From Pseudophaeobacter sp. (GTDB taxonomy: Bacteria > Pseudomonadota > Alphaproteobacteria > Rhodobacterales > Rhodobacteraceae), in assembly GCA_027019165.1 (NCBI GenBank), contig JALUXC010000008.1:62001-126000 (forward strand): a DNA stretch of 64,000 bases, read 5' to 3'. Under the pieces are notes generated by a model, which was not told the origin of the DNA, did no database searches, and saw only the letters and a list, made by a program, of their open reading frames with translations. Each line of letters begins with the position of its first letter. Position 1 is the first letter of the stretch. The position numbers and the translations under genes are program-made. Shown piece after piece: positions 1-64,000 of this stretch.

Positions 1-171
1 GAAAACCACCAACGCGCCTTTGCGAAGGATCAGGTCAATTTCACCACCGGGGCCGCGCCAGCGTCGCTGTGCCACCTGATAGCCAAGCGCCTCATAGGCG
101 CGAGCGGCGGCCTCTTCGGCGGCTTGTCCGGCCAGATTGGATCGCTGACCCTGATGCTGCCGCCCCGCCAC
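1..171 (-). CDS. yraN: YraN/UPF0102 family protein, N-terminal part (runs off the window)
   Basis: Only the first 57 codons are present. The visible part has a basic, Ala/Glu-rich first helix followed by GGEIDLI, the hallmark of the UPF0102/YraN family, whose fold resembles Holliday-junction and restriction endonucleases. The family's molecular role is not established. I chose the GTG at 171 because it lies 7-8 nt after GAGGAGG, which is inside the end of rsmI; the gene starts 4 nt after the rsmI stop, so the two are surely co-transcribed. In E. coli yraN also lies beside rsmI (yraL) and lpoA (yraM), which supports the name. Confidence 0.85.
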   Translation of the reverse strand, partial: MAGRQHQGQRSNLAGQAAEEAAARAYEALGYQVAQRRWRGPGGEIDLILRKGALVVF

Positions 172-175
172 CTGT

Positions 176-1036
176 TCAACCCTCCTCTTTGGCCATCGCC
201 AGGGCCAGCTGGTAGACCTTGCGGCGAGGCAGCCCGTGGGTTTCGGCAACGATGGAGGCGGCATCCTTGACCGAATTGTCTTTGAGGGCGGCGCGCAGGT
301 CTTCCTCAAGGCTAGCCTCGCTCACCTCTTCTAAGCGCGCGCGGTCCACCAGCATGACGATCTCGCCCTTGACCGGCTTTTCCTCCAGTCCCGCAGCCAG
401 TTCGCTCAGCGAGCCGCGCTGCACCTCCTCGAATTTCTTGGTGATCTCACGGCAGAGCGCTGCGGGACGGTCGCCAAGAACCGCTGCCATATCGGCAACT
501 GAGGCCGCGATACGTTTTGGCGATTCGTAGAAGATCAGTGTCCCCGGCACGGCCCGCAGATCCTCCAGGCGCTTGCGCCGGGCGGAAGTTGCGTTTGGAA
601 GGAACCCCGCAAAGAAGAAAGCATCAGTCGGAAGCCCCGCCAATGTCAGCGCCGCCAGTGCAGCCGAAGGCCCCGGCGCCACAGTGACTTTATGCCCGGC
701 CTCTGCCGCCGCGCGGCTGAGGTCATAGCCGGGATCGGCAATCAGCGGCATTCCCGCCTCCGAGGCATAGGCAACCGATTGCCCCTCTGCCATGGCCTGC
801 ATCAGCCGGGCGCGGGCGCCTGCACCACTGTGATCGTGGTATGCGATGATCTGGCGCTGGTTCAATGGAACCCCATGGATTTCCAACAGCTTGCGCAGGG
901 AACGTGTGTCCTCGGCAGCGATCACATCGGCCGAGGCCAAAACATCAAGCGCCCTGAGGGTAATGTCACGTGCGGTGCCGATGGGCGTGGCCACAAAGTG
1001 CAGCCCCGGCAACAATTTGACGATCTGGTGATTCAC
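176..1036 (-). CDS. rsmI: 16S rRNA (cytidine(1402)-2'-O)-methyltransferase RsmI
   Basis: RsmI methylates the ribose 2'-O of C1402 in the decoding centre of 16S rRNA, using S-adenosylmethionine. The 286-aa protein has the tetrapyrrole-methylase fold: GLHFVATPIG at the N-terminus, EDTR, then SEAGMPLIADPG and APGPSA loops, and FYESPKR further on. Length fits the family (about 280-290 aa). The frame is open 23 codons further upstream, but the GTG at 1036 is preceded by GAAGGCGG and gives the expected N-terminus, so I prefer it. It is divergent from the LpoA-like gene across a short gap and is followed by yraN with 4 nt between. Confidence 0.93.
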   Translation of the reverse strand: MNHQIVKLLPGLHFVATPIGTARDITLRALDVLASADVIAAEDTRSLRKLLEIHGVPLNQRQIIAYHDHSGAGARARLMQAMAEGQSVAYASEAGMPLIADPGYDLSRAAAEAGHKVTVAPGPSAALAALTLAGLPTDAFFFAGFLPNATSARRKRLEDLRAVPGTLIFYESPKRIAASVADMAAVLGDRPAALCREITKKFEEVQRGSLSELAAGLEEKPVKGEIVMLVDRARLEEVSEASLEEDLRAALKDNSVKDAASIVAETHGLPRRKVYQLALAMAKEEG

Positions 1037-1135
1037 GCTGGACCCGCCTTCTTGGTCGTTTATGATCCCCCCAAATTCAATTTGGCCACCACAACAGGCG
1101 CCCACCGCCTGAACACGGGAGTTTAGAGGTCCATT

Positions 1136-2308
1136 ATGTTCGCCGTTTTTACACAGGCCCGCAAGGCGGCTTTGGTCGTCGTCACTGCTGTTTCCGCATT
1201 TGCGCTTGGCGCCTGTAACCCGGTCACAACCGGCGGCGGGCCGTCGATCAACACCTCAAAACCGGTTCCGGTCGCCCTCCTCGTGCCGAAAGGCTCAACG
1301 CAATCGGGCGACACGGTTCTGGCGCAAAGCCTTGAAAACGCGGCGCGTCTGGCCATCGGAGACCTCAAAGGCGTGCAGATTGACCTACGCGTCTATGACA
1401 CAGCCGGTGATCCAACAGTGGCCGCCAATGCGGCGACGCAGGCCATAAACGATGGGGCCCGCATCCTGCTTGGCCCGGTCTATGCCGAAGCCGCCAATGC
1501 CGCAGGCGTGGCAGCCGCCAAGCGCAACGTGAACGTTCTGGCCTTTTCCAACAACACCGCCATTGCAGGTGGCAATGTGTTCATTCTTGGCGCCACATTC
1601 GCCAATACGGCGCAGCGCCTGACCTCTTACGCGACGCGCCAGGGGCGAAACAACATCGTCATCGTCGGTGGCAACGATGCAGCGGGCAAGGCCGGCAGCA
1701 GCGCCATTCAGGCAGCCGCAGCGCGCAGCGGCGCCAAGATTTCAGGCACCATCGGATATGAGCTGTCCCAGAAAGGCGTGATCGACGCCATCGGCCCGGT
1801 CCGCGATACAGCGCGCGCCAGCAATGCCAATGCGATCTTCATGACCGCGACAACGGCCGGCGCACTGCCGCTTTTGTCCCAGCTTCTGCCTGAAGCCGGA
1901 CTGGACAAAGAGACCTATCAGTATATCGGTCTGACCCGCTGGGACATCCCGTCCCAGACCTTGGCGATGCCGGGCGTTCAAGGTGGCTGGTTCGCCCTGC
2001 CCGACCCTGCCAAATCCCAGCAATTCGTCTCACGCTACAGCGCGGCCTATGGCGGTGCACCTCATTCGATCGGCGGTTTGGCCTATGACGGCATCGCTGC
2101 TATTGGCGCACTTGTCAGCGCGGGCAAAAGCGACGCATTGACCGGCGCGGCCCTGAGCCAACCTGCAGGTTTCCAGGGCACCGGGGGCATCTTCCGCCTC
2201 CTTCCCGATGGCACCAACGAACGTGGTCTGGCCGTCGCTACAATTCAAGAACAGAAGGTGGTCGTCATTGACCCAGCCCCAAGCAGCTTCTCCGGCGCCG
2301 GTTTCTGA
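1136..2308 (+). CDS. Penicillin-binding protein activator, LpoA-like lipoprotein
   Basis: This 390-aa protein has a short signal peptide ending in the lipobox L24-G25-A26-C27, so it should be an outer-membrane-directed lipoprotein. The rest is a periplasmic type I binding-protein fold (leucine-binding-protein-like), as in the C-terminal domain of E. coli LpoA, which activates the peptidoglycan synthase PBP1A. It lacks the N-terminal TPR domain of gammaproteobacterial LpoA, as alphaproteobacterial members usually do. The neighbourhood (rsmI and yraN beside it) matches the yraL-yraM-yraN order of E. coli and supports the assignment. An AGAGGT Shine-Dalgarno sequence precedes the ATG. A plain amino-acid-binding role cannot be excluded. 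Confidence 0.82.
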   Translation: MFAVFTQARKAALVVVTAVSAFALGACNPVTTGGGPSINTSKPVPVALLVPKGSTQSGDTVLAQSLENAARLAIGDLKGVQIDLRVYDTAGDPTVAANAATQAINDGARILLGPVYAEAANAAGVAAAKRNVNVLAFSNNTAIAGGNVFILGATFANTAQRLTSYATRQGRNNIVIVGGNDAAGKAGSSAIQAAAARSGAKISGTIGYELSQKGVIDAIGPVRDTARASNANAIFMTATTAGALPLLSQLLPEAGLDKETYQYIGLTRWDIPSQTLAMPGVQGGWFALPDPAKSQQFVSRYSAAYGGAPHSIGGLAYDGIAAIGALVSAGKSDALTGAALSQPAGFQGTGGIFRLLPDGTNERGLAVATIQEQKVVVIDPAPSSFSGAGF

Positions 2309-5096
2309 TCCGGCCCAAGCCCCGCAAAGCCTGCTACCGCCTGTCAAAGGCGACTTGATCTGCCCATCGGTGCAGATCTTTGATGCAGCCGACCTACGCA
2401 GCCAGCTTTTGCAGGCCGCCAAGACCATGGATGCAAGCGCACTGCGCGCCGAAGTGGTGCGCCTTTTGCGCGAGGCCAACAAGGCCGGGCGGGCCACCAT
2501 TGCCGAGGCTTTCGCTGCAGCGCCTTTTGCGGCGCGCGCGTTGACGCAATCCTATAGCCATCTGACCGATGGGTTGGTGACAACTGCGTTTTTTGCCGCG
2601 ACAGAACTGCTGCATCCACTTGCCAATCCGACCCGCGGCGAACGGATCGCAGTCATGGCGGTTGGCGGCTACGGACGCGCCGAAATGGCGCCCTTTTCGG
2701 ATGTGGATCTGCTGTTCCTGACACCATACAAGATCACCGCCTGGGCCGAGAGCGTGATCGAATCCATGCTCTACATGCTGTGGGATCTGCGCCTCAAGGT
2801 CGGCCATTCCAGCCGCACCATCAAAGACTGCATCCGCCTTGGCGCCGAGGACTACACCATTCGCACGGCCATGCTGGAACACCGCTTCCTGTCCGGCGAT
2901 GCGGAACTGGCTACAGAGCTGGATGAGCGTCTGCAAAGCGATCTTTTTTCCAAGGACCCCCGTGAATTTATCGAAGCCAAACTGGCCGAGCGGGACGAGC
3001 GTCACCTGAAACAGGGTGAACGCTATATGGTCGAGCCCAACGTCAAAGAAGGGAAAGGCGGCCTGCGCGACCTGCAATCGCTGTTCTGGATTGCCAAATA
3101 CCTCTACCAGGTTCAGGACGTGGCCGAACTGGTTCCGATGGGGCTGTTCAAACCCGATGAGTTCAAGTTTTTTGCCGAGGCCGAGAACTTTCTCTGGGCC
3201 GTACGCTCACACCTGCATCTGGTGACAAACCGCGCGACCGAACAGCTGACCTTTGATCTTCAGGTCGAGGTAGCCCAGCGCATGGGCTATCAGGACAAGG
3301 CTGGCCGCCGTGCGGTTGAGATCTTTATGCAGGACTATTTCCGCAAAGCGACGCAGGTCGGGGATATCACCCGCATCTTCCTGACCAAGCTTGAGGCAAG
3401 CCAGCAAAAGAACGAACCGCTTCTGGAGCGGATCTTTCGCCGTCGCCCCCGCATCAAGCCCGGCTACAAGGTAGTCAACAACCGGCTGGACATCGAAGAT
3501 CCGGATGCCTTTCTGGCCGACAAGCTGAATCTGTTGCGGATCTTTGAGGAAGGCCTGCGCACGGGCATGCTGATCCACCCCGACGCCATGCGCCTTGTGA
3601 CGGCGAACCTTGATCTCATCGACGACGAGATGCGCGCGGACAAGGAAGCCAACCGCATTTTCCTGGATCTCTTGCTCAAACACGGCAACCCTGAACGCGC
3701 CCTGCGCCGCATGAATGAACTGGGCGTGCTCGCGGCCTTCATGCCCGAATTTGAACCCATTGTGGCAATGATGCAGTTCAATATGTACCATTCCTACACG
3801 GTGGATGAGCACACAATCCAGGTGATCTCGAACTTTGCCTCCATCGAGCGGGGCGAATTGGAAGAGGAACTTCCAGTTTCCTCCGAGGTGCTGCGCAGCG
3901 GTATCAACCGCAAGGTGCTGATGATTGCCATGCTGCTGCATGATATCGGCAAGGGGCGCGAGCAGGACCACTCGATCCTGGGGGCGCAGATCGCCCGCAA
4001 GGTGGCGCCGCGCCTTGGACTCAACAAATCGGACAGTGAAACGGTGGAATGGCTGGTGCGCTATCACCTCTTGATGTCGGACATGGCGCAGAAACGCGAT
4101 ATCGCCGATCCGCGCACCGTGCGAGGTTTTGCCAAGGCGGTGCAATCCGTCAAACGGCTGGATCTGTTGCTGCTGCTCACGGTCTGTGACATCCGCGGCG
4201 TTGGCCCGCACACCTGGAACAACTGGAAAGCCGCGCTTCTGCGCTCGCTTTACAACCAGACCCGCCGCGCGCTGGAAGACGGAATGGAGGCACTGAGCCG
4301 CGAACATCGCGGTACCGCCGCCAAGAAACGCCTGCGCAAGGCGCTGCCGGATTGGAGCAAAGCCGATCTCAAACGCGAGACATCGCGCCACTACCCGCCC
4401 TACTGGCAGGGCCTGCATATTACCGCTCATGTGGATTTTGCCGAAATGCTGCAAGAGCTGGAAGCCAAGGCAGACCCCGGTGAGGTCATTATTCGCCTGC
4501 ACCCGGATGAAGACCGCGACGCCACCCGTGCCTGCTTTGCCATGGCCGATCATCCCGGTATCTTTGCCCGCGTCGTAGGTGCCCTTGCCCTTGTCGGGGC
4601 CAATGTGGTCGATGCGCGCTCCTACACCACCAAGGACGGCTATGTGACTGATGCCTTCTGGATCCAGGACGCCGAAGGACACCCCTTTGAGGCCTCGCGC
4701 CTGCCGCGTCTCACCCAGATGATCCTGAAAACCCTGAAGGGCGAAGTCATCGCGCGTGAAGCGTTGGTCTCGCGCGACAAGATCAAGAAGCGGGAAAAAG
4801 CCTTTAACGTTCCGACCCATATCACCTTTGATAACGAAGGCTCCGAGATCTACACCATCATCGAGGTAGACACCCGCGACCGGGCGGGCCTGCTTTATGA
4901 TCTGGCGCGCACTCTGGCGGATGCCAATGTCTATATCGCCAATGCGGTGATTGCGACTTACGGCGAACAGGTAGTGGATACCTTCTACGTCAAGGACATG
5001 TTCGGGCTGAAATACCATTCGGAGTCCAAACAGAAGACCCTGGAGCGCAAACTGCGGGATGCCATTTCGGCCGGGGCGGAGCGCGCCGGCTCATGA
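2268..5096 (+). CDS. glnD: Bifunctional PII uridylyltransferase/uridylyl-removing enzyme GlnD
   Basis: GlnD senses glutamine and adds or removes UMP on PII proteins, controlling nitrogen assimilation. From the proposed start it is 942 aa, near the alphaproteobacterial norm. It has a nucleotidyltransferase domain (GGYGR at about 133-137, with S-D-V-D at 144-147), an HD phosphohydrolase domain (LLHDIGKG around 558) and two C-terminal ACT domains (about 756 and 862 onward). The frame is open to an ATG at 2208, but that would give a foreign N-terminus within lpoA. The TTG at 2268 has AAGGTGG six bases upstream. This start overlaps the end of the LpoA-like gene by 41 nt, suggesting translational coupling. 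The stop overlaps murJ by 4 nt. Confidence 0.93.
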   Translation: MTQPQAASPAPVSDPAQAPQSLLPPVKGDLICPSVQIFDAADLRSQLLQAAKTMDASALRAEVVRLLREANKAGRATIAEAFAAAPFAARALTQSYSHLTDGLVTTAFFAATELLHPLANPTRGERIAVMAVGGYGRAEMAPFSDVDLLFLTPYKITAWAESVIESMLYMLWDLRLKVGHSSRTIKDCIRLGAEDYTIRTAMLEHRFLSGDAELATELDERLQSDLFSKDPREFIEAKLAERDERHLKQGERYMVEPNVKEGKGGLRDLQSLFWIAKYLYQVQDVAELVPMGLFKPDEFKFFAEAENFLWAVRSHLHLVTNRATEQLTFDLQVEVAQRMGYQDKAGRRAVEIFMQDYFRKATQVGDITRIFLTKLEASQQKNEPLLERIFRRRPRIKPGYKVVNNRLDIEDPDAFLADKLNLLRIFEEGLRTGMLIHPDAMRLVTANLDLIDDEMRADKEANRIFLDLLLKHGNPERALRRMNELGVLAAFMPEFEPIVAMMQFNMYHSYTVDEHTIQVISNFASIERGELEEELPVSSEVLRSGINRKVLMIAMLLHDIGKGREQDHSILGAQIARKVAPRLGLNKSDSETVEWLVRYHLLMSDMAQKRDIADPRTVRGFAKAVQSVKRLDLLLLLTVCDIRGVGPHTWNNWKAALLRSLYNQTRRALEDGMEALSREHRGTAAKKRLRKALPDWSKADLKRETSRHYPPYWQGLHITAHVDFAEMLQELEAKADPGEVIIRLHPDEDRDATRACFAMADHPGIFARVVGALALVGANVVDARSYTTKDGYVTDAFWIQDAEGHPFEASRLPRLTQMILKTLKGEVIAREALVSRDKIKKREKAFNVPTHITFDNEGSEIYTIIEVDTRDRAGLLYDLARTLADANVYIANAVIATYGEQVVDTFYVKDMFGLKYHSESKQKTLERKLRDAISAGAERAGS

Positions 5097-6688
5097 AGCC
5101 GGTCAAACTGATTTCCGGCTTCATGACGGTCGGGTTCTGGACCTTGGCCAGCCGTGTCCTTGGTTTTGCGCGGGACATCATGATTGCTAGCTTTCTGGGC
5201 ACGGGCGCGGTGGCCGAGGCCTTTCTCGTTGCCTTCAGCCTGCCCAACATGTTCCGCCGGTTCTTCGCCGAAGGGGCCTTCAACACGGCCTTTGTGCCGC
5301 TTTTCTCAAAGAAACTGCAAAAGGGAGAAGATCCCGTCGGTTTTGCCCGAGATGCCTTTTCCGGTCTGGCCAGTCTGCTGATCGTCTTCACGCTGGTTGC
5401 GCAGCTGGTCATGCCATGGCTGGTTCTGGCTATGGCCAGTGGGTTTCGGGGCGATGTGCGGTTCGACCTTGCGGTCGACTTTGGCCGGATCACCTTTGCC
5501 TATATCCTGTTCATCTCTCTGGCGGCGCTCCTGTCCGGGGTGCTCAACGCTTCGGGTCGATTTGCGGCAGCGGCGGCAGCTCCGGTTCTGCTGAACATCA
5601 TCCTTGTCAGCGCCCTTTTGCTGGGGGAAAGTGGTGCGTTCGGCTCTGATCTGGAACCGTCCAATCCTGAACTTTCGGGCTTGTCACAAGGCAGCATCCT
5701 GGCCTGGGGAACGCTGCTGGCCGGTGTTGCGCAGATGGCGCTGGTCTGGCTCGCCGCCCGACGCGCTGGTTTTACACTGTTGCCGCGGCGCCCCCGTCTG
5801 ACCCCGGATCTAAAGCGCCTTGCCATCATAGCCGCCCCAGCCATGCTGGCCGGAGGCGTGGTCCAGATCAACCTTTTGGTGGGCCGTCAGGTCGCGAGCT
5901 TCTTTGACGGCGCAATTGCCTGGCTCAGCTATGCGGACCGGCTCTATCAACTGCCTCTGGGCGTTGTGGGCATTGCTGTCGGCATCGTCTTATTGCCGGA
6001 TCTGTCGCGACGACTCGCCGCCGAGGATGAGGAAGGATCCCAGGATGCCCTCAGCCGCGCGGCCGAAATCTCTCTGGCGTTGACCATCCCCTCTGCGGTG
6101 GCCCTGATCGCGATCCCGCTGCCACTGGTATCGGTCCTGTTCGAGCGGGGCGCCTTTGGATTTGAGGACAGCCAGGCAACGGCCCTTGCGGTGGCGGTCT
6201 ATGGTCTTGGTCTGCCTGCCTTTGTTATGCAGAAGGTGCTGCAGCCGCTCTATTTCGCCCGCGAGGATACACGCACCCCATTCCGGTTTGCCGTGGTCGC
6301 GATGGTGGTGAACGCCGTGGTAGCCATGGTCTGCGCCTACCTTTTCGGTTTCATCGGAGCCGCCTTCGGGACCACCGTTGCGGGCTGGGCCATGGTGCTT
6401 CTGCTCGCCACCGGCACCAAGGGCATGGGGCAAAGCGCGCGTTTTGACAGCCGCTTTCACGCCCGGATCTGGCGGATTTTCCTGGCCGCCCTCGTGATGG
6501 GCGCGATCCTGTGGGCGCTGGCCTTGGTGCTGGCCCCCTGGCTTTACAGCGCCACTGTGCGCTACCCGGCGCTGGCGCTTCTCGTGGTGATCGGCATCGT
6601 AAGCTATTTCGCAATCGGTCAGCTTGTCGGCGCGTTTCGCCTGACCGAATTCAAAAGCGCCCTGCGCCGCGGTTCCAAAGCGCCCTGA
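5093..6688 (+). CDS. murJ: Lipid II flippase MurJ (MviN)
   Basis: A 531-aa polytopic membrane protein of the MOP superfamily, with about 14 hydrophobic segments. MurJ flips lipid II across the inner membrane for peptidoglycan synthesis. The N-terminus (GFWTLASRVLGFARD) and the following FRRFFAEGAFNTAFVP segment are the MviN signature, with the conserved arginines of the central cavity. It starts inside the glnD stop (ATGA overlap), so glnD-murJ forms a coupled pair, an arrangement common in alphaproteobacteria. A hairpin terminator lies about 30 nt after the stop. Confidence 0.95.
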   Translation: MKPVKLISGFMTVGFWTLASRVLGFARDIMIASFLGTGAVAEAFLVAFSLPNMFRRFFAEGAFNTAFVPLFSKKLQKGEDPVGFARDAFSGLASLLIVFTLVAQLVMPWLVLAMASGFRGDVRFDLAVDFGRITFAYILFISLAALLSGVLNASGRFAAAAAAPVLLNIILVSALLLGESGAFGSDLEPSNPELSGLSQGSILAWGTLLAGVAQMALVWLAARRAGFTLLPRRPRLTPDLKRLAIIAAPAMLAGGVVQINLLVGRQVASFFDGAIAWLSYADRLYQLPLGVVGIAVGIVLLPDLSRRLAAEDEEGSQDALSRAAEISLALTIPSAVALIAIPLPLVSVLFERGAFGFEDSQATALAVAVYGLGLPAFVMQKVLQPLYFAREDTRTPFRFAVVAMVVNAVVAMVCAYLFGFIGAAFGTTVAGWAMVLLLATGTKGMGQSARFDSRFHARIWRIFLAALVMGAILWALALVLAPWLYSATVRYPALALLVVIGIVSYFAIGQLVGAFRLTEFKSALRRGSKAP

Positions 6689-6717
6689 GACCCGAGCATA
6701 GGCCTGACAGCCAACAA

Positions 6718-6745
6718 AAAGGCCGCCTCAAAAAAGGCGGCCTTT
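6718..6745. terminator. Bidirectional intrinsic terminator between murJ and the cold-shock gene
   Basis: A perfect 10-bp stem, AAAGGCCGCC with GGCGGCCTTT, and an 8-nt A-rich loop. On the minus strand the stem is followed by TTTTTG, a better U-tract than on the plus strand. It therefore probably serves mainly the leftward cold-shock transcript, and murJ from the other side. Confidence 0.8.
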
Positions 6746-6821
6746 GGTGATTCGGGAAGCAACAGCGCCGTCATCATTCTTTCGTTTTTGGTTCGCGCCA
6801 GGCACAGCCCAGCGAACAACC

Positions 6822-7028
6822 TCAGAGCAGTTCCAGCGAACCTGCGGACTGCTTGCCGTCCCGGCCGGTTTCCAGCTCGTAGGACACTTTTTGGTTGTCA
6901 TTCAAACCGTTGAGGCCCGAGCGTTCAACCGCAGAGATGTGCACAAACACATCTTTTCCGCCAGCTTCCGGCTCGATAAAGCCGTAGCCTTTTGTTGCGT
7001 TGAACCATTTTACGGTGCCGTTGGCCAT
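6822..7028 (-). CDS. Cold-shock protein, CspA family
   Basis: A 68-aa single cold-shock (OB-fold) domain that binds single-stranded RNA and DNA as a chaperone. RNP1 (KGYGFIE) and RNP2 (VFVHIS) are both intact, after the typical MANGTVKWFN start. The frame is open ten codons further upstream, but the ATG at 7028 has GGAG seven bases before it and gives the family N-terminus. It lies between murJ and trpS and reads leftward with its own terminator. The paralogue number cannot be assigned from sequence alone. Confidence 0.95.
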   Translation of the reverse strand: MANGTVKWFNATKGYGFIEPEAGGKDVFVHISAVERSGLNGLNDNQKVSYELETGRDGKQSAGSLELL

Positions 7029-7082
7029 CCGATATCTCCAAGTAGACAACCCCCGCAACGTGCGAGGGCATAGGCCTGTGTA

Positions 7083-8111
7083 TCACAGGGTTGTCGGTCC
7101 GACCATGCCAATTATGTCATAGGTCTTGCGCAGGATCGGAGCGGTGATCTCGCGCGCACGCTCGGCGCCGCGGGTCAGAATGCGGTCGATCTCGTCCTGC
7201 TCGTTCATCAGCCTCGCCATCTCGGTCGAAATCGGCGCCATCTTGGAGACGGCAAGATCAGCCAGCATAGGCTTGAACTCTGAGAACTGCTTCCCGCCCA
7301 CATCCGCCAGCACCTGCTCCACGCTTTGATCGTTGAGCGCTGCATAGATATTGACAAGGTTGCGCGCCTCCGGGCGATCCTCAAGCCCCTTTTCCTCGCT
7401 CGGGAGGGCCTCGGGATCGGTCTTGGCCTTGCGGATTTTCTTGGCGATAGCATCGGCATCGTCCGTGAGGTTGATCCGGCTGGCGTCCGATGGGTCAGAC
7501 TTGGACATCTTCTTGGACCCATCGCGCAGGGACATGACGCGCGTCGCCGCCCCTTCGATCACAGGTTCGGTCATCGGGAAGAAATCGACGCCATAGTCGT
7601 GGTTGAACTTGGCAGCGATGTCGCGGGTCAGCTCGAGGTGCTGTTTCTGATCCTCGCCCACGGGTACATGGGTGGCGTGATAGACCAGGATGTCCGCCGC
7701 CATCAGCGCAGGGTAGCCAAACAGCCCAAGCGAGGCGTTCTGGGCATTCTTGCCGGCCTTGTCCTTGAATTGGGTCATGCGCTGCATCCAGCCCATGCGG
7801 GCAACACAGTTGAACACCCAGCCCAGCTGCGCATGTTCCGGCACCTGGCTCTGGTTGATCAGGATGGATTGTTCCGGGTCCAGGCCCGCCGCAATGAAAC
7901 CGGCGCAGAGCTCGCGGGTGGATTTCTTCAGATCCACCGGATCCTGCCAGACGGTGATCGCGTGCAGATCGACCATGCAGTAGATGGTTTCCACATCCTT
8001 CGCCTGCCAGTCGACAAAGCGCTTGAGCGCGCCAAGGTAGTTGCCGAGGTGCAGGTTGCCCGAAGGCTGGATGCCGGAAAAGACACGCGGCGTGAAGGTG
8101 GTCTCGCTCAT
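7083..8111 (-). CDS. trpS: Tryptophan--tRNA ligase
   Basis: A class Ic aminoacyl-tRNA synthetase that charges tRNA-Trp. The 342-aa protein has the N-terminal FSGIQPSG segment, an HLGN version of the HIGH motif and a KKMSKS version of KMSKS. Both ATP-binding signatures are therefore intact. I placed the start at the ATG at 8111, which has GGGAG seven bases upstream and gives the usual MSET-type N-terminus; the open frame extends 30 codons further. It ends just upstream of the cold-shock gene on the same strand. Confidence 0.95.
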
Positions 8112-8245
8112 CGAGAAACTCCCGTCTGGAAATAGAGCCTGCGGTGGCTTAACCATGGGCGCAACGGTCGTCAACAGCCCGGCCCCTGAACAGGCTGGCA
8201 CGGGCGGATCAAAAGACCGGAGTGAGGCATAAAGGGCCAGTTGAG

Positions 8246-8932
8246 ATGAGCAGCAGCGAAAACCCCTCCCCCGTCAATCCGCTGCCGCCTGTAGTGGTGG
8301 CGCTGGTCCTGGTGATCATGGGAATTGAGGCCGCCTTTTCCCTTGGCGCGCGGGGCATTGTCGGCGGACCATCTGCCGTTGGCTGGCGGCTCGAGGCCTT
8401 TCAATCCTATGCCTTTTCCAGCGAAATCTTCTGGTGGATGTGGGAGACGGGCCAATGGCCGGTCGAGCATCTGATGCGCTTTGTTTCTTACGCCTTTGTG
8501 CACGGCAGTTTCACCCATGCGCTGTTTGTCTGCGTCTTTGTGCTCGCCATGGGCAAGATGGTCGGCGAGGTCTTTGGCGATCTGGCGATGATCCTGATCT
8601 TTGTTCTGTCAGCCATCGGGGGCGCTGTGGGATATGTGGTGTTCTCAGGGTCTCAAGTTCCGTTGATCGGCGGTTTTCCCGCCGTCTATGGGTTGATCGG
8701 GGCCTTTACCTATATACTGTGGCGGCAATTGTCGCTGGTGGGTGCTCAGCAAAGCCGGGCCTTTTCGCTGATCGCCTTTTTGATGGGGATACAGCTATTG
8801 TTTGCCCTCCTGTTTGGCGGCCAACCGGACTGGATCGCCGATCTTGCCGGATTCGCCACAGGCTTTGCCCTGTCGTTTTTCCTGGCGCCGGGTGGCTGGG
8901 CCAGGGTCCGCAACAAGATCCGCCACGACTGA
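8246..8932 (+). CDS. Rhomboid-family membrane protein, predicted inactive (pseudoprotease)
   Basis: A 228-aa protein with six or seven hydrophobic segments and the overall rhomboid layout (HGSFTHALF after the first loop, the G-G-x-x-A-V-Y helix start, and the final A-x-L-A-G-F helix). Rhomboids normally cut transmembrane substrates with a Ser-His dyad and an oxyanion Asn. Aligned by eye to GlpG, the catalytic Ser of GxSG is Phe144 (followed by Pro145), the His is Asp199 and the oxyanion Asn is Val95. All three are therefore replaced and proteolysis is unlikely. A binding or chaperone role like that of eukaryotic iRhoms is possible but unproven. The ATG at 8246 fits the AGGG Shine-Dalgarno better than the upstream GTG at 8222. 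Confidence 0.82.
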
Positions 8933-8947
8933 TTTCGGCCGGGGAAG

Positions 8948-9031
8948 CTCCCGCCCGTCTTACGGCATGAGACATGCCTTATCCCGTTGGGCGTGGCGCC
9001 GCGCCAAGGCGCGGCGGGGCCGCGGATTGCC
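8948..9031. repeat. Structured intergenic repeat, copy A (3' truncated)
   Basis: The copy begins with CTCCCGC and has the 5' hairpin GGCATG-AGA-CATGCC (8964-8978), then CCGTTGGGC (TTGGGC at 8987-8992) and a 9-bp hairpin, CGCCGCGCC-AA-GGCGCGGCG (8997-9016). The right half seen in the complete copies (GCCCAA, third hairpin, GCGGGAG) is missing; instead the sequence runs into the 3' end of the tetR gene. It lies between convergent genes. Confidence 0.75.
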
Positions 9032-9628
9032 TCAGAGACCCTTTACACCGTTCAAGGTGATGGTGGCGACCATCTCGGCATAGCCCTCGCGCGCTTCGGA
9101 GTCGGCGCCGGAATTCCACATGTAATACCAGTTCAGCATGCCAAAGACCGACATGGTCGCCGCGCGCAATTTCGCCGGATCGCCCGAAAAGACATCGGGG
9201 GCCACGGCGCTGATCGCATCGCTCAGAAAACGCACAAGTTCGCGCTGGTAACCCCGCAGCAGCTTTTGCTGCTCTTCCGGCAAGGCAGACATCGCACTGA
9301 TCTGAACCTGATGCTCATGATCGGCGCCCTGATAGGCCAAAAGGATCTCGGCCAGGATGCGGCGCAAGCGCACCTCGGGCGCAAGCCCCGCGAGATCAAG
9401 CTCGCAGACCCGATCCCGCAAGTCGCTCAGATAGGTTTCAAGGAGGCCGAAGAGAACGGCATCCTTGCTGTCATAGTAGTGGTAGATATTGGCCTTTGAG
9501 ATCCCGCATTCGCGTGCCAGCTGCGTCATCGAGGCGCGGTCATATCCCGCCTCGGCAAACACCTTGGCCGCAGATTTCAGGATCTGCGTGCGTTTCTGGT
9601 CATGGTCTTTTGCAATCGTGCGGGCCAC
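9032..9628 (-). CDS. TetR/AcrR-family regulator, probably of phenylacetate catabolism (PaaR-like)
   Basis: A 198-aa TetR-type repressor: the N-terminal helix-turn-helix (MTQLARECGISKANIYHYYDSK) occupies about residues 33-55 and is followed by an all-helical ligand domain. It starts with GTG 8 nt after the paaK stop, so it is the last gene of paaG-paaI-paaK-tetR. TetR-type PaaR proteins respond to phenylacetyl-CoA and repress paa genes; the position and the GACCG/CGGTC palindrome at 12273-12284 make this role likely. The ligand and site are inferred, not seen directly. Confidence 0.85.
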   Translation of the reverse strand: MARTIAKDHDQKRTQILKSAAKVFAEAGYDRASMTQLARECGISKANIYHYYDSKDAVLFGLLETYLSDLRDRVCELDLAGLAPEVRLRRILAEILLAYQGADHEHQVQISAMSALPEEQQKLLRGYQRELVRFLSDAISAVAPDVFSGDPAKLRAATMSVFGMLNWYYMWNSGADSEAREGYAEMVATITLNGVKGL

Positions 9629-9636
9629 GGCAGTCT

Positions 9637-10947
9637 TTACCCCTTGTCGCGGTTGTCGACGACGCGCTTGGCCTTGCCCTGGCTGCGCTCGACCTCGCCG
9701 GGATCGCCGACAATGATCTCGGTCGAGACACCGACCATATCCTTGATCCGCTTGGTCAGCATGCGGGCCGCGGCGGTCTTGGACATCTCATCGGAGGCGT
9801 CCGGGTTGGCTTCGACATAGACGCGCATCGCATCCATGCGACCGGATTTATAGAGCTCGATCTGGTAGTGGGGGGCGAGCCCCCCGGTGACCAGAAGTTG
9901 TTCCTCAATCTGGCTGGGGAAGACGTTGACCCCGCGCAGGATGATCATATCGTCGCTGCGGCCAGTGATCTTTTCGATCCGGCGCATGCTGCGCGCGGTG
10001 CCGGGCAAAAGGCGGGTCAGGTCTCGGGTGCGATAGCGCACCATCGGCAGGCCTTCCTTGGTGAGGGTGGTAAAGACCAGCTCGCCCATTTCACCGTCCG
10101 GCAGGACCTGTCCGGTGACCGGATCGATGATCTCGGGCAGGAAGTGGTCTTCCCAGATCACTGGCCCGTCCTTGGTTTCCACGCATTCGCTGGCAACACC
10201 GGGCCCCATGATTTCGCTCAGGCCGTATATATCGACCGCATGCATATCAAAGGCCTCTTCGACCTCGCGGCGCATTGCGTCGGTCCAGGGTTCGGCGCCA
10301 AAGATACCCACCTGAAGCGAGCTTTCACGCGGGTCGAGGCCCACCTTGTGGTACTGCTCAAGGATGTTCAGCATATAGGAGGGCGTCACCATGATGCCGT
10401 CAGGCTGGAAGTCGGTGATAAGGCCCACCTGTTTCTCGGTCTGACCGCCAGACATCGGCACCACAGTCGCACCCAGGCGTTCGATCCCGTAATGCGCCCC
10501 AAGGCCACCGGTGAACAGCCCATAGCCATAAGCGTTATGCACCATATTGCCCTTGCGCAGACCGGCAGCGCGAAGGGAGCGCGCGACCAAATCGGCCCAG
10601 TTGTCGATGTCAGTCTTGGTGTAGCCCACGACGGTCGGCTTGCCCGTGGTGCCCGAGGAGGCATGCAGGCGGATGATTTCCTCGCGCGGCACGGCAAACA
10701 GGCCAAAAGGGTAGTTGTCGCGCAGGTCGTTCTTGTAGGTGAAGGGGAATTTCGCAAGATCCGACAGTTGCTGCAGGTCATCTGGGTGCACGCCCGCCTC
10801 ATCGAACCGCTGCTTGTACATCGGCACCTTGTCATAGGCATGGCGCAGCGACCATTTCAGCCGCTCCAACTGCAGGCTGCGGATTTCGTCGATTGAGGCG
10901 ATTTCAATGGGGTCGAGATCGCTCTTGTTGGGGGTCAGGTCTTTCAT
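9637..10947 (-). CDS. paaK: Phenylacetate--CoA ligase
   Basis: PaaK activates phenylacetate to phenylacetyl-CoA with ATP, the first step of the aerobic hybrid pathway. At 436 aa it has the family length. It shows the adenylation-fold signatures: the P-loop SSGTTGKPT near residue 100, YGLSE in the middle and the YRTRDLT hinge region, and it starts with the family-typical run leading to LKWSLRHAYDKVP. It follows paaI by 14 nt and precedes the tetR gene by 8 nt. Confidence 0.95.
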   Translation of the reverse strand: MKDLTPNKSDLDPIEIASIDEIRSLQLERLKWSLRHAYDKVPMYKQRFDEAGVHPDDLQQLSDLAKFPFTYKNDLRDNYPFGLFAVPREEIIRLHASSGTTGKPTVVGYTKTDIDNWADLVARSLRAAGLRKGNMVHNAYGYGLFTGGLGAHYGIERLGATVVPMSGGQTEKQVGLITDFQPDGIMVTPSYMLNILEQYHKVGLDPRESSLQVGIFGAEPWTDAMRREVEEAFDMHAVDIYGLSEIMGPGVASECVETKDGPVIWEDHFLPEIIDPVTGQVLPDGEMGELVFTTLTKEGLPMVRYRTRDLTRLLPGTARSMRRIEKITGRSDDMIILRGVNVFPSQIEEQLLVTGGLAPHYQIELYKSGRMDAMRVYVEANPDASDEMSKTAAARMLTKRIKDMVGVSTEIIVGDPGEVERSQGKAKRVVDNRDKG

Positions 10948-10961
10948 GGCGTTCTCCTCAC

Positions 10962-11393
10962 CTACTCTTCGAACAGATGGCCCTTGATCGCACGGGACAG
11001 GCCCCGGAATTCTGCGATCACCAGGTCATCCTGATTTTTGACGGTCACATCGTAGATGCCGCTACGCCCGGTCAATGAGATCTCACGCGCAGTGGCGGTC
11101 AGCTGGTCGCCCAGGCGGCCCGGCGCGGTATAGGTAATGCTGTTGCTTTGCGCGACGGTCGACTGGTTGCGGCTGTTGCAGGCAAAGGCAAAGGCGCTGT
11201 CGGCCAGCATGAAGGTGACGCCGCCGTGGCAGATGCCATGGCCGTTGCAATGATGGGCCTCGACCGTCAGTTGCAGCACGGCGCGGCCCTCATCAACCTC
11301 GGCGATCTCCATCCCGGCCCATTTCGACGCATTGTCGCTGGCCCACATGGCGGCGCTGGATTTTTCGGCGCGGTCTTTGGGTGTCATGCTCAT
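10962..11393 (-). CDS. paaI: Hydroxyphenylacetyl-CoA thioesterase PaaI
   Basis: A 143-aa hotdog-fold thioesterase. It carries the HGG-x6-D signature (HGGVTFMLADSAFAFACN), the catalytic and CoA-binding helix of PaaI. PaaI hydrolyses stalled ring-hydroxylated phenylacetyl-CoA products and frees CoA. The ATG at 11393 overlaps the paaG stop (ATGA). A second in-frame ATG two codons on is equally good. The frame extends 48 codons upstream inside paaG, but that part has no family similarity. Confidence 0.93.
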   Translation of the reverse strand: MSMTPKDRAEKSSAAMWASDNASKWAGMEIAEVDEGRAVLQLTVEAHHCNGHGICHGGVTFMLADSAFAFACNSRNQSTVAQSNSITYTAPGRLGDQLTATAREISLTGRSGIYDVTVKNQDDLVIAEFRGLSRAIKGHLFEE

Positions 11394-12175
11394 TTGCCCT
11401 TGAAGACCGGCTGGCGCTTTTCGAGGAAAGAGGCGACACCTTCGGCGTAATCGGCGCTTTCGCCGCAGGTCTTCATGGCATCCGCTTCCATCTCCAGATG
11501 GTCGGTCAGCGTATCCACGGCTGCGGCCTGGATGCACTGTTTCGTGAGCCCCATGCCCAGCGTCGGACCGTTGCCGAAACGTTCGGCCATGGCGCGCGCC
11601 TCTGTCATCAGCTCATCATCGGGCAGCGCTTTCCAGATCAGCCCCCAGTCTTCGGCCTTTTTGGCAGGCAGCGGCTCGGCGGTGAAGGCGAGGCCTTTGG
11701 CGCGCGCTTCCCCCAGCAGGCGCGGCAGATGCCAGCTGCCGCCTGTATCGGGGATCAGACCCACTTTGGAGAAGGACTGGATGAACTTGGCGCTTTCGGC
11801 GGCCAGAACCACGTCGCAGGCGAGCGCGATATTCGCCCCTGCCCCGGCAGCCACACCATTGACGGCACAGATCACCGGGAAGTTCAGCGAGCGGATCAAC
11901 CGAACCAGCGGCGCATAGAAGGTGCGCACGGTATTGCCAAGGTCCGGCGGGCCATCCATCTTGCGCGGATCGCGGTCGCCCAGATCCTGTCCAGCGCAAA
12001 AACCGCGCCCTGCGCCGGTCAGCAGAACCGCACGGGCCCCGCCATCGCGGGCGGCCTCCAAGGCGGCGCGCAGCGCGTTGTGCATTTCATCATTGAAGCT
12101 GTTCAGACGGTCCGGGCGGTTGAGGGTGATTTCCACCCAAGTCCCATGATCCGCAACCAGAATCGAGTCGGTCAT
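11390..12175 (-). CDS. paaG: 2-(1,2-epoxy-1,2-dihydrophenyl)acetyl-CoA isomerase
   Basis: PaaG converts the ring epoxide to the seven-membered oxepin-CoA and also isomerises later intermediates. It is a crotonase-fold enzyme of 261 aa. It shows NRPDRLNSFNDEMH, the oxyanion-hole segment GAGRGFCAGQDL and ICAVNGVAAGAGANIAL, all closely like E. coli PaaG; the catalytic Asp equivalent should lie in the GLIPDTGG segment. Two starts are possible: MTDS at 12175 (GGGGGAG upstream) and an ATG five codons earlier (GGAGGG upstream). I chose the first because it fits the family N-terminus. It is the promoter-proximal gene of the leftward paa operon. Confidence 0.93.
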   Translation of the reverse strand: MTDSILVADHGTWVEITLNRPDRLNSFNDEMHNALRAALEAARDGGARAVLLTGAGRGFCAGQDLGDRDPRKMDGPPDLGNTVRTFYAPLVRLIRSLNFPVICAVNGVAAGAGANIALACDVVLAAESAKFIQSFSKVGLIPDTGGSWHLPRLLGEARAKGLAFTAEPLPAKKAEDWGLIWKALPDDELMTEARAMAERFGNGPTLGMGLTKQCIQAAAVDTLTDHLEMEADAMKTCGESADYAEGVASFLEKRQPVFKGK

Positions 12176-12272
12176 TTCCCGCTCCCCCATATCATTCCCT
12201 CCGCCAGCCCCCCTGATTTCTTACCAAAAACACCAGCCCGGCGACCTCTTGGACAATTTTCTTGCATAAACC

Positions 12273-12284
12273 GACCGGACGGTC
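12273..12284. promoter_or_regulatory. Operator-like palindrome between divergent paa operons
   Basis: GACCG-GA-CGGTC, two perfect 5-bp arms, lies in the gap between paaG and paaZ, next to A/T-rich stretches that could carry divergent promoters. TetR-type PaaR regulators are known to use palindromes of the ACCGACCGGTCGGT type, which this resembles. The match to this tetR gene is inference. Confidence 0.6.
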
Positions 12285-12365
12285 AATATATATCGCAAGT
12301 CAATCAGGCCCCGCGCGCCGCCCTTGGAGTGTTATGGCGCGGCGGGGCAACCTAGGGAGAGAGCA

Positions 12366-14396
12366 ATGAGCCTTCTTGAGATTTCCAGCTATGCCGCCGG
12401 GGACTGGGTGAAACCCGGGGCGGGCGCGCGCAACATCGCCAGCGCCGTCACCGGCGCGGTCATCGCCACTGCAGGCAATGATGGCCTGGACGTGCAGGCG
12501 ATGCTGGATCATGCGCGCAATGTGGGCGGCCCTGCCCTGCGCAAGCTGACCTTCCACGACCGCGCCCGCATGTTGAAGGCGCTGGCGACCGAACTGGGCA
12601 AGCACAAGGACGCGCTATACGATCTGTCCTTTCATACCGGCGCCACGCAGTCCGATCACATGATCGATATTGACGGCGGCATCGGCACCATGTTCGTCTT
12701 TGCCTCCAAAGGGCGCCGCGAGATGCCCGACGGGCATGTGTACTTGGATGGCGATGTGGAGCAGCTGAGCCGCACCGGCACTTTCCTGGGCCAGCATATC
12801 TGCACGCCGCTGCAAGGGGTTGCGGTGCATATCAACGCCTTCAACTTCCCGGTCTGGGGGATGCTGGAGAAACTGGCGCCGACCCTTCTGGCCGGTGTAC
12901 CCGCCATCGTGAAACCGGCAACCGCGACCTGCTATGTGACCGAGCTGGCGGTGAAGATCATGCTCGATAGCGGCATCCTGCCCGCAGGCGCGCTGCAACT
13001 GGTATCCGGCGGGATCGGCGACATGCTGGACCGTCTTGGCTGTCAGGATGTGGTCAGCTTCACCGGATCGGCCGATACCGCGCTGAAACTGCGAAACACC
13101 CCGGCCATCCTGGAAAACTCGGTGCGGTTCGTGGCTGAGCAGGACAGCCTCAACGCCTCGATCCTGGGGCCGGACGCCGTGCCCGGCACGCCGGAATTCG
13201 ATCTGTTCATCAAGGAAGTCAGCCGCGAGATGACCGCCAAGGCTGGGCAGAAATGCACCGCCGTACGCCGCATCATCGCACCCGAGGCACAGGTTCAAGC
13301 GGTGATCGAAGCGCTGTCGGCGCGCCTGTCCAAGGTCGTGATCGGTGATCCGCGTCTGGAAACCACCCGCATGGGCGCGCTGGTCTCAGGCAGCCAGAAA
13401 CGCGACGTGCTGGAAAAGGCCGCCCTGATTGCGACCGAAGCCACACGGGTCTTTGGCGATCCCGAGAATTTCACCGTTGAAGGCGCCGATGCCGAACAGG
13501 GTGCCTTCGTGCCGCCGATGCTGTTTCACTGCGAAAACCCCGACGCGGCCCAGCGCGTGCATGACACCGAAGCCTTTGGCCCTGTGTCCACCGTCATGGG
13601 CTACCGCGATCTGGATCATGCCATCGAGATCGCCAACCGCGGTCAGGGCTCGCTTGTGGCTTCGGTCATCACCCATGATCCGGCGGTCGCGCGTCAGGTC
13701 GCGCTTGGCGTCGGTGCCTTTCATGGGAGGCTTTACTTCAACAACCGCGACTCGATGAAGGAGTCGACCGGGCACGGCTCGCCACTGCCGCATATGGTGC
13801 ATGGCGGCCCCGGTCGCGCGGGCGGCGGTGAGGAAATGGGCGGCGTTCGCGGCGTCAAACACTATATGCAGCGCACAGCCATCCAGGGCAGCCCCGACAT
13901 CCTGTCGGCGATTGGCGAAAAATGGGTCCCCGGCGCGGCAGAAATCACCGGCCCCGCGCATCCTTTTACCCGCAAATATGGTGAATTATCAATCGGCGAG
14001 ACCCTGAACACCGATCCGCGCACCGTCACTCTTGAAGATATCGAACATTTCGCCCATTTCACCGGCGATACCTTTTATGCCCATATGGATGATGCGGCAG
14101 CCAAGCGGAATCCCTTCTTCCCGGGTCGTGTCGCGCATGGCTACTTGCTCTTGTCCTTTGCCGCCGGTCTGTTCGTGCAGCCGGACGAAGGACCGGTGCT
14201 GGCCAACACGGGCCTGGACGGCTTGCGTTTCATGAAACCGGTCTCGGCGGGTGACAGCATCAAGGTGCGCCTCACCGTGAAGAAGAAGACCCCCCGCAAC
14301 GAAGAATACGGCGAAGTGCGCTGGCACGTGACCCTGACCAACCAGAACGACGAGCTGGTCGCAGAATACGAGCTTCTGACCATGAACGCCTTCTGA
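12366..14396 (+). CDS. paaZ: Bifunctional oxepin-CoA hydrolase / 3-oxo-5,6-dehydrosuberyl-CoA semialdehyde dehydrogenase
   Basis: PaaZ opens the oxepin ring and oxidises the resulting aldehyde. The 676-aa protein has both domains: an aldehyde dehydrogenase with Glu258 and nucleophile Cys297 (GQKCTAVRR), and a C-terminal MaoC-type hotdog hydratase with Asp575 and His591 (HMDDA, VAHGY). These correspond to E256, C295 and D561 of E. coli PaaZ, so both activities should be intact. The ATG at 12366 has AGGGAGAGAG upstream. It is divergent from paaG-paaI-paaK-tetR. In Phaeobacter this pathway also feeds tropodithietic acid synthesis, but no TDA genes are seen here. Confidence 0.95.
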
Positions 14397-14423
14397 TCGC
14401 CACCAGCTATCAGATGGCAATTC

Positions 14424-14452
14424 TGCCCGGGCTGGCGCAACTGGCCCGGGCA
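14424..14452. terminator. Hairpin between paaZ and paaX (weak terminator or attenuator)
   Basis: TGCCCGGGC and GCCCGGGCA form a 9-bp perfect stem with an 11-nt loop, followed by a weak T-rich tract. It lies between the paaZ stop and the chosen paaX start, so it may reduce read-through into paaX. It also argues against starting paaX at 14414. Confidence 0.5.
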
Positions 14453-14467
14453 ATCTATTCTCGCTGC

Positions 14468-15265
14468 ATGAGCAAAAAGAACACGCAGTGGTTTGAGGCC
14501 AGCATCGCCCATTTGAATGATCCGCAGGACCTGCGGGTCTGGTCCATTATCGTCTCTTTGTTTGGCGACCTCGCCCAGAAGGAAGGCGCGCAGATCAGTG
14601 GTGGTGCCCTCACGCGTATCATCACGCCGATGGGCATCAAACCAGAGGCCATTCGTGTCGCACTGCATCGCTTGCGCAAGGATGGCTGGATAGAGAGTTC
14701 CCGCTCTGGGCGCGTCTCGGTTCATTTTCTGACCGAATTTGGCCGCAGCCAATCCGCAGCTGTGACCCCCCGCATCTATGAACGCACCCCCCCGGCGCCG
14801 ACAGAATGGCACCTGTTGATCTCGCAAGAGGGTGCCGGGCAGGCGACGCTGGACGATGTTTTGTTGCTGCCAAACTACGTCGCGGTGAACAAATACACCG
14901 CTCTTGGTCATGGCAAAGTACCCTGCAACCTTGAGGATCTGCTGGCCATCGAAGTGTCGGCTATCTCGGTCCCCGACTGGCTGAAGGATCGGCTGTTCCC
15001 ACAGGACCTGCAAGAGGCCTGCGCCACGCTGGACACCGCTCTGACCGCCATTTCTGCCCCGCCCACAGGTTTGGACGCAGCCCAGATCGCAGGTTTGCGC
15101 ACCTTGATCGTACACCACTGGCGGCGGATTGTTCTGCGCCATCCGGGCCTGCCGCCCCAGTTCCATCCGGCCAGCTGGAGCGGTGAAACCTGCCGCTCTC
15201 GGGTCTTTGATCTGCTGGACGCCCTGCCCTCACCTGACCTCTCGGATTTGAACGCTGCACCTTAG
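14468..15265 (+). CDS. PaaX-family transcriptional regulator
   Basis: A 265-aa protein with an N-terminal winged-helix domain (LRVWSIIVSLFGDLA, then ALTRIITPMGIKPEAIRVALHRLRKDGWI) and the PaaX C-terminal domain. E. coli PaaX represses paa genes until phenylacetyl-CoA binds. Here it lies just after paaZ, while a TetR-type regulator sits in the opposite operon, so the locus has two candidate regulators. The ATG at 14468 gives the family N-terminus but has no strong Shine-Dalgarno. The upstream ATG at 14414 precedes a hairpin and looks less likely. Confidence 0.87.
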   Translation: MSKKNTQWFEASIAHLNDPQDLRVWSIIVSLFGDLAQKEGAQISGGALTRIITPMGIKPEAIRVALHRLRKDGWIESSRSGRVSVHFLTEFGRSQSAAVTPRIYERTPPAPTEWHLLISQEGAGQATLDDVLLLPNYVAVNKYTALGHGKVPCNLEDLLAIEVSAISVPDWLKDRLFPQDLQEACATLDTALTAISAPPTGLDAAQIAGLRTLIVHHWRRIVLRHPGLPPQFHPASWSGETCRSRVFDLLDALPSPDLSDLNAAP

Positions 15266-15288
15266 ACCTTTTTGGAAAAGGATTTTTT

Positions 15289-16251
15289 ATGTCTGCTTTA
15301 GCAACACTCTCTCTTGCCGCTCTTGCCTTGCCTGCCGCCCTTCTTGGCGCCGCCCATATGAGCACTCGCCGCCTTGCCCGAGGCGCCGAAGAGCTGGTGC
15401 CCCCGGTCGGCCAGTTCCATCAAACACCGCACGGGCGCATTCACTATGTCGAGATGGGGCCCAAAGACGCGCAAACCCTGGTGCTGATCCACGGGCTGTC
15501 GGGGCAGTTGCAGCATTTCACCTATGCGCTGGCCGACCGGCTCGCCGGGGATTTCCACGTGATTGCGCTGGATCGCCCCGGATGCGGCTATTCCACCCGA
15601 AACAGCGATACCCTTGCCCGGCTGCCCTCCCAGGCGGCGATGATCCAGGAGTTTCTTGATGCCAAGGGGATCGAGGCACCGGTTCTGGTCGGCCATTCGC
15701 TTGGCGGGGCGGTCTCGCTGGCCATGGCGCTGGCAACCCCGGACAAGATCCGCGGGTTGGCTTTGCTCGCGCCTTTGACCCACCCCTCCGAGGGCGGCGC
15801 TGATGTTTTCAAGGGACTCATTGTAAACTCCCCGATGATGCGCCGCCTGATGGCCAATACCGTTGCTGTCCCGGCAGCCAAAAAGACGGCCGATGCGGTG
15901 CTGACACAGGTTTTTGCACCTGAAACCTGCCCGGAAGATTTTCTGGACCGTGCCGGCGGCGCCTTGGGTCTAAGGCCGCAGAGCTTTGTCGCCGCATCGG
16001 CCGATGCAACGCTGCTTTATCCAACAATCACGGAACAGGCCGCGCGCTATGCACGCGATCTGCGCACGCCGGGCGCAGTGCTATTTGGCGCCGAAGACCC
16101 CCTGCTGAGCGCCGAAGAAAACGGACGCGCGATGGAGGCCTTTGGCCTTGGCTGTCGGATCGTGCCGAGTCTGGGACATATGTTGCCCATAACCCAGCCA
16201 GCGCTTTGCGAAGAGTTCATCCGGGCGACGGTGGCCAGCCTGCCGAAATGA
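15289..16251 (+). CDS. Alpha/beta-hydrolase
   Basis: A 320-aa alpha/beta-hydrolase with a hydrophobic N-terminus (signal anchor or signal peptide, about residues 1-24). The oxyanion loop is LIHGLSG, the nucleophile elbow GHSLGG, the acid probably the Asp of FGAEDPLLS and the base the His of LGHMLP, so the triad is complete. The substrate is unknown. It follows the paaX-like gene by 23 nt with a good AAGGA Shine-Dalgarno and may belong to the paa transcription unit, but nothing in the protein ties it to phenylacetate. Confidence 0.85.
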   Translation: MSALATLSLAALALPAALLGAAHMSTRRLARGAEELVPPVGQFHQTPHGRIHYVEMGPKDAQTLVLIHGLSGQLQHFTYALADRLAGDFHVIALDRPGCGYSTRNSDTLARLPSQAAMIQEFLDAKGIEAPVLVGHSLGGAVSLAMALATPDKIRGLALLAPLTHPSEGGADVFKGLIVNSPMMRRLMANTVAVPAAKKTADAVLTQVFAPETCPEDFLDRAGGALGLRPQSFVAASADATLLYPTITEQAARYARDLRTPGAVLFGAEDPLLSAEENGRAMEAFGLGCRIVPSLGHMLPITQPALCEEFIRATVASLPK

Positions 16252-16267
16252 CAGTCGGCAGGCTGGC
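16234..16267. terminator. Bidirectional hairpin terminator at convergent gene ends
   Basis: A perfect 13-bp stem, GCCAGCCTGCCGA with TCGGCAGGCTGGC, and an 8-nt loop that contains the TGA stop of the hydrolase gene. The converging aminotransferase gene ends 13 nt further on. There is little U-tract, but the stem is strong and the position fits a shared terminator. Confidence 0.6.
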
Positions 16268-16279
16268 GGTTGTGTTCTA

Positions 16280-17404
16280 TCAGAGCACCTGATCGAGAAC
16301 CGAAGTCAGGCGCTTCAAGGTGCCGTCCACGTCATAGAGCTTGTCCAGACCAAAGAGCCCGAGGCGGAAAGTGCTGAACCCCGCAGGCTCATCGCACTGC
16401 AGCGGCACACCGGCTGCGATCTGCATTCCCAGAGCGGCGAATTTCTTGCCGTTCTGGATCTCGGGATCACTGGTGTAGCTGACCACCACGCCCGGCGCGC
16501 CGAACCCATCGGCGGCAACGGAAACGATGCCCTTGTCCTTCAGATAGGCGCGCACCCCGTCGCCAAGCTGCCATTGCGCCTCACGCAGGCGATCAAAGCC
16601 GTATTCACGGGTCTCCAGCATAGTGTCGCGGAAGGCCCGCAGGGCGTCCGTGGGCATGGTTGCGTGATAGGCGTGGCCGCCGTCCTCATAGGCTTTCATG
16701 ATGGCGCGCCACTGTTTGAGGTTGATGGCGAAACTGTCCGATGTGGTTTCTTCGAGCCGCGCAAGCGCCGCATCCGAGAACATAACCAGGCCCGCCGAGG
16801 GCGAGGCGCTCCAGCCCTTTTGCGGGGCCGAGATCAGCACATCGACGCCGGTGGCCTTCATGTCGACCCAAGCGCAGCCCGAGGCGATGCAGTCCAGCAC
16901 CATCAGGGCGCCGACCTCATGGGCGGCGGCGGCCATCGCCGTCACATAGTAATCGGGCAGGATCACCCCGGCCGAGGTCTCTACATGCGGGGCAAAGACG
17001 ATATCCGGCCTCTGCTCGCGTATGGCCGCGACCACATCCTCGATCGGCGCCGGAGCAAAAGGTGCCGGTGCGCTGTTGCCGGTCTGGCGGGCCTTAATCA
17101 CAGTCGTCGATGCAGTAAAGCCGCCACTTTCAAAGATCTGGCTCCAGCGGTAGGAGAACCAGCCATTGCGCACCACCAGAGCATTCGCACCGCGGGCGAA
17201 CTGCCGCGCCACGGACTCCATCGCAAAGGTGCCGCCACCGGGAACCAGAGCAACGGCCTCGGCACCATAGACCTCTTTCAACATCGCGCTGATGTCGCGC
17301 ATCACCTGCTGAAAGGTCTGCGACATGTGGTTGAGCGAGCGGTCGGTGAAAACCACCGAGAATTCTTCGAGCCCTTCGGGGTCTACAGTATCGAGCAATG
17401 CCAT
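16280..17404 (-). CDS. Class V PLP-dependent aminotransferase (alanine/serine--glyoxylate type)
   Basis: A 374-aa fold-type I aminotransferase. PGGGTFAMESVARQF forms the phosphate-binding part, VLDCIASG carries the Asp that holds the pyridine ring, and the Lys of SAPQKGW is the Schiff-base lysine. It resembles the alanine--glyoxylate/serine--pyruvate group, but the substrate cannot be told from sequence. The ATG at 17404 has AAGGAGG seven bases upstream; the frame stays open about 90 codons further, without family similarity. It stands alone between a convergent hydrolase and a divergent Hint-domain gene. Confidence 0.85.
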   Translation of the reverse strand: MALLDTVDPEGLEEFSVVFTDRSLNHMSQTFQQVMRDISAMLKEVYGAEAVALVPGGGTFAMESVARQFARGANALVVRNGWFSYRWSQIFESGGFTASTTVIKARQTGNSAPAPFAPAPIEDVVAAIREQRPDIVFAPHVETSAGVILPDYYVTAMAAAAHEVGALMVLDCIASGCAWVDMKATGVDVLISAPQKGWSASPSAGLVMFSDAALARLEETTSDSFAINLKQWRAIMKAYEDGGHAYHATMPTDALRAFRDTMLETREYGFDRLREAQWQLGDGVRAYLKDKGIVSVAADGFGAPGVVVSYTSDPEIQNGKKFAALGMQIAAGVPLQCDEPAGFSTFRLGLFGLDKLYDVDGTLKRLTSVLDQVL

Positions 17405-17694
17405 CGGTGATCCTCCTTCTTGTGTCGCATCCATCGCTAATGCCCGTCTTCGCCTTTGGCAAAGCCTACCTTGGCATACTGCGCGGGTCTTGCCGTGAAT
17501 ACGACAGGTTGAGGAGACATCCCAGACACTGGGATCGCCTTTGTCGCCGTGAATCCAAAGAACAGGTTTCCCATTGGCACCAGCATGCCGCCTATGACCG
17601 AAAGCTGCCGCACTCCTGCCAAAAAAACCAATCATTAGCAGTTGAGAGGGTAATCTATGCGCCTCATTTTGGTTTCTCAAAAAGGCCTGAGCCT
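17405..17694. other. Intergenic region between divergent aminotransferase and Hint-domain genes
   Basis: This 290-nt gap should carry both divergent promoters. On the minus strand a 64-codon frame (17631-17437) ends 33 nt before the aminotransferase start. It begins MVFLAGVRQL, has atypical codon use and matches no family I know, so it is not called as a gene. Short self-complementary stretches (for example TTTGGCAAAG and CCCAGACACTGGG at 17521-17533) are present, but I recognise no riboswitch. Confidence 0.4.
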
Positions 17695-18804
17695 ATGTCG
17701 ACTGGAATATTCACTGTTTTCGGCGCGGATGTCGCCGAAGGTGCAAATATTGGCACCGACAGTACCGGTGGCTCGAACGGGCTGGGAGAGGCCCGTATTT
17801 CGGACGGCTCGCAAATCTTTGAAGCCGACGATGTTGTTGTGATTTCCGTCCAGAATATGACCGCGGATGGACAAATCGGTCAGGACAGCGCCGTGTCGGA
17901 TTTGACGGTTTTCGAAAACTACCAGGACTACCAATCCTGGCTGGCAACCGGCGACGATAGTTTGGTGAAGTACAATTACGCACCGCACAATCCCGGGCAA
18001 ACGGCAACCGTGCAATCAGACCTCAGCGGCCTTGGGGACGGCTATGTCAAGTTCAACGCAAATGTGCTGCACCCCGAAGACGGCGGCCCTTGGATCGGCA
18101 GCACACTGACCGTGGCGCCCGGCACAGATATCGGCATCAATGGCGGTCAAACGGTGACACTGGATCATGTACAGGACATGGACCACAACAATGATGGCGA
18201 CACAGATGATGCGCTCGAGACCGGGGACGGCCTCTTTTACGTCGGCGACTACCTCTGGCAACCCAACGCCCAGCCGCCGATCTGTTTTGCGCGCGGAACC
18301 CGGATCGCAACGGCGGATGGAGAGCGGCGTGTTGAAACCATCCGGCCCGGCGACCTGGTTCAGACATTCGACAATGGTATGCAGCCCGTCCTTTGGGCCG
18401 GATGCCGGATCAGCTGCGGCATGGGCGCCCACTCCCCCGTCACCTTTGACACCGGAGTTCTCGGCAATCGGGCGCCGCTGACCTTATCCCCCAACCATAG
18501 GGTTCTGCTGAGAAGCCAGTCTGCCGCCCTGCTGTTTGGCGAAGCGGAGTGCCTGGTTCCAGCCAAGTTCCTGACTCACAGGAGCCGCGTCGCGACCACC
18601 CCTGTTGGCATGGTGAACTACCATCATCTGATGCTGCCCCGCCACGAGCTGATCTATGCCGAAGGCGCCCTGTGCGAAAGCCTGCTGCCGGATCCGGGGC
18701 TGCTGCATCCTTTGGCGGGCCGGTCCGACCTGACAATCCCAGCATCTCCACAAGCGGCACGGCCTTGCCTGCGCCGTCACGAAGCATGGCTGCTGCAGGA
18801 CTAG
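17695..18804 (+). CDS. Hint-domain protein (Hedgehog/intein fold)
   Basis: A 369-aa protein. Residues 1-190 are an acidic region rich in Asp, Gly and Asn (with D-N-N-D-G-D-T-D-D near the domain junction). Residues from about 195 form a Hint domain: Cys197 in ICFARGTRI is the autoprocessing nucleophile position, R-x-G-D-L-V follows, and LSPNHRVL (His268) matches block B. Such proteins are numerous in Rhodobacterales. Some Hint domains cleave or splice themselves, but whether this one does, and what the N-terminal part binds, is unknown. There is no clear signal peptide, so any secretion would be by a type I-like route. AAAGG precedes the ATG. Confidence 0.85.
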   Translation: MSTGIFTVFGADVAEGANIGTDSTGGSNGLGEARISDGSQIFEADDVVVISVQNMTADGQIGQDSAVSDLTVFENYQDYQSWLATGDDSLVKYNYAPHNPGQTATVQSDLSGLGDGYVKFNANVLHPEDGGPWIGSTLTVAPGTDIGINGGQTVTLDHVQDMDHNNDGDTDDALETGDGLFYVGDYLWQPNAQPPICFARGTRIATADGERRVETIRPGDLVQTFDNGMQPVLWAGCRISCGMGAHSPVTFDTGVLGNRAPLTLSPNHRVLLRSQSAALLFGEAECLVPAKFLTHRSRVATTPVGMVNYHHLMLPRHELIYAEGALCESLLPDPGLLHPLAGRSDLTIPASPQAARPCLRRHEAWLLQD

Positions 18805-18814
18805 GTCATTTCCC

Positions 18815-19276
18815 TCAGATCGGCCCTGGCCTGCGCTCTTCACTCAGCAGAACATTGGCGTCCACATTGCCCACCCCCGGTAGTGTCATGATCCGACGGC
18901 GCAGGACACGCTCAAAATCGGCAATGTCGCGCGCGGTGACCCGCAGGCGGTAGTCATACATGCCCAGGATATGCTCGACCGTCTCCACTTCGGGAATGGC
19001 AGAGACCGCGCGCTCAAAATCCTCAAGGCTTACGCGCCCCTTGGTCGCCAGCTTGATCCCAAGGAAGACGGTCACGCCAAAGCCCAGCTTTTTGCGGTCC
19101 AGATCAAGACGCCGCCCAAGGAGGATGCCAGCCTCCTGCAAACGGCGGATACGACGCCATGTGGCGGGCTGACTCAGGCCCAACTCCCGCCCCAGCGCTC
19201 CGGCAGATCGGGTCGCATCCTGCGACAGCGCCCGTAGGATGGCGTAATCGATATCGTCCAGATCCGCGCGGCTCAT
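18815..19276 (-). CDS. Lrp/AsnC-family transcriptional regulator
   Basis: A 153-aa feast/famine regulator with an N-terminal helix-turn-helix (GALGRELGLSQPATWRRIRRLQEAGIL) and a RAM/ACT-like ligand domain (VETVEHILGMYDYRLRV). Its ATG overlaps the stop of the preceding Lrp gene (ATGA), so the two are translated together and may form heteromers. The ligand is unknown. The position beside ilvC suggests branched-chain amino acid control, by inference. It converges with the Hint-domain gene with only 10 nt between stops. Confidence 0.92.
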   Translation of the reverse strand: MSRADLDDIDYAILRALSQDATRSAGALGRELGLSQPATWRRIRRLQEAGILLGRRLDLDRKKLGFGVTVFLGIKLATKGRVSLEDFERAVSAIPEVETVEHILGMYDYRLRVTARDIADFERVLRRRIMTLPGVGNVDANVLLSEERRPGPI

Positions 19277-19728
19277 AGCGGCAGGCTTTCGTTTGATTTG
19301 ATCCGCGCCACATGCATCAGGGCCTCGATATCAGTGATATGCGGCAGGGTCAGGATCTGGGCCCGGTAGATCTCTTGATAGTGAGGCATATCCCGCGCGA
19401 TCACCGAAAGGCGTACATCCACCTGCCCGAGGAAGGTCTGGATCTCCAGCACCTCGGGGATCAGGCGCGCCGCTTCGGTGAATTCGTCAAAGGCACGCGG
19501 ATTGGTCTTGTCGAGCGTCACCCTGAGCGAGACTTCCACCGCGTAGCCCAGTGCGCGCCAGTCGATCACCGCATGCTGGCCCAGGATCACGCCACCCTCG
19601 CGCAGTTTCTCAAGCCGCCGCGACAGGCGCGAGGACGTCAGACCCAGACGATCCGCCAGATCCGGAATCGATTGCGCCGGGTCGCTTTGCATGTGACGCA
19701 GAATGCGCCGATCCAGATCATCAAGCAT
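19273..19728 (-). CDS. Lrp/AsnC-family transcriptional regulator (upstream member of the pair)
   Basis: A 151-aa Lrp-type protein. DLADRLGLTSSRLSRRLEKLREGG is the helix-turn-helix and VLEIQTFLGQVDVRLSV the start of the RAM domain. It is clearly paralogous to its overlapping partner but diverged throughout. It is divergent from ilvC over a 130-nt gap, the usual position for a regulator that controls both its own operon and ilvC. Confidence 0.92.
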   Translation of the reverse strand: MLDDLDRRILRHMQSDPAQSIPDLADRLGLTSSRLSRRLEKLREGGVILGQHAVIDWRALGYAVEVSLRVTLDKTNPRAFDEFTEAARLIPEVLEIQTFLGQVDVRLSVIARDMPHYQEIYRAQILTLPHITDIEALMHVARIKSNESLPL

Positions 19729-19780
19729 GATTTCTTCGATATATGAGAACTATGCGAATGACTACTGCAAATCTGGATGA

Positions 19781-20881
<1,101 letters not shown>

Positions 20882-20932
20882 GGCGCCACATTCGGCTTGG
20901 CGGGCCTTGTCCGCCGCCTTATTCCTCTGCAA

Positions 20933-20966
20933 GGGCGCTCCGAACCATGGGGCGCCCGTTTTCTTT
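20933..20966 (+). terminator. Possible intrinsic terminator after ilvC
   Basis: GGGCGC and GCGCCC form a 6-bp stem around a 13-nt loop, followed by GTTTTCTTT. The stem is short for its loop, so this is a candidate only. It lies just upstream of the next gene's Shine-Dalgarno. Confidence 0.45.
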
Positions 20967-20977
20967 GGAGATTTCAA

Positions 20978-21889
20978 ATGCAGCACAGTGCCGGCGCCCT
21001 GAACTGGCTCAAGCTTCTGTTCCTCGGCATGATCTGGGGCGCGTCCTTCATGTCGATCACGGTCGCGCTGAAAGAGGTCGGCCCGATGACCATCGCCGCG
21101 GTGCGCATTGCCATTGGCGCTCTCAGCCTGCTGGCAGTCCTGCGCGTTATGGGCCTGCGCCTGCCGCCGCTGCACACGGGTAATGGGCGGCTGATCTGGC
21201 TTGCGGCCCTTGGTATGGGGATGTTCAGCAATGCGGTGCCCTTTGCCCTCCTGAGCTGGGGGCAAACCTATGTGGCCAGCGGTTTTGCCGGGGTCTGCAT
21301 GGCCGTGGTGCCACTTTTTGTTTTGCCGCTTGCGCATTTCCTGGTGCCCGGCGAGAGCATGACCCTGCGCCGGAGCATAGGGTTTTTGACCGGATTTGCC
21401 GGCGTTCTGGTGCTCATCGGCCTTGATGCGCTGACCAGTGCTGGCACGAATTTTGAATCGCTTGCGCGCCTTGCCTGCGTGGCGGCGGCGCTCTGCTATG
21501 CCATTGGTGCCATCGTGACCCGGCTGGCGCCGTCCGTGAACATGCTGTCGCTCTCCGCCGCTGCCCTGATCTGCGCAACGATGATGATTGTGCCTTTTGC
21601 TTTGATACAGGAAGGCCTGCCCTCTCTCCCATCTGCGCGTCCGGTGCTGGCGATCCTGTACCTTGGCCTGTTCCCGACAGCGCTGGCGCAGGTTCTGCTG
21701 GTGCAGATCGCCCGCAGTGCCGGGCCGGCGTTTCTGTCGACGGTCAATTATCAGGTGCCGGTCTGGTCGGTTCTGTTTGGCGCCGTCCTGTTGAACGAGG
21801 CCATTCCGCCGCAGCTTTTTGCTGCGCTTGCCCTTGTCCTTGGTGGGCTATTGCTGAGCCGAACGCCCACGCGACGGCAGGTGCCGTGA
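20978..21889 (+). CDS. EamA-family (DMT) transporter
   Basis: A 303-aa protein with about ten transmembrane helices in two EamA repeats (one from FLGMIWGASFMSITVAL, the second after CYAIGAIVTRL). DMT proteins mostly export amino acids, metabolites or drugs; the substrate here is unknown. GGAG lies seven bases before the chosen ATG, and the longer open frame begins inside the ilvC trailer. It is followed by a second EamA gene about 90 nt on, probably an old tandem duplication since the two share the SAG(P)xFLS/MT-x-NYQVPVW segment. Confidence 0.88.
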   Translation: MQHSAGALNWLKLLFLGMIWGASFMSITVALKEVGPMTIAAVRIAIGALSLLAVLRVMGLRLPPLHTGNGRLIWLAALGMGMFSNAVPFALLSWGQTYVASGFAGVCMAVVPLFVLPLAHFLVPGESMTLRRSIGFLTGFAGVLVLIGLDALTSAGTNFESLARLACVAAALCYAIGAIVTRLAPSVNMLSLSAAALICATMMIVPFALIQEGLPSLPSARPVLAILYLGLFPTALAQVLLVQIARSAGPAFLSTVNYQVPVWSVLFGAVLLNEAIPPQLFAALALVLGGLLLSRTPTRRQVP

Positions 21890-21979
21890 ACAGATCGCTT
21901 CGCCCCACAGCGAATGCTTTCGGGTTGACCTTCCCGCCTTGACGCCGTCAGTTGCAGGCAAACTTGGGGACAGATACAG

Positions 21980-22882
21980 ATGCCTGACCGCATGGGAAAA
22001 TACTGGGCGATGATTGCCACGCTCGGGCTGGTCTGGGGCGGAACATTTCCCCTGATCAAGTTCGCGCTGGAGGGGATAACCCCCTTCTGGCTGGCCGCCG
22101 GGCGCATCGGCTTTGCCGCAGCGCTACTTTGCACGGTCTGGGTCTGGCGCGGTGGTGGGCTTTTCAAGGAAAAGACCAACTGGCCCGCTGTGATGATCAT
22201 CGGCGCTGCCAGCACGGCGCTGCCCTTCATGCTGATCAACTGGGGGCAGCAGCATGTTTCGGCTGGCTTTACCGGTCTCAGCATGGCGGCCATCCCGCTG
22301 TTTGTCCTGCCCCTGGCGCATCTGTTCGTCCCAGGCGAGCGGATGATCCTGCGCCGCACCATTGGCTTTGTCATCGGATTTGTCGGTGTCGCCCTGCTGA
22401 TTGGCGGCAAGGCCTTTGAAAGCAGCAATTCGGAACTGGAGCTTTTGGGCCGCTTCGCCTGCCTGTCCGCCGCCGCCTGCTATGCGGTGAGTTCCATCCT
22501 GACCCGCCGCCTGCCCCCGGTTGACCCCGTTGGCCTTGCTGCGATCCTATTGGTGATCGGCAGTTTCATCATCGTCCCTGTGGCATGGACCCTTGAAGGC
22601 CCACCAGCATTGCCAGACAGCAGAACCCTTGCGATCATCGCCTTCCTTGGCCTCATTCCCACAGCGGCCGCCAATTTCCTGCGGGTGATCGTCGTGCGCG
22701 AGGCCGGTCCCACCTTCATGACGCTGACCAACTATCAGGTGCCGGTCTGGGCGGTGGTCATTGGTGCGCTGTTTCTGGACGAAGCCCTGCCCGGCTCCAT
22801 GTTGCTCGCGATGGCACTGATCCTGAGCGGGCTTTGCATCAGCCAGTGGGGCGCCCTGCGGCGGCTGTTCGCTCAAGGTTGA
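21980..22882 (+). CDS. EamA-family (DMT) transporter, paralogue of the preceding gene
   Basis: A 300-aa, about ten-helix membrane protein. Both EamA repeats are seen (LGLVWGGTFPLIKFAL at the start; CYAVSSILTRRL opening the second half). TNYQVPVWAVVIGALFLDE near the end matches the same place in the neighbour, so the two are paralogues. An ATG four codons further in (MGKYW) is an alternative start. It converges with folP with only 6 nt between stops. Confidence 0.88.
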   Translation: MPDRMGKYWAMIATLGLVWGGTFPLIKFALEGITPFWLAAGRIGFAAALLCTVWVWRGGGLFKEKTNWPAVMIIGAASTALPFMLINWGQQHVSAGFTGLSMAAIPLFVLPLAHLFVPGERMILRRTIGFVIGFVGVALLIGGKAFESSNSELELLGRFACLSAAACYAVSSILTRRLPPVDPVGLAAILLVIGSFIIVPVAWTLEGPPALPDSRTLAIIAFLGLIPTAAANFLRVIVVREAGPTFMTLTNYQVPVWAVVIGALFLDEALPGSMLLAMALILSGLCISQWGALRRLFAQG

Positions 22883-22888
22883 CCCTTT

Positions 22889-23887
22889 TCAGCGCACCGC
22901 CTGCCACAGGCCTACAGCCTGCGCGGTTTCGGCCACATCATGCACCCGCAGGATCTGAACGCCCTGCGCCAGACCAGCAAGGCCAACCGCGATGGACCCC
23001 GGCGCACGCTGATCGGCCTGCGGCGCACCGCCGATCTTGCCGATGAAGCCCTTGCGCGACACGCCAAGAAGGATCGGACAGCCCAAGCCGTGAAACAGGC
23101 TGAGATTGCGAAGAAGTGTCAGGTTATGCTCCACCGTCTTGCCAAAGCCGATGCCGGGGTCAATCACGATCTGGTCACGCAAGACGCCAATCGCCTCAAG
23201 CCGGTCGACCTGCTCTGACAGAAAGTCATAGACGTCGAGCAGAACGTTTTCGTAGCTCGGTGCCTCCTGCATGGTGGCTGGATCGCCCTGCGCATGCATC
23301 ACGCAGACCGGAACCCCAGCCTGTGCCGCAACCGGCCCCAGCGCAGCATCAAATGTAAAGCCAGACACATCGTTGATCAGCCCCGCACCGGCCTCCAGCG
23401 TTTCCACCGCCACCTGCGCCTTGCGCGTATCAATTGATATCGCCACGGATGAGGATGCACGAATGGCCTCAATCGCCGGGACCGTGCGGGCGATTTCCTC
23501 ATCTTCGGGGATGAAGTCCGCACCGGGCCGGGTGGATTCCCCGCCCACATCAATGATGCTGGCGCCGTCCTCGACCATGCGCAGAGCGGCAGCGCAGGCC
23601 GCATCTGCCTCGGCGTGGCGCCCCCCATCCGAGAAACTGTCAGGGGTGACATTCAGAATGCCCATAATCTGCGGCTGCGTCATATCCAACCCGCAGATGG
23701 CCGCGCGGCGAAAGCTTAAGCGATGGCGCACCTCTTCCGGGATCAACCCTGCGGGCATCAGGCGTGGCGGCCCATCGCGGCTCAACAGCTCGACTTCCGA
23801 GAACCAAAGGCAGGATCCCCCTGCCAAGGGAACCGCGCCTTCGGGGCGGGTTTCACCGTGCTGCACCAAAGGCCGGTAATATGTCAA
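22889..23887 (-). CDS. folP: Dihydropteroate synthase
   Basis: FolP joins 6-hydroxymethyl-dihydropterin pyrophosphate with p-aminobenzoate and is the sulfonamide target. The TIM-barrel signatures are intact: MGILNVTPDSFSDGG, DVGGESTRPGA, IDPGIGFGKT and GVSRKGF. The protein is 332 aa because of a roughly 70-residue N-terminal extension before the barrel (MTYYRPLVQ...), which I recall from other Rhodobacterales FolP proteins. It overlaps folB by 4 nt (ATGA). Confidence 0.95.
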   Translation of the reverse strand: MTYYRPLVQHGETRPEGAVPLAGGSCLWFSEVELLSRDGPPRLMPAGLIPEEVRHRLSFRRAAICGLDMTQPQIMGILNVTPDSFSDGGRHAEADAACAAALRMVEDGASIIDVGGESTRPGADFIPEDEEIARTVPAIEAIRASSSVAISIDTRKAQVAVETLEAGAGLINDVSGFTFDAALGPVAAQAGVPVCVMHAQGDPATMQEAPSYENVLLDVYDFLSEQVDRLEAIGVLRDQIVIDPGIGFGKTVEHNLTLLRNLSLFHGLGCPILLGVSRKGFIGKIGGAPQADQRAPGSIAVGLAGLAQGVQILRVHDVAETAQAVGLWQAVR

Positions 23888-24804
23888 AGCGTGCGTTGCT
23901 CCACATCCACGGCGCGCAATGTCACCTGCCGCTCCTGAGGCAGATCAGCGCCAATCACAATCATTTCTTCCGCTTCGAATGTTGCCGCAAACCATGCGGC
24001 AAGTGCAACCGCATCCGATGGCGCGGCAGAAGGCCCATCCACCGCATCCAGCACGATCTTGGACGGAGCCCAGACGCAGATCTGTCCATTCTTCATCGCC
24101 CAATCGAGTTCAGTGCGGGTGGCCACCACCTTGCAGCGGTGATCCCTGGCCGCAAGCCGCCAGGCGTTCTGCTCAATGGCCAGAAGGTCGATCCGGCGCT
24201 GGGTCATCTTGTGCCCGGTCTGCGGTACAGCAAGGTCATGCGCCCCGACGCAGAGGATCAGCGGGCGCTGGCGGCATTCCATCTGATCGATCCAGCCGGT
24301 CAGGTTCTTGCTGTCGATGGCCGCATTTGACAGATACATCAGGCGCGGATGCGGCACCTCTTCTTCTTCGACCACATGGCTGATCTGATCCTTGGAGCGC
24401 ACGATTTCGACCCCCAGCGCGCCGGGGCCACGGTCCAGCTTTTCGATGCGTACGAAAGCGCGGATCGCCTGCGGCTCCAACAGGATCCGCTCTGCCACGC
24501 GTTCCGCAAGGGTTTCCAACAGGTTCAGACGCTCCGCTGCCAGCTCATAGGCGATCGCCTCGGTCACCTTGTCATAGGACAGGATCCGGTCCACATCGTC
24601 ATCCAGATCCGCAGGCAGCGGCGCGATCTCGACCACCACATTGAAACAGATCCGCTGGGTCGTGCCCCGCTCAGCCTGAAAGGCGCCGATCTCCACCTCA
24701 ACCAGGTGATCACGCAGGGAGATCCTGTCGAGCGGGCCGCCGGGGGCCGTCGCGATAGAGCGTTCCGAGGGGTGTTCAAAAGCGAGACGGATCTCTGAGG
24801 GCAT
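23884..24804 (-). CDS. folB: Dihydroneopterin aldolase (FolB) with an extra C-terminal domain
   Basis: FolB makes hydroxymethyl-dihydropterin for folate. The catalytic domain spans about residues 25-137, with Tyr77 (LSYDKV) and Lys122 (EKLDRGPGAL) at the expected active-site places. The protein is 306 aa while normal FolB is about 120. Residues about 150-306 look like a degenerate amino-acid-kinase domain. The pattern is LMYLSN, then a W-x-D helix, LILCVGAHD, LLAIEQNAWRLA, CVWAPSKIVLD, and SDAVALAAWFAA leading to EMIVIGADL. It recalls the MfnE-type kinases of pterin metabolism, but the GGS and GGG nucleotide motifs are absent. This reading is inference from pattern. The ATG at 24804 was chosen over an upstream frame extension. 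Confidence 0.85.
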   Translation of the reverse strand: MPSEIRLAFEHPSERSIATAPGGPLDRISLRDHLVEVEIGAFQAERGTTQRICFNVVVEIAPLPADLDDDVDRILSYDKVTEAIAYELAAERLNLLETLAERVAERILLEPQAIRAFVRIEKLDRGPGALGVEIVRSKDQISHVVEEEEVPHPRLMYLSNAAIDSKNLTGWIDQMECRQRPLILCVGAHDLAVPQTGHKMTQRRIDLLAIEQNAWRLAARDHRCKVVATRTELDWAMKNGQICVWAPSKIVLDAVDGPSAAPSDAVALAAWFAATFEAEEMIVIGADLPQERQVTLRAVDVEQRTL

Positions 24805-24942
24805 GGCAGCGGGCCTTTGTCTGGCGGTGTGATAAGGGCGGTTGCCCACCCTTACCCTTGCTGATCCGTCCATATCAGGCCCGCATGCGCCACACCAGCG
24901 CGCGAAAACGCCTTTCGGGGCGCATACTGGTATCAGGTGGGA

Positions 24943-25590
24943 TCAATCGTTCGATGCGGTACGATACCGATCGTCGCGGTAGAACAGATGCACCCCGATC
25001 CGAGCCGTCTTGGTGAAGTGGCTGCTCCAGCGCGGGCGCACGGCGGTGGTGTGATAGTATGTCGCGCCCTCGGTGAGACCCGTTTCAACGCCATCCAGAA
25101 CCAGACGCGCCACCTTGGCAACACGCTCGTATGCGGCCTTTTCGCGGATCACCTCTTCATGCCCGTCGCAGGTGTAGGTGAACTGGCACTGATAGCGGCG
25201 CCCGGTACCCTGATTGATCACACCACAATAGCTGCCGGGAAACTGACCGGCATTGACGCGGTTACGGATCACTTCGGCCACGGCGAACTGGCCTTTTACG
25301 GTCTCACCGCGCGCCTCAAAGTACAACGCTTCGGCCAGACAGGCGAATTCTTCATCGCCAGTCGCCTTGGGCTGAGCGTCAAGCCAGGCGCGGGTGAATT
25401 GCACATCCTTTGCAGAGGTGCGAGATTTCTTTGGTTTGAAGCCGAACAGGCCACTGAGACGGCGTTCGGATACGGAATTCAGAGCAGACTGCTCGCGGTT
25501 GAACAGGGACTTCAGTCCGGTCTCGGCCTGGGCCGTGGGTGCCGTGACCGTTAGGGCTGCCAGAACAGCAGCCAGCGTCAGGAGTTTCAT
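24943..25590 (-). CDS. SleB-type cell-wall hydrolase
   Basis: A 215-aa exported protein: residues 1-22 are a clean signal peptide ending A-Q-A. From about residue 75 it is a SleB/hydrolase_2 domain (CLAEALYFEARGE with its catalytic Glu, FAVAEVIRNRVN, and ATYYHT). SleB-type enzymes are lytic transglycosylases or amidases acting on peptidoglycan. Rhodobacterales do not form spores, so a role in wall remodelling is more likely than germination. It stands alone between the folB and PPDK-like genes. Confidence 0.87.
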   Translation of the reverse strand: MKLLTLAAVLAALTVTAPTAQAETGLKSLFNREQSALNSVSERRLSGLFGFKPKKSRTSAKDVQFTRAWLDAQPKATGDEEFACLAEALYFEARGETVKGQFAVAEVIRNRVNAGQFPGSYCGVINQGTGRRYQCQFTYTCDGHEEVIREKAAYERVAKVARLVLDGVETGLTEGATYYHTTAVRPRWSSHFTKTARIGVHLFYRDDRYRTASND

Positions 25591-25758
25591 GTTGCAGATC
25601 CTCGTTTGTCAGCTTGCGCGGCCTCCCCAGATAGCGCATCCGCAGGCCTTAATGGATAAACCGCCAAAGGTCCACCTATACGGAAGTGTGGGGCGGTCTC
25701 ACGGCTGCGGAGCAGGATCTGAGTGCTGCGTCTCGAGCGCCGATAAACGCGGATTTCG

Positions 25759-28323
25759 TTAATTTTTTGCGTAAGTTGGAGAGGCTTTTCCGATCTTCTC
25801 CCCAATCGCAAGCTGGGCGGCGGCTAATCGCACAGCCGGCACCCGAAACGGAGAGCACGACACATAATCGAAGCCTGCCGCGCGACAGAATGCAATTGAT
25901 TCGGGGTTGCCGCCATGCTCACCGCAGATCGAAAGCGTAATATCTGTGCGTCCCTTGCGCCCACGCTGCACACCCAGCTTGAGCAGCTCGCCCACGCCGT
26001 CCACATCCAGCACATGAAAGGGGTCCTCGGGGAAGACACCCTGCTGCACATAGTTCGACATGAACCGTCCCGCATCATCGCGCGACAGACCATAGGTCAT
26101 CTGCGTCAAATCGTTGGTCCCGAAGCTCAGAAACGCTGAATGAACCGCGATTTCCTCGGCCCTGAGCGCCGCGCGTGGCGTTTCCACCATGACACCAAGG
26201 CGATAGTCGAACTTTTGCCCGCGCTCGGCGCTGACAGCCAGGGCCACCGCATCAATACGCGCTTTGACCAGTTCCACCTCTCGTTTCGCAGAGACCAGCG
26301 GGATCATGATTTCCGGAACAACCGGCGCTCCATCCTTTGAGGCTTCAAGAGTGGCCTCAAAGATCGCCCGCGCCTGCATGTCGTAGATTTCAGGAACCGT
26401 CACGCCCAGGCGCACACCGCGCAGGCCCAGCATGGGATTGTATTCTTCCAGCTCTTCAACCCGTCGGGTCACATCGCTGACCGGAATGCCAAGCGCCTCG
26501 GACAGCTCACGCTGGCCGGATACCGAGGTCGGCAGGAATTCATGCAAGGGCGGATCGAACAGGCGAATACAAACCGGCAACCCTTCCATGATGCGGAACA
26601 GCTCGCGGAAATCGTTGCGCTGCATGGGCAACAGCCGCGCCAACACCGCAGCCCGCCCGGCCGAGGTTTCGGCAAAGATCATCTCGCGCATCACCGTCAG
26701 GCGGCCCGGATCAAAGAACATATGCTCGGTCCGGCACAGGCCGATCCCTTCGGCCTTGAAATTGCGCGCTGTCTGGGCGTCTGCAGGCGTGTCCGCATTG
26801 GCGCGGATGCCCATATCGCGGGCCTCATCTGCCCAGGAAAGAAGCGTCTGAAAGGCATCGTCCTGCGCCGCCTCGAGCATCTCAGGCTCGCCCGCCAGAA
26901 CCTGCCCGCTGCTGCCATCGATGGTCACGATATCGCCGGGACCAAAGACGCGGCCGTCAGGCGCCATCAGTTGTTTGCGCTTGGGCAGGAACTTCATGTT
27001 GGAGGCGCCAACGATGCAAGGCACCCCAAGACCGCGCCCGATGACGGCCGCGTGGCTGGTCATGCCGCCCCGCTCGGTCAGAACTCCGGCGGCCGCATGC
27101 ATGCCGCGCACATCCTCGGGCGAAGTCTCGCGCCGCACCAGAATACAAGGCTCGCCGCGCGCCGCACTGGCCTGGGCATCCACCGCGTTGAACACTAGTG
27201 CCCCCGTCGCCGCGCCGGGGCTGGCTGCGATTCCCGCGCCAATCACGTCCCGTTTGGCGTCAGGCGCAACCTGCCGGTGCAGCAACTCGTTCATCGCATG
27301 AGCATCGACCCGCATCAGCGCCTCATGCGGCGGGATGATGCCATCCTGTGCGAGGGCCACAGCAATCCTCACGGCGGCACGTGCCGAACGGGCGACACGC
27401 ACCCCGTCGAGGATATGAACCGAGCCGTCCTGGATGACAAACTCTACCTGCATTTCCTCGCGCAGGCGCCGCCGCATCAGCTCGGCATGGGTTTTCAGGT
27501 CGGCAAAAGCCGTCGGCGCAAGCTCTTCCAGCGATGGGCCGCGCTCATCTTTTTCCAGGAACAGCGCCCGCGCGCCTGCGCCAAGCGCCTCGCGCCCTTG
27601 CGACTGGCTGAGATAGCGACCTGTCAGCTGCGGCTTGCCGGTGCGCGAATCGACAAGCTGCAGAACACCGGATCCGCATTCGCCCTGCCCCAGCCCAGGG
27701 ATCATCTCCTGCACCACCAGCCCGAGCCCCGCATCCGCAGGCGCACCCTTGGCCTGGCGCAAGAGCCGTGCCGAAGTGCCCTCCCAGGCGCGCGCCATCG
27801 AGCGCAGCACCGCACCCAACTGCTCTGCCGGGTCCTGCGGGAAGGGTTCATCCGTTTCCGCCTCATAGGCCAGAAGCGTTTCGCGCAAGGCATCCGGGCC
27901 GCCATCCTCGACATCGTCAAAGGCATCAGGATCCAGCCGCGCCACATGCACCGCGTAGGATTGCACAAAACGCAGGTACAGACCTGCTGCGGCCTCTTCG
28001 CCGAGGCGCGCGCACAGATCCTTGCAGCGCGCTTCGTTCATACCGATGTTGAGGATCGCTCCCGGCCCACCCCAATCAGGGTCCTCGGACGAAGGGCGCA
28101 CGCAAAGCAGCGCATCCGGCGCAAATGTCTTGAGGATCGCATCTATGTTCGGCAGGTGACCGCTGGCGATCTCATGCACCGCATCAAAGGACAGCGCCAC
28201 GGTCCGCGGCACCGGCAGATCCAGGCGCACCAGCCGCTGTAAGCACTTCGCGCGCCCGCCATGGCTGGAGGTCGCAATCGGAGCTGTCTGCGTGATCAGC
28301 GTGGCCAGGGGCGCGTCGGGCAT
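25759..28323 (-). CDS. Pyruvate, phosphate dikinase-like protein
   Basis: An 854-aa protein with the PPDK domain order: an N-terminal ATP-grasp part, a central phosphohistidine domain (His424 in GGMTSHAAVIGRG) and a C-terminal PEP-binding barrel (GLCRTEHMF near 528, GTNDLTQM, and the catalytic Cys of ICGEHGGNP). PPDK interconverts pyruvate+ATP+Pi and PEP+AMP+PPi. The ATP-binding half is unusual: the usual GGKGANL is HGGRAKCL, and the usual GSGVAFTRNP-like loop reads CGSGVLQLVD. Dikinase activity is therefore less certain than phosphohistidine and PEP binding. It follows glyS by 176 nt on the same strand. Confidence 0.82.
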   Translation of the reverse strand: MPDAPLATLITQTAPIATSSHGGRAKCLQRLVRLDLPVPRTVALSFDAVHEIASGHLPNIDAILKTFAPDALLCVRPSSEDPDWGGPGAILNIGMNEARCKDLCARLGEEAAAGLYLRFVQSYAVHVARLDPDAFDDVEDGGPDALRETLLAYEAETDEPFPQDPAEQLGAVLRSMARAWEGTSARLLRQAKGAPADAGLGLVVQEMIPGLGQGECGSGVLQLVDSRTGKPQLTGRYLSQSQGREALGAGARALFLEKDERGPSLEELAPTAFADLKTHAELMRRRLREEMQVEFVIQDGSVHILDGVRVARSARAAVRIAVALAQDGIIPPHEALMRVDAHAMNELLHRQVAPDAKRDVIGAGIAASPGAATGALVFNAVDAQASAARGEPCILVRRETSPEDVRGMHAAAGVLTERGGMTSHAAVIGRGLGVPCIVGASNMKFLPKRKQLMAPDGRVFGPGDIVTIDGSSGQVLAGEPEMLEAAQDDAFQTLLSWADEARDMGIRANADTPADAQTARNFKAEGIGLCRTEHMFFDPGRLTVMREMIFAETSAGRAAVLARLLPMQRNDFRELFRIMEGLPVCIRLFDPPLHEFLPTSVSGQRELSEALGIPVSDVTRRVEELEEYNPMLGLRGVRLGVTVPEIYDMQARAIFEATLEASKDGAPVVPEIMIPLVSAKREVELVKARIDAVALAVSAERGQKFDYRLGVMVETPRAALRAEEIAVHSAFLSFGTNDLTQMTYGLSRDDAGRFMSNYVQQGVFPEDPFHVLDVDGVGELLKLGVQRGRKGRTDITLSICGEHGGNPESIAFCRAAGFDYVSCSPFRVPAVRLAAAQLAIGEKIGKASPTYAKN

Positions 28324-28499
28324 GGTTTATCCTGAAGTTTCTGCACCGCGGCACTTGCCGCATCTTTGCAGCATAAGCTGGATCGCCTGTGCTGCAAGGG
28401 GGAAGCACCCGTACGATACCGCCTCAAATGACAGACGCCGCGCGATTTGCACGGCGTCTGGCGACACGGGGACCATTCACGCATCCGAGGCGCGTATGC

Positions 28500-30788
28500 T
28501 CACCCTTCGAGGCGGGTAAGGTCGGCAACCTGTCCGCACACCTTGCGGATCTGTCCCAAGAGGTTCAGCCGGTTGCGACGGACGATTTCGTTATCCGAAT
28601 TCACCTGAACCGCCTCGAAGAAGGCATCGATCGGCTGGCGCAATGCGGCCATGCCGCCCATGGCGGCCGCGAAATCCTCGGCCTCGATGGCCGTGGAGAT
28701 CGCCCCACCGCCCTCTTCCAGCGCGTCGAACAGGGCCGTTTCGCTGGCGTCTTCGGCGAATTTCTTGTCAGCGCCAAAGGAATATTCCACCCCATCCTTT
28801 TCCTCGGCCTGGGACAGGATGTTGTTGGCCCGTTTGAAGCCCTGCAGCAGGTTCTCGCCCTCTTCGGTCTTCAGGAAGGCCTCCAGAGCGCGGGCGCGTT
28901 TGACCAGAAGGGTCAGATCATCATTGCCCTCCATCGCGATGCAGGCATCGATCACATCATGACGAATGCCCTGATCGCGCAGGAAGACCTTCAGACGGTC
29001 ATGGAAGAAGGTCAAAAGGTCGCGCGACACATCCGGCAGGCTATCTTTCAGCTCTTCAAGGTGCTTTGGCAAATCACCATCAAAGGCATCCAGAACCGTG
29101 CGCACCGCCGAGCCGAACACGCCGTGATCGGCGATCTCTTCGATCATGTCCTTCAAAAGACCGGTTGCAACCTCATCCTCGCCGTTCTGTTTCATCTCGT
29201 GGCGCAGAAGATGGGCATCGATGTGCTGATCCAGCGGCGTGCGGATATCATTCTCCAGCACCAGACGGATCACCCCAAGCGCGGCGCGGCGCAGGGCAAA
29301 GGGGTCTTTTGACCCCGTGGGTTTCTCATCGATTGCCCAGAACCCCGTCAAGGTGTCCAGCTTGTCCGCCAGAGCCACCACGACCGAGAGTTTTTCGCCC
29401 GGCACATCGTCCGAAGGGCCAAGGGGCGAATAGTGCTGCTCGCAGGCATTCGCGACCTCCTGCGGCAGGCCCGCCGCCTCGGCGTAATACCGGCCCATCA
29501 GGCCCTGCAGCTCGGGGAACTCATAGACCATTTCCGACGACAGATCCGCCTTGGCCACTCGCGCGGCCTGCTCGGCCAGATCCGCATCGGCGCCCACAAC
29601 CGGCGCCAGCTCGCGGGCCAATGCCGCGATACGCTCGATCCGCTCGGCTTGCGTGCCCAGCTTGTTGTGGAATGTCACATTGGACAGCGCTTCGGTCCAG
29701 GCGCTCATGCCGCCCTTTGCGACGCGCAGGTCGTTCTCCCAAAAAAACTTGGCATCGGCCAGACGCGCCGACAGAACCTTTTGATTGCCTGCCAGAATGG
29801 TCGCGCCATGATCGGCGGTCTCGCGGTTGGCAACGGTCACGAACCCTTCGATCCGTCCCGTCTTGGGGTTGCGGACCGAGAAGAACTTTTGATGCTCTTT
29901 CATCGAGGTCTGCAGCACCTCGGGCGGCAGACCCAGAAAATCATCGTCGATCTTGCCCATCAGCACCACCGGCCATTCCACCAGACCGGCAACCTCGGCC
30001 AAAAGGCCCTTGTCCTCGACTACCTCCAGACCGGCGGCAAAGGCCTGGTTGGTGGCGTCATGCCAGATGGTATCTGCACGCTCTGCCGCATCCAGGATCA
30101 CATGGGCGCGCTTCAGCTTGGCGGTGTAGTCCTCAAAGGAGGCAACCGAAAAGGCATCCGGCGCCATAAAGCGGTGGCCCTTGGTGACATCACCCGCTTT
30201 CAGGCCTTCGATCTCAAAAGGCACCACCTCAGCGCCGCCCTCATCCGTCAGAATGCAGAGGATTGATTGCAAGGGGCGCACCCAGCGCAAAGACCCGGCG
30301 CCCCAGCGCATCGACTTGGGCCAGGGGAAGTTGCGGATGGTTGCGTCCAGCACTTCGGCGATGATCTCCGCAGCTGGGCGGCCCGGCTTTTCAAACGACG
30401 CAAAAATCGTTTGCTTACCCTTTACGTCCCTGTTCTCAAAAGTGATATCGTCGACAATAACTTTTGTTCCCACCCCTTCAGCAAGGCTATCAATCATCGG
30501 CAGAGCCTGCGGACTAATTCCGAAAGCGTGTGCGAAACCCTTTAGGGCCGGAAGAGCTGCGCCGACCTTGGGCCCTTTGCGCTCTTCGCGGATGGTCGGG
30601 CTTTCGGCCAGCAGCCCTTCAAGGGCCAGCGTCAGACGGCGCGGGGTCGACAGGGCGTGGGCCGCAGCATAGGTCAGACCGGCCTCGACCAAACCGTCGG
30701 TCATCCGCTTTTTCAGATCCTCAGCCGCACGCGCCTGCATGCGGGCCGGGATTTCCTCGGAGAACAGTTCAATCAGCAGGTCGGGCAT
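28500..30788 (-). CDS. glyS: Glycine--tRNA ligase beta subunit
   Basis: A 762-aa beta subunit of the alpha2beta2 glycyl-tRNA synthetase. The N-terminus MPDLLIELFSEEIPARMQ is diagnostic. The middle has the conserved EFPELQGLMGRYYA and the C-terminal region is the anticodon-binding domain. It works with GlyQ, encoded upstream in the same leftward cluster but separated from it by two genes. It is 9 nt downstream of gltS, so the two are probably translated from one message. Confidence 0.97.
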   Translation of the reverse strand: MPDLLIELFSEEIPARMQARAAEDLKKRMTDGLVEAGLTYAAAHALSTPRRLTLALEGLLAESPTIREERKGPKVGAALPALKGFAHAFGISPQALPMIDSLAEGVGTKVIVDDITFENRDVKGKQTIFASFEKPGRPAAEIIAEVLDATIRNFPWPKSMRWGAGSLRWVRPLQSILCILTDEGGAEVVPFEIEGLKAGDVTKGHRFMAPDAFSVASFEDYTAKLKRAHVILDAAERADTIWHDATNQAFAAGLEVVEDKGLLAEVAGLVEWPVVLMGKIDDDFLGLPPEVLQTSMKEHQKFFSVRNPKTGRIEGFVTVANRETADHGATILAGNQKVLSARLADAKFFWENDLRVAKGGMSAWTEALSNVTFHNKLGTQAERIERIAALARELAPVVGADADLAEQAARVAKADLSSEMVYEFPELQGLMGRYYAEAAGLPQEVANACEQHYSPLGPSDDVPGEKLSVVVALADKLDTLTGFWAIDEKPTGSKDPFALRRAALGVIRLVLENDIRTPLDQHIDAHLLRHEMKQNGEDEVATGLLKDMIEEIADHGVFGSAVRTVLDAFDGDLPKHLEELKDSLPDVSRDLLTFFHDRLKVFLRDQGIRHDVIDACIAMEGNDDLTLLVKRARALEAFLKTEEGENLLQGFKRANNILSQAEEKDGVEYSFGADKKFAEDASETALFDALEEGGGAISTAIEAEDFAAAMGGMAALRQPIDAFFEAVQVNSDNEIVRRNRLNLLGQIRKVCGQVADLTRLEG

Positions 30789-30797
30789 CTGGGATCC

Positions 30798-31997
30798 TCA
30801 GAAGTTCACGATCGTCTGGATGACGATTGCATTGGCAATATCAACAAAGAAGGCGGATACAAGGGGGAGCACCACAAAGGCAATAGGCGATGGGCCATAG
30901 CGTTTGGTCACAGCCGTCATATTGGCAATGGCCGTCGGCGTCGCGCCCAGAGCAAATCCGCCAAAACCCGCCCCCAGAACCGCTGCCCGATAGCCACCAC
31001 CCAAGAGTGGAAAGAGCACAAAGAGAACGAAGACCACCGTAAAGAGAGTCTGTCCCGCCATCACCGCCAGTATGGCCGGACCGAGATCCGCAATGGTCCA
31101 AAGCTGCAGGCTCATCAGAGAGATCGCGAGGAAAATCCCGAGAGAGACCTCGGAGATCAGAGCCAGCGACGGCGTGCGGGCAATCTCGGGGGCAGCAGGA
31201 AACAGAAGCGCACGCAGGTTAGCGATGACGATACCCGCCACAAGGCAGGGCACAAAAAGCGGCAGCTTCACGCCCAGCTCCTCAAGCCCCTCCCAGGCGC
31301 CGTAGCCGAGGATGATCGCAAAATTCAGGTAAAGAAGGCTGCGCATGATGCCATCTGGCGTGATGGTCTGGGGCGGTGCGCCATTGGGCGTCGCAAGACC
31401 CGCAATCGGACCCTGATCCGGGCGATCCGGCGTCAGGGCGTCGCGCTGGATCAGGTATCCGGCAAGGGGACCGCCTACCACAGCGGCAAGAACCAAACCA
31501 AGCGTTGCAACCGCAACCCCCAGTTCCGGCGCGGCGGCAAGGCCGGTTGCGGCCGCGACATCGGGCGCCCAGGCAATCGCGGTTCCATGACCGCCAATCA
31601 GCGCTGCGGACCCAAACAGCACCCCGGCCTGCGCCGGATAGCCGAACATGGCAGCCCCTAGCCCACCGATCAGGTTCTGCGCGAGGATTGTCAGCAGGGT
31701 CAGCCCCAGCAGAATCGCCAAGGGTCGGCCGCCTGAAACAAGATCGCCAAACCGCGCATTGAGACCGATCCCGGCAAAGAACAGCACCAGAAAGAAGTCA
31801 CGCGCCTCCAGTTCGAAGGCGACCTCAATGTCCGAGGCGAGATAAACCCCCATGAAAAACAGCGAGGCCAGCAGACCGCCGCTGACCGCCTCGGGGATAT
31901 TCAAGCGCCTGAGCAGCGCAAGCTTTCGGTTCAGCATTCCGCCGATCAGAAACACCGCCAGTCCCAGGGTCACCGTGATGAAATCGGGAATGAGCAT
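30798..31997 (-). CDS. gltS: Sodium/glutamate symporter, GltS family
   Basis: A 399-aa membrane protein with about 10-12 helices in two inverted halves. The family signatures GGHGTAIAWAP and GFALGATPTAIANM are present at the re-entrant loops. GltS imports glutamate with Na+. It sits within the glycyl-tRNA synthetase cluster, between the DUF6446-like gene and glyS, which is not a usual place for this transporter. Glutamate specificity follows from family membership only. Confidence 0.92.
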   Translation of the reverse strand: MLIPDFITVTLGLAVFLIGGMLNRKLALLRRLNIPEAVSGGLLASLFFMGVYLASDIEVAFELEARDFFLVLFFAGIGLNARFGDLVSGGRPLAILLGLTLLTILAQNLIGGLGAAMFGYPAQAGVLFGSAALIGGHGTAIAWAPDVAAATGLAAAPELGVAVATLGLVLAAVVGGPLAGYLIQRDALTPDRPDQGPIAGLATPNGAPPQTITPDGIMRSLLYLNFAIILGYGAWEGLEELGVKLPLFVPCLVAGIVIANLRALLFPAAPEIARTPSLALISEVSLGIFLAISLMSLQLWTIADLGPAILAVMAGQTLFTVVFVLFVLFPLLGGGYRAAVLGAGFGGFALGATPTAIANMTAVTKRYGPSPIAFVVLPLVSAFFVDIANAIVIQTIVNF

Positions 31998-32040
31998 TGG
32001 CGGTCTTGCCTTCCTTTGACCCGCCCAGCCGGGTGCTGGT

Positions 32041-32571
32041 CTATTCGGTCTCTGGGCGCGGCGGGCAGGCCTCGGTCACGATGGCGCTGCCGTTGTAGAT
32101 CTGCTCACCGCAATTATTAAGCTCGTGCCAGACAAAACCACGCCCCTCCGCATCAATCGCCACGATCCGGTCCACCCCGTAAGAGATGTTCTTGAGGGAC
32201 AAAAAGACTTTGGCCGACCCGTCCTTGAGGGCAGCACCAATGGCCGCCGCATCAAAGCAATCGAACCAACCCGGCGCATTGCGCGGCACGATCAAATCCG
32301 AGGTCGCAAAATCCGAGCCGAGCTCCTGCAGAGTCATGTCTGTTGAGAAACACGCCCGGTAGCGGATCGGGGAGCTGTCGGCATCGATGGCCTGAAAATC
32401 GGCATAGGAAATCGGACGCGGCTCAGAACCGTCCAGCGGCGTCAGAACGACATCAAGGCCGGGCTGCGGCGTCACATCTTCATAGAACCCGTAGACCTGC
32501 AGGTAATACATGGAGACGCCTGCAACCAGCGCGCAGATCCCCAGAACAATCGCTATCACCTTGCCCATCAT
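32041..32571 (-). CDS. Conserved hypothetical membrane-anchored protein (DUF6446-like)
   Basis: A 176-aa protein with one N-terminal membrane segment (about residues 3-22, IAIVLGICALVAGVSMYYL) and a soluble, probably periplasmic part. The soluble part has Cys residues (RACFST, WFDCFD, NNCGEQ, TEACPP), which could form disulfides. I recall such a protein next to glyQ in other Rhodobacteraceae, named DUF6446; the function is unknown. Two adjacent ATG codons are possible starts. AGAGGAAG upstream favours the first. Confidence 0.8.
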   Translation of the reverse strand: MMGKVIAIVLGICALVAGVSMYYLQVYGFYEDVTPQPGLDVVLTPLDGSEPRPISYADFQAIDADSSPIRYRACFSTDMTLQELGSDFATSDLIVPRNAPGWFDCFDAAAIGAALKDGSAKVFLSLKNISYGVDRIVAIDAEGRGFVWHELNNCGEQIYNGSAIVTEACPPRPETE

Positions 32572-32598
32572 GGCGTTTCTTCCTCTCAGGTCTGCCCC

Positions 32599-33549
32599 TC
32601 AGGCGGCCTGACCACCTGCTTCGGTTTGCACAAATGCGTCAGCGCATTGCTTGGCCAGTGCCCGCACCCGACCGATATAGGCCTGTCGTTCGGTCACGGA
32701 AATAACGCCGCGCGCATCGAGCAGGTTAAAAATGTGGCTGGCCTTGATACATTGATCATAGGCCGGGTGCGCCATAATGATGCGCTTGCCCGTCTTGGGG
32801 TCGATATGTGCCTGCGCCAGGATGGTGGTGCATTCGGCCTCGGCCTCTTCAAAGTGACGCAGCAGGACGTCGGTATTGGCGACATCAAAATTCCAACGGG
32901 CGTATTCTTCTTCGGTCTGCTTGAACACATCGCCATAGGTCAGCGGGATCGGCGCATCCGGGTCGTTAAAGGGCATGTCCATCACGTGATCAATGCCAAG
33001 GACATACATCGCAAGACGCTCAAGCCCGTAGGTCAACTCGCCCGAGACCGGCGCGCAGTCATGCCCCCCAACCTGCTGGAAGTAGGTGAACTGGCTGACC
33101 TCCATACCGTCGCACCAGACTTCCCAGCCCAGACCCCAGGCGCCCAAAGTGGGGCTTTCCCAGTCGTCCTCGACAAAGCGGATGTCGTGCAGATCCATGT
33201 CGATGCCGATGGCTTCGAGGCTGCCGAGATACAGCTCCTGCAGGTTCGGCGGCGACGGTTTGATCAGGACCTGATACTGGTAGTAGTGCTGCAGGCGGTT
33301 CGGGTTTTCCCCGTAGCGCCCGTCGGTCGGGCGGCGCGAGGGCTGTACATAGGCCGCAGCCCAGGGCGCCGAGCCAAGCGAGCGCAGCGTGGTCGCAGGG
33401 TGGAAGGTGCCCGCGCCGACTTCCATGTCATAAGGCTGCATGATGGCGCAGCCCTTGGATGCCCAATAGGCCTGAAGCCGCAGGATGATCTCCTGGAAAG
33501 AACGCGGAGCGCCCGTAGAGGCGGAGGCAGCGATGGTGTTCTGGGTCAT
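32599..33549 (-). CDS. glyQ: Glycine--tRNA ligase alpha subunit
   Basis: The catalytic alpha subunit of bacterial glycyl-tRNA synthetase (class II). At 316 aa it has the family length. [18 protein letters not shown] at the N-terminus, the [10 protein letters not shown] motif and [19 protein letters not shown] are all intact. It is the first gene of the leftward cluster glyQ - DUF6446-like - gltS - glyS - PPDK-like, and is divergent from the SPOR-domain gene over about 250 nt that should hold both promoters. Confidence 0.97.
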
Positions 33550-33798
33550 GTCAGATCCCTCTCTGGGACATCTTTATGGGTCAGCGAATGCGAGGCTCTT
33601 CCTATGCAACCCCCTGCCAAGCGTCAACGGCTAGTCGTCTCGCCTTTCAAACCAGCCCCGAGAGCAGCTTGGTCACGAGAAAGGTGATGGAATGCTGCAT
33701 CAAGGACTGAATTCCCCGTTTACCAGGAGTTTTCTTTAGGGGGCTAAAATGCTTATGTGCCCGGCAACAAATTACCCCATCGGGATAGAGGTCCTGCA

Positions 33799-35556
33799 AT
33801 GAAAAGAATTACCACCGCCCTACTGCTGGCGTTCACAATGATTACGGTCGCCTTTGGCGGACCCGCCCATGCCCAACAGGCGGGCCAGGATACCGTCTGG
33901 ATCCAGGTCGCCGCGCGGCCATCGCTGACAGAGGCCCAGGCAGAGGCGCAAGACTTTGCCTCGCGCCTGCCAGATGTGGCCGGCTTCACGCTGGGCGCGG
34001 GCTGGTACGGTATCCTGCTTGGCCCCTACACACGCCAGGACGCGGAACGCGTGCTGCAAGTTTATCGCTCCGAAGGGCAAATTCCGCGCGACAGCTTTAT
34101 CGCCTTTCAGGAAAACCTACGCAGCCAGTTCTACCCGGTGGGCGCGCGGGATCAGGCCACAGCGACAGCCCCCGTCCAGCCCGAGGTGGGCAGCCCGGTC
34201 GTGAGCGCGCCTGAGCCACAGGTCACGTTACCAGATGAGACCCCTGCCCAGGCGCGTCGCAGCGAACAGGCCCTCAGCCGCGATGAGAAGAAAGATCTGC
34301 AGATCGCCCTCAGAGCGGCCGGATTTTACAATTCGGCAATCGACGGATCCTTTGGCCGCGGCACACGCGGTGCGATGTCCGACTGGCAGCTCAGCAAAGG
34401 CTTCGAGCCCACCGGCGTTCTGACCACCGCGCAGCGCAAACTGTTGATGGATGACTACAATGCACCGCTGATCTCGGTTGGCATGGCCGAGGTTGTAGAC
34501 ACGCGCGCGGGCATTTCCATGCAGATCCCGGCTGCAGAGGTCGCCTTTGCCCGCTATGAATCGCCCTTTGCCCACTATGACAGCCGTGGCAACCTTGGTG
34601 CCCGTGTCCTCTTGATCAGTCAGCGCGGTGACAAGAACACCCTGTTCGGCCTCTATGACATCATGCAAACCCTGGAAATCGTGCCCCTGACCGGCCCGCG
34701 CGAGCGTGGCAGCGACAGTTTCACCATCGAAGGACGCAATGGTCAGATCGTCTCGTACACCGAGGCCCGTCTGCAGGGCGGAGAGATCAAGGGCTTTACC
34801 CTGATCTGGCCCGCCGGGGATGAGGCCCGCCGCAGCCGTATTCTGGCCGCTATGCGCGAAAGCTTTGCCCGGATCGACGGGGTTCTGGAGGACACCGCCG
34901 GAAGCGATCTGAGCCAAAGCATCGACCTTTTGGCCGGGCTTGAGGTGCGCAAGCCGCGCCTGTCACGCTCGGGCTTCTTTGTGGGACAGAACGGCACTGT
35001 TGTCACCACCTCGGATGTGATTGCCGGCTGCAGCCGCATCACACTGGACCATGGATATGAGGCCACGGTGGCGGTAAATGACCCGGAGAATGGCTTTGCA
35101 ATCCTGCAGCCGGTGGAACGGCTTGCGCCAATGGCCATCGCCGGTCTCAGCATGCAGTCTCCGCGTCTGCAATCCGAAGTCGCCGCCTCCGGATTTTCCT
35201 ATGAGGGGGTTCTTGGTGCGCCGAGCCTGACCTTTGGCACCCTCGCCGACATCAAGAGCCTGGATGGCGACACCGGCGTGATCCGCCTCGATTTGGTTGC
35301 GCAGGCAGGCGACGCTGGCGGTCCGGTTCTTGACGCATCGGGTGCGGTTCTTGGCATGTTGCTTCCGCAGGAAATCAAAGGCCGACGACTGCCTGAGGGC
35401 GTAAGCTTTGGCGTCAATGCCGGCGCATTGCGAGAGGCGCTGATCGCGGCCAATATCCCGATGGCGCCCACAAGCGGCAGCGGCGCGGCCCTGCCAAACG
35501 AAGCTTTGGTTCGCCAAGCCAGCGGTATGACCGTTCTGGTCAGCTGCTGGGAGTGA
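33799..35556 (+). CDS. Exported SPOR / peptidoglycan-binding / trypsin-like protein, protease predicted inactive
   Basis: A 585-aa protein with a signal peptide ending A-H-A (about residue 25). It contains a SPOR-like repeat (W-I-Q-V-A at 33-37 to about 110), a PG_binding_1 repeat (LQIALRAAGFYNSAIDG...GRGTRGAM at about 174-225) and a C-terminal trypsin-like fold (about 390-560). It should sit in the periplasm on peptidoglycan. In the trypsin-like part the His position is Asp406 (TTSDVI), the Asp position appears to be Gly432 (NGFAIL) and the Ser position is Ala506 (GDAGGP). All three catalytic residues are therefore gone while the fold is kept. A binding role is more likely than cleavage. Its own strong terminator follows. 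Confidence 0.85.
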   Translation: MKRITTALLLAFTMITVAFGGPAHAQQAGQDTVWIQVAARPSLTEAQAEAQDFASRLPDVAGFTLGAGWYGILLGPYTRQDAERVLQVYRSEGQIPRDSFIAFQENLRSQFYPVGARDQATATAPVQPEVGSPVVSAPEPQVTLPDETPAQARRSEQALSRDEKKDLQIALRAAGFYNSAIDGSFGRGTRGAMSDWQLSKGFEPTGVLTTAQRKLLMDDYNAPLISVGMAEVVDTRAGISMQIPAAEVAFARYESPFAHYDSRGNLGARVLLISQRGDKNTLFGLYDIMQTLEIVPLTGPRERGSDSFTIEGRNGQIVSYTEARLQGGEIKGFTLIWPAGDEARRSRILAAMRESFARIDGVLEDTAGSDLSQSIDLLAGLEVRKPRLSRSGFFVGQNGTVVTTSDVIAGCSRITLDHGYEATVAVNDPENGFAILQPVERLAPMAIAGLSMQSPRLQSEVAASGFSYEGVLGAPSLTFGTLADIKSLDGDTGVIRLDLVAQAGDAGGPVLDASGAVLGMLLPQEIKGRRLPEGVSFGVNAGALREALIAANIPMAPTSGSGAALPNEALVRQASGMTVLVSCWE

Positions 35557-35586
35557 ATGTGACCCGCTTGCAAGCACAAAAAAGAG

Positions 35587-35619
35587 AAACGCCAGAGCCT
35601 GACCGCTCTGGCGTTTTTT
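35587..35619 (+). terminator. Strong intrinsic terminator after the SPOR/trypsin-like gene
   Basis: A perfect 12-bp stem, AAACGCCAGAGC with GCTCTGGCGTTT, and a 6-nt loop, ending in six T residues. It can also act on the opposite strand (A-rich 5' side) for the converging SDR gene. Confidence 0.92.
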
Positions 35620-35670
35620 GTCCAAGTCACGCGTTGGGAACGCATTGGGGGAACGTATTGGCCCGCCAGA

Positions 35671-36312
35671 TCAATAGGCGTGGATGCGCCCGTCCCAGGT
35701 GTGGAAGCAGCCCGTGGTGCTCATGTCCAGGACATCGAATTCATGCATGAGGCCTTCGACGGATTCCTCGACGGAAATGTCTCCTTCGCTGCCGCCCATG
35801 TCGGTGCGCACCCATCCGGGATGATAGATACCGACTGCAATGCCTTCGGGCTGCAAGTCCGTTGCAAGGTTTCGTCCAATATTGAGCGCCGCAGCCTTTG
35901 AGGCACGATAGGCGTAGCTGCCGCCAGGGGCCCGGGCATGGCTGGCCATCTGAGATGATATGATCGCGATCTTGGGCTTTTCCGCACGGCGCAGGTTCCC
36001 CAACAGGGCTTGCACGGTCAGGAAGACGCCAGTCACATTGACCGCCAATGACTTTGACCAGACTTCGGCTGTGTACTCTTCAATCGAAAGCCCCTTGTCG
36101 AGATAAACACCTGCGTTGCAAACCAAGAGATCAATTGGCTTCTCGCCAAGCTGCGCCGCGAATCGCGCTTGTTGTCCTGGATCACAGACATCCAGCCGCA
36201 CCCCTGAGGAATGGTCGCGCGAGGTCCCTGTCACCTCATATCCTGCATCTGTCAGCCGAAGCACAAGCTCCCGGCCAATGCCCCGGCTGGACCCGGTTAC
36301 AACTGCGTGCAT
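35671..36312 (-). CDS. Short-chain dehydrogenase/reductase (SDR)
   Basis: A 213-aa classical SDR. TGSSRGIG is the NAD(P)-binding loop, CNAG follows, and the catalytic Ser is in IISSQMAS with Tyr and Lys in YAYRASKAA. It is short, with a C-terminus lacking the usual extra helices. The substrate is unknown; closely related proteins are annotated only as SDR oxidoreductases. The ATG at 36312 has GAGGAAC upstream. It is the third gene of the leftward Nudix - DUF1178 - SDR run. Confidence 0.88.
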   Translation of the reverse strand: MHAVVTGSSRGIGRELVLRLTDAGYEVTGTSRDHSSGVRLDVCDPGQQARFAAQLGEKPIDLLVCNAGVYLDKGLSIEEYTAEVWSKSLAVNVTGVFLTVQALLGNLRRAEKPKIAIISSQMASHARAPGGSYAYRASKAAALNIGRNLATDLQPEGIAVGIYHPGWVRTDMGGSEGDISVEESVEGLMHEFDVLDMSTTGCFHTWDGRIHAY

Positions 36313-36323
36313 GAACTTGTTCC

Positions 36324-36827
36324 TCAATTCGTTTTTCGCTTTGGACCAAATGGCAAAGGCAACACCGGAACCCCATCTTCGATCAGAGCTTTGGCCTCAT
36401 CCAATCGCGCCTCTCCATGGATCGCGCGGGACGGTGCTTCCCCCAGATGCATCGCCCGTGCCTCGGACACGAAATCCTTGCCAACGTAGTCAGAGTTATC
36501 CTCAATCTGTTTACGCAGTTCCTTGATCGCCTGCTCCATTTCGCTGGATGGAGCGCTTAAAGCGCCAGCGACCGGCGCAGGAGGCGTGGGCTCCGCTTGC
36601 ACTGGGGCCTCTTGCGGCTGATATGCACCTTCAGACTCTCCAACAGAAGACACAGCCTTGCGCCCGGGACGCACCCTGGGCGCCATGATGGCCTTTTCGA
36701 CCTTTGAGCCACCACATATCGCGCAAGACACCATGCCAGCGCCCGCCAACTTGTCGTAGGCATCTGCCGATTGGAACCAGCTGTCAAAGCTGTGGCCTTC
36801 TGAACATCTCAAGCTGTAGCGTATCAT
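36324..36827 (-). CDS. DUF1178 family protein
   Basis: A 167-aa protein. The N-terminal part is a small zinc-ribbon-like unit (Cys8 and His12, then CAIC at 35-38), followed by a Pro/Ala-rich linker and a C-terminal domain with GKDFVSEARAMHLGE, the DUF1178 hallmark. The function is unknown. Its ATG overlaps the Nudix stop by 4 nt, so it is translationally coupled to it. Confidence 0.9.
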   Translation of the reverse strand: MIRYSLRCSEGHSFDSWFQSADAYDKLAGAGMVSCAICGGSKVEKAIMAPRVRPGRKAVSSVGESEGAYQPQEAPVQAEPTPPAPVAGALSAPSSEMEQAIKELRKQIEDNSDYVGKDFVSEARAMHLGEAPSRAIHGEARLDEAKALIEDGVPVLPLPFGPKRKTN

Positions 36828-37351
36828 CTTTTTCTCGTTGCAGCCCCTGGCTCAACAGGTCTTTCCCGCCTCGAGCTTCCAGAGTGGAACAAATCCGACT
36901 CGATCACCTTGGGGTCAAAGCGCTCAAGGATGGCTTTTAACCCTTTTTCCTGCACCAGAGCAGCAGCCTTTCGCGGGGACTTCCAGGACCTTTTCCTTTC
37001 TTCCTGCTCGGGAAACTCATCTTTCAGCGCCGTCACGATGACTGGATAGACGCGTACCAGACAAGATAGAGGCTCAAGATCCCGCCGCCACTTTTCGTAT
37101 TCGTATTCGCCAAGGCACTGTTCAATCGGAACGCCCCGAACGCCAGCTTCTTCCCAGGCTTCGATCGCTGCCGATTGCGCCAGGCTTCGCCCTGGTATGG
37201 GCCAACCCTTTGGCAAGATCCAACGCCCGGTGCCGCGCGAGGTAATCATCAGAATGCGCGGCTTGCCAGCCTTGGTCATACGGCAGCAGAGCGCCGCAAC
37301 CTGAGTGACAACTTTCGATCCCGTGACGGAAAGACGTGCGGATGTGTTCAA
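36824..37351 (-). CDS. Nudix hydrolase
   Basis: A 175-aa Nudix protein. The Nudix box reads G-W-P-I-P-G-R-S...A-I-E-A-W-E-E-A-G-V: the helix Glu pair is kept, but the usual RE is IE and the first Glu is not at its usual place. This resembles bacterial relatives of diphosphoinositol-polyphosphate hydrolases (PKGWP...EAWEEAG). Likely substrates are nucleoside or other diphosphates; none can be named. The start is a TTG preceded by AGGTGG, seven bases upstream. The next ATG would remove the first beta strand, so I keep the TTG. Confidence 0.85.
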   Translation of the reverse strand: MNTSARLSVTGSKVVTQVAALCCRMTKAGKPRILMITSRGTGRWILPKGWPIPGRSLAQSAAIEAWEEAGVRGVPIEQCLGEYEYEKWRRDLEPLSCLVRVYPVIVTALKDEFPEQEERKRSWKSPRKAAALVQEKGLKAILERFDPKVIESDLFHSGSSRRERPVEPGAATRKR

Positions 37352-37470
37352 AGAGATACCACCTGATTTACCCGGCGATCAGAAAAGACAACTCTGGCCG
37401 TTCTGTCCTGCAGCCTCTTGATAGCAGAGATTATCCCGGAAGTTGAAGCGCGCTTTGCAAAGGATGCTGA

Positions 37471-37971
37471 TCAATTCTGGCGCCAGCGTATCACATCGCC
37501 GCGAACACAGTCCCAGGCCCCTTCGGACAGCGCAAGCCCCAGCACCCGGTCCGGATTGGTGGGAGGCGGCATCAGTACCCCTTCCAGCTTTTCAAAACCG
37601 AACCGGCTGTAATAGGGCGCGTCCCCAACCAACATGACCCTTGCCCAGCCGCTGGCATGGGCGCGCGCCAGACTGTCCCGGATCAAGGAACCACCCAGTC
37701 CCTCTCCCTGATGGGTGGGGTGCACGGCCACCGGCCCCAAAAGCAGGGCCGCGGCATCGCCCACATGTACGGGCCAAAACCGTATTGCTCCGGCCAGGAT
37801 CCCCAACTCATCTCGCGCCACAAGGCTGAGGCCGGAAACCGGCGCAACCCCGTCGCGCAAACGGTAAGAGGACAGCGCCTCGCGCCCCGGCGCAAAGCAC
37901 AGATCGTATAGCGCCTCGACTTCCCAGCGGTCGTCTGGCTGTTCCGGTTTCAATTCGATCACGCCACTCAC
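37471..37971 (-). CDS. GNAT-family N-acetyltransferase
   Basis: A 166-aa GNAT protein. LLLGPVAVHPTHQGEGLGGSL carries the Q-x-x-G-x-G/A acetyl-CoA loop (QGEGLG), and GDAPYYSRFGFEKL is the typical strand 6-7 region. It belongs to the group of small predicted acetyltransferases similar to E. coli YhbS. The substrate is unknown. It is divergent from the flavin reductase gene. Confidence 0.88.
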   Translation of the reverse strand: MSGVIELKPEQPDDRWEVEALYDLCFAPGREALSSYRLRDGVAPVSGLSLVARDELGILAGAIRFWPVHVGDAAALLLGPVAVHPTHQGEGLGGSLIRDSLARAHASGWARVMLVGDAPYYSRFGFEKLEGVLMPPPTNPDRVLGLALSEGAWDCVRGDVIRWRQN

Positions 37972-38051
37972 GCCTCCGCGAAATCGCCCCTATGGGGGTG
38001 GAAATCGCCCTAACACGGGCCTAAGCATTGAGCAAACACTTGGAGATGCGC

Positions 38052-38657
38052 ATGTTCTACCGCCCCGAAGACGGCCACGGCCTGCCCCACAACCCGTTCA
38101 ACGCCGTGATCACCCCGCGCCCGATCGGCTGGATCTCGTCCCGCTCGGGCGACGGGGTGAACAACCTGGCGCCCTATTCCTTCTTCAACGGCGTCGCCTA
38201 CACACCGCCGCAGGTGATGTTTGCCTCTACCGGCAGCAAGGAGGATCAGGCCAACACCAAAGACAGCATGGCCAATATCGAGGAAACCGGCGTCTTCTGC
38301 GTCAATATCGTCGCCTACGCCATGCGCGATGCGATGAATGCCAGCTCGCAAACGCTGGGCAAAGAGGTCGACGAATTTACCCATGCGGGCCTGACCGCTG
38401 TTGAGTGTGACACCATAAACTGCGCCCGCATCGCTGATGCTCCGGCGGCGCTGGAATGCAAACTGACCAAGATCGTCGATCTGCCCGGCGCCTCAAACCG
38501 TGTCGCTTTTGGCGAGGTCACGGGCGTGCATCTGCGCGATGACTGCCTGAAGGACGGGATGTTCGACGTCACCAGCTTTGAACCCCTCGCGCGGCTGGGC
38601 TATCGCGACTATTCCCGCGTCACCGAGGTCTTTTCACTCGCGCGACCGGACGACTGA
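38052..38657 (+). CDS. Flavin reductase-like, FMN-binding protein
   Basis: A 201-aa flavoprotein of the flavin-reductase-like split-barrel family. Its start (FYRPEDGHGLPHNPFNAVITPRPIGW) and NLAPYSFFNG are family-typical for FMN binding. It may reduce flavin for a monooxygenase or act as a flavin carrier; no partner is visible. Three starts are possible. GGAG lies six bases before the ATG at 38052, whereas the TTG at 38028 and the ATG at 38046 have poor spacing. The acetyltransferase gene follows after 3 nt. Confidence 0.88.
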   Translation: MFYRPEDGHGLPHNPFNAVITPRPIGWISSRSGDGVNNLAPYSFFNGVAYTPPQVMFASTGSKEDQANTKDSMANIEETGVFCVNIVAYAMRDAMNASSQTLGKEVDEFTHAGLTAVECDTINCARIADAPAALECKLTKIVDLPGASNRVAFGEVTGVHLRDDCLKDGMFDVTSFEPLARLGYRDYSRVTEVFSLARPDD

Positions 38658-38660
38658 TCC

Positions 38661-39302
38661 ATGCCCCTGCCCGACCCAAACCTGCGCCACCCGATTATCC
38701 TGCCGGATGGGACGCCCCACGATGGCACCGTGATGCTGTCACGCGCGGTTGAACATCCGAATTTCCAGGTCGGTGACTATACCTATGCTTCGGATTTCGC
38801 CCCTCCCGCAGACTGGGCCGCGCATCTGGCACCCTATCTCTTTCCCGGTGCGCGCGAGAGACTGGTGATCGGGCGTTTCTGCCAGATCGCCCATGGCGCG
38901 CGCTTCATCACATCTTCGGCAAACCACGGGCAGGAGGGGCTCAGCTGCTATCCTTTCCCGGTCTTCGACCCGGATCAGATGGCGGGCTTTCAGCCCGACA
39001 CCCGCGACACGGTGATCGGCAATGATGTCTGGATCGGCTATAGCGCATTGATCCTGCCCGGTTCGCGCATTGGCGATGGCGCAATCATTGGCGCAGGCGC
39101 CGTCGTTCGAGGCACAGTGCCCGCCTATGGCATCGTCACCGGCAATCCGGGGCGGCCCGAACGGTTCCGCTTCTCCAAACCCCAGATTGCCCGGCTTCTG
39201 GCGCTCAAATGGTGGGACTGGCCAGTAGATCTGATCCTGCGCGCCGAACCTGCTCTGATCGCGGGCGATCTCGATATGCTCGAAAGCCTCGCCCCGGACT
39301 GA
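38661..39302 (+). CDS. CatB-related O-acetyltransferase (left-handed beta-helix)
   Basis: A 213-aa hexapeptide-repeat protein of the xenobiotic/streptogramin acetyltransferase (CatB/Vat-like) group. IGRFCQIAHGARFITSSANH contains the catalytic His region, VIGNDVWIGYSALILPGSRIGDGAIIGAGAVV the coils, and GNPGRPERFRF the C-terminal turn. Many such chromosomal proteins are not resistance enzymes, so the substrate is open. It starts 3 nt after the flavin reductase gene. Confidence 0.9.
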   Translation: MPLPDPNLRHPIILPDGTPHDGTVMLSRAVEHPNFQVGDYTYASDFAPPADWAAHLAPYLFPGARERLVIGRFCQIAHGARFITSSANHGQEGLSCYPFPVFDPDQMAGFQPDTRDTVIGNDVWIGYSALILPGSRIGDGAIIGAGAVVRGTVPAYGIVTGNPGRPERFRFSKPQIARLLALKWWDWPVDLILRAEPALIAGDLDMLESLAPD

Positions 39303-39525
39303 TCACGCCCGCCTCGGTCCAAACTGCTGCTTCGGAGCCGCCCTCGACGCAGACGGTCAGGCACAACCCGGACCAAGTGCAAGCCAAATTGCCGAGGGTC
39401 CGCGCCCGATTGGGCGTGGATACGGCCATTTTGCTTGTCGCGCCGGACCGGGCTTGTGCCAGACAGGTCGCGCGAGGGTGGATCTGATGCTGCTGCTTTG
39501 GTGAGCCTGAGATGTCATCAAAATT
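39303..39525. other. Intergenic region after the CatB-like gene
   Basis: About 220 nt between the plus-strand acetyltransferase and the terminator of the SulP gene. It contains GATTGGGCGTGGATACGGCC and other GC-rich text without a long inverted repeat. No gene or known RNA is recognised. Confidence 0.4.
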
Positions 39526-39551
39526 GGCCTGTGGATTTGTCTCCACAGGCC
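39526..39551 (-). terminator. Intrinsic terminator of the SulP transporter gene
   Basis: GGCCTGTGGA and TCCACAGGCC form a 10-bp perfect stem with a 6-nt loop. On the minus strand the stem is followed by AATTTTG. It lies 25 nt after the SulP stop. Confidence 0.8.
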
Positions 39552-39576
39552 ACCCTCAAAACACTGCTTCCTAAGG

Positions 39577-41220
39577 TCAGTGCCCGCCCAGAACCCCTGT
39601 CTTGACCGAGTAATCCACGGCCAGCGCATATTCAGGATCATCATCGCTGTCGACCATAAGGTGCCCCGCCTTTGACAGCAGCTGATGACAATCACGGCTG
39701 AGATGACGCAGTACAATGGTTTTGCCCGCCTCCTCATATTTTGCCGCCAAGGCTTCGATTGCCTGCAAGGCCGACTGGTCAACCACTCGGCTGTTTGCAA
39801 AATCCACGATCACCCGTTCGGGGTCACCCTGAACATCAAACAGCTCGATGAATCCATCGGTAGAGCCGAAGAACAACGGTCCTTCGATCTCATAGACCTT
39901 GGCGCCCTTGTCGCTCACGGACTCGCGGGTGCGCGCATGGATGCGGCGAGCATTGTTCCAGGCATAGGCCAGTGCCGAGACGATCACCCCGACAACCACC
40001 GCAATCGCAAGGTCAGTCATCACGGTCACAACGGTCACCAAAACGATGACAAAGGCATCCATCGGCGGCACCTTGGTCATCACCTTGAAGCTATTCCAGG
40101 CAAAGGTTCCGATCACCACCATGAACATCACCCCCACCAGGGCGGCCAGCGGGATCTGTTCGATCAAGGGCGAGGCAACAACGATAAAGAGCAGCAGGAA
40201 CAGAGCCGCAGTAATGCCTGCAATCCGCGTGCGCCCGCCCGATTTCACATTGATCATCGACTGTCCGATCATGGCGCAGCCGCCCATGCCGCCAAAGAAC
40301 CCAGTGACGATATTGGAGGCTCCTTGCGCAATGCACTCCTGACTGGCACCGCCACGTTTGCCGGTGATCTCCCCCACAAGGTTCAGGGTCAGCAGGCTTT
40401 CGATCAGGCCAATGGCGGCAAGGATGACGGCATAGGGCAGAATGATCTGGAACGTCTCAAAGGTGAAAGGCGCAAGCATGGTGCCATAAAGGCCTTCTCC
40501 GGTGCCGAACGGATTGTGAAAGCTCGGCAGCCCGCCTTCGATCGAGGCCATGTCGCCGACGCGCGGCACATCAAGGCCCAGCGCGATCACCAGAATGGCC
40601 ACGATACCAATCCCGGCCAAGGGCGCCGGGATGACGCTGGTCACCTTGGGCGTGCCCCAGATGATCAGCATGGTCAGCCCCACAAGACCGAGCATCATGT
40701 AGAGCGACGCCCCGCTCAGCCACTCGGCGCCACCTGTGCCCGGCACCTTGAACTGCGTCAGCTGCGCCAGGAAGATCACGATGGCCAGACCGTTCACAAA
40801 TCCCAGCATCACCGGATGCGGCACCAGACGGATGAATTTGCCCCAATGCATCACACCCGCGATGACCTGCAGGATGCCCATCAAGATCACGGTCGCAAAC
40901 AGGTATTCAACGCCGTGTTCAGCCACCAGCGCCACCATAACCACCGCCAGCGCCCCCGTCGCCCCGGAAATCATGCCGGGCCGACCGCCGATCAGCGCGG
41001 TGATCAACCCGACCATGAAGGCCGCATAAAGCCCGACCAGCGGGTGCACACCGGCCACAAAAGCAAAGGCCACCGCCTCGGGCACAAGCGCCAGCGCAAC
41101 CGTCAGCCCTGACAACAACTCGGTGCGCACGCGGCCCACCGACCAGCCCTCGTCCTGCATGATGGAAAGGTTCGGCGGGGAGATACGATTGGCCAAAAGG
41201 GCCATGGCGGCGCGTTTCAT
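39577..41220 (-). CDS. SulP-family anion transporter with STAS domain
   Basis: A 547-aa SulP/SLC26 protein with about 14 transmembrane segments (LSGLTVALALVPEAVAFAFVAGVHPLVGLYAAF is the family start) and a short C-terminal STAS domain (IVDFANSRVVDQSALQAIEAL). Members carry sulfate, bicarbonate or other anions, the last often coupled to Na+. The substrate cannot be fixed here; bicarbonate and sulfate are both possible. The start is the ATG at 41220; a TTG precedes it directly. It stands alone with its own terminator. Confidence 0.92.
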   Translation of the reverse strand: MKRAAMALLANRISPPNLSIMQDEGWSVGRVRTELLSGLTVALALVPEAVAFAFVAGVHPLVGLYAAFMVGLITALIGGRPGMISGATGALAVVMVALVAEHGVEYLFATVILMGILQVIAGVMHWGKFIRLVPHPVMLGFVNGLAIVIFLAQLTQFKVPGTGGAEWLSGASLYMMLGLVGLTMLIIWGTPKVTSVIPAPLAGIGIVAILVIALGLDVPRVGDMASIEGGLPSFHNPFGTGEGLYGTMLAPFTFETFQIILPYAVILAAIGLIESLLTLNLVGEITGKRGGASQECIAQGASNIVTGFFGGMGGCAMIGQSMINVKSGGRTRIAGITAALFLLLFIVVASPLIEQIPLAALVGVMFMVVIGTFAWNSFKVMTKVPPMDAFVIVLVTVVTVMTDLAIAVVVGVIVSALAYAWNNARRIHARTRESVSDKGAKVYEIEGPLFFGSTDGFIELFDVQGDPERVIVDFANSRVVDQSALQAIEALAAKYEEAGKTIVLRHLSRDCHQLLSKAGHLMVDSDDDPEYALAVDYSVKTGVLGGH

Positions 41221-41324
41221 CAAGAATACCTGTGGCTGGAGGAGGTCACTTTGCTGCCCGCCTAGCCGAAACTGTCCTTGGGGACAAGGCTCGTGATCCG
41301 GCCTGCCCCCATTTGGATCCTCGG

Positions 41325-41831
41325 TCAGGGCACCAAAAGCACCTCCAACAGCACAGTGCCCAAGAACAGACCAAACCCAAAAAGACCATGGGTGATCAGG
41401 CTATTGATCCGCGCGCGCCACGGAGCAGGTGTCTTGCTTGCGGCAAAGCCCAGACCCATTGCAGGCTGCAATAGGCAGAAAGGCAATGCCACGGTCACTG
41501 CGCCATAGGCAACTGTCAGACCCAGCGCAGGCTCCCGAAGCCATCCTGAACCGGCGACAAACCAGAGACCACAGGCAAGAGCGATACCTACCGCGTAGTG
41601 AAAGACCCAGCCCAGCGCGGCCTCAAAACGGCTTGCAGGTCGGACCTTATCCGCGGCGCTCAGGGCAAGGCGCCCCCGACCCAGCCCCAATACCCAGCGT
41701 GCGACGACCCCCCAGTTCGGCCCTCGCGCGCCAAACCAACGCTCACGTGCCCATGCCGCAACATCAATCAACGCCGTGGCCAACGCCCCGACAAAGGCGA
41801 GTTCCCATATTGCGTTCCCACTCATCTCCAT
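41325..41831 (-). CDS. DUF2938-family membrane protein
   Basis: A 168-aa protein with four hydrophobic segments and the DUF2938 pattern (FHYAVGIALACGLW, QPAMGLGFAASKTP, and a C-terminal HGLFGFGLFLGTVLLEVL). The function is unknown. It is divergent from a MerR-type gene over 73 nt, and the shared gap holds a MerR/SoxR-type palindrome in its promoter, so it is the likely target of that regulator. The ATG at 41831 has CAGGAG upstream. A longer frame exists but would read through the operator. Confidence 0.82.
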   Translation of the reverse strand: MEMSGNAIWELAFVGALATALIDVAAWARERWFGARGPNWGVVARWVLGLGRGRLALSAADKVRPASRFEAALGWVFHYAVGIALACGLWFVAGSGWLREPALGLTVAYGAVTVALPFCLLQPAMGLGFAASKTPAPWRARINSLITHGLFGFGLFLGTVLLEVLLVP

Positions 41832-41872
41832 TTTTTGCTCCTGTCCTACATCCAAATCTGCTAGAGGTCTCA

Positions 41873-41903
41873 TCTGTGCAAATTCAAGTGAACTTGAGGT
41901 CAA
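41873..41903 (-). promoter_or_regulatory. SoxR-box-like operator/promoter for the DUF2938 gene
   Basis: The minus strand reads TTGACC at 41903-41898 (a good -35 box), then TCAAGT-TC-ACTTGA, two perfect 6-bp arms, and a 19-nt spacer before CACAGA. A 19-nt spacer is typical of MerR-family target promoters, and CCTCAAGTT..ACTTGA is like the SoxR box of soxS (CCTCAAGTTAACTTGAGG). The -10 box is weak. Confidence 0.65.
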
Positions 41904-41904
41904 G

Positions 41905-42315
41905 ATGAAATCATTGGACATCGCAGAGATCTCCCGGCGCAGCGGCGTCAAACCTTCAGCTTTGCGCTATTACGAAGAGATTGGTCTGATCAAAGCTGAC
42001 AGCCGCAAAGGCCTGCGGCGGCAATATGATGACAGCGTTCTTGACCAGTTGGCCCTGATTGCCATGGGACGGGCGGCCGGATTCAGCCTGCAAGAGATCG
42101 GCGCTATGCTGGGCGGCTCAGAGGGGTTCGGCCTGGACCGCCAACGACTGCATCAACGTGCCGATGAGGTCGAGCAACGCATCCGCGAACTGCGTGTCCT
42201 GTCGCGCGCCCTGCGTCACGTGGCCGACTGCGCAGCGCCGGACCACAGTCAGTGCCCGACCTTCCGCCGAATGATGGACAGCGCCTTGAGTCGCGCATCA
42301 AGAACACACGCCTGA
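41905..42315 (+). CDS. MerR-family transcriptional regulator with C-X7-C loop
   Basis: A 136-aa MerR protein. IAEISRRSGVKPSALRYYEEIGLI is the winged-helix DNA-binding part, and a dimerisation helix runs from about residue 78. Cys109 and Cys117 are spaced C-X7-C with a following Pro, the same spacing as the Cu(I) loop of CueR (C112/C120). A metal or thiol signal is therefore likely, although the rest of the loop differs. SoxR needs four Cys, which are absent. The ATG is preceded by GAGG in a palindrome that is also the probable operator, so the gene probably regulates itself. Confidence 0.9.
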   Translation: MKSLDIAEISRRSGVKPSALRYYEEIGLIKADSRKGLRRQYDDSVLDQLALIAMGRAAGFSLQEIGAMLGGSEGFGLDRQRLHQRADEVEQRIRELRVLSRALRHVADCAAPDHSQCPTFRRMMDSALSRASRTHA

Positions 42316-42441
42316 CATGCGCAACACGCGATCAACCTGCCGACAGGAGGAGCCAATTTTGCCATGGCGATACAGCAGGGCTTGCCAAGAGGGCAGCGGC
42401 TTGCGCATACCGAAAGAGCAGCATCAGCAGGAGAGCAGGAC

Positions 42442-43323
42442 GTGACCAAGGACACCATGATTGCCGTGATCGGCGGCTCCGGCATCTATGACATTGACGG
42501 GCTGGATGGCGCCGAATGGGTCAATGTGGACACCCCCTGGGGGGCGCCTTCGGATCAGATCCTGACGGGTGCGCTGGAGGGCGTCAAAATGGCCTTCCTG
42601 CCCCGGCACGGTCGCGGCCATGTGCACTCTCCGACCGAGGTCCCCTACCGCGCCAATATTGATGCGCTGAAACGCCTGGGGGTGACGGATGTGTTTTCTG
42701 TCTCGGCCTGCGGATCCTTTCGCGAGGAAATGGCGCCAGGCGATTTTGTCATCGTGGACCAGTTCATCGACCGCACTTTTGCGCGCGAAAAATCCTTTTT
42801 TGGCACGGGCTGCGTCGCACATGTCAGCGTTGCGCATCCCACCTGCGAACGGTTGAGCGACGCGGCAGAAACAGCTGCGCGCGATGCAGGCATCAAGGTG
42901 CACCGCGGCGGAACCTATCTTTGCATGGAGGGACCGCAGTTCTCATCCGTCGCAGAATCCAAAATGTACCGCGAAAGCTGGGGCTGCGACGTGATCGGCA
43001 TGACCAATATGCCCGAGGCCAAACTCGCCCGCGAGGCGGAACTGTGCTACGCCTCCATCGCGATGGTCACCGACTATGACAGCTGGCACCCGGATCACGG
43101 CGCCGTAGATATCACGGCCATTCTGGCGACCTTGCAGGGCAACTCCAGCAACGGGCGCGAGCTGGTGCGCCGCCTGCCCGCTATTCTGGGCGCCAACCGC
43201 GCCCCCTGCCCGCACGGCTGTGATACCGCCCTCGAATATGCCATCATGACCGCACCGGAAAAGCGCGATCCTGGGTTGTTGGCCAAACTGGATGCCGTCG
43301 CCGGACGCGTTCTGAACGCCTAA
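42442..43323 (+). CDS. mtnP: S-methyl-5'-thioadenosine phosphorylase
   Basis: MtnP splits methylthioadenosine, a by-product of polyamine and homoserine-lactone synthesis, into adenine and methylthioribose-1-phosphate. The 293-aa protein has IAVIGGSGIYDI, FLPRHGRGH, VSACGSFREE and GTYLCMEGPQFS, all in the usual places. I chose a GTG at 42442 because AGGAG lies 8-9 nt before it; an ATG five codons later is possible. apt lies two genes downstream and would recycle the adenine released, so the two probably work together. Confidence 0.95.
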   Translation: MTKDTMIAVIGGSGIYDIDGLDGAEWVNVDTPWGAPSDQILTGALEGVKMAFLPRHGRGHVHSPTEVPYRANIDALKRLGVTDVFSVSACGSFREEMAPGDFVIVDQFIDRTFAREKSFFGTGCVAHVSVAHPTCERLSDAAETAARDAGIKVHRGGTYLCMEGPQFSSVAESKMYRESWGCDVIGMTNMPEAKLAREAELCYASIAMVTDYDSWHPDHGAVDITAILATLQGNSSNGRELVRRLPAILGANRAPCPHGCDTALEYAIMTAPEKRDPGLLAKLDAVAGRVLNA

Positions 43324-43357
43324 ACGTTCTCTACCCCCAACAGCACAGGAGCACACA

Positions 43358-43990
43358 ATGGACCTCAACATCTGGCTGGCTTTCGTGGCCGCATCTGCGG
43401 CGCTGATTGTCATTCCCGGCCCCACGATCCTGCTGGTCCTGAGCTACGCGCTGTCCCGTGGACGGCAGGTCGCTGTCGGGACCGCTCTTGGCGTGGCTTT
43501 GGGAGATTTTGTCGCAATGACAGCCTCTCTGGCCGGGGTGGGAACACTGGTCCTGGCCTCGGCAACCCTGTTTTCCATTTTGAAATGGGCCGGAGCAGCC
43601 TATCTGATGTGGATGGGAATAAAGCTCTGGCGCAGTGCTCCAACAGGCGGCCTCACCATTCTTGAGGGTAAAGCTGACGCAGAAACGCGCAGCGTCTTTG
43701 GGCATGCCGCTCTGGTGACAGCTCTCAACCCGAAATCCATCGCATTTTTCATTGCCTTTGTCCCTCAGTTCATCCGACCGAACGAGGCACTGTTGCCGCA
43801 ATTCTCGATCCTGATCGCCACCTATGTGACACTGGGAGCTCTCTCCGCCCTGATCTATGCGCTGCTCGCCGGTCATATGCGCGACTGGATCGCCAAACCT
43901 GCCGCCATTCGCGCCCTTACGCGGACAGGCGGTGCTGCGCTGATCGGCATGGGCCTGTTCACCGCTTTTCTGCGACGCCCGACCGCCTGA
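43358..43990 (+). CDS. LysE/RhtB-family exporter
   Basis: A 210-aa membrane protein with about six helices. The start (ALIVIPGPTILLVLSYALSRG) and LNPKSIAFFIAFVPQF are typical of the LysE/RhtB group, which exports amino acids such as threonine or homoserine lactone. The substrate is not predictable. It sits between mtnP and apt on the same strand, 34 nt after mtnP. Confidence 0.9.
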   Translation: MDLNIWLAFVAASAALIVIPGPTILLVLSYALSRGRQVAVGTALGVALGDFVAMTASLAGVGTLVLASATLFSILKWAGAAYLMWMGIKLWRSAPTGGLTILEGKADAETRSVFGHAALVTALNPKSIAFFIAFVPQFIRPNEALLPQFSILIATYVTLGALSALIYALLAGHMRDWIAKPAAIRALTRTGGAALIGMGLFTAFLRRPTA

Positions 43991-44112
43991 TAGCCGAAGG
44001 TTTTCCTTGCATGGGCAGCGCGCTTCGGCCAAACCCCGGGGCGGCCCTGATGCCTTTTGCGATCCAGGCGCCATGACCAAACGCCAACCGATCCCGCAAG
44101 CAGGAGCCATCC

Positions 44113-44652
44113 ATGCCCAAGAAGACCGCCGTCAAGGACTACATCCGCACCATCGTCGATTTCCCGCACGAGGGGATCATGTTCCGCGATGTGACCACGC
44201 TCTTTGCCGATCCGCGCGGCTTTCGCATGGCCATCGATCAGATGCTGCATCCCTATGCGGGCGAGCGGATCGACAAGGTGGTCGGCCTTGAGGCGCGGGG
44301 TTTCATCCTGGGCGGTGCCATCGCGCACCAGCTAAGCGTTGGTTTCGTGCCGATCCGCAAGAAAGGCAAACTGCCCGGCACCACCATCAGCGAAGAATAC
44401 CAGCTGGAATATGGCGAGGCGATCGTCGAGATCCACGACGACGCCATCCAGCCCGGCGAAAAGGTGCTGGTGGTTGACGACCTCCTGGCGACAGGCGGCA
44501 CCGCTGGCGCAGGGATCAAGCTGATCGAACGCCTTGGCGGCGAGATTATCTCCTGCTCTTTCATTGTGGATCTGCCGGATCTGGGCGGCCGTAAGAAGCT
44601 CGAAAACATGGGTATGGATGTCCACGTCCTGTGCGAATTCGAAGGGGACTGA
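44113..44652 (+). CDS. apt: Adenine phosphoribosyltransferase
   Basis: Apt makes AMP from adenine and PRPP. At 179 aa it has the family length; [17 protein letters not shown] and the PRPP motif [14 protein letters not shown] are intact. The genomic link with mtnP suggests salvage of adenine from methylthioadenosine. An intrinsic terminator lies about 70 nt after the stop. Confidence 0.96.
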
Positions 44653-44723
44653 GCAGCCCCGGCAGCCTGCAGGACAACAGATCAATCACAGGTTGATCAC
44701 ATAGAGTTTATTGGAAATCCGTG

Positions 44724-44754
44724 GGTCACCGGGCTTAGTCCCGGCGACCTTTTT
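44724..44754 (+). terminator. Intrinsic terminator after apt
   Basis: GGTCACCGGG and CCCGGCGACC pair over 10 bp with one A-C mismatch and a 6-nt loop, followed by five T residues. Confidence 0.78.
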
Positions 44755-44862
44755 GTCAAAGCCAAACCGGCTGAATTCCGCCACATCCAGGAGCGAACCT
44801 CTCCCGTAGTGATTTCGATGCCTTTGAGGGCGTCTTGCAATCGAAACAGAGAGGAAACCGAA

Positions 44863-45342
44863 ATGTTCCGCAAGATGATGACGACAACCGCAGCGACACT
44901 GTTCATGGCCGGTGCGGCTTTCGCCGGCGGTCATTCCAAGGATATCGTCGACACCGCCGTCGGCGCCGGAGACTTCAACACGCTGGTCGCCGCCGTTCAG
45001 GCCGCTGGTCTTGTTGACACCCTGAAAGGCGAAGGCCCCTTCACGGTGTTTGCTCCGACCGATGCCGCCTTTGCCGCCCTGCCGGAAGGGACTGTCGAAG
45101 AGCTGCTGAAACCTGAAAACAAGGATCAGTTGATCTCGATCCTCACCTATCACGTTGTACCGGGCAAGGTGATGTCCACGGACCTCACAGACGACATGAG
45201 TGCCGCCACTGTTCAGGGCGGCAACATCATGATCGATCTGGACAAGGGCGTGATGGTCAATGACGCCAGCGTCGTGACTGCCGACATCGAAGCAGAAAAC
45301 GGCGTGATCCATGTGATCGACAAGGTCATCCTGCCCAATTAA
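44863..45342 (+). CDS. Exported fasciclin-domain protein
   Basis: A 159-aa protein with a signal peptide (residues 1-21, ending A-F-A) and one fasciclin (FAS1) domain. [17 protein letters not shown] and [16 protein letters not shown] are the two family blocks, and [11 protein letters not shown] ends the domain. Single-FAS1 proteins in Rhodobacterales are surface or periplasmic and often belong to stress regulons, but the role is unknown. The ATG is preceded by GAGAGGAAA. The gap upstream holds the apt terminator. Confidence 0.92.
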
Positions 45343-45392
45343 CTCCTGCACGGCCGGGCCGGGACAGGGTCTGGCGAATTCTGTTGCAGCCC

Positions 45393-45418
45393 GTCGGCAC
45401 GCGCCCTAGCGTGCCGAC
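45393..45418. promoter_or_regulatory. Perfect hairpin immediately before the MFS start codon
   Basis: GTCGGCACGC and GCGTGCCGAC form a 10-bp perfect inverted repeat with a 6-nt loop and end directly at the ATG, so no normal Shine-Dalgarno fits. It could be a regulator's operator, an RNA hairpin controlling translation, or the fasciclin gene's terminator (although there is no T-tract). Confidence 0.5.
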
Positions 45419-46645
45419 ATGACCACCTCCGATATCCTCGACAGCCGGTATTCCTGGCTCCGCCTGCTGGTAACGCTCGCCATTGCAACGGTGGCCAATG
45501 TGGGCATGTGGGCCATTATCGTGATCATGCCCGCGGTCGAGGCGGAGTTTGGCGCCGGGCGCGCCGAATCTTCGATGCCCTACACGCTGACGATGGTGGG
45601 TTTTGCCCTAGGCAATCTGGCCATCGGGCGGCTGGTGGATCGCTTTGGCATCACCCTGTCCCTGATCGGCGCCGTCTGCGCCACCGCCTCTGGCTATCTG
45701 CTGTCGACCCTTGCGCCTAACATGGCGCTCCTGTCCCTGACGCATCTGTTGTTGGGGCTTGGAACGGCGGTCGGCTTTGGTCCGCTTATTGCCGATATCT
45801 CGCATTGGTTCCTCAGGCGTCGCGGCATTGCCGTGGCGCTGGTGGCCAGCGGCAATTACCTTTCCGGCGCGCTCTGGCCGACGCTGTTGGCAGACCTGCT
45901 GGAAAGCAGCGGCTGGCGCATGGTCTATCTTGCCCTCGCTGCGATTACCGTCACCGTGGTGATCCCGCTTGCACTGCTGCTGCGCCGCCGGGTTCCGGCA
46001 GAGGCCTATGCCGCATCGGATGCGGCCTCGGCGCTCAACGCCCGCAGTTCGGGTCTTTCGGCGTGCAGCCTGCAGTGGCTTCTGGGATTAGCCGGAGTCG
46101 GCTGCTGTGTGGCCATGTCGATGCCGCAGGTGCACATTGTCGCCTACTGCGTGGGCCTCGGTTATGGCCCGGCTGTGGGCGCCGAGATGCTGTCTTTGAT
46201 GCTGCTCGGCGGCGTGGTCAGCCGGATCATCTCGGGCCTTGCAGCGGACCGGCTGGGCGGCGTTGCGATCCTTATGATCGGGTCGGTCCTGCAGTGCATC
46301 GCGCTGTTCTTCTACCTGCCTTTTGACGGCATGGTCCCGCTCTATATGGTGAGCGCACTCTTCGGCCTCGCCCAGGGCGGTATCGTGCCCAGCTATGCGC
46401 TTGTGGTGCGCGAATACATGCCCCCGAAAGAAGCTGGCGCGCGAGTGGGCTTCGTGATGATGATGACCATCCTTGGCATGGCACTGGGGGGCTGGATGTC
46501 GGGCTGGATCTATGATGTGACCGGCAACTACCAGATGGCCTTCATCAACGGTATCGCCTGGAACGGGCTGAATATCCTGATCATCGGCTGGCTTCTGATG
46601 CGCAGCCGCCCGCGCCGTCCCTCTGCCACACCCACAGCCGCGTGA
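45419..46645 (+). CDS. Major facilitator superfamily transporter
   Basis: A 408-aa MFS protein with 12 predicted transmembrane helices. The loop 2-3 motif is LAIGRLVDRFG and the second-half equivalent is ISGLAADRLGG. It resembles the monocarboxylate/oxalate-formate group, but the substrate is unknown. The start codon directly follows a perfect hairpin and lacks a good Shine-Dalgarno, so a later start is possible; the first helix begins near residue 13. Confidence 0.87.
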   Translation: MTTSDILDSRYSWLRLLVTLAIATVANVGMWAIIVIMPAVEAEFGAGRAESSMPYTLTMVGFALGNLAIGRLVDRFGITLSLIGAVCATASGYLLSTLAPNMALLSLTHLLLGLGTAVGFGPLIADISHWFLRRRGIAVALVASGNYLSGALWPTLLADLLESSGWRMVYLALAAITVTVVIPLALLLRRRVPAEAYAASDAASALNARSSGLSACSLQWLLGLAGVGCCVAMSMPQVHIVAYCVGLGYGPAVGAEMLSLMLLGGVVSRIISGLAADRLGGVAILMIGSVLQCIALFFYLPFDGMVPLYMVSALFGLAQGGIVPSYALVVREYMPPKEAGARVGFVMMMTILGMALGGWMSGWIYDVTGNYQMAFINGIAWNGLNILIIGWLLMRSRPRRPSATPTAA

Positions 46646-46657
46646 AGGATCAGCCGA

Positions 46658-46747
46658 CCTTGGCAAGAGGCGCACAGCGGGCGCAGCCCGCTGCCGGGCC
46701 CAAGGCCGCCAGGGCTCTGGCGCAGCCAGATCCCGCGGGCGCGGGAG
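46658..46747. repeat. Structured intergenic repeat, copy B (5' truncated)
   Basis: The copy has the stem CCTTGG (46658-46663) with CCAAGG (46700-46705) and an 8-bp hairpin inside it (CAGCGGGC-GCA-GCCCGCTG, 46675-46693). The 3' hairpin TCTGGC-GCA-GCCAGA (46716-46730) follows, and it ends in the family GGGCGCGGGAG. The CTCCCGC start and first hairpin are missing. It lies between convergent MFS and FAD-oxidase genes. Confidence 0.75.
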
Positions 46748-46757
46748 AGCCTGTTTG

Positions 46758-48185
46758 CTAGCCTGCCTGTCGCAGCACCGCACCGGGATTCATGATGCCA
46801 TGGGGATCCAGCGCCGCCTTGATGGCGCGCATGGCCGCCAGTTTCACCGGATCGCCATAGCGCTCCAGATCCGCGGTTTTCAGGCGGCCAATGCCATGCT
46901 CTGCGCTAACAGATCCGCCAAAGTCGTGCACCAGATCATGCACCGTCCGCTTCACGGCATCGCGCAGGTGTTCATAAGCCTTGCGCGTCTTTCCAGGCGC
47001 CGGGAAGACATTGTAGTGCAGGTTCCCATCTCCGAGGTGACCAAAGCAATTGATCCGCATGTCGCCTTCGCCCAGCGCAGCAATCGCCCCTCCGCCGCGC
47101 GCAATGAAATCGGGGATCGCAGAAATCGGCACCGAAATGTCGTGGCTTGAGACCGATCCGATTAGCCGGTTGGCCTCGGGGATATTCTCACGTACCGCCC
47201 AGAGCTCATCGCGCTGCGCTTCGGACTGGGCGATCACCCCATCAAGCGCCAGTTCCGCCTCCATCGCCGCCTCGAACAGATCGGCCAGCGCCGTCTCGGG
47301 ATCAAGACCGCGGGCTAGGCCCAGCTCGATCAACACGCACCACTCAGGCGCCCTTTCAAAAGGCTGGCGCAGTTGCGGCAGGGTCTCGGCAAGGAAATCG
47401 AGACCCTGCCGGTGGATCAGTTCAAAAGCGCTGATCCCCTCTCCCAAAGTATCGCGTGCCAGAGACAACAAAGAGATCGCCGCCAGAGGTGAAGGCACCA
47501 CGAAAATGGCCGTCCCGCGCCCTGCCGGGATTGGCGACAGTTTCAAAGAGGCCGCCGTGATGACCCCAAGCGTGCCTTCGGAGCCGATCAAAAGATTTCG
47601 AAGGTCATAGCCGGTGTTGTCTTTGCGAAGACGTGAAAGCCCATGCCAGATCTCGCCGTTTGGCAGCACCGCCTCAAGGCCCAGACACAGATCGCGCGCA
47701 TTGCCATAGCGCAGCACATTGACCCCGCCTGCATTGGTCGCAAGGTTGCCGCCAATCCGCGCCGAGCCTTCCGCCGCCAAAGACAGCGGAAACAGCCGAC
47801 CAGCCTCTGCCGCCGCCGCCTGGACATCCGCCAGAACGGCACCGGCTTCGGCGATCAGCACGTTTTCCTCCGGGTAGACGCCACGAATCGCATTCATCTT
47901 CTCCAGCGACAAGAGTAGCGGCGCAGGTGCCCCGGGCATGACCTGCCCGCCGACAAGGCCGGTTCCGCCTCCATAGGGCACAACGGGCACACGCGCCTTA
48001 TGGGCTGCGCGGATCAGTGTCGCCACCTCTTGGGTATTGCGAGGCAAGGCCAAAAGGCCCGCTTCCCCTTGGTAGCGCCCGCGTGGCTCTTCCAAATAGC
48101 GTGGCTCGGGCGCGCGCAGCACCCCTTTGGGCAACCCAGAGGCAAGACCATCAGCAAAGGCGGGATCGGCGGGATACAGCGTCAT
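46758..48185 (-). CDS. FAD-linked oxidase (D-lactate / D-2-hydroxyacid dehydrogenase group)
   Basis: A 475-aa GlcD-like flavoenzyme. PYGGGTGLVGGQ is the FAD pyrophosphate loop, GGNLATNAGG follows, and the C-terminal half has GHLGDGNLHYN and VSAEHGIG, the metal and FAD-linked ends of this family. D-lactate and D-2-hydroxyglutarate are the main candidate substrates; one cannot be chosen. I used the ATG at 48185, because the upstream TTG gives an unusual N-terminus. Confidence 0.88.
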   Translation of the reverse strand: MTLYPADPAFADGLASGLPKGVLRAPEPRYLEEPRGRYQGEAGLLALPRNTQEVATLIRAAHKARVPVVPYGGGTGLVGGQVMPGAPAPLLLSLEKMNAIRGVYPEENVLIAEAGAVLADVQAAAAEAGRLFPLSLAAEGSARIGGNLATNAGGVNVLRYGNARDLCLGLEAVLPNGEIWHGLSRLRKDNTGYDLRNLLIGSEGTLGVITAASLKLSPIPAGRGTAIFVVPSPLAAISLLSLARDTLGEGISAFELIHRQGLDFLAETLPQLRQPFERAPEWCVLIELGLARGLDPETALADLFEAAMEAELALDGVIAQSEAQRDELWAVRENIPEANRLIGSVSSHDISVPISAIPDFIARGGGAIAALGEGDMRINCFGHLGDGNLHYNVFPAPGKTRKAYEHLRDAVKRTVHDLVHDFGGSVSAEHGIGRLKTADLERYGDPVKLAAMRAIKAALDPHGIMNPGAVLRQAG

Positions 48186-48226
48186 ACGCCCTGCATGTCC
48201 AATCCCGGCGGGCAAGGCAAGAGGCT

Positions 48227-49075
48227 CTATTCACCATCCCGCAGGTAGGAGGGGCGCAAAACATAGATGGTAGGGCGATCCGGCAGCGTCCGAAGTGAGA
48301 CCGTGATGTCCGCGTCCCCCTCCTGAATAACATCGAATTCGCCGCCTGCCTGACCGCTGATCTGGGTCAGGAAGCGCTCCAGCGAGTAATCCGTGAACCA
48401 ATGCATCGGCAGGATCACCGAAGATCTGAGGCGGCGTAGAACCTCAACCATCTCCGGCAGCGCCAGCGTCATCCCTCCGTCCACCGCCGCCATCACAACA
48501 TCCAGGCGCCCGAGCGCGGCAAATTGCTCTGGTGTCGGCATGTGGTGTAAATGGCCGAGGTGTCCGATGCACAGGCCCGCCACTTCGAAAACAAAGATTG
48601 AATTGCCGGCGACCTCCACTCCGCCGCCATAGGGCGAGCGGATGTCAGTCGGAACATTGCGGATCAACATCTCGCCCAGGTCCAGGTGATGACCGATCCC
48701 TTCTCCAAAAGCGCCCCAGCCTTCGAGCACATGAGGGATCGCCGGGTCAGGATGGGCTGTCCAATGGGTTTCATGGGCATGGTTCATGGTGACCACATCC
48801 GGCGTGAAATCGGCCGATCCCGTGAAACCGGTGAAGTCCGTCACCGCATTGAGGCCGCCTTCGGTCTGGATCAGAAAGCTCGCATGGGCGAGGTAGCGAA
48901 TGCGCACCGAATACTCAGGGACCGGCGCGGTCCAGCTGGCCTTATGAAGGTAGTTGATCCCCGGCGTAGCCTGCGCCAATGCAATGCAATGGCTGGCCCT
49001 GCGTTCCTGGGCCGCGCCGGGAAGCGCAAGCATGGCAGACAGGGCTGCAAGCGAGAAAACGATACGGATGTGCAT
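48227..49075 (-). CDS. Exported metallo-beta-lactamase-fold hydrolase
   Basis: A 282-aa protein with a signal peptide (residues 1-22, ending G-A-A) and an UlaG-like metallo-beta-lactamase fold (COG2220 type). The metal motif HxHxDH is HAHETH, so the Asp normally binding the second metal is Thr; GHLGHLHH and PMHWF give later ligands. Activity with one metal is possible. The substrate is unknown. It is 41 nt upstream of the FAD-oxidase start on the same strand and may be co-transcribed with it. Confidence 0.82.
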   Translation of the reverse strand: MHIRIVFSLAALSAMLALPGAAQERRASHCIALAQATPGINYLHKASWTAPVPEYSVRIRYLAHASFLIQTEGGLNAVTDFTGFTGSADFTPDVVTMNHAHETHWTAHPDPAIPHVLEGWGAFGEGIGHHLDLGEMLIRNVPTDIRSPYGGGVEVAGNSIFVFEVAGLCIGHLGHLHHMPTPEQFAALGRLDVVMAAVDGGMTLALPEMVEVLRRLRSSVILPMHWFTDYSLERFLTQISGQAGGEFDVIQEGDADITVSLRTLPDRPTIYVLRPSYLRDGE

Positions 49076-49166
49076 AAGACAACTTTAGCGCAAGATCAGC
49101 ACCTGTCAGCCCAGCTATCATAAATTCAGCGCAAGAGACCTTTGATAGTAACGTCGAAGCGATGCT

Positions 49167-49318
49167 CTCCCGCCCGCTCTGCGGCATTCTTCGAATGCCT
49201 CTTCGCCGTTGGGCATGGCGCCGCGCATCGCGCGGCGCTGCACCGTGCAAAAGCACGGTGCCCGGCCCAAGACCGCCAAGGAGTCTCGGCGTGGCCGAGG
49301 CACCTGCGGGCGCGGGAG
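49167..49318. repeat. Structured intergenic repeat, copy C (complete, 152 nt)
   Basis: The element is closed by CTCCCGC (49167-49173) and GCGGGAG (49312-49318). Inside are: hairpin 1, GGCATTC-TTC-GAATGCC (49183-49199); stem 2, TTGGGC with GCCCAA (49209-49214, 49265-49270); two nested hairpins, GCGCCGCGC-ATC-GCGCGGCGC (49218-49238) and CACCGTGC-AAAA-GCACGGTG (49241-49260); and hairpin 3, CTCGGC-GTG-GCCGAG (49285-49299). It lies between the minus-strand GNAT and metallo-hydrolase genes. Reading frames across it are not genes. Confidence 0.85.
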
Positions 49319-49347
49319 CGCCACCTTTGCCGTTATTTGGTCTGATT

Positions 49348-49941
49348 CTATGCTTGACCGACCTGAGTCTTGCCGCGCCGGTCATGGCGCAGGCTGGCGT
49401 ACAAAACATGTGTGCGCCAGCGGCCATTGATCTGCAGATAGGACTGCGCGACGCCTTCGTATTTGAAACCCGACCTTTCCAACAACCCGCGAGAGGCCGC
49501 GTTTTCTGGCAGGCAGGCTGCTTCGATCCGGCTGAGATCCAGCTTACCAAAGGCATGATGTACGACCGCCCCGATCGCCTCTGCCATGTATCCCTGACGC
49601 GCAAAGGGCTGGCCGGTCCAATAGCCCAGCGTGCCGGCCTGCGCCGGACCCCGGCGGATGTTGTCCAGCGTAATGGCCCCAACCAGCTGCTGATCCTCGC
49701 GCCGGACCAGGAACAGGGGCAAGGCGGTCCCCGAAGAGACCGCCCGCTGCGCCCAATAGACCCGGTTGGTAAAAGCCTTGCGGCTGAGGTGATCTTGCGC
49801 CCAGACCGGCTCCCAGGGCACAAGGTAGTCTCTGCTTTGCAATCGCAGCGCCGCCCAGGTCTGGAAATCGCCATGCACCGGCGGCCTGAGCGTCAGACGT
49901 TCGGTTTCTAGCCGGACCTTGCGACGGGAGAGCAGCAGCAT
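49348..49941 (-). CDS. GNAT-family N-acetyltransferase (RimJ/RimL type)
   Basis: A 197-aa acetyltransferase of the ribosomal-protein N-acetyltransferase (RimJ/RimL) group. LETERLTLRPP at the start, LGYWTGQPFARQGYMAEAI with the acetyl-CoA loop, and ACLPENAASRGLLERSGFKYEG. The target is unknown. Its ATG shares one base with the M16 peptidase stop (TGATG), so it is the last gene of the SURF1-thrC-M16-GNAT run. Confidence 0.9.
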   Translation of the reverse strand: MLLLSRRKVRLETERLTLRPPVHGDFQTWAALRLQSRDYLVPWEPVWAQDHLSRKAFTNRVYWAQRAVSSGTALPLFLVRREDQQLVGAITLDNIRRGPAQAGTLGYWTGQPFARQGYMAEAIGAVVHHAFGKLDLSRIEAACLPENAASRGLLERSGFKYEGVAQSYLQINGRWRTHVLYASLRHDRRGKTQVGQA

Positions 49942-51203
49942 CAGGCGGCGCGCCTCTCCTGCAGATCCACCAGCCCCGGTGCACGGCCTACCGGCCCGTA
50001 GAGTGCAAGCGCAGCGGGCGCCTGAACCGCAAGCTGTTCCGCCATCTTTCGCACATCCTGCACAGTCACGGCATCGATCCGGGCAACGGTATCTTCCAGC
50101 GAAGGCACCCTATCCCAGATCTGCACCAAACGCGCGAGACGCTCGGCCCGATTTGAAGGGCTTTCAAGGCCCATCAGCATGCCGGCCTTCATCTGGGCCC
50201 GGGCGCGGGCGACCTCGGCCTCACTCATGTCCTCGGCCGCACGCTTCATCTCGTCGATGGTGATATGCGCCAGTTCCCCCAGTTGCTCACCCGAAGTCCC
50301 CGCGTAGATCGTGGTGGTGCCGGTATCCGCATAGGCGCCCGCCTGGGCAAAGATCGTGTAGCAGAGACCGCGCTTTTCGCGCACCTCCTGAAACAGGCGC
50401 GAGGACATGCCGCCGCCCATGGCGCTGGCATAGATCTGCGCCGTGTAGATCTCGTCATCCTTGTAGCCGGGACTTTCGAACGCCAGCGCGAAATGGGCCT
50501 GCTCCAGATCCTTGTCACGTCGCGCCTCACCGCCGGTGAACCGCGCGAGATCCGGCTCCATCAACGGACGCGGCGCCATATGGCCGAACTGCGCCTCGGC
50601 CAAGCGTATCAGGGCGTCGTGATCAACCGCCCCCGCTGCCGAGAGGATCATCTGACCGGGACCATAGTGCTGCCCCACAAACCCTTGCATATCATCGCGA
50701 GAAAACGCCCGAATGCGCTCGGCCGGGCCAAGGATCGTGCGTCCCAGCGCCTGATCGCGGTAGCTTTCCTCTTGCAGCCAGTCAAAGATCACATCGTCCG
50801 GTGTATCCAGCGCCTGACCGATCTCCTGCAGGATCACGCCGCGCTCCACCTCGATCTCATGCGGATCGAACACCGGATTCAGCAGAATATCCCCGATCAC
50901 ATCCAGCGCCAGCGGTACATCATCCTTCAGCACCCGCGCGTAATAGGCCGTGACCTCGCGGCTGGTATAGGCATTGATATAGCCACCCACATCCTCGACC
51001 GCCTCGGCGATCTCCAAAGCGCTGCGGCTTTCTGTGCCTTTGAAGGCCATGTGCTCCAGGAAATGGGCAATGCCGTTCTGCTCGGCACGCTCGTGCCGCC
51101 CGCCAGCTGTGACCCAAATACCGATAGAGGCCGACTCAAGCCCCGGCATATGTTCGGAGACGATGCGAAAACCGTTGGGAAGTCTGTGCTGTTGAACTGT
51201 CAA
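49941..51203 (-). CDS. M16-family zinc peptidase (pitrilysin / processing-peptidase-like)
   Basis: A 420-aa M16 peptidase. The inverted zinc motif HFLEH (H47, E50, H51) is complete and is followed by EVERGVILQEI, which carries the distal zinc-binding Glu. GLCYTIFAQAG in the second half matches the R/Y substrate-binding region. It resembles the beta subunit of mitochondrial processing peptidase. In alphaproteobacteria it commonly follows thrC, with which it overlaps here by 4 nt (ATGA). The substrate is unknown. Confidence 0.93.
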   Translation of the reverse strand: MTVQQHRLPNGFRIVSEHMPGLESASIGIWVTAGGRHERAEQNGIAHFLEHMAFKGTESRSALEIAEAVEDVGGYINAYTSREVTAYYARVLKDDVPLALDVIGDILLNPVFDPHEIEVERGVILQEIGQALDTPDDVIFDWLQEESYRDQALGRTILGPAERIRAFSRDDMQGFVGQHYGPGQMILSAAGAVDHDALIRLAEAQFGHMAPRPLMEPDLARFTGGEARRDKDLEQAHFALAFESPGYKDDEIYTAQIYASAMGGGMSSRLFQEVREKRGLCYTIFAQAGAYADTGTTTIYAGTSGEQLGELAHITIDEMKRAAEDMSEAEVARARAQMKAGMLMGLESPSNRAERLARLVQIWDRVPSLEDTVARIDAVTVQDVRKMAEQLAVQAPAALALYGPVGRAPGLVDLQERRAA

Positions 51204-52588
51204 TGGGCGATGTTCTTTCTGATATGCGCCTCAAGGGCGGCCAAATCGTTGTCGATGCGGGTGACGCGTTCGTCACGCTCATAAAGGTCTGCCATGCGGG
51301 GCGGCAGCGGCGGGTGGATTCCACTGGCCTCTTCCACCGCTGCCGGGAATTTGGCCGGGTGGGCGGTGGCCAACGTCACCATGGGGATATCGGCTGCGCG
51401 CAGCTCATTTGCAACCTTCACGCCGACCGCGCCATGGGGGCACAGCAGCTCGCCCGAGGCTGCCATTTCAGATTTGATCGTCGCCATGGTTTCCTCTTCC
51501 GAGGCGCGGCCCGAGACATAGGTTTCCTGCAGCGCCTGCATGGCGCCCTGGGAAACGTCAAAACCGCCGTTCTTCAGTTCATCCATCAGTTGGCCAACCG
51601 CTGCGCCATCCTGCCCATAGGCATAGAACAGGGCACGCTCAAAGTTCGAAGACACCTGAATATCCATCGACGGGCTGATCGAAGGGATGGTGTCGCCCTT
51701 GAAATAGCCCTCGCCCGACAGGCAACGGTGCAGGATGTCGTTCTGGTTGGTCGCGACCACAAGCTGGTTGATCGGCAGGCCCATCTGCTTGGCAATGTAG
51801 CCGGCAAAGATGTCGCCAAAGTTCCCGGTCGGCACGGTGTAGCTGATCTTGCGATGCGGCGCGCCCAGTGAGACGGCTGAAGAGAAGTAATAGACCACCT
51901 GCGCCAGAACCCGGGCAAAGTTGATCGAGTTCACCCCCGCCAGTTTCACCCCGTCACGGAAGTCGAAGTCGTTGAACATATCCTTCACGCGCGCCTGACA
52001 GTCGTCAAAGTCGCCCTCCACCGCGAGTGCGTGCACATTGCTGTCCGCTGGCGTGGTCATCTGGCGGCGCTGCACCTCGCTGACGCGGCCATGGGGGTAA
52101 AGGATAAAGACATTGACCGCATCCAGTCCCCGGAACGCCTCAATCGCGGCCGAGCCGGTATCGCCGGAGGTTGCCCCCACGATGGTCACGCTTTCGCCGC
52201 GCCGTTTCAGGGCGACTTCGAACAGCTGACCGATCAGCTGCATGGCAAAGTCCTTGAAAGCCAGTGTGGGCCCGTGGAACAGCTCCAACAGGAAATGATT
52301 GGGCGCCAGCTGTTTCAGGGGCGCGCGGGCAGCATGGCCGAAACCGGCATAGGCCTTGGCGATGATCTCGCGGAACTCTTCATCGGTGAAGCAATCCCCC
52401 AAGAAGGGGCGCATCACGCGAAAAGCGGTTTCCTCGTAAGAAAGACCAGACAGAGCCGCGATTTCGTCATGGCTCATCTGCGGGATCTCGGCGGGCACAT
52501 AAAGACCGCCGTCGCGGGCCAGACCGGTCAGCATCGCTTCTTCAAAGGTCAGCTCGGGCGCCTGCCCGCGGGTGGAGATGTATTTCAT
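51200..52588 (-). CDS. thrC: Threonine synthase
   Basis: ThrC makes threonine from O-phosphohomoserine with PLP. The 462-aa protein is of the longer (class I, yeast/E. coli-like) type. MKYISTRGQAPELTFEEA at the start; LELFHGPTLAFKDFAMQ contains the Schiff-base Lys; GATSGDTGSAA binds phosphate. It is 4 nt downstream of the SURF1 stop and overlaps the M16 gene, so the three form one translation-coupled run. Confidence 0.96.
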   Translation of the reverse strand: MKYISTRGQAPELTFEEAMLTGLARDGGLYVPAEIPQMSHDEIAALSGLSYEETAFRVMRPFLGDCFTDEEFREIIAKAYAGFGHAARAPLKQLAPNHFLLELFHGPTLAFKDFAMQLIGQLFEVALKRRGESVTIVGATSGDTGSAAIEAFRGLDAVNVFILYPHGRVSEVQRRQMTTPADSNVHALAVEGDFDDCQARVKDMFNDFDFRDGVKLAGVNSINFARVLAQVVYYFSSAVSLGAPHRKISYTVPTGNFGDIFAGYIAKQMGLPINQLVVATNQNDILHRCLSGEGYFKGDTIPSISPSMDIQVSSNFERALFYAYGQDGAAVGQLMDELKNGGFDVSQGAMQALQETYVSGRASEEETMATIKSEMAASGELLCPHGAVGVKVANELRAADIPMVTLATAHPAKFPAAVEEASGIHPPLPPRMADLYERDERVTRIDNDLAALEAHIRKNIAH

Positions 52589-52592
52589 CGCT

Positions 52593-53267
52593 TCAGCCTT
52601 CGGATTTGGCGCGGCTGCGCCTCAGGAAATAGGCGGTCATCGCGGCCCAGATGGCGGCCAGCGAAAACCAGGTGATCGCATATTGCAAGTGGTTGTTGGG
52701 AATGCCTGCGCTTGTCACCGGCTCGGGCGCGACCTCTGCCTGCAAAGAGGATGAGCGGGCGACAATCAAGACAGGCTCGGTGCCCAGACGTTCGGCCATG
52801 TAGGTCAAATCGCGGGCATAGAGAATATTGGTATCCTCCTCGGGTGCAGGGGTGGTCCAGTCGCCGTCATCCGGCCACAAGAGATTCCCGATGATGGTGC
52901 TGTCCCCGGTGGAGCGCATATCATCCTTTGCAGAAGAAGGAACGAAACCGCGATCCAGCAAGACCCGGCGGCCGTCCTGCGTGACAAGGGGAGAGATGAT
53001 CCGATAGCCGGTCTGGGCCTCCTTGGTGACCCAGAAGACATGCAGTTCCTGATCCTCGATCTCTCCGGTAACTGCGACGGCGCGATAGCGGTCCTGCGCT
53101 TCGTTCGGCGCTTCTGGCAAAGGAACCGGATCGGCAGCAATGCGGGCGTCGATGGTCTCCAAAAGGCCTTCTTTCCAGGTCATGCGCTGCATCTGCCAGA
53201 TCCCCAGCGTCAGCAGGGCCGCAAGGCCGAGACCGCCAACAAGGGATAGAAAGAAAAGCCCGCGCAT
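52593..53267 (-). CDS. SURF1-family cytochrome oxidase assembly protein
   Basis: A 224-aa protein with an N-terminal membrane helix (about 5-23) and a C-terminal one (about 193-212), with a periplasmic part between. Its GLGLAALLTLGIWQMQRMTWKE start and VLLDRGFVP and NNHLQYAITWFSLA segments are the SURF1 signature. SURF1 helps to place heme a in subunit I of aa3-type oxidase, which fits the ctaE gene upstream. A terminator-like hairpin lies between ctaE and this gene. Confidence 0.93.
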   Translation of the reverse strand: MRGLFFLSLVGGLGLAALLTLGIWQMQRMTWKEGLLETIDARIAADPVPLPEAPNEAQDRYRAVAVTGEIEDQELHVFWVTKEAQTGYRIISPLVTQDGRRVLLDRGFVPSSAKDDMRSTGDSTIIGNLLWPDDGDWTTPAPEEDTNILYARDLTYMAERLGTEPVLIVARSSSLQAEVAPEPVTSAGIPNNHLQYAITWFSLAAIWAAMTAYFLRRSRAKSEG

Positions 53268-53290
53268 TGCGTCCTCACACCGCCAATTGA

Positions 53291-53320
53291 AAAGCGCGCG
53301 GGAAACTGTCCCCGCGCGCT
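53291..53320 (-). terminator. Intrinsic terminator between ctaE and SURF1
   Basis: AGCGCGCGGG and CCCGCGCGCT form a 10-bp perfect stem with an 8-nt loop, and the minus strand continues TTTTCAATTGG. It should end most cytochrome oxidase transcripts. The SURF1-thrC-M16-GNAT run then needs read-through or its own promoter, although the gap between hairpin and SURF1 start is only 23 nt. Confidence 0.78.
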
Positions 53321-53398
53321 GCGTTTCTTACGGGCTGTCTGCGGATTTTGGAACCACAAACCTGTACCCGCTACAATTTCGGGATCGCCCGATCTGGC

Positions 53399-54214
53399 TT
53401 AATGCGCCAGTCCTGCGGTACCCCAGACGTAGACCGCCACAAAGAGGAACAGCCAGACAACGTCAACAAAGTGCCAGTACCAGGCGGCAGCCTCGAAACC
53501 GACGTGCTGTTCAGGGGTGAAGTCGCCTTTCAGTGCACGGATCAGGCAGACGGTCAGGAAGATCGTGCCGATGATGACGTGGAAGCCGTGGAAACCGGTG
53601 GCCATGAAGAAGTTGGAGAAGAACTCATCTTCACCAAAGGCCCAGCCTTCGTGCAGCAGATGCGCATATTCATAGCCCTGCAGGAAGGTGAAGAAGAGGC
53701 CGAGAACGATACCGATGGACAGGCCCTGTACCAGCGCTTTGCGGTCGTTGTTGTGCACCAGAGCATGGTGCGCCCAGGTCACGGCACAGCCAGACAGCAG
53801 CAGAACCAGCGTGTTGATCAGCGGCAGGTGGAAGGCGTCCACTGCGTAGATCTCAGGCTGCACATATTCAGAGCCGACGTAGTTCTCCATCGGGTACATG
53901 GCGTGTTTGAAGAACGACCAGAACCAGGCGAAGAAGAACATCACTTCGGACATCACAAAAAGGATGAAACCATAGCGCAGACCGATGCGGACCACCGGCG
54001 TGTGATCACCCTGACGGCTTTCGGCGACCACTTCGGACCACCAGCCGAACATGGTGTAGAGCACCGCAGCAAGACCGGCCCAGAACAGCCAGGCCGTGAT
54101 GCCGTGCATCCACAGCACGGCGCCAAACAGCATTGCAAACCCGCCTACGGAACCCAGCAGAGGCCAGATCGACGGTGGCAGAATGTGATAGTCGTGGTTT
54201 TTAGCATGCGCCAT
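53399..54214 (-). CDS. ctaE: Cytochrome c oxidase subunit III
   Basis: A 271-aa subunit III of aa3-type oxidase with seven transmembrane helices. [22 protein letters not shown] is the family start; [17 protein letters not shown] and [16 protein letters not shown] (with the conserved His) are hallmark segments, and [14 protein letters not shown] is the C-terminus. It is the last structural gene of the ctaC-ctaB-coxF-ctaG-ctaE run. Subunit I (ctaD) is not in the window. Confidence 0.97.
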
Positions 54215-54237
54215 TTAAGTGTCCCTCACCTAGCGGC

Positions 54238-54825
54238 CTAGTTCGTGGTTATGCCTGCCCCGGCTTTATCACCGGTGTCGAGAGCGGCATAGCCCTCGGG
54301 CAGATCGATTTCATAGAATGTGTAGGAAAGCGTGATCGTATGCACGTATTTTCCGTCCCGGTCCTCGACGATTTCCGGATCCACAAAGAAGGTCACGGGC
54401 ATCTGCACCCGCTCCCCCGGTTGCAGCACCTGTTCGGTAAAGCAAAAACAGGCGATTTTCTCAAAATAAGCGCCGGCCGAATAGGGGGTCACATTATAGG
54501 ACGCCTGCCCGGCAACAGGGTGATCTGTCGGATTGTAAGCCTCATAAAAGGCAAGGCCCGTCTCACCGATCTTGATCTCCATTTCGCGCTCGACCGGTTT
54601 GAACTCCCAAGGCATGTCACGTTCTTTGGAAGCGTCAAACCGCACGGTGATGGTCTTGTCCAGAACCGTATCAGAGCCTTGCTCGGCCACTCCGGTGACG
54701 CCACCAAAACCGGTAACCCGACAGAACCAGTCATAAAACGGTACCGAAGCCCAGGCCAGACCGCCCATGAGGACAACCACGCCGACAGTTTGAAAAACGG
54801 TTTTTGTGGGACCTGCAAGTGCCAT
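54238..54825 (-). CDS. ctaG: Cytochrome c oxidase copper-insertion protein CtaG (Cox11)
   Basis: CtaG delivers copper to the CuB site of subunit I. The 195-aa protein has an N-terminal membrane anchor (about 11-28), a periplasmic immunoglobulin-like domain and the copper motif C-F-C-F (KIACFCFTEQ), followed by MPVTFFVDPEI, as in Cox11. Its ATG overlaps the small coxF-like stop. Confidence 0.95.
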   Translation of the reverse strand: MALAGPTKTVFQTVGVVVLMGGLAWASVPFYDWFCRVTGFGGVTGVAEQGSDTVLDKTITVRFDASKERDMPWEFKPVEREMEIKIGETGLAFYEAYNPTDHPVAGQASYNVTPYSAGAYFEKIACFCFTEQVLQPGERVQMPVTFFVDPEIVEDRDGKYVHTITLSYTFYEIDLPEGYAALDTGDKAGAGITTN

Positions 54826-54995
54826 CAGTTCTGCTCCGTCTGCGATTGGGCCTGGGGAAACTTGAACCCCGTGGAGGTCACTTTGACCATGGTCAAAGCC
54901 AGAACCAAGACGACAAAACCGCCCAGCAACAGGCCAACGCCCAAGTTGCGCCCCAGACGCCGTTTATGCAGTTCGTGTTCCTTGCGCAGGGCCAT
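54825..54995 (-). CDS. coxF: Small membrane protein CoxF-like, in the oxidase operon
   Basis: A 56-aa gene, easily missed, between ctaB and ctaG. It starts 1 nt after the ctaB stop with GGAGG eight bases before the ATG, and its stop overlaps the ctaG ATG. The protein begins MALRKEHELHKRRLGRN, has one hydrophobic segment (about 17-35) and ends with a polar tail (FPQAQSQTEQN). Small proteins in this place are called CoxF in related alphaproteobacteria and may assist assembly. The tight overlaps on both sides show that it is translated as part of the operon. Confidence 0.87.
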   Translation of the reverse strand: MALRKEHELHKRRLGRNLGVGLLLGGFVVLVLALTMVKVTSTGFKFPQAQSQTEQN

Positions 54996-54996
54996 A

Positions 54997-55938
54997 TCAC
55001 CAGCCTCCCAGACCGTATGGTTTCATCAGGGCTTCGACGAGAATCGCGCCGAAGTGCAGGAACAGGTAGAGCAGAGAGAGTTTGAAGAAAGCGCGCTCAA
55101 CCTTGAAATTGTCAGCTTCGCTATCGTCTTCATCACGGCGATAGATCTTCCAGGCGCCATGCAGGAACAGGGCGTTGAGGACAGCAGCCACAGCCAAGTA
55201 GATCGGGCCGCCAATGCCCGAGAAGGCAGTGCCAACGGCCAGAATGGCCAGCAAAACGGTATAGACCAGAATGTGTACGCGGGTCGCGCGGCGACCGTGG
55301 GTCACTGTCAGCATCGGAACGCCCGCATCGTCGTAGTCCGAGCGCATGAACAGCGCCAGTGCCCAAAAATGGGGGGGCGTCCACATGAAGGTCAGCGCGA
55401 ACATCAGCCAGGGTTCAATCGACATCGTGCCGGTGGCGGCAATCCAGCCAATGACCGGTGGGAAGGCCCCGGCAGCGCCACCGATGACGATGTTCTGCGG
55501 CGTCGCCCGCTTGAGCCACATGGTATAGATCACCACGTAAAAGAAGATGGTGAAGGCCAGAAAAGCCCCGGCGAACAGGTTTGTCGCAAGCCCCAGCATG
55601 ATGCAGGACAGGCCCGAAAGCGCGAGGCCAAGGCTGAGGGCCTCACCCGCTTCGACCTTGCCCGCGGGAATGGGGCGGGATTTGGTCCGTTTCATCACCT
55701 GATCAATATCCGCGTCCCACCACATGTTCAGCGCGCCGGAGGCGCCGCCGCCAATCGCGATGAACAGGATTGCCGCAAAGCCGATCACGGGATGAACACC
55801 AACCGGCGCAGCCAAAAGGCCCACCAAGGCCGTGAACACGACCAAAGACATCACGCGCGGCTTCAGCAGGGCGAAATAGTCACCAAAGCTGGGCTCGTCG
55901 TCGCGGATATTGCTGGCATTGATGCTTGCGTCGCTCAT
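54997..55938 (-). CDS. ctaB: Protoheme IX farnesyltransferase (heme O synthase)
   Basis: CtaB adds a farnesyl group to heme B to give heme O, the precursor of heme A. The 313-aa UbiA-type membrane protein shows LLKPRVMSLVVFTALVG, the first Asp-rich motif NMWWDADIDQVMKRTKSRPIP, and the second Asp motif (RSDYDDAGVPML). The ATG at 55938 is used; an ATG six codons earlier lacks a Shine-Dalgarno. It is separated from ctaC by 132 nt with two hairpins. Confidence 0.96.
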   Translation of the reverse strand: MSDASINASNIRDDEPSFGDYFALLKPRVMSLVVFTALVGLLAAPVGVHPVIGFAAILFIAIGGGASGALNMWWDADIDQVMKRTKSRPIPAGKVEAGEALSLGLALSGLSCIMLGLATNLFAGAFLAFTIFFYVVIYTMWLKRATPQNIVIGGAAGAFPPVIGWIAATGTMSIEPWLMFALTFMWTPPHFWALALFMRSDYDDAGVPMLTVTHGRRATRVHILVYTVLLAILAVGTAFSGIGGPIYLAVAAVLNALFLHGAWKIYRRDEDDSEADNFKVERAFFKLSLLYLFLHFGAILVEALMKPYGLGGW

Positions 55939-56005
55939 GTCAGTCTCTTTGGCCATCGGGGGATGCGGCGCGGGCCACATCCTTATTACAGGTCAGATAG
56001 TGCGA

Positions 56006-56061
56006 TGGGCGCCACCGATTGCAGGAGCGCCCATTCCGGGAGGGGGCCGCCGCGCGGCCCC
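56006..56061 (-). promoter_or_regulatory. Two GC-rich hairpins between ctaC and ctaB
   Basis: GGGGCCGC-CGC-GCGGCCCC (56043-56061, 8 bp) lies 9 nt after the ctaC stop. TGGGCGC (56006-56012) pairs with GCGCCCA (56027-56033) further on. Neither has a T-tract on the minus strand, so partial termination or a block to 3' RNA decay is more likely than full termination. Either would give more subunit II message than assembly-factor message. Confidence 0.65.
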
Positions 56062-56070
56062 GGGTCAGCA

Positions 56071-56910
56071 TCAGTTGGACGCGACCTGGTAAGACTGCGG
56101 CACGCCCGCATATTCGTCGATCGCGCCTTTCAGCCATTCCTCATAGGCTTCTTCGCTGACCACTTTGACGGTGATCGGCATGTAGGCGTGGTCCTTGCCG
56201 CACAGTTCAGAGCACTGACCGAAATAGATGCCTTCCTTGGTCGGCTTGAACCAGAGCTCAGCCAGGCGACCCGGAACACCGTCCTGCTTCACGCCAAAGG
56301 CCGGGATGGTCCAGGAGTGGATCACGTCTGCCGCGGTCACCTGCATCACGATGGTCTTGCCAACGGGCACGACAACTGCGGTGTCGGTGGCCAGCAGGTA
56401 TTCGTCTTCGTTGTAGCCGTGGTTGGCCAGCTCTTCGCGGGGCAACAGGAAGCTCTCAAAGCCGAACTCGTGGTCGACATACTCGTAACCCCAGTACCAC
56501 TGGTAGCCAGTCACCTTGATGGTGACGTCACCTTCGGGGATCTCCTGCTGGCGGAACAGTTCCGGCAAAGAGAAAGAGCCGATGAACACCAAGATCAGGA
56601 TCGGGATCACGGTCCAGGCGATTTCAATCGGGGTGTGGTGAGTGAAGGACGCGGCCTCGGGGTTCGCGCGCTTGTTGAAACGCACGATGGCGTAAAGCAG
56701 CAAACCGGCCACAAAAACGCAGATCACGGTGATGATCACCAGGATCAGATGGTCGAGCATATGGATGCCTTCCGCCAGTTCGGTCGCAGCCGGCTGGAAC
56801 CCAAGGCCGCCGTCGGTCGGCTTACCAATGGTTTCCAGACCTTCTTGCGCTGTGGCTGGAAGGCTCGTGAGGCCAGCAAAAAGGCCCGAAAGCATCAAAG
56901 CATTCTTCAT
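56071..56910 (-). CDS. ctaC: Cytochrome c oxidase subunit II
   Basis: Subunit II of aa3-type oxidase, 279 aa. It has a signal peptide ending A-T-A-Q at about residue 22, two transmembrane helices ([18 protein letters not shown] and [17 protein letters not shown]), the aromatic YQWYWGYEY patch, and a complete CuA site (His in VIHSW; C, E, C, H and M in [13 protein letters not shown]). The ATG at 56910 gives a normal signal peptide; a longer open frame adds 23 unlikely residues. It is the first gene of the leftward oxidase run and divergent from tldD. Confidence 0.97.
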
Positions 56911-57072
56911 GTCATGTCCTGATCGTTTGATCGCGTTGTTGCTGCTGCCCGCCACATTTCCCGGAAAACTTGATTCCACGAAAACGCACCGAACCCGTTG
57001 TCTTTGACGCAGCTTAAAATCATATTCCTACGGGCAGATAAAGAGGCAGGCGAGCGGCAAAGCGTCGCTTTC

Positions 57073-57086
57073 TTGATTTAGATCAA
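57073..57086. promoter_or_regulatory. FNR/FnrL-type binding site between ctaC and tldD
   Basis: TTGAT-TTAG-ATCAA matches the FNR consensus TTGAT-N4-ATCAA at every defined position. It lies 44 nt before tldD and 163 nt before ctaC. Either gene could be the target; oxygen control of ctaC is plausible since FNR-type proteins often adjust terminal oxidases. Confidence 0.7.
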
Positions 57087-57129
57087 AAAAAATCGCCGCG
57101 TTACAGCCCCGACACAGAGGATCAATGCC

Positions 57130-58551
57130 ATGGAACCCAATGCCTATCGCCCGTTCGAGACCAGTCTCCCCGAGGATGAGGCGCTGTCGATCCTGCGCAG
57201 CGCCACGAAAGGCGCCGATGACGGTGAAATCTTCGCGGAGCGGCGCAAGTCCGAAGCGCTGGTGTTTGACGATGGGCGTCTGCGCAACGCCAGCTATGAC
57301 GCCGCCGAAGGGTTTGGCCTGCGCGCGGTCAATGGCGATGTCGCGGGCTATGCGCATTCGACGGATGTCTCTATCGGTGCGCTGACCCGCGCAGCAGAAA
57401 CCGCTCGGCTTGCCGTTGGTGACGGGGGCGGTACCTATGCAGAGCCGCCCATTGCAACCAACAAACGCCTTTATACTGATGCGGATCCGATCGGCGCCCT
57501 GCCCTTCCCGGTGAAGGTGGAGACCCTGCGCGAGATCGATGCCTTTGCCCGGGCTCTTGATCCGCGTGTGGTTCAGGTCTCGGCGACGCTGGCAGCCTCG
57601 TTGCAAGAGGTGGAGATCCTGCGCGCTGACGGGATCCGCGTGCGCGATGTGCGCCCCATGACCCGGCTCAATGTTTCAGTCATCGTAGAAAAGGACGGGC
57701 GCCGGGAAAGCGGATCTGTCGGCGGCGGCGGTCGCGTTGGCCTTGATGGGCTCATCGACCCGGCAAGCTGGCAGGCCAAAGCCCGTGAGGCGCTGCGAAT
57801 CGCGCTGGTCAACCTCGAAGCCGTTCCGGCACCGGCTGGAGAAATGGAAGTTGTCCTTGGCCCGGGATGGCCCGGCATCTTGCTGCACGAAGCCATCGGC
57901 CATGGCCTTGAGGGTGATTTCAATCGCAAGGGCAGTTCGGCTTTTGCCGGTCTCATGGGGCAGCGTATTGCCTCCCCCGGCGTGACCGTTCTTGACGACG
58001 GCACCATTCCAGACCGGCGCGGCTCCATCACAGTCGACGACGAAGGCACGCCCAGCCAGAAAACCACCCTGATCGAAGACGGTATTCTTGTCGGTTTCAT
58101 GCAGGATCGCCAGAACGCCCGCCTGATGGGCGTTGAACCCACCGGCAATGGACGCAGACAAAGCTATGCCCATGCGCCGATGCCGCGGATGACCAACACA
58201 TATATGATGGGCGGGGATACGGATCCTGCCGATCTGGTCGCGGGAATCAAGGACGGGATCTGGGCCGTGGGCTTTGGCGGCGGCCAGGTGGACATCACCA
58301 ATGGAAAGTTCGTCTTTTCCTGCACTGAGGCGTACCGGGTGCAAAACGGTAAGGTCGGCGCCCCGGTGAAAGGGGCAACCCTGATCGGAGACGGGGCGAC
58401 AGCTCTCAAACAGATACGTGCGCTAGGCAACGACATGGAGCTGGACCCGGGAATGGGCAACTGCGGCAAGGCCGGCCAATGGGTCCCGGTCGGCGTGGGC
58501 CAGCCCTCAGTGCTGATGGGTGGGCTGACCGTGGGCGGCGCCGCGATCTAG
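57130..58551 (+). CDS. tldD: Metalloprotease TldD
   Basis: TldD with its partner TldE (PmbA) forms a zinc peptidase that degrades unfolded peptides and matures modified peptides. The 473-aa protein has the HExxxH motif (HEAIGHGLEGDF) in the right place and the C-terminal GMGNCGKAGQ glycine-rich end. TldE is not in the window. It is divergent from ctaC, with an FNR-type box in its promoter region. Confidence 0.95.
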   Translation: MEPNAYRPFETSLPEDEALSILRSATKGADDGEIFAERRKSEALVFDDGRLRNASYDAAEGFGLRAVNGDVAGYAHSTDVSIGALTRAAETARLAVGDGGGTYAEPPIATNKRLYTDADPIGALPFPVKVETLREIDAFARALDPRVVQVSATLAASLQEVEILRADGIRVRDVRPMTRLNVSVIVEKDGRRESGSVGGGGRVGLDGLIDPASWQAKAREALRIALVNLEAVPAPAGEMEVVLGPGWPGILLHEAIGHGLEGDFNRKGSSAFAGLMGQRIASPGVTVLDDGTIPDRRGSITVDDEGTPSQKTTLIEDGILVGFMQDRQNARLMGVEPTGNGRRQSYAHAPMPRMTNTYMMGGDTDPADLVAGIKDGIWAVGFGGGQVDITNGKFVFSCTEAYRVQNGKVGAPVKGATLIGDGATALKQIRALGNDMELDPGMGNCGKAGQWVPVGVGQPSVLMGGLTVGGAAI

Positions 58552-58839
58552 GTAAAGAGACGCCACAAAAGAGGTAAAGATTGCCGCACGCCTTGAGCGG
58601 GTTTGCCAGGTGACTGGACACAAAACCCGCCCAAATCACGCTCTTTTTGCTCTACTGTAGCGAATACGACTGCAAAAACAGCACAAAAACTTTGGCCTCA
58701 ACGAACGAAAGCCTCACAAAAACAATGCCCTACTCACTATTGGTCTCATTGTGGGAAAAAGATCGAAAAATTTGACTCTATTCACCACCTGTTAACCCAC
58801 CAAGGTTAATTCTAGGGATGCAAACAGGCGGAGTTACGG
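58552..58839. other. Intergenic region between tldD and dprA
   Basis: A 288-nt gap with clearly lower G+C than its surroundings. GCGGGTTT (58597-58604) and AAACCCGC (58623-58630) form an 8-bp stem that might end tldD transcription, but the nearest T-tract is 13 nt further. The A/T-rich half before dprA probably holds its promoter. No coding potential or known RNA is seen. Confidence 0.5.
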
Positions 58840-60045
58840 ATGACTGAAGAAGCACATTCTTCCACTCACCCCCCACTCCCACCCACCACGGAAGATCTCC
58901 AGTTTTCGTGGCTTCGTCTTTTGCGCTCCAGGCGGGTAGGTCCGGCTACATTCTACCGGCTGCTCTCTGAATACGGTTCAGCGCAGAACGCGCTGACAGC
59001 GTTGCCAAAAATGGCACGTTCCGCTGGCATTAAAGGGTATGAAATATGCTCTGCTGATGCGGTAGACGCCGAAATGGAAGTCGCAAAAGCCGCCAATGCG
59101 CGGCTTTTGTGCTTTGGAACACCCGACTATCCTGCTGCCCTCGCGCAGATGAGAGACCCTCCCCCCGCGCTTTGGGCCATTGGCGATTTGGATGTCCTGC
59201 ACCGCCCGATGATCGCGATTGTCGGCGCTCGCAACGCCTCTTCGCTTGGGACCCGAATGGCGCGCGCCTTGGCGTATGATCTGGGCACTCAGGGCTTTAC
59301 GGTCGTGTCTGGCCTTGCCCGAGGTGTCGACACAGCGGCGCATGACGCGTCCCTTGCCTCTGGAACCGTGGCCGTTCTTGCTGGCGGGGTTGATGTGATC
59401 TATCCCGCTGAGAACACACGACTGGCGGAGCAGATCCGTGACAGAGGCGTGTTGCTTTCCGAACAACCCATGGGGCTGCCCCCCAAAGCCCGCCATTTTC
59501 CCAAACGCAACCGGATTATTGCTGGTCTCGCTCAGGCGGTGGTTGTGGTCGAAGCAGCCGCAAAATCCGGCACCCTGATCACGGCCCGCGATGCGCTCGA
59601 CATGGGCCGCGAAGTTCTGGCCGTTCCCGGCCACCCTTTCGATGCCCGCGCATCCGGGTGCAACATGCTGATCCGTGATGGCGCCCAGCTTGTGCGCAAC
59701 GCCGAAGATGTGATCGCTGCTCTGCCCCCTGCTCCACATGTCACACTATGCTCTCTGCCAGGTGGCACCCCCGGCAATGACACTGCTCACAACGCCAAGG
59801 AGGCCCTCGCGAAACTCCCCCCGCCGCCACCGCAACGACGCAGCCTGCGCGAGACCGCCGCGCTCCATCAGCAGGTCCTGGACCGTCTCGGGCCTTCTCC
59901 AACACCCGAAGATCAATTGCTGCGAGACCTGGCCATCGCCCCAAGAGATCTCTCCACGGTGCTTACGGACCTGGAACTGGATGGCTCTGTGGACAGGCTG
60001 CCCGGCGGGCTGCTCAGCCGCCCTTTGGTCCGAAAGGATGACTGA
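58840..60045 (+). CDS. dprA: DNA-processing protein DprA
   Basis: DprA protects incoming single-stranded DNA and loads RecA during natural transformation. At 401 aa it has the Rossmann core (about residues 110-320): IVGARNASSLGT, SGLARGVDTAAHDASL, FPKRNRIIAGL and KSGTLITARDALDMGREV, and a C-terminal winged-helix (DML1-like) domain. An N-terminal helix-hairpin-like region precedes the core. GGAG lies six bases before the ATG. topA follows after 185 nt, an arrangement common in bacteria. Confidence 0.96.
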   Translation: MTEEAHSSTHPPLPPTTEDLQFSWLRLLRSRRVGPATFYRLLSEYGSAQNALTALPKMARSAGIKGYEICSADAVDAEMEVAKAANARLLCFGTPDYPAALAQMRDPPPALWAIGDLDVLHRPMIAIVGARNASSLGTRMARALAYDLGTQGFTVVSGLARGVDTAAHDASLASGTVAVLAGGVDVIYPAENTRLAEQIRDRGVLLSEQPMGLPPKARHFPKRNRIIAGLAQAVVVVEAAAKSGTLITARDALDMGREVLAVPGHPFDARASGCNMLIRDGAQLVRNAEDVIAALPPAPHVTLCSLPGGTPGNDTAHNAKEALAKLPPPPPQRRSLRETAALHQQVLDRLGPSPTPEDQLLRDLAIAPRDLSTVLTDLELDGSVDRLPGGLLSRPLVRKDD

Positions 60046-60230
60046 TTCCCGGTAATACGCCTCATAGCAATGCGCTGCGCTCAATAGGACAGCATGAGGC
60101 CGCAAATGCGCGGCAAAGCCAGCACAGACACCGCGTCCTAAGCCCGCGCATTGACATTCTCCCCTTGCACGCCACATGTTGCCCCGCCATAGAGCGCGCT
60201 GTACCCGCCCTTCAAGAGGTCCAATAATAA

Positions 60231-62897
60231 ATGCCAGTCGTTGTCGTCGAATCCCCAGCCAAAGCAAAAACAATCAACAAGTATCTGGGCTCTGACTACA
60301 CCGTTCTGGCGTCTTACGGCCACGTGCGCGACTTGCCTCCAAAGGATGGATCGGTCGACACCGAACATGATTTCGAGATGAAGTGGGAGGTCGGCAACGA
60401 CAGCCGCAAGCACGTCAAGGCGATCGCCGATGCCCTCAAGGACGACAACGCGCTGATTCTCGCAACCGACCCCGACCGCGAAGGCGAGGCAATCAGCTGG
60501 CACCTGCAAGAGGCGCTGACCAAGCGCCGCTCGATCAAGAAAGACACGCCGGTCAGCCGCGTGACCTTCAATGCGATCACCAAGGAAGCCGTTGCCGAGG
60601 CGATGAAGAACCCGCGTCAGGTGGACATGCCGCTGGTCGAGGCCTATCTGGCCCGCCGCGCGCTAGACTACCTCGTGGGCTTCAACCTCTCCCCCGTTCT
60701 GTGGCGCAAACTGCCCGGCGCCCGCTCGGCCGGCCGCGTGCAATCGGTCTGCCTGCGCCTGATCGTCGAGCGTGAGATGGAGATAGAAGCCTTCAACCCG
60801 CGCGAATACTGGTCAGTGAAGGCCCAGCTTTCCACCCCGCGCGGGCAGGAGTTCGAGGCCCGGCTCACGGTTCTGGGCGGCGACAAGCTCGACAAATACG
60901 ATCTGGCCAATGCGACCGCCGCCGAACTGGCCGTGCAGGCCGTCGCCAGCCGCGATCTGGTGGTTCAGTCGGTCGAGGCCAAGCCTGCCTCCCGCAATCC
61001 TTCTGCTCCCTTCATGACCTCCACCTTGCAGCAGGAGGCGAGCCGCAAGTTCGGCATGGGCGCGCGCCAGTGCATGAATGCGGCGCAGCGGCTTTATGAG
61101 GCGGGCTACATCACCTATATGCGGACCGATGGCATCGATATGGCGCCCGAAGCGGTTCAGGCCGCCCGCGCCGAGATCGAAACCCGCTATGGCGCCGACT
61201 ACGTGCCCGCATCGCCCCGCATCTACAAGAACAAGGCCAAGAACGCTCAGGAAGCGCATGAATGTATCCGCCCCACGGATATGAGCCGCGATGCAAAAAG
61301 CTTGAAGGTCAGCGAAGAGGATCAGCGCAAGCTCTATGATCTGATCTGGAAGCGCACCCTTTCCTGCCAGATGGAAGGCGCCCGGATGGAGCGCACCACT
61401 GTCGATATCGGCTCAGGCGACGGTCAGGTGGTGCTGCGCGCCACCGGGCAAGTTGTGCTGTTTGATGGTTTCATGCGAGTCTACGAAGAGGGGCGCGACG
61501 ATGTGGTGGACGAGGATGACAAGCGCCTGCCGCAGATCATGAACGGTGAAAAGGTGGGTTTTGCCTCCTCTCTGGCAGCGCAGGCCGAAAAGGCGGGCAA
61601 GGACGCTGCGATCCTGTCGGAAAATGCCGCTGTTCTGGGCCTGCAGCACCACACCCAGCCGCCGCCGCGCTATACCGAGGCAACGCTTGTAAAGAAGATG
61701 GAAGAGCTGGGCATCGGCCGCCCCTCGACCTATGCCAGCGTCATCACCACGATCCAGGACCGCGAATATGTCCGCAAGGACAAGAACCGCCTCTTCCCCG
61801 AGGACAAGGGCCGGATCGTGACCATCTTCCTGCTGAACTTCTTCAAGCGCTACGTGGAATATGATTTCACCGCCGCATTGGAAGAGCAGCTGGATGACGT
61901 CAGCGCCGGTGAGGCCGACTACAAGGATCTCTTGGGCAGTTTCTGGCGGGATTTCTCGGCCGCGATTGCCGAAACCTCGGATCTGAGGATCACCGAAGTG
62001 CTGGATGTTCTGGACGATGCGCTGGCACCGCAGCTTTACCCGCCGCGCGAGGATGGCACCGATCCGCGGATCTGCCCCAAATGCGGTGCGGGCCAGCTGC
62101 ATCTCAAGACCTCGCGTACAGGCGGCTTCGTGGGATGTGGCAACTACCCCGAATGCAACTACACGCGCCCGATCTCGGGTGAGGGCGCCGAAGGATACGA
62201 GCGCATCCTTGGCGAAGATGATGGCGATGAGATCCATCTGAAGTCAGGCCGGTTCGGGCCTTACGTGCAGCGCGGCGAAGCAACAACTGAGAATAAGAAA
62301 CCGCCGCGCTCTTCCCTGCCGAAACAAGGGAGGGACTTCCTGCCCGGTTGGGGGCCCAATGAGATCACCCTTGAGCAGGCGGTGACCCTTTTGACCCTGC
62401 CCCGCGAGATCGGCCAGCACCCGGATGGCGGCGTGATCCAGTCGAACCTGGGGCGCTTTGGCCCCTATATTGCGCACCAGCGCCCGGACGAGGAAAAGCC
62501 GGTCTATGTGAACCTCAAGGAGACTCTGGACGTTTTTGAGATCGGCATGAACCGCGCCGTGGAAATGCTGGCCGAAAAACGCGCCAATCCCGGACGTGGC
62601 CGTCGTGCCGCCGCCAAGGCGCTGAAAGAACTCGGCGAACACCCCGAGAGCGGCGGCGCCGTCAGCATCATGGATGGCCGCTATGGACCGTATGTGAAAT
62701 GGGAAAAGGTGAACGCCACCCTGCCCAAAGATGTCGAACCTGCCAATGTCACGATGGAGATGGCGGTTCAGCTGATCACCGAGAAGGCCGGAAAGAGCAA
62801 AAAGAAAGCCCCCTCCAAGAAAACTGCTGGGAAAAAGACCGCCACCAAGAAGGCCGCTCCGAAAAAGACCGCGAAAAAGGCCTCGGACGCCAGCTGA
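60231..62897 (+). CDS. topA: DNA topoisomerase I
   Basis: A type IA topoisomerase that relaxes negative supercoils. In the 888-aa protein the TOPRIM domain opens with VVVESPAKAKTI and carries DPDREGEAISWH; the catalytic Tyr296 is in YITYMRTDG. One C4 zinc finger (CPKCGAGQL...GCGNYPEC) follows near residue 615, then repeats of the degenerate topo C-terminal type (SGRFGPYVQ, LGRFGPYIA, DGRYGPYVK). The tail from about 850 is very Lys/Ala-rich, like histone H1, and probably binds DNA. A TTGACA at 60151-60156 could be part of its promoter. Confidence 0.97.
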   Translation: MPVVVVESPAKAKTINKYLGSDYTVLASYGHVRDLPPKDGSVDTEHDFEMKWEVGNDSRKHVKAIADALKDDNALILATDPDREGEAISWHLQEALTKRRSIKKDTPVSRVTFNAITKEAVAEAMKNPRQVDMPLVEAYLARRALDYLVGFNLSPVLWRKLPGARSAGRVQSVCLRLIVEREMEIEAFNPREYWSVKAQLSTPRGQEFEARLTVLGGDKLDKYDLANATAAELAVQAVASRDLVVQSVEAKPASRNPSAPFMTSTLQQEASRKFGMGARQCMNAAQRLYEAGYITYMRTDGIDMAPEAVQAARAEIETRYGADYVPASPRIYKNKAKNAQEAHECIRPTDMSRDAKSLKVSEEDQRKLYDLIWKRTLSCQMEGARMERTTVDIGSGDGQVVLRATGQVVLFDGFMRVYEEGRDDVVDEDDKRLPQIMNGEKVGFASSLAAQAEKAGKDAAILSENAAVLGLQHHTQPPPRYTEATLVKKMEELGIGRPSTYASVITTIQDREYVRKDKNRLFPEDKGRIVTIFLLNFFKRYVEYDFTAALEEQLDDVSAGEADYKDLLGSFWRDFSAAIAETSDLRITEVLDVLDDALAPQLYPPREDGTDPRICPKCGAGQLHLKTSRTGGFVGCGNYPECNYTRPISGEGAEGYERILGEDDGDEIHLKSGRFGPYVQRGEATTENKKPPRSSLPKQGRDFLPGWGPNEITLEQAVTLLTLPREIGQHPDGGVIQSNLGRFGPYIAHQRPDEEKPVYVNLKETLDVFEIGMNRAVEMLAEKRANPGRGRRAAAKALKELGEHPESGGAVSIMDGRYGPYVKWEKVNATLPKDVEPANVTMEMAVQLITEKAGKSKKKAPSKKTAGKKTATKKAAPKKTAKKASDAS

Positions 62898-63257
62898 GGC
62901 ACCACGTCGGACCAACAGCAAGGATCCACCAGAACAGAGGCGAGGCTCCCGCCGGTTCGATGCACATTCACAGACTGTGCCCTCTCCGTTGGGCCGGGCG
63001 CCGCTGGCGCGGCGTGGATTCACCGCAATCGGCTCGCCATGATCGAAACCGCGCCGCGCAAGCGGCGCCCGGCCCAAGCCTGCGGCGGGCATTGGCAAAG
63101 CCAATGGAGGCCAAGGGCGCGGGAGTACCCCTGTTTCCGTGGGAGTTTCCACCAGACGCCATGGCGCTCCGTAGAAATACGCGTTTCTCTCCGTATTCTT
63201 GACTCTGCCCTGCCTGAGGCGCAGAACCCTGCCAATTGGCAGTTTAGGGAGAACTCC
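62898..63257. other. Intergenic region between topA and scoA
   Basis: A 360-nt gap. Its centre is the complete structured repeat copy D (62946-63125). The remaining 3' part (63126-63257) is less G+C-rich and should hold the scoA promoter; I see no gene there. The frame open through the whole gap into scoA has no family similarity before the GTG at 63258. Confidence 0.7.
62946..63125. repeat. Structured intergenic repeat, copy D (complete, 180 nt)
   Basis: Closed by CTCCCGC (62946-62952) and GCGGGAG (63119-63125). Hairpin 1 is GCACA with TGTGC (62962-62966, 62976-62980). Stem 2 is extended to a perfect 17-bp pairing of 62989-63005 with 63061-63077; inside it GCGCGGCG (63008-63015) pairs with CGCCGCGC (63052-63059). 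Hairpin 3 is CATTGGC-AAA-GCCAATG (63090-63106). The arm sequences differ from those of copy C although the layout is the same. Confidence 0.85.
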
Positions 63258-63980
63258 GTGAAAAAAGTCTATTCCAACGCCGCCGAAGCGCTCGACGGGC
63301 TGCTTCATGACGGCATGTTCATCGCGGCGGGTGGCTTTGGCCTCTGCGGCATTCCAGAGCTTCTGCTGGACGCAATCAAGGACGCTGGCACCAAGGATCT
63401 GACGTTCGCGTCGAACAATGCGGGCGTCGATGATTTTGGCATCGGCATCCTGTTGCAGACCAAGCAGGTCAAAAAGATGATCTCCTCTTACGTGGGCGAG
63501 AACGCCGAGTTCATGCGCCAGTACCTGTCGGGCGAGCTGGAGCTGGAATTCAACCCCCAAGGCACTCTGGCCGAGCGCATGCGCGCAGGCGGTGCGGGCA
63601 TTCCCGGTTTCTTCACCAAGACCGGCGTTGGCACCGTGATCGCGGAAGGCAAGTTTGAAAAACAGTTCCCCACCGGACCTGACGGCGCCATGGAAGACTA
63701 CATCATGGAAGAGGGCATCTTTGCCGATCTCGCCATCGTGAAGGCCTGGAAGGCGGATGAGACCGGCAACCTGGTGTTCCGCAAGACCGCGCGCAACTTC
63801 AACGTGCCCGCCGCCACCTGCGGCAAGGTCTGCGTGGTTGAGGTCGAGGAAATCGTGCCCACCGGCAGCCTTGACCCCGACAGCATCCACCTGCCCGGCA
63901 TCTATGTGCACCGCATCATCAAGGGCGAGCACGAAAAGCGTATCGAGCAGCGCACCGTCCGTCAGAAGGAGACCGCATAA
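63258..63980 (+). CDS. scoA: 3-oxoacid CoA-transferase subunit A
   Basis: Subunit A of succinyl-CoA:3-ketoacid CoA-transferase, which moves CoA from succinyl-CoA to acetoacetate. The 240-aa protein has AAGGFGLCGIPELLLDAI (the nucleotide-fold glycine loop), TFASNNAGVDDFGIG and GAGIPGFFTKTGVGT, all family signatures. The GTG at 63258 has GGGAG six bases upstream. The gene overlaps the scoB start by one base (TAATG). Related names (atoD, pcaI) fit the same family; the start of scoB (MPWDRN) favours sco. Confidence 0.92.
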   Translation: MKKVYSNAAEALDGLLHDGMFIAAGGFGLCGIPELLLDAIKDAGTKDLTFASNNAGVDDFGIGILLQTKQVKKMISSYVGENAEFMRQYLSGELELEFNPQGTLAERMRAGGAGIPGFFTKTGVGTVIAEGKFEKQFPTGPDGAMEDYIMEEGIFADLAIVKAWKADETGNLVFRKTARNFNVPAATCGKVCVVEVEEIVPTGSLDPDSIHLPGIYVHRIIKGEHEKRIEQRTVRQKETA

Positions 63981-64000
63981 TGCCTTGGGATCGCAATCAG
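63980..64000 (+). CDS. scoB: 3-oxoacid CoA-transferase subunit B, first codons only
   Basis: Seven codons (MPWDRNQ) are visible before the window ends. This N-terminus is typical of subunit B of succinyl-CoA:3-ketoacid CoA-transferase, and the position right after scoA (one-base overlap) fits. AAGGAGA precedes the ATG. The catalytic Glu lies beyond the window. Confidence 0.8.

Follow-up and report, generated by a model that had tools for sequence, protein, structure and literature searches.

A recurrent palindromic element stands behind genes throughout a Pseudophaeobacter genome and in other Rhodobacteraceae, often between genes that converge. Comparison of its copies supports well a structural role at gene ends, played on one specific strand by each arm of the element. 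Judged from sequence comparison, the copies would form a structured gene-3'-end family of Rhodobacteraceae that is likely RNA and would serve as a bidirectional transcript-end element, in termination and/or 3'-end protection; we give this reading an even chance of being correct. Termination by the element is the hypothetical part of it, which we infer from the arrangement of the arms.

The sequence-only reading of the window, a 64,000-nt stretch of the Pseudophaeobacter sp. genome, had described four elements with a closed layout, all intergenic. There are four, and all lie between predicted ORFs (56 ORFs called by a simple home-made gene finder, 88% coding), while the closed two-arm layout holds only for copies C and D, since copies A and B have one recognisable arm each. 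Copy C (49167..49318, + strand) forms a five-way junction and matches R1, a covariance model built from 11 two-arm copies, at 86.7 bits (E 6.3e-15). Its parts follow one another as closing stem, arm 1, a TTGGGC/GCCCAA stem with two hairpins, and arm 2. The closing stem CTCCCGC/GCGGGAG pairs 49167-49173 with 49312-49318. The C-type arm (49167..49214, +) consists of CTCCCGCC, hairpin 1 at 49183-49199 (49183-49189/49193-49199) and GTTGGGC. In the central domain (49209..49270, +), the TTGGGC/GCCCAA stem (49209-49214/49265-49270) surrounds hairpins at 49217-49238 and 49240-49261, paired as 49217-49226/49230-49238 and 49240-49248/49253-49261. Hairpin 3 (49285-49290/49294-49299) lies in the G-type arm (49265..49318, -), which is read inward on the minus strand from the stop codon of the ORF at 49348-49941 (-), 29 nt away. 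Every stem that had been named for copy C is present at these coordinates, and the sequences of the other copies contain the hairpin-arm variants that had been quoted for them. The minimum free energy of copy C is -96.6 kcal/mol, against a mean of -71.3 (sd 4.2) for 200 dinucleotide shuffles, none of which folded as low (z -6.1).

The other elements of the window differ in their completeness. Copy A has one recognisable arm (8948..8992, +) with a GC-rich hairpin directly after it, in the convergent gap 8933-9031. Copy B likewise has one recognisable arm, of the G type (46698..46747, -), between convergent ORFs; in a Leisingera record, a two-arm element (L122:3130-3288) has one of copy B's two neighbours. 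Copy D is a two-arm element (62946..63125, +) between the ORFs at 60231-62897 (+) and 63258-63980 (+), and its central inverted repeat (62989-63021/63045-63077) encloses 23 nt; a fifth row in the arm search of the window, at 63072-63145, is a second listing of copy D, with which it overlaps. Upstream of the ORF at 63258, which by eye resembles a CoA-transferase, a block of about 80 nt within 63170-63260 is near-invariant in three species, with copy D and its edges varying; it is probably a promoter or leader.

Across copies, the unit of construction is the arm: CTCCCGC, a hairpin of free sequence and TTGGGC, with a purine-rich stretch before and a GC-rich hairpin after. Two inverted arms make a cloverleaf of about 130 nt, in which the closing stem CTCCCGC/GCGGGAG is followed by an arm, a TTGGGC/GCCCAA stem with one or two hairpins, and the second arm. 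We identified 137 arms, 86 of them in two-arm elements; the remaining 51 had no strict-motif partner within 450 nt, a definition that overstates the one-arm class, as some partners are diverged or decayed (L009, L075). Strict invariance of CTCCCGC and TTGGGC follows from the search, in which arms were found through these two motifs. In an alignment of 44 copies, double changes occurred at 0 of 7 pairs of CTCCCGC/GCGGGAG and at 1 of 6 pairs of TTGGGC/GCCCAA; neither stem covaries freely, and both behave like sequence motifs. Because the motifs recur in lone arms without a recognisable partner, their pairing in two-arm copies may partly follow from the presence of two inverted arms.

A long form of 286-396 nt (about 300 nt) consists of a two-arm copy with a further, conserved folded centre. 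Nine complete copies were found (L016, L019, L022, L025, L041, L054, L229, L236 and L259), and their centres carry the motifs GCTGAGA, GGGCAGRTNTGCCC and TCAAGGG...CCTTGAC. With eight copies aligned (L236, whose long insert disturbs the alignment, was omitted), 29 of 88 predicted pairs show double changes, and the covariation term of the fold is small, at -1.4 of -111.8 kcal/mol. The central motif pattern matched 14 times in the genome, two of the matches seeming unrelated by eye, and its control never; among at least 116 loci in named records it matched at least five times, and three of these matches seem real (Pseudophaeobacter, Phaeobacter and Tritonibacter). All 28 matches of three overlapping central-motif patterns in loci fetched from our own genome fell inside an arm or no more than 250 nt from one, these loci having been picked by their arms. 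At L319:1413-1525, a central domain that by eye seems intergenic has no recognisable arm within the 500 nt displayed.

Several searches agree that the element is abundant. Over the 4.3-Mb genome, the arm pattern CTCCCGCCN{15,44}GTTGGGC matched 81 times, against none for the reversed control, and recurrence of the pattern is therefore not due to chance; the other arm type, GCCCAAG...GGCGCGGGAG, gave 38 matches, again with none for its reversed control. BLAST with copy C gave at least 39 matches in the same genome (40 of 99 candidates scored). A covariance-model search, which the sequence-only reading had proposed, was run with R1 on this and other genomes and found further copies: in our own genome, where 150 of 6633 candidates were scored, it returned at least 86 rows at E<=0.1. 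Many loci matched on both strands, since the element is nearly symmetric. After de-duplication, 95 elements were placed in the genome, each with at least 500 nt of flank, and none lies inside a predicted ORF, so that recurrence and intergenic position, seen before in the window, hold genome-wide.

Covariation of the element is massive. Double changes affect 29 of the 52 pairs among the 11 training copies, compared with 12.2 in shuffles. The 44 copies, which come from four species, show them at 35 of 52 pairs, with 92.6% of cells paired and a covariation score of 0.416, against 0.113 when shuffled and at most 0.10 when the structure is slid along the alignment. The earlier proposal that structure is selected, with hairpin arms that change and still pair, extends beyond the training set: 29 copies from the three species other than our own, none of them used to build R1 and many of them orthologs of training copies, have double changes at 34 of 52 pairs and a score of 0.417 (0.118 shuffled). 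Both the 44- and the 29-copy alignments were fitted to the structure, and their counts lean towards it.

Flanks of copies in our own and in other species align as orthologs, mostly at 71-87% identity, and groups of elements at the same locus span four species of the genus; one copy in a genome of another genus (G008) is orthologous to an own-genome locus. At 14 loci represented in at least two species (40 pairs), the elements are 87% identical and the 15-nt flanks abutting them 54%, while stretches 300-700 nt away are 75% and 84% identical; non-orthologous elements are 74% identical. Orthologs of copy C are present in G001 and G002 and degraded in G003. In Leisingera sp. SS27, the copy C locus corresponds to L122:5660-5827, with both neighbours matching, and the element there has two C-type arms, whereas copy C has one of each type. 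At least 116 element loci were recovered from named records, and 15 of them share both neighbours with one of our own element loci; their records are titled Phaeobacter, Ruegeria, Leisingera, Tropicibacter, Pseudophaeobacter, Roseobacter, Tritonibacter and unclassified Rhodobacteraceae or Rhodobacterales, and some could belong to our own genus. Among 226 neighbour proteins in named records, 53 had their best match among 188 element-adjacent own proteins and 15 among 213 control proteins. The two orthologous losses that we inspected, of copies B and C and both in G003, show a decayed element and no clean empty site. By these comparisons, the element has orthologs at the same loci in other species and genera, as copy C does in Leisingera. 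The element is old and under selection.

To define the taxonomic range, we counted pattern matches within the window's family, over 394 genomes from 393 genera. At least one match occurred in 124 of them, and at least nine in 35 (both strands together, table read by eye), with a maximum of 141; the reversed-pattern control never exceeded 8, a value reached in G364. Two of the 35 high-copy genomes belong to our own genus (G000 and G002). Outside the family but within the class, none of 285 genomes had more than two matches, and, as far as pattern matches tell, high copy numbers are confined to Rhodobacteraceae among the genomes searched. R1 with stricter filters (E<=0.001) was positive in 6 of 41 genomes, all four of the genus (our own included) and two others; the model is biased to our own genus and misses pattern-positive genomes such as G018, which has 10 pattern matches. 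Among the matches listed from the scan of named records (at least 116 stretches), all but five stretches have Rhodobacteraceae-type titles, the exceptions being Bradyrhizobium, a Faecalibacterium MAG, Roseospirillum and two stretches of one Nocardioides record. The first three (L159, L168 and L206) are single pattern matches that could be due to chance or misbinning. The last, JAHVJD010000003.1, is titled Nocardioides marinus and carries element loci (L218 and L219), and a protein adjacent to the element in L219 is 82.7% identical to one of our own genome; the record is probably mislabelled or contaminated.

Of the 95 elements, 57 lie in convergent gaps, 36 in codirectional and 2 in divergent ones, and the median distance between a stop codon and the CTCCC end behind it is 24 nt (n=116, home-made gene finder). 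For comparison, gaps of at least 60 nt in the window, with or without an element (n=31), comprise 5 convergent, 18 codirectional and 8 divergent. In named genomes, 110 elements among the at least 116 stretches were distributed as follows: 66 in convergent gaps, 31 in codirectional and 8 in divergent ones, with 4 lying inside ORFs and 1 at an edge. Where a one-arm element stood in a codirectional gap, it faced the stop codon of the upstream gene in 16 of 20 cases in our own genome, an orientation bias that was not replicated in named records (9 of 19). GC-rich hairpins stand behind predicted ORF ends, and sites with a hairpin followed by T residues were found in 18 of 55 convergent gaps that bear the element, compared with 6 of 8 that do not (p 0.045); the three element-free convergent gaps of at least 60 nt in the window were all positive. 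Two stretches of the window between convergent genes, 6689-6821 and 35557-35670, are plain bidirectional terminators with an A tract, a hairpin and a T tract, and offer a useful contrast to the element.

We reasoned that a stem acting as RNA, or as single-stranded DNA, of one strand would tolerate G-U pairs on that strand and not A-C. Counting changes per orthologous locus and column, arm P4, which points outward on the modelled strand, showed 22 changes from Watson-Crick to G-U and 3 to A-C (p 0.0002). In arm P2, inward on that strand, the corresponding numbers were 3 and 13 (p 0.02), a modest bias, and in the central stem they were 3 and 1 among 252. When 76 orthologous pairs of C-type arms were read inward, we counted 18 G-U and 42 A-C (p 0.003); each pair was taken in both directions from two related species, and these events are not independent. 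P4 contains two recurrent wobble columns, without which the 44-copy alignment gives 23 G-U against 5 A-C. The cells of the central hairpin in that alignment comprise 780 Watson-Crick, 6 G-U, 1 A-C and 3 other (790 in total). Earlier counts for inward-read arms, 25 G-U and 81 A-C (6 and 24 at flanked positions), point in the same direction; they mix stems with a recurrent internal loop, and we rely on the ortholog-based counts. Each arm thus prefers wobble pairs when read outward, in the order central hairpin, arm, GGGAG and C/T-rich tail. Tolerance of wobble mainly in the outward-read arm points to RNA; strand-biased mutation or a role of single-stranded DNA may be another source of the asymmetry.

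In two-arm elements the tail beyond the arm is C/T-rich, with T at 0.30-0.49 at seven of the eight positions from +8 to +15. At least four T within 6 nt, located between +5 and +20 and outside GGGAG, were found in 52 of 137 arms, compared with 12 of 137 in a control window; the remaining 85 arms have no such run, and the T tracts are moderate. For one-arm elements with the hairpin read inward, at least four of the next eight nucleotides are T in 6 of 50. A terminal hairpin over GGGAG was also considered and dropped, as it averaged 3.90 pairs against 3.95 with shuffled tails.

These observations suggest a model in which the transcript from one gene would pass the near arm and fold the central hairpin together with the far arm. 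It would then end at the pyrimidine-rich tail, just short of an antisense run into the neighbouring gene. Between convergent genes, each arm would serve the opposing transcript and the central hairpin would serve both, which would explain its avoidance of wobble pairs. The bidirectional transcript-end reading draws on the placement of the element, its orthology, the wobble asymmetry, the pyrimidine tail and the higher frequency of plain hairpin+T terminators in element-free convergent gaps. We keep termination as a hypothesis because 85 of the 137 arms are without a T run, the terminal-hairpin idea failed, and one-arm elements in codirectional gaps are awkwardly oriented: since the arm faces the upstream stop codon (16 of 20 in our own genome), the sole sense transcript reads it inward. 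For such elements to fit the model, they would have to be relics or to block antisense transcripts. A bolder version, which we think unlikely, is that one modular RNA fold serves the whole family as a noncoding RNA of about 300 nt, a cloverleaf of about 130 nt and a one-arm half, the arms stopping opposing transcripts just short of the neighbouring gene as an antisense insulator kept at corresponding gene ends across genera.

The sequence-only reading had left room for a REP- or MITE-like mobile repeat and for a co-occurring REP-associated tyrosine transposase. A search for such a Y1 transposase (PF01797) found none in the genome, and the control search was positive in 5 of 14 genomes. A mobile repeat of the REP/BIME, RIME or MITE kind, either fossil or slow, would make the short and one-arm forms non-autonomous derivatives of the long form of about 300 nt, inserted behind genes because insertion there does no harm, and its mechanism of mobilisation would keep the arms palindromic. 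High copy number, the mosaic of long, short and one-arm forms, exchangeable arm types, a REP-like preference for 3' ends and the two C-type arms at the Leisingera copy C locus are all in keeping with this idea. Set against it are the missing Y1/RAYT transposase, the loci shared across species and genera, the two losses that show decay and no precise empty site, and the opposite wobble strand in the two arms. The mobile repeat is disfavoured on this evidence and we hold it to be doubtful, a working gene-end signal being the more likely of the two. Mutational upkeep, in which template switching repairs imperfect palindromes and creates covariation without selection, would suit the double changes of the central hairpin, which occur almost without G-U intermediates; it leaves unexplained both the 87% and 54% identities inside and beside the element and the per-arm wobble asymmetry, and seems very improbable.

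That same asymmetry bears on a DNA-level explanation, a cruciform or hairpin between convergent genes bound by protein (a nucleoid protein, a gyrase-like enzyme, or a barrier to replication or transcription). The almost strictly Watson-Crick central stem (780 of 790 cells), the closing-stem sequence that hardly varies in the 44-copy alignment and the preference for convergent gaps would all agree with such a site; a double-stranded site should, however, show G-T and A-C alike, and the wobble is strand-specific in each arm. We give this explanation little credence. It is also quite unlikely that the functional object is the long form, as a large structured noncoding RNA of about 300 nt, with the short and one-arm forms as its relatives in 3' UTRs, either degraded or processed. 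Its nine complete copies with conserved GCTGAGA and TCAAGGG, its double changes at 29 of 88 pairs and its central-motif matches (14 against 0, two of them doubtful, with three real-looking ones among at least five in named loci) speak for that view, but the short forms are more numerous and themselves kept in place, the central domain stands at least once without an arm within the 500 nt displayed, and the covariation term is small.

Comparison with Rfam is in line with the earlier remark that no named family was recognised. No Rfam family reached its gathering threshold anywhere in the 64-kb window, and copy C and the long form L025 gave only matches below it. The best of these, CRISPR-DR29 for copy C (25.5 bits, cut-off 39) and SorX for the long form (20.9, cut-off 46.6), were judged to be matches of GC-rich hairpins. 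Cuckoo or CCUCC-type sRNAs were another candidate class; the CCTCC run near TTGGGC is, by inspection, not conserved in other copies. Integron attC sites have the box motif GTTRRRY/RYYYAAC, which GTTGGGC/GCCCAAC fits, and share a covarying stem behind genes; attC was rejected by inspection, because the box order of the element is inverted relative to it and there is no cassette array. Bidirectional intrinsic terminators, hairpins flanked by A and T tracts, similarly lie between convergent genes, whereas in the element the T tracts are weak, the arm (45-56 nt) carries recurrent motifs and the fold is multi-branched.

Closer in kind are the REP/BIME elements of enterobacteria, numerous intergenic imperfect palindromes of mosaic build that lie mostly behind genes and between convergent ones. 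The element is also multi-copy, intergenic, palindromic, placed at 3' ends and mosaic. Unlike REP/BIME, it has no RAYT/Y1 transposase in the genome, its arm hairpins covary freely and are not one repeated sequence, its loci are kept across genera, and it folds into a four- or five-way junction. The foot of REP/RAYT hairpins has a conserved GTAG-type tetranucleotide, and no GTAG/CTAC consensus was found at the profiled positions around both ends of the 137 arms. RIME are alphaproteobacterial intergenic mosaic palindromic elements of about 100 bp, a description that the element shares in another taxon; the likeness drawn here is one of description, and covariation or a strand preference of the stems is not known for RIME. 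A reference title in PMC2873474 names them Rhizobium-specific intergenic mosaic elements. The SAM/SAH riboswitch, a structured RNA restricted to Rhodobacterales and located upstream of metK (PMC2864571), resembles the element in being structured and in its Rhodobacterales-type range; it differs in that position, and the window has no Rfam match to it. We found no description of the element among titles and the beginnings of abstracts, and one may exist in subscription papers. We would class it among interspersed palindromic elements of mosaic build, as one with the behaviour of a conserved RNA structure at 3' ends and kin in kind to REP/BIME and RIME.

The element, for which we found no name, stands behind genes about 100 times in this genome, and dozens of further copies occur in other genera of an ecologically major marine family. 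The per-arm wobble asymmetry speaks for an RNA role at 3' ends more than for a selfish repeat, and the element offers a test case for interspersed palindromes turning functional. If convergent transcripts do end at the element, it would represent a distinct class of multi-branched bidirectional terminator and would change the annotation of gene ends in Rhodobacteraceae.
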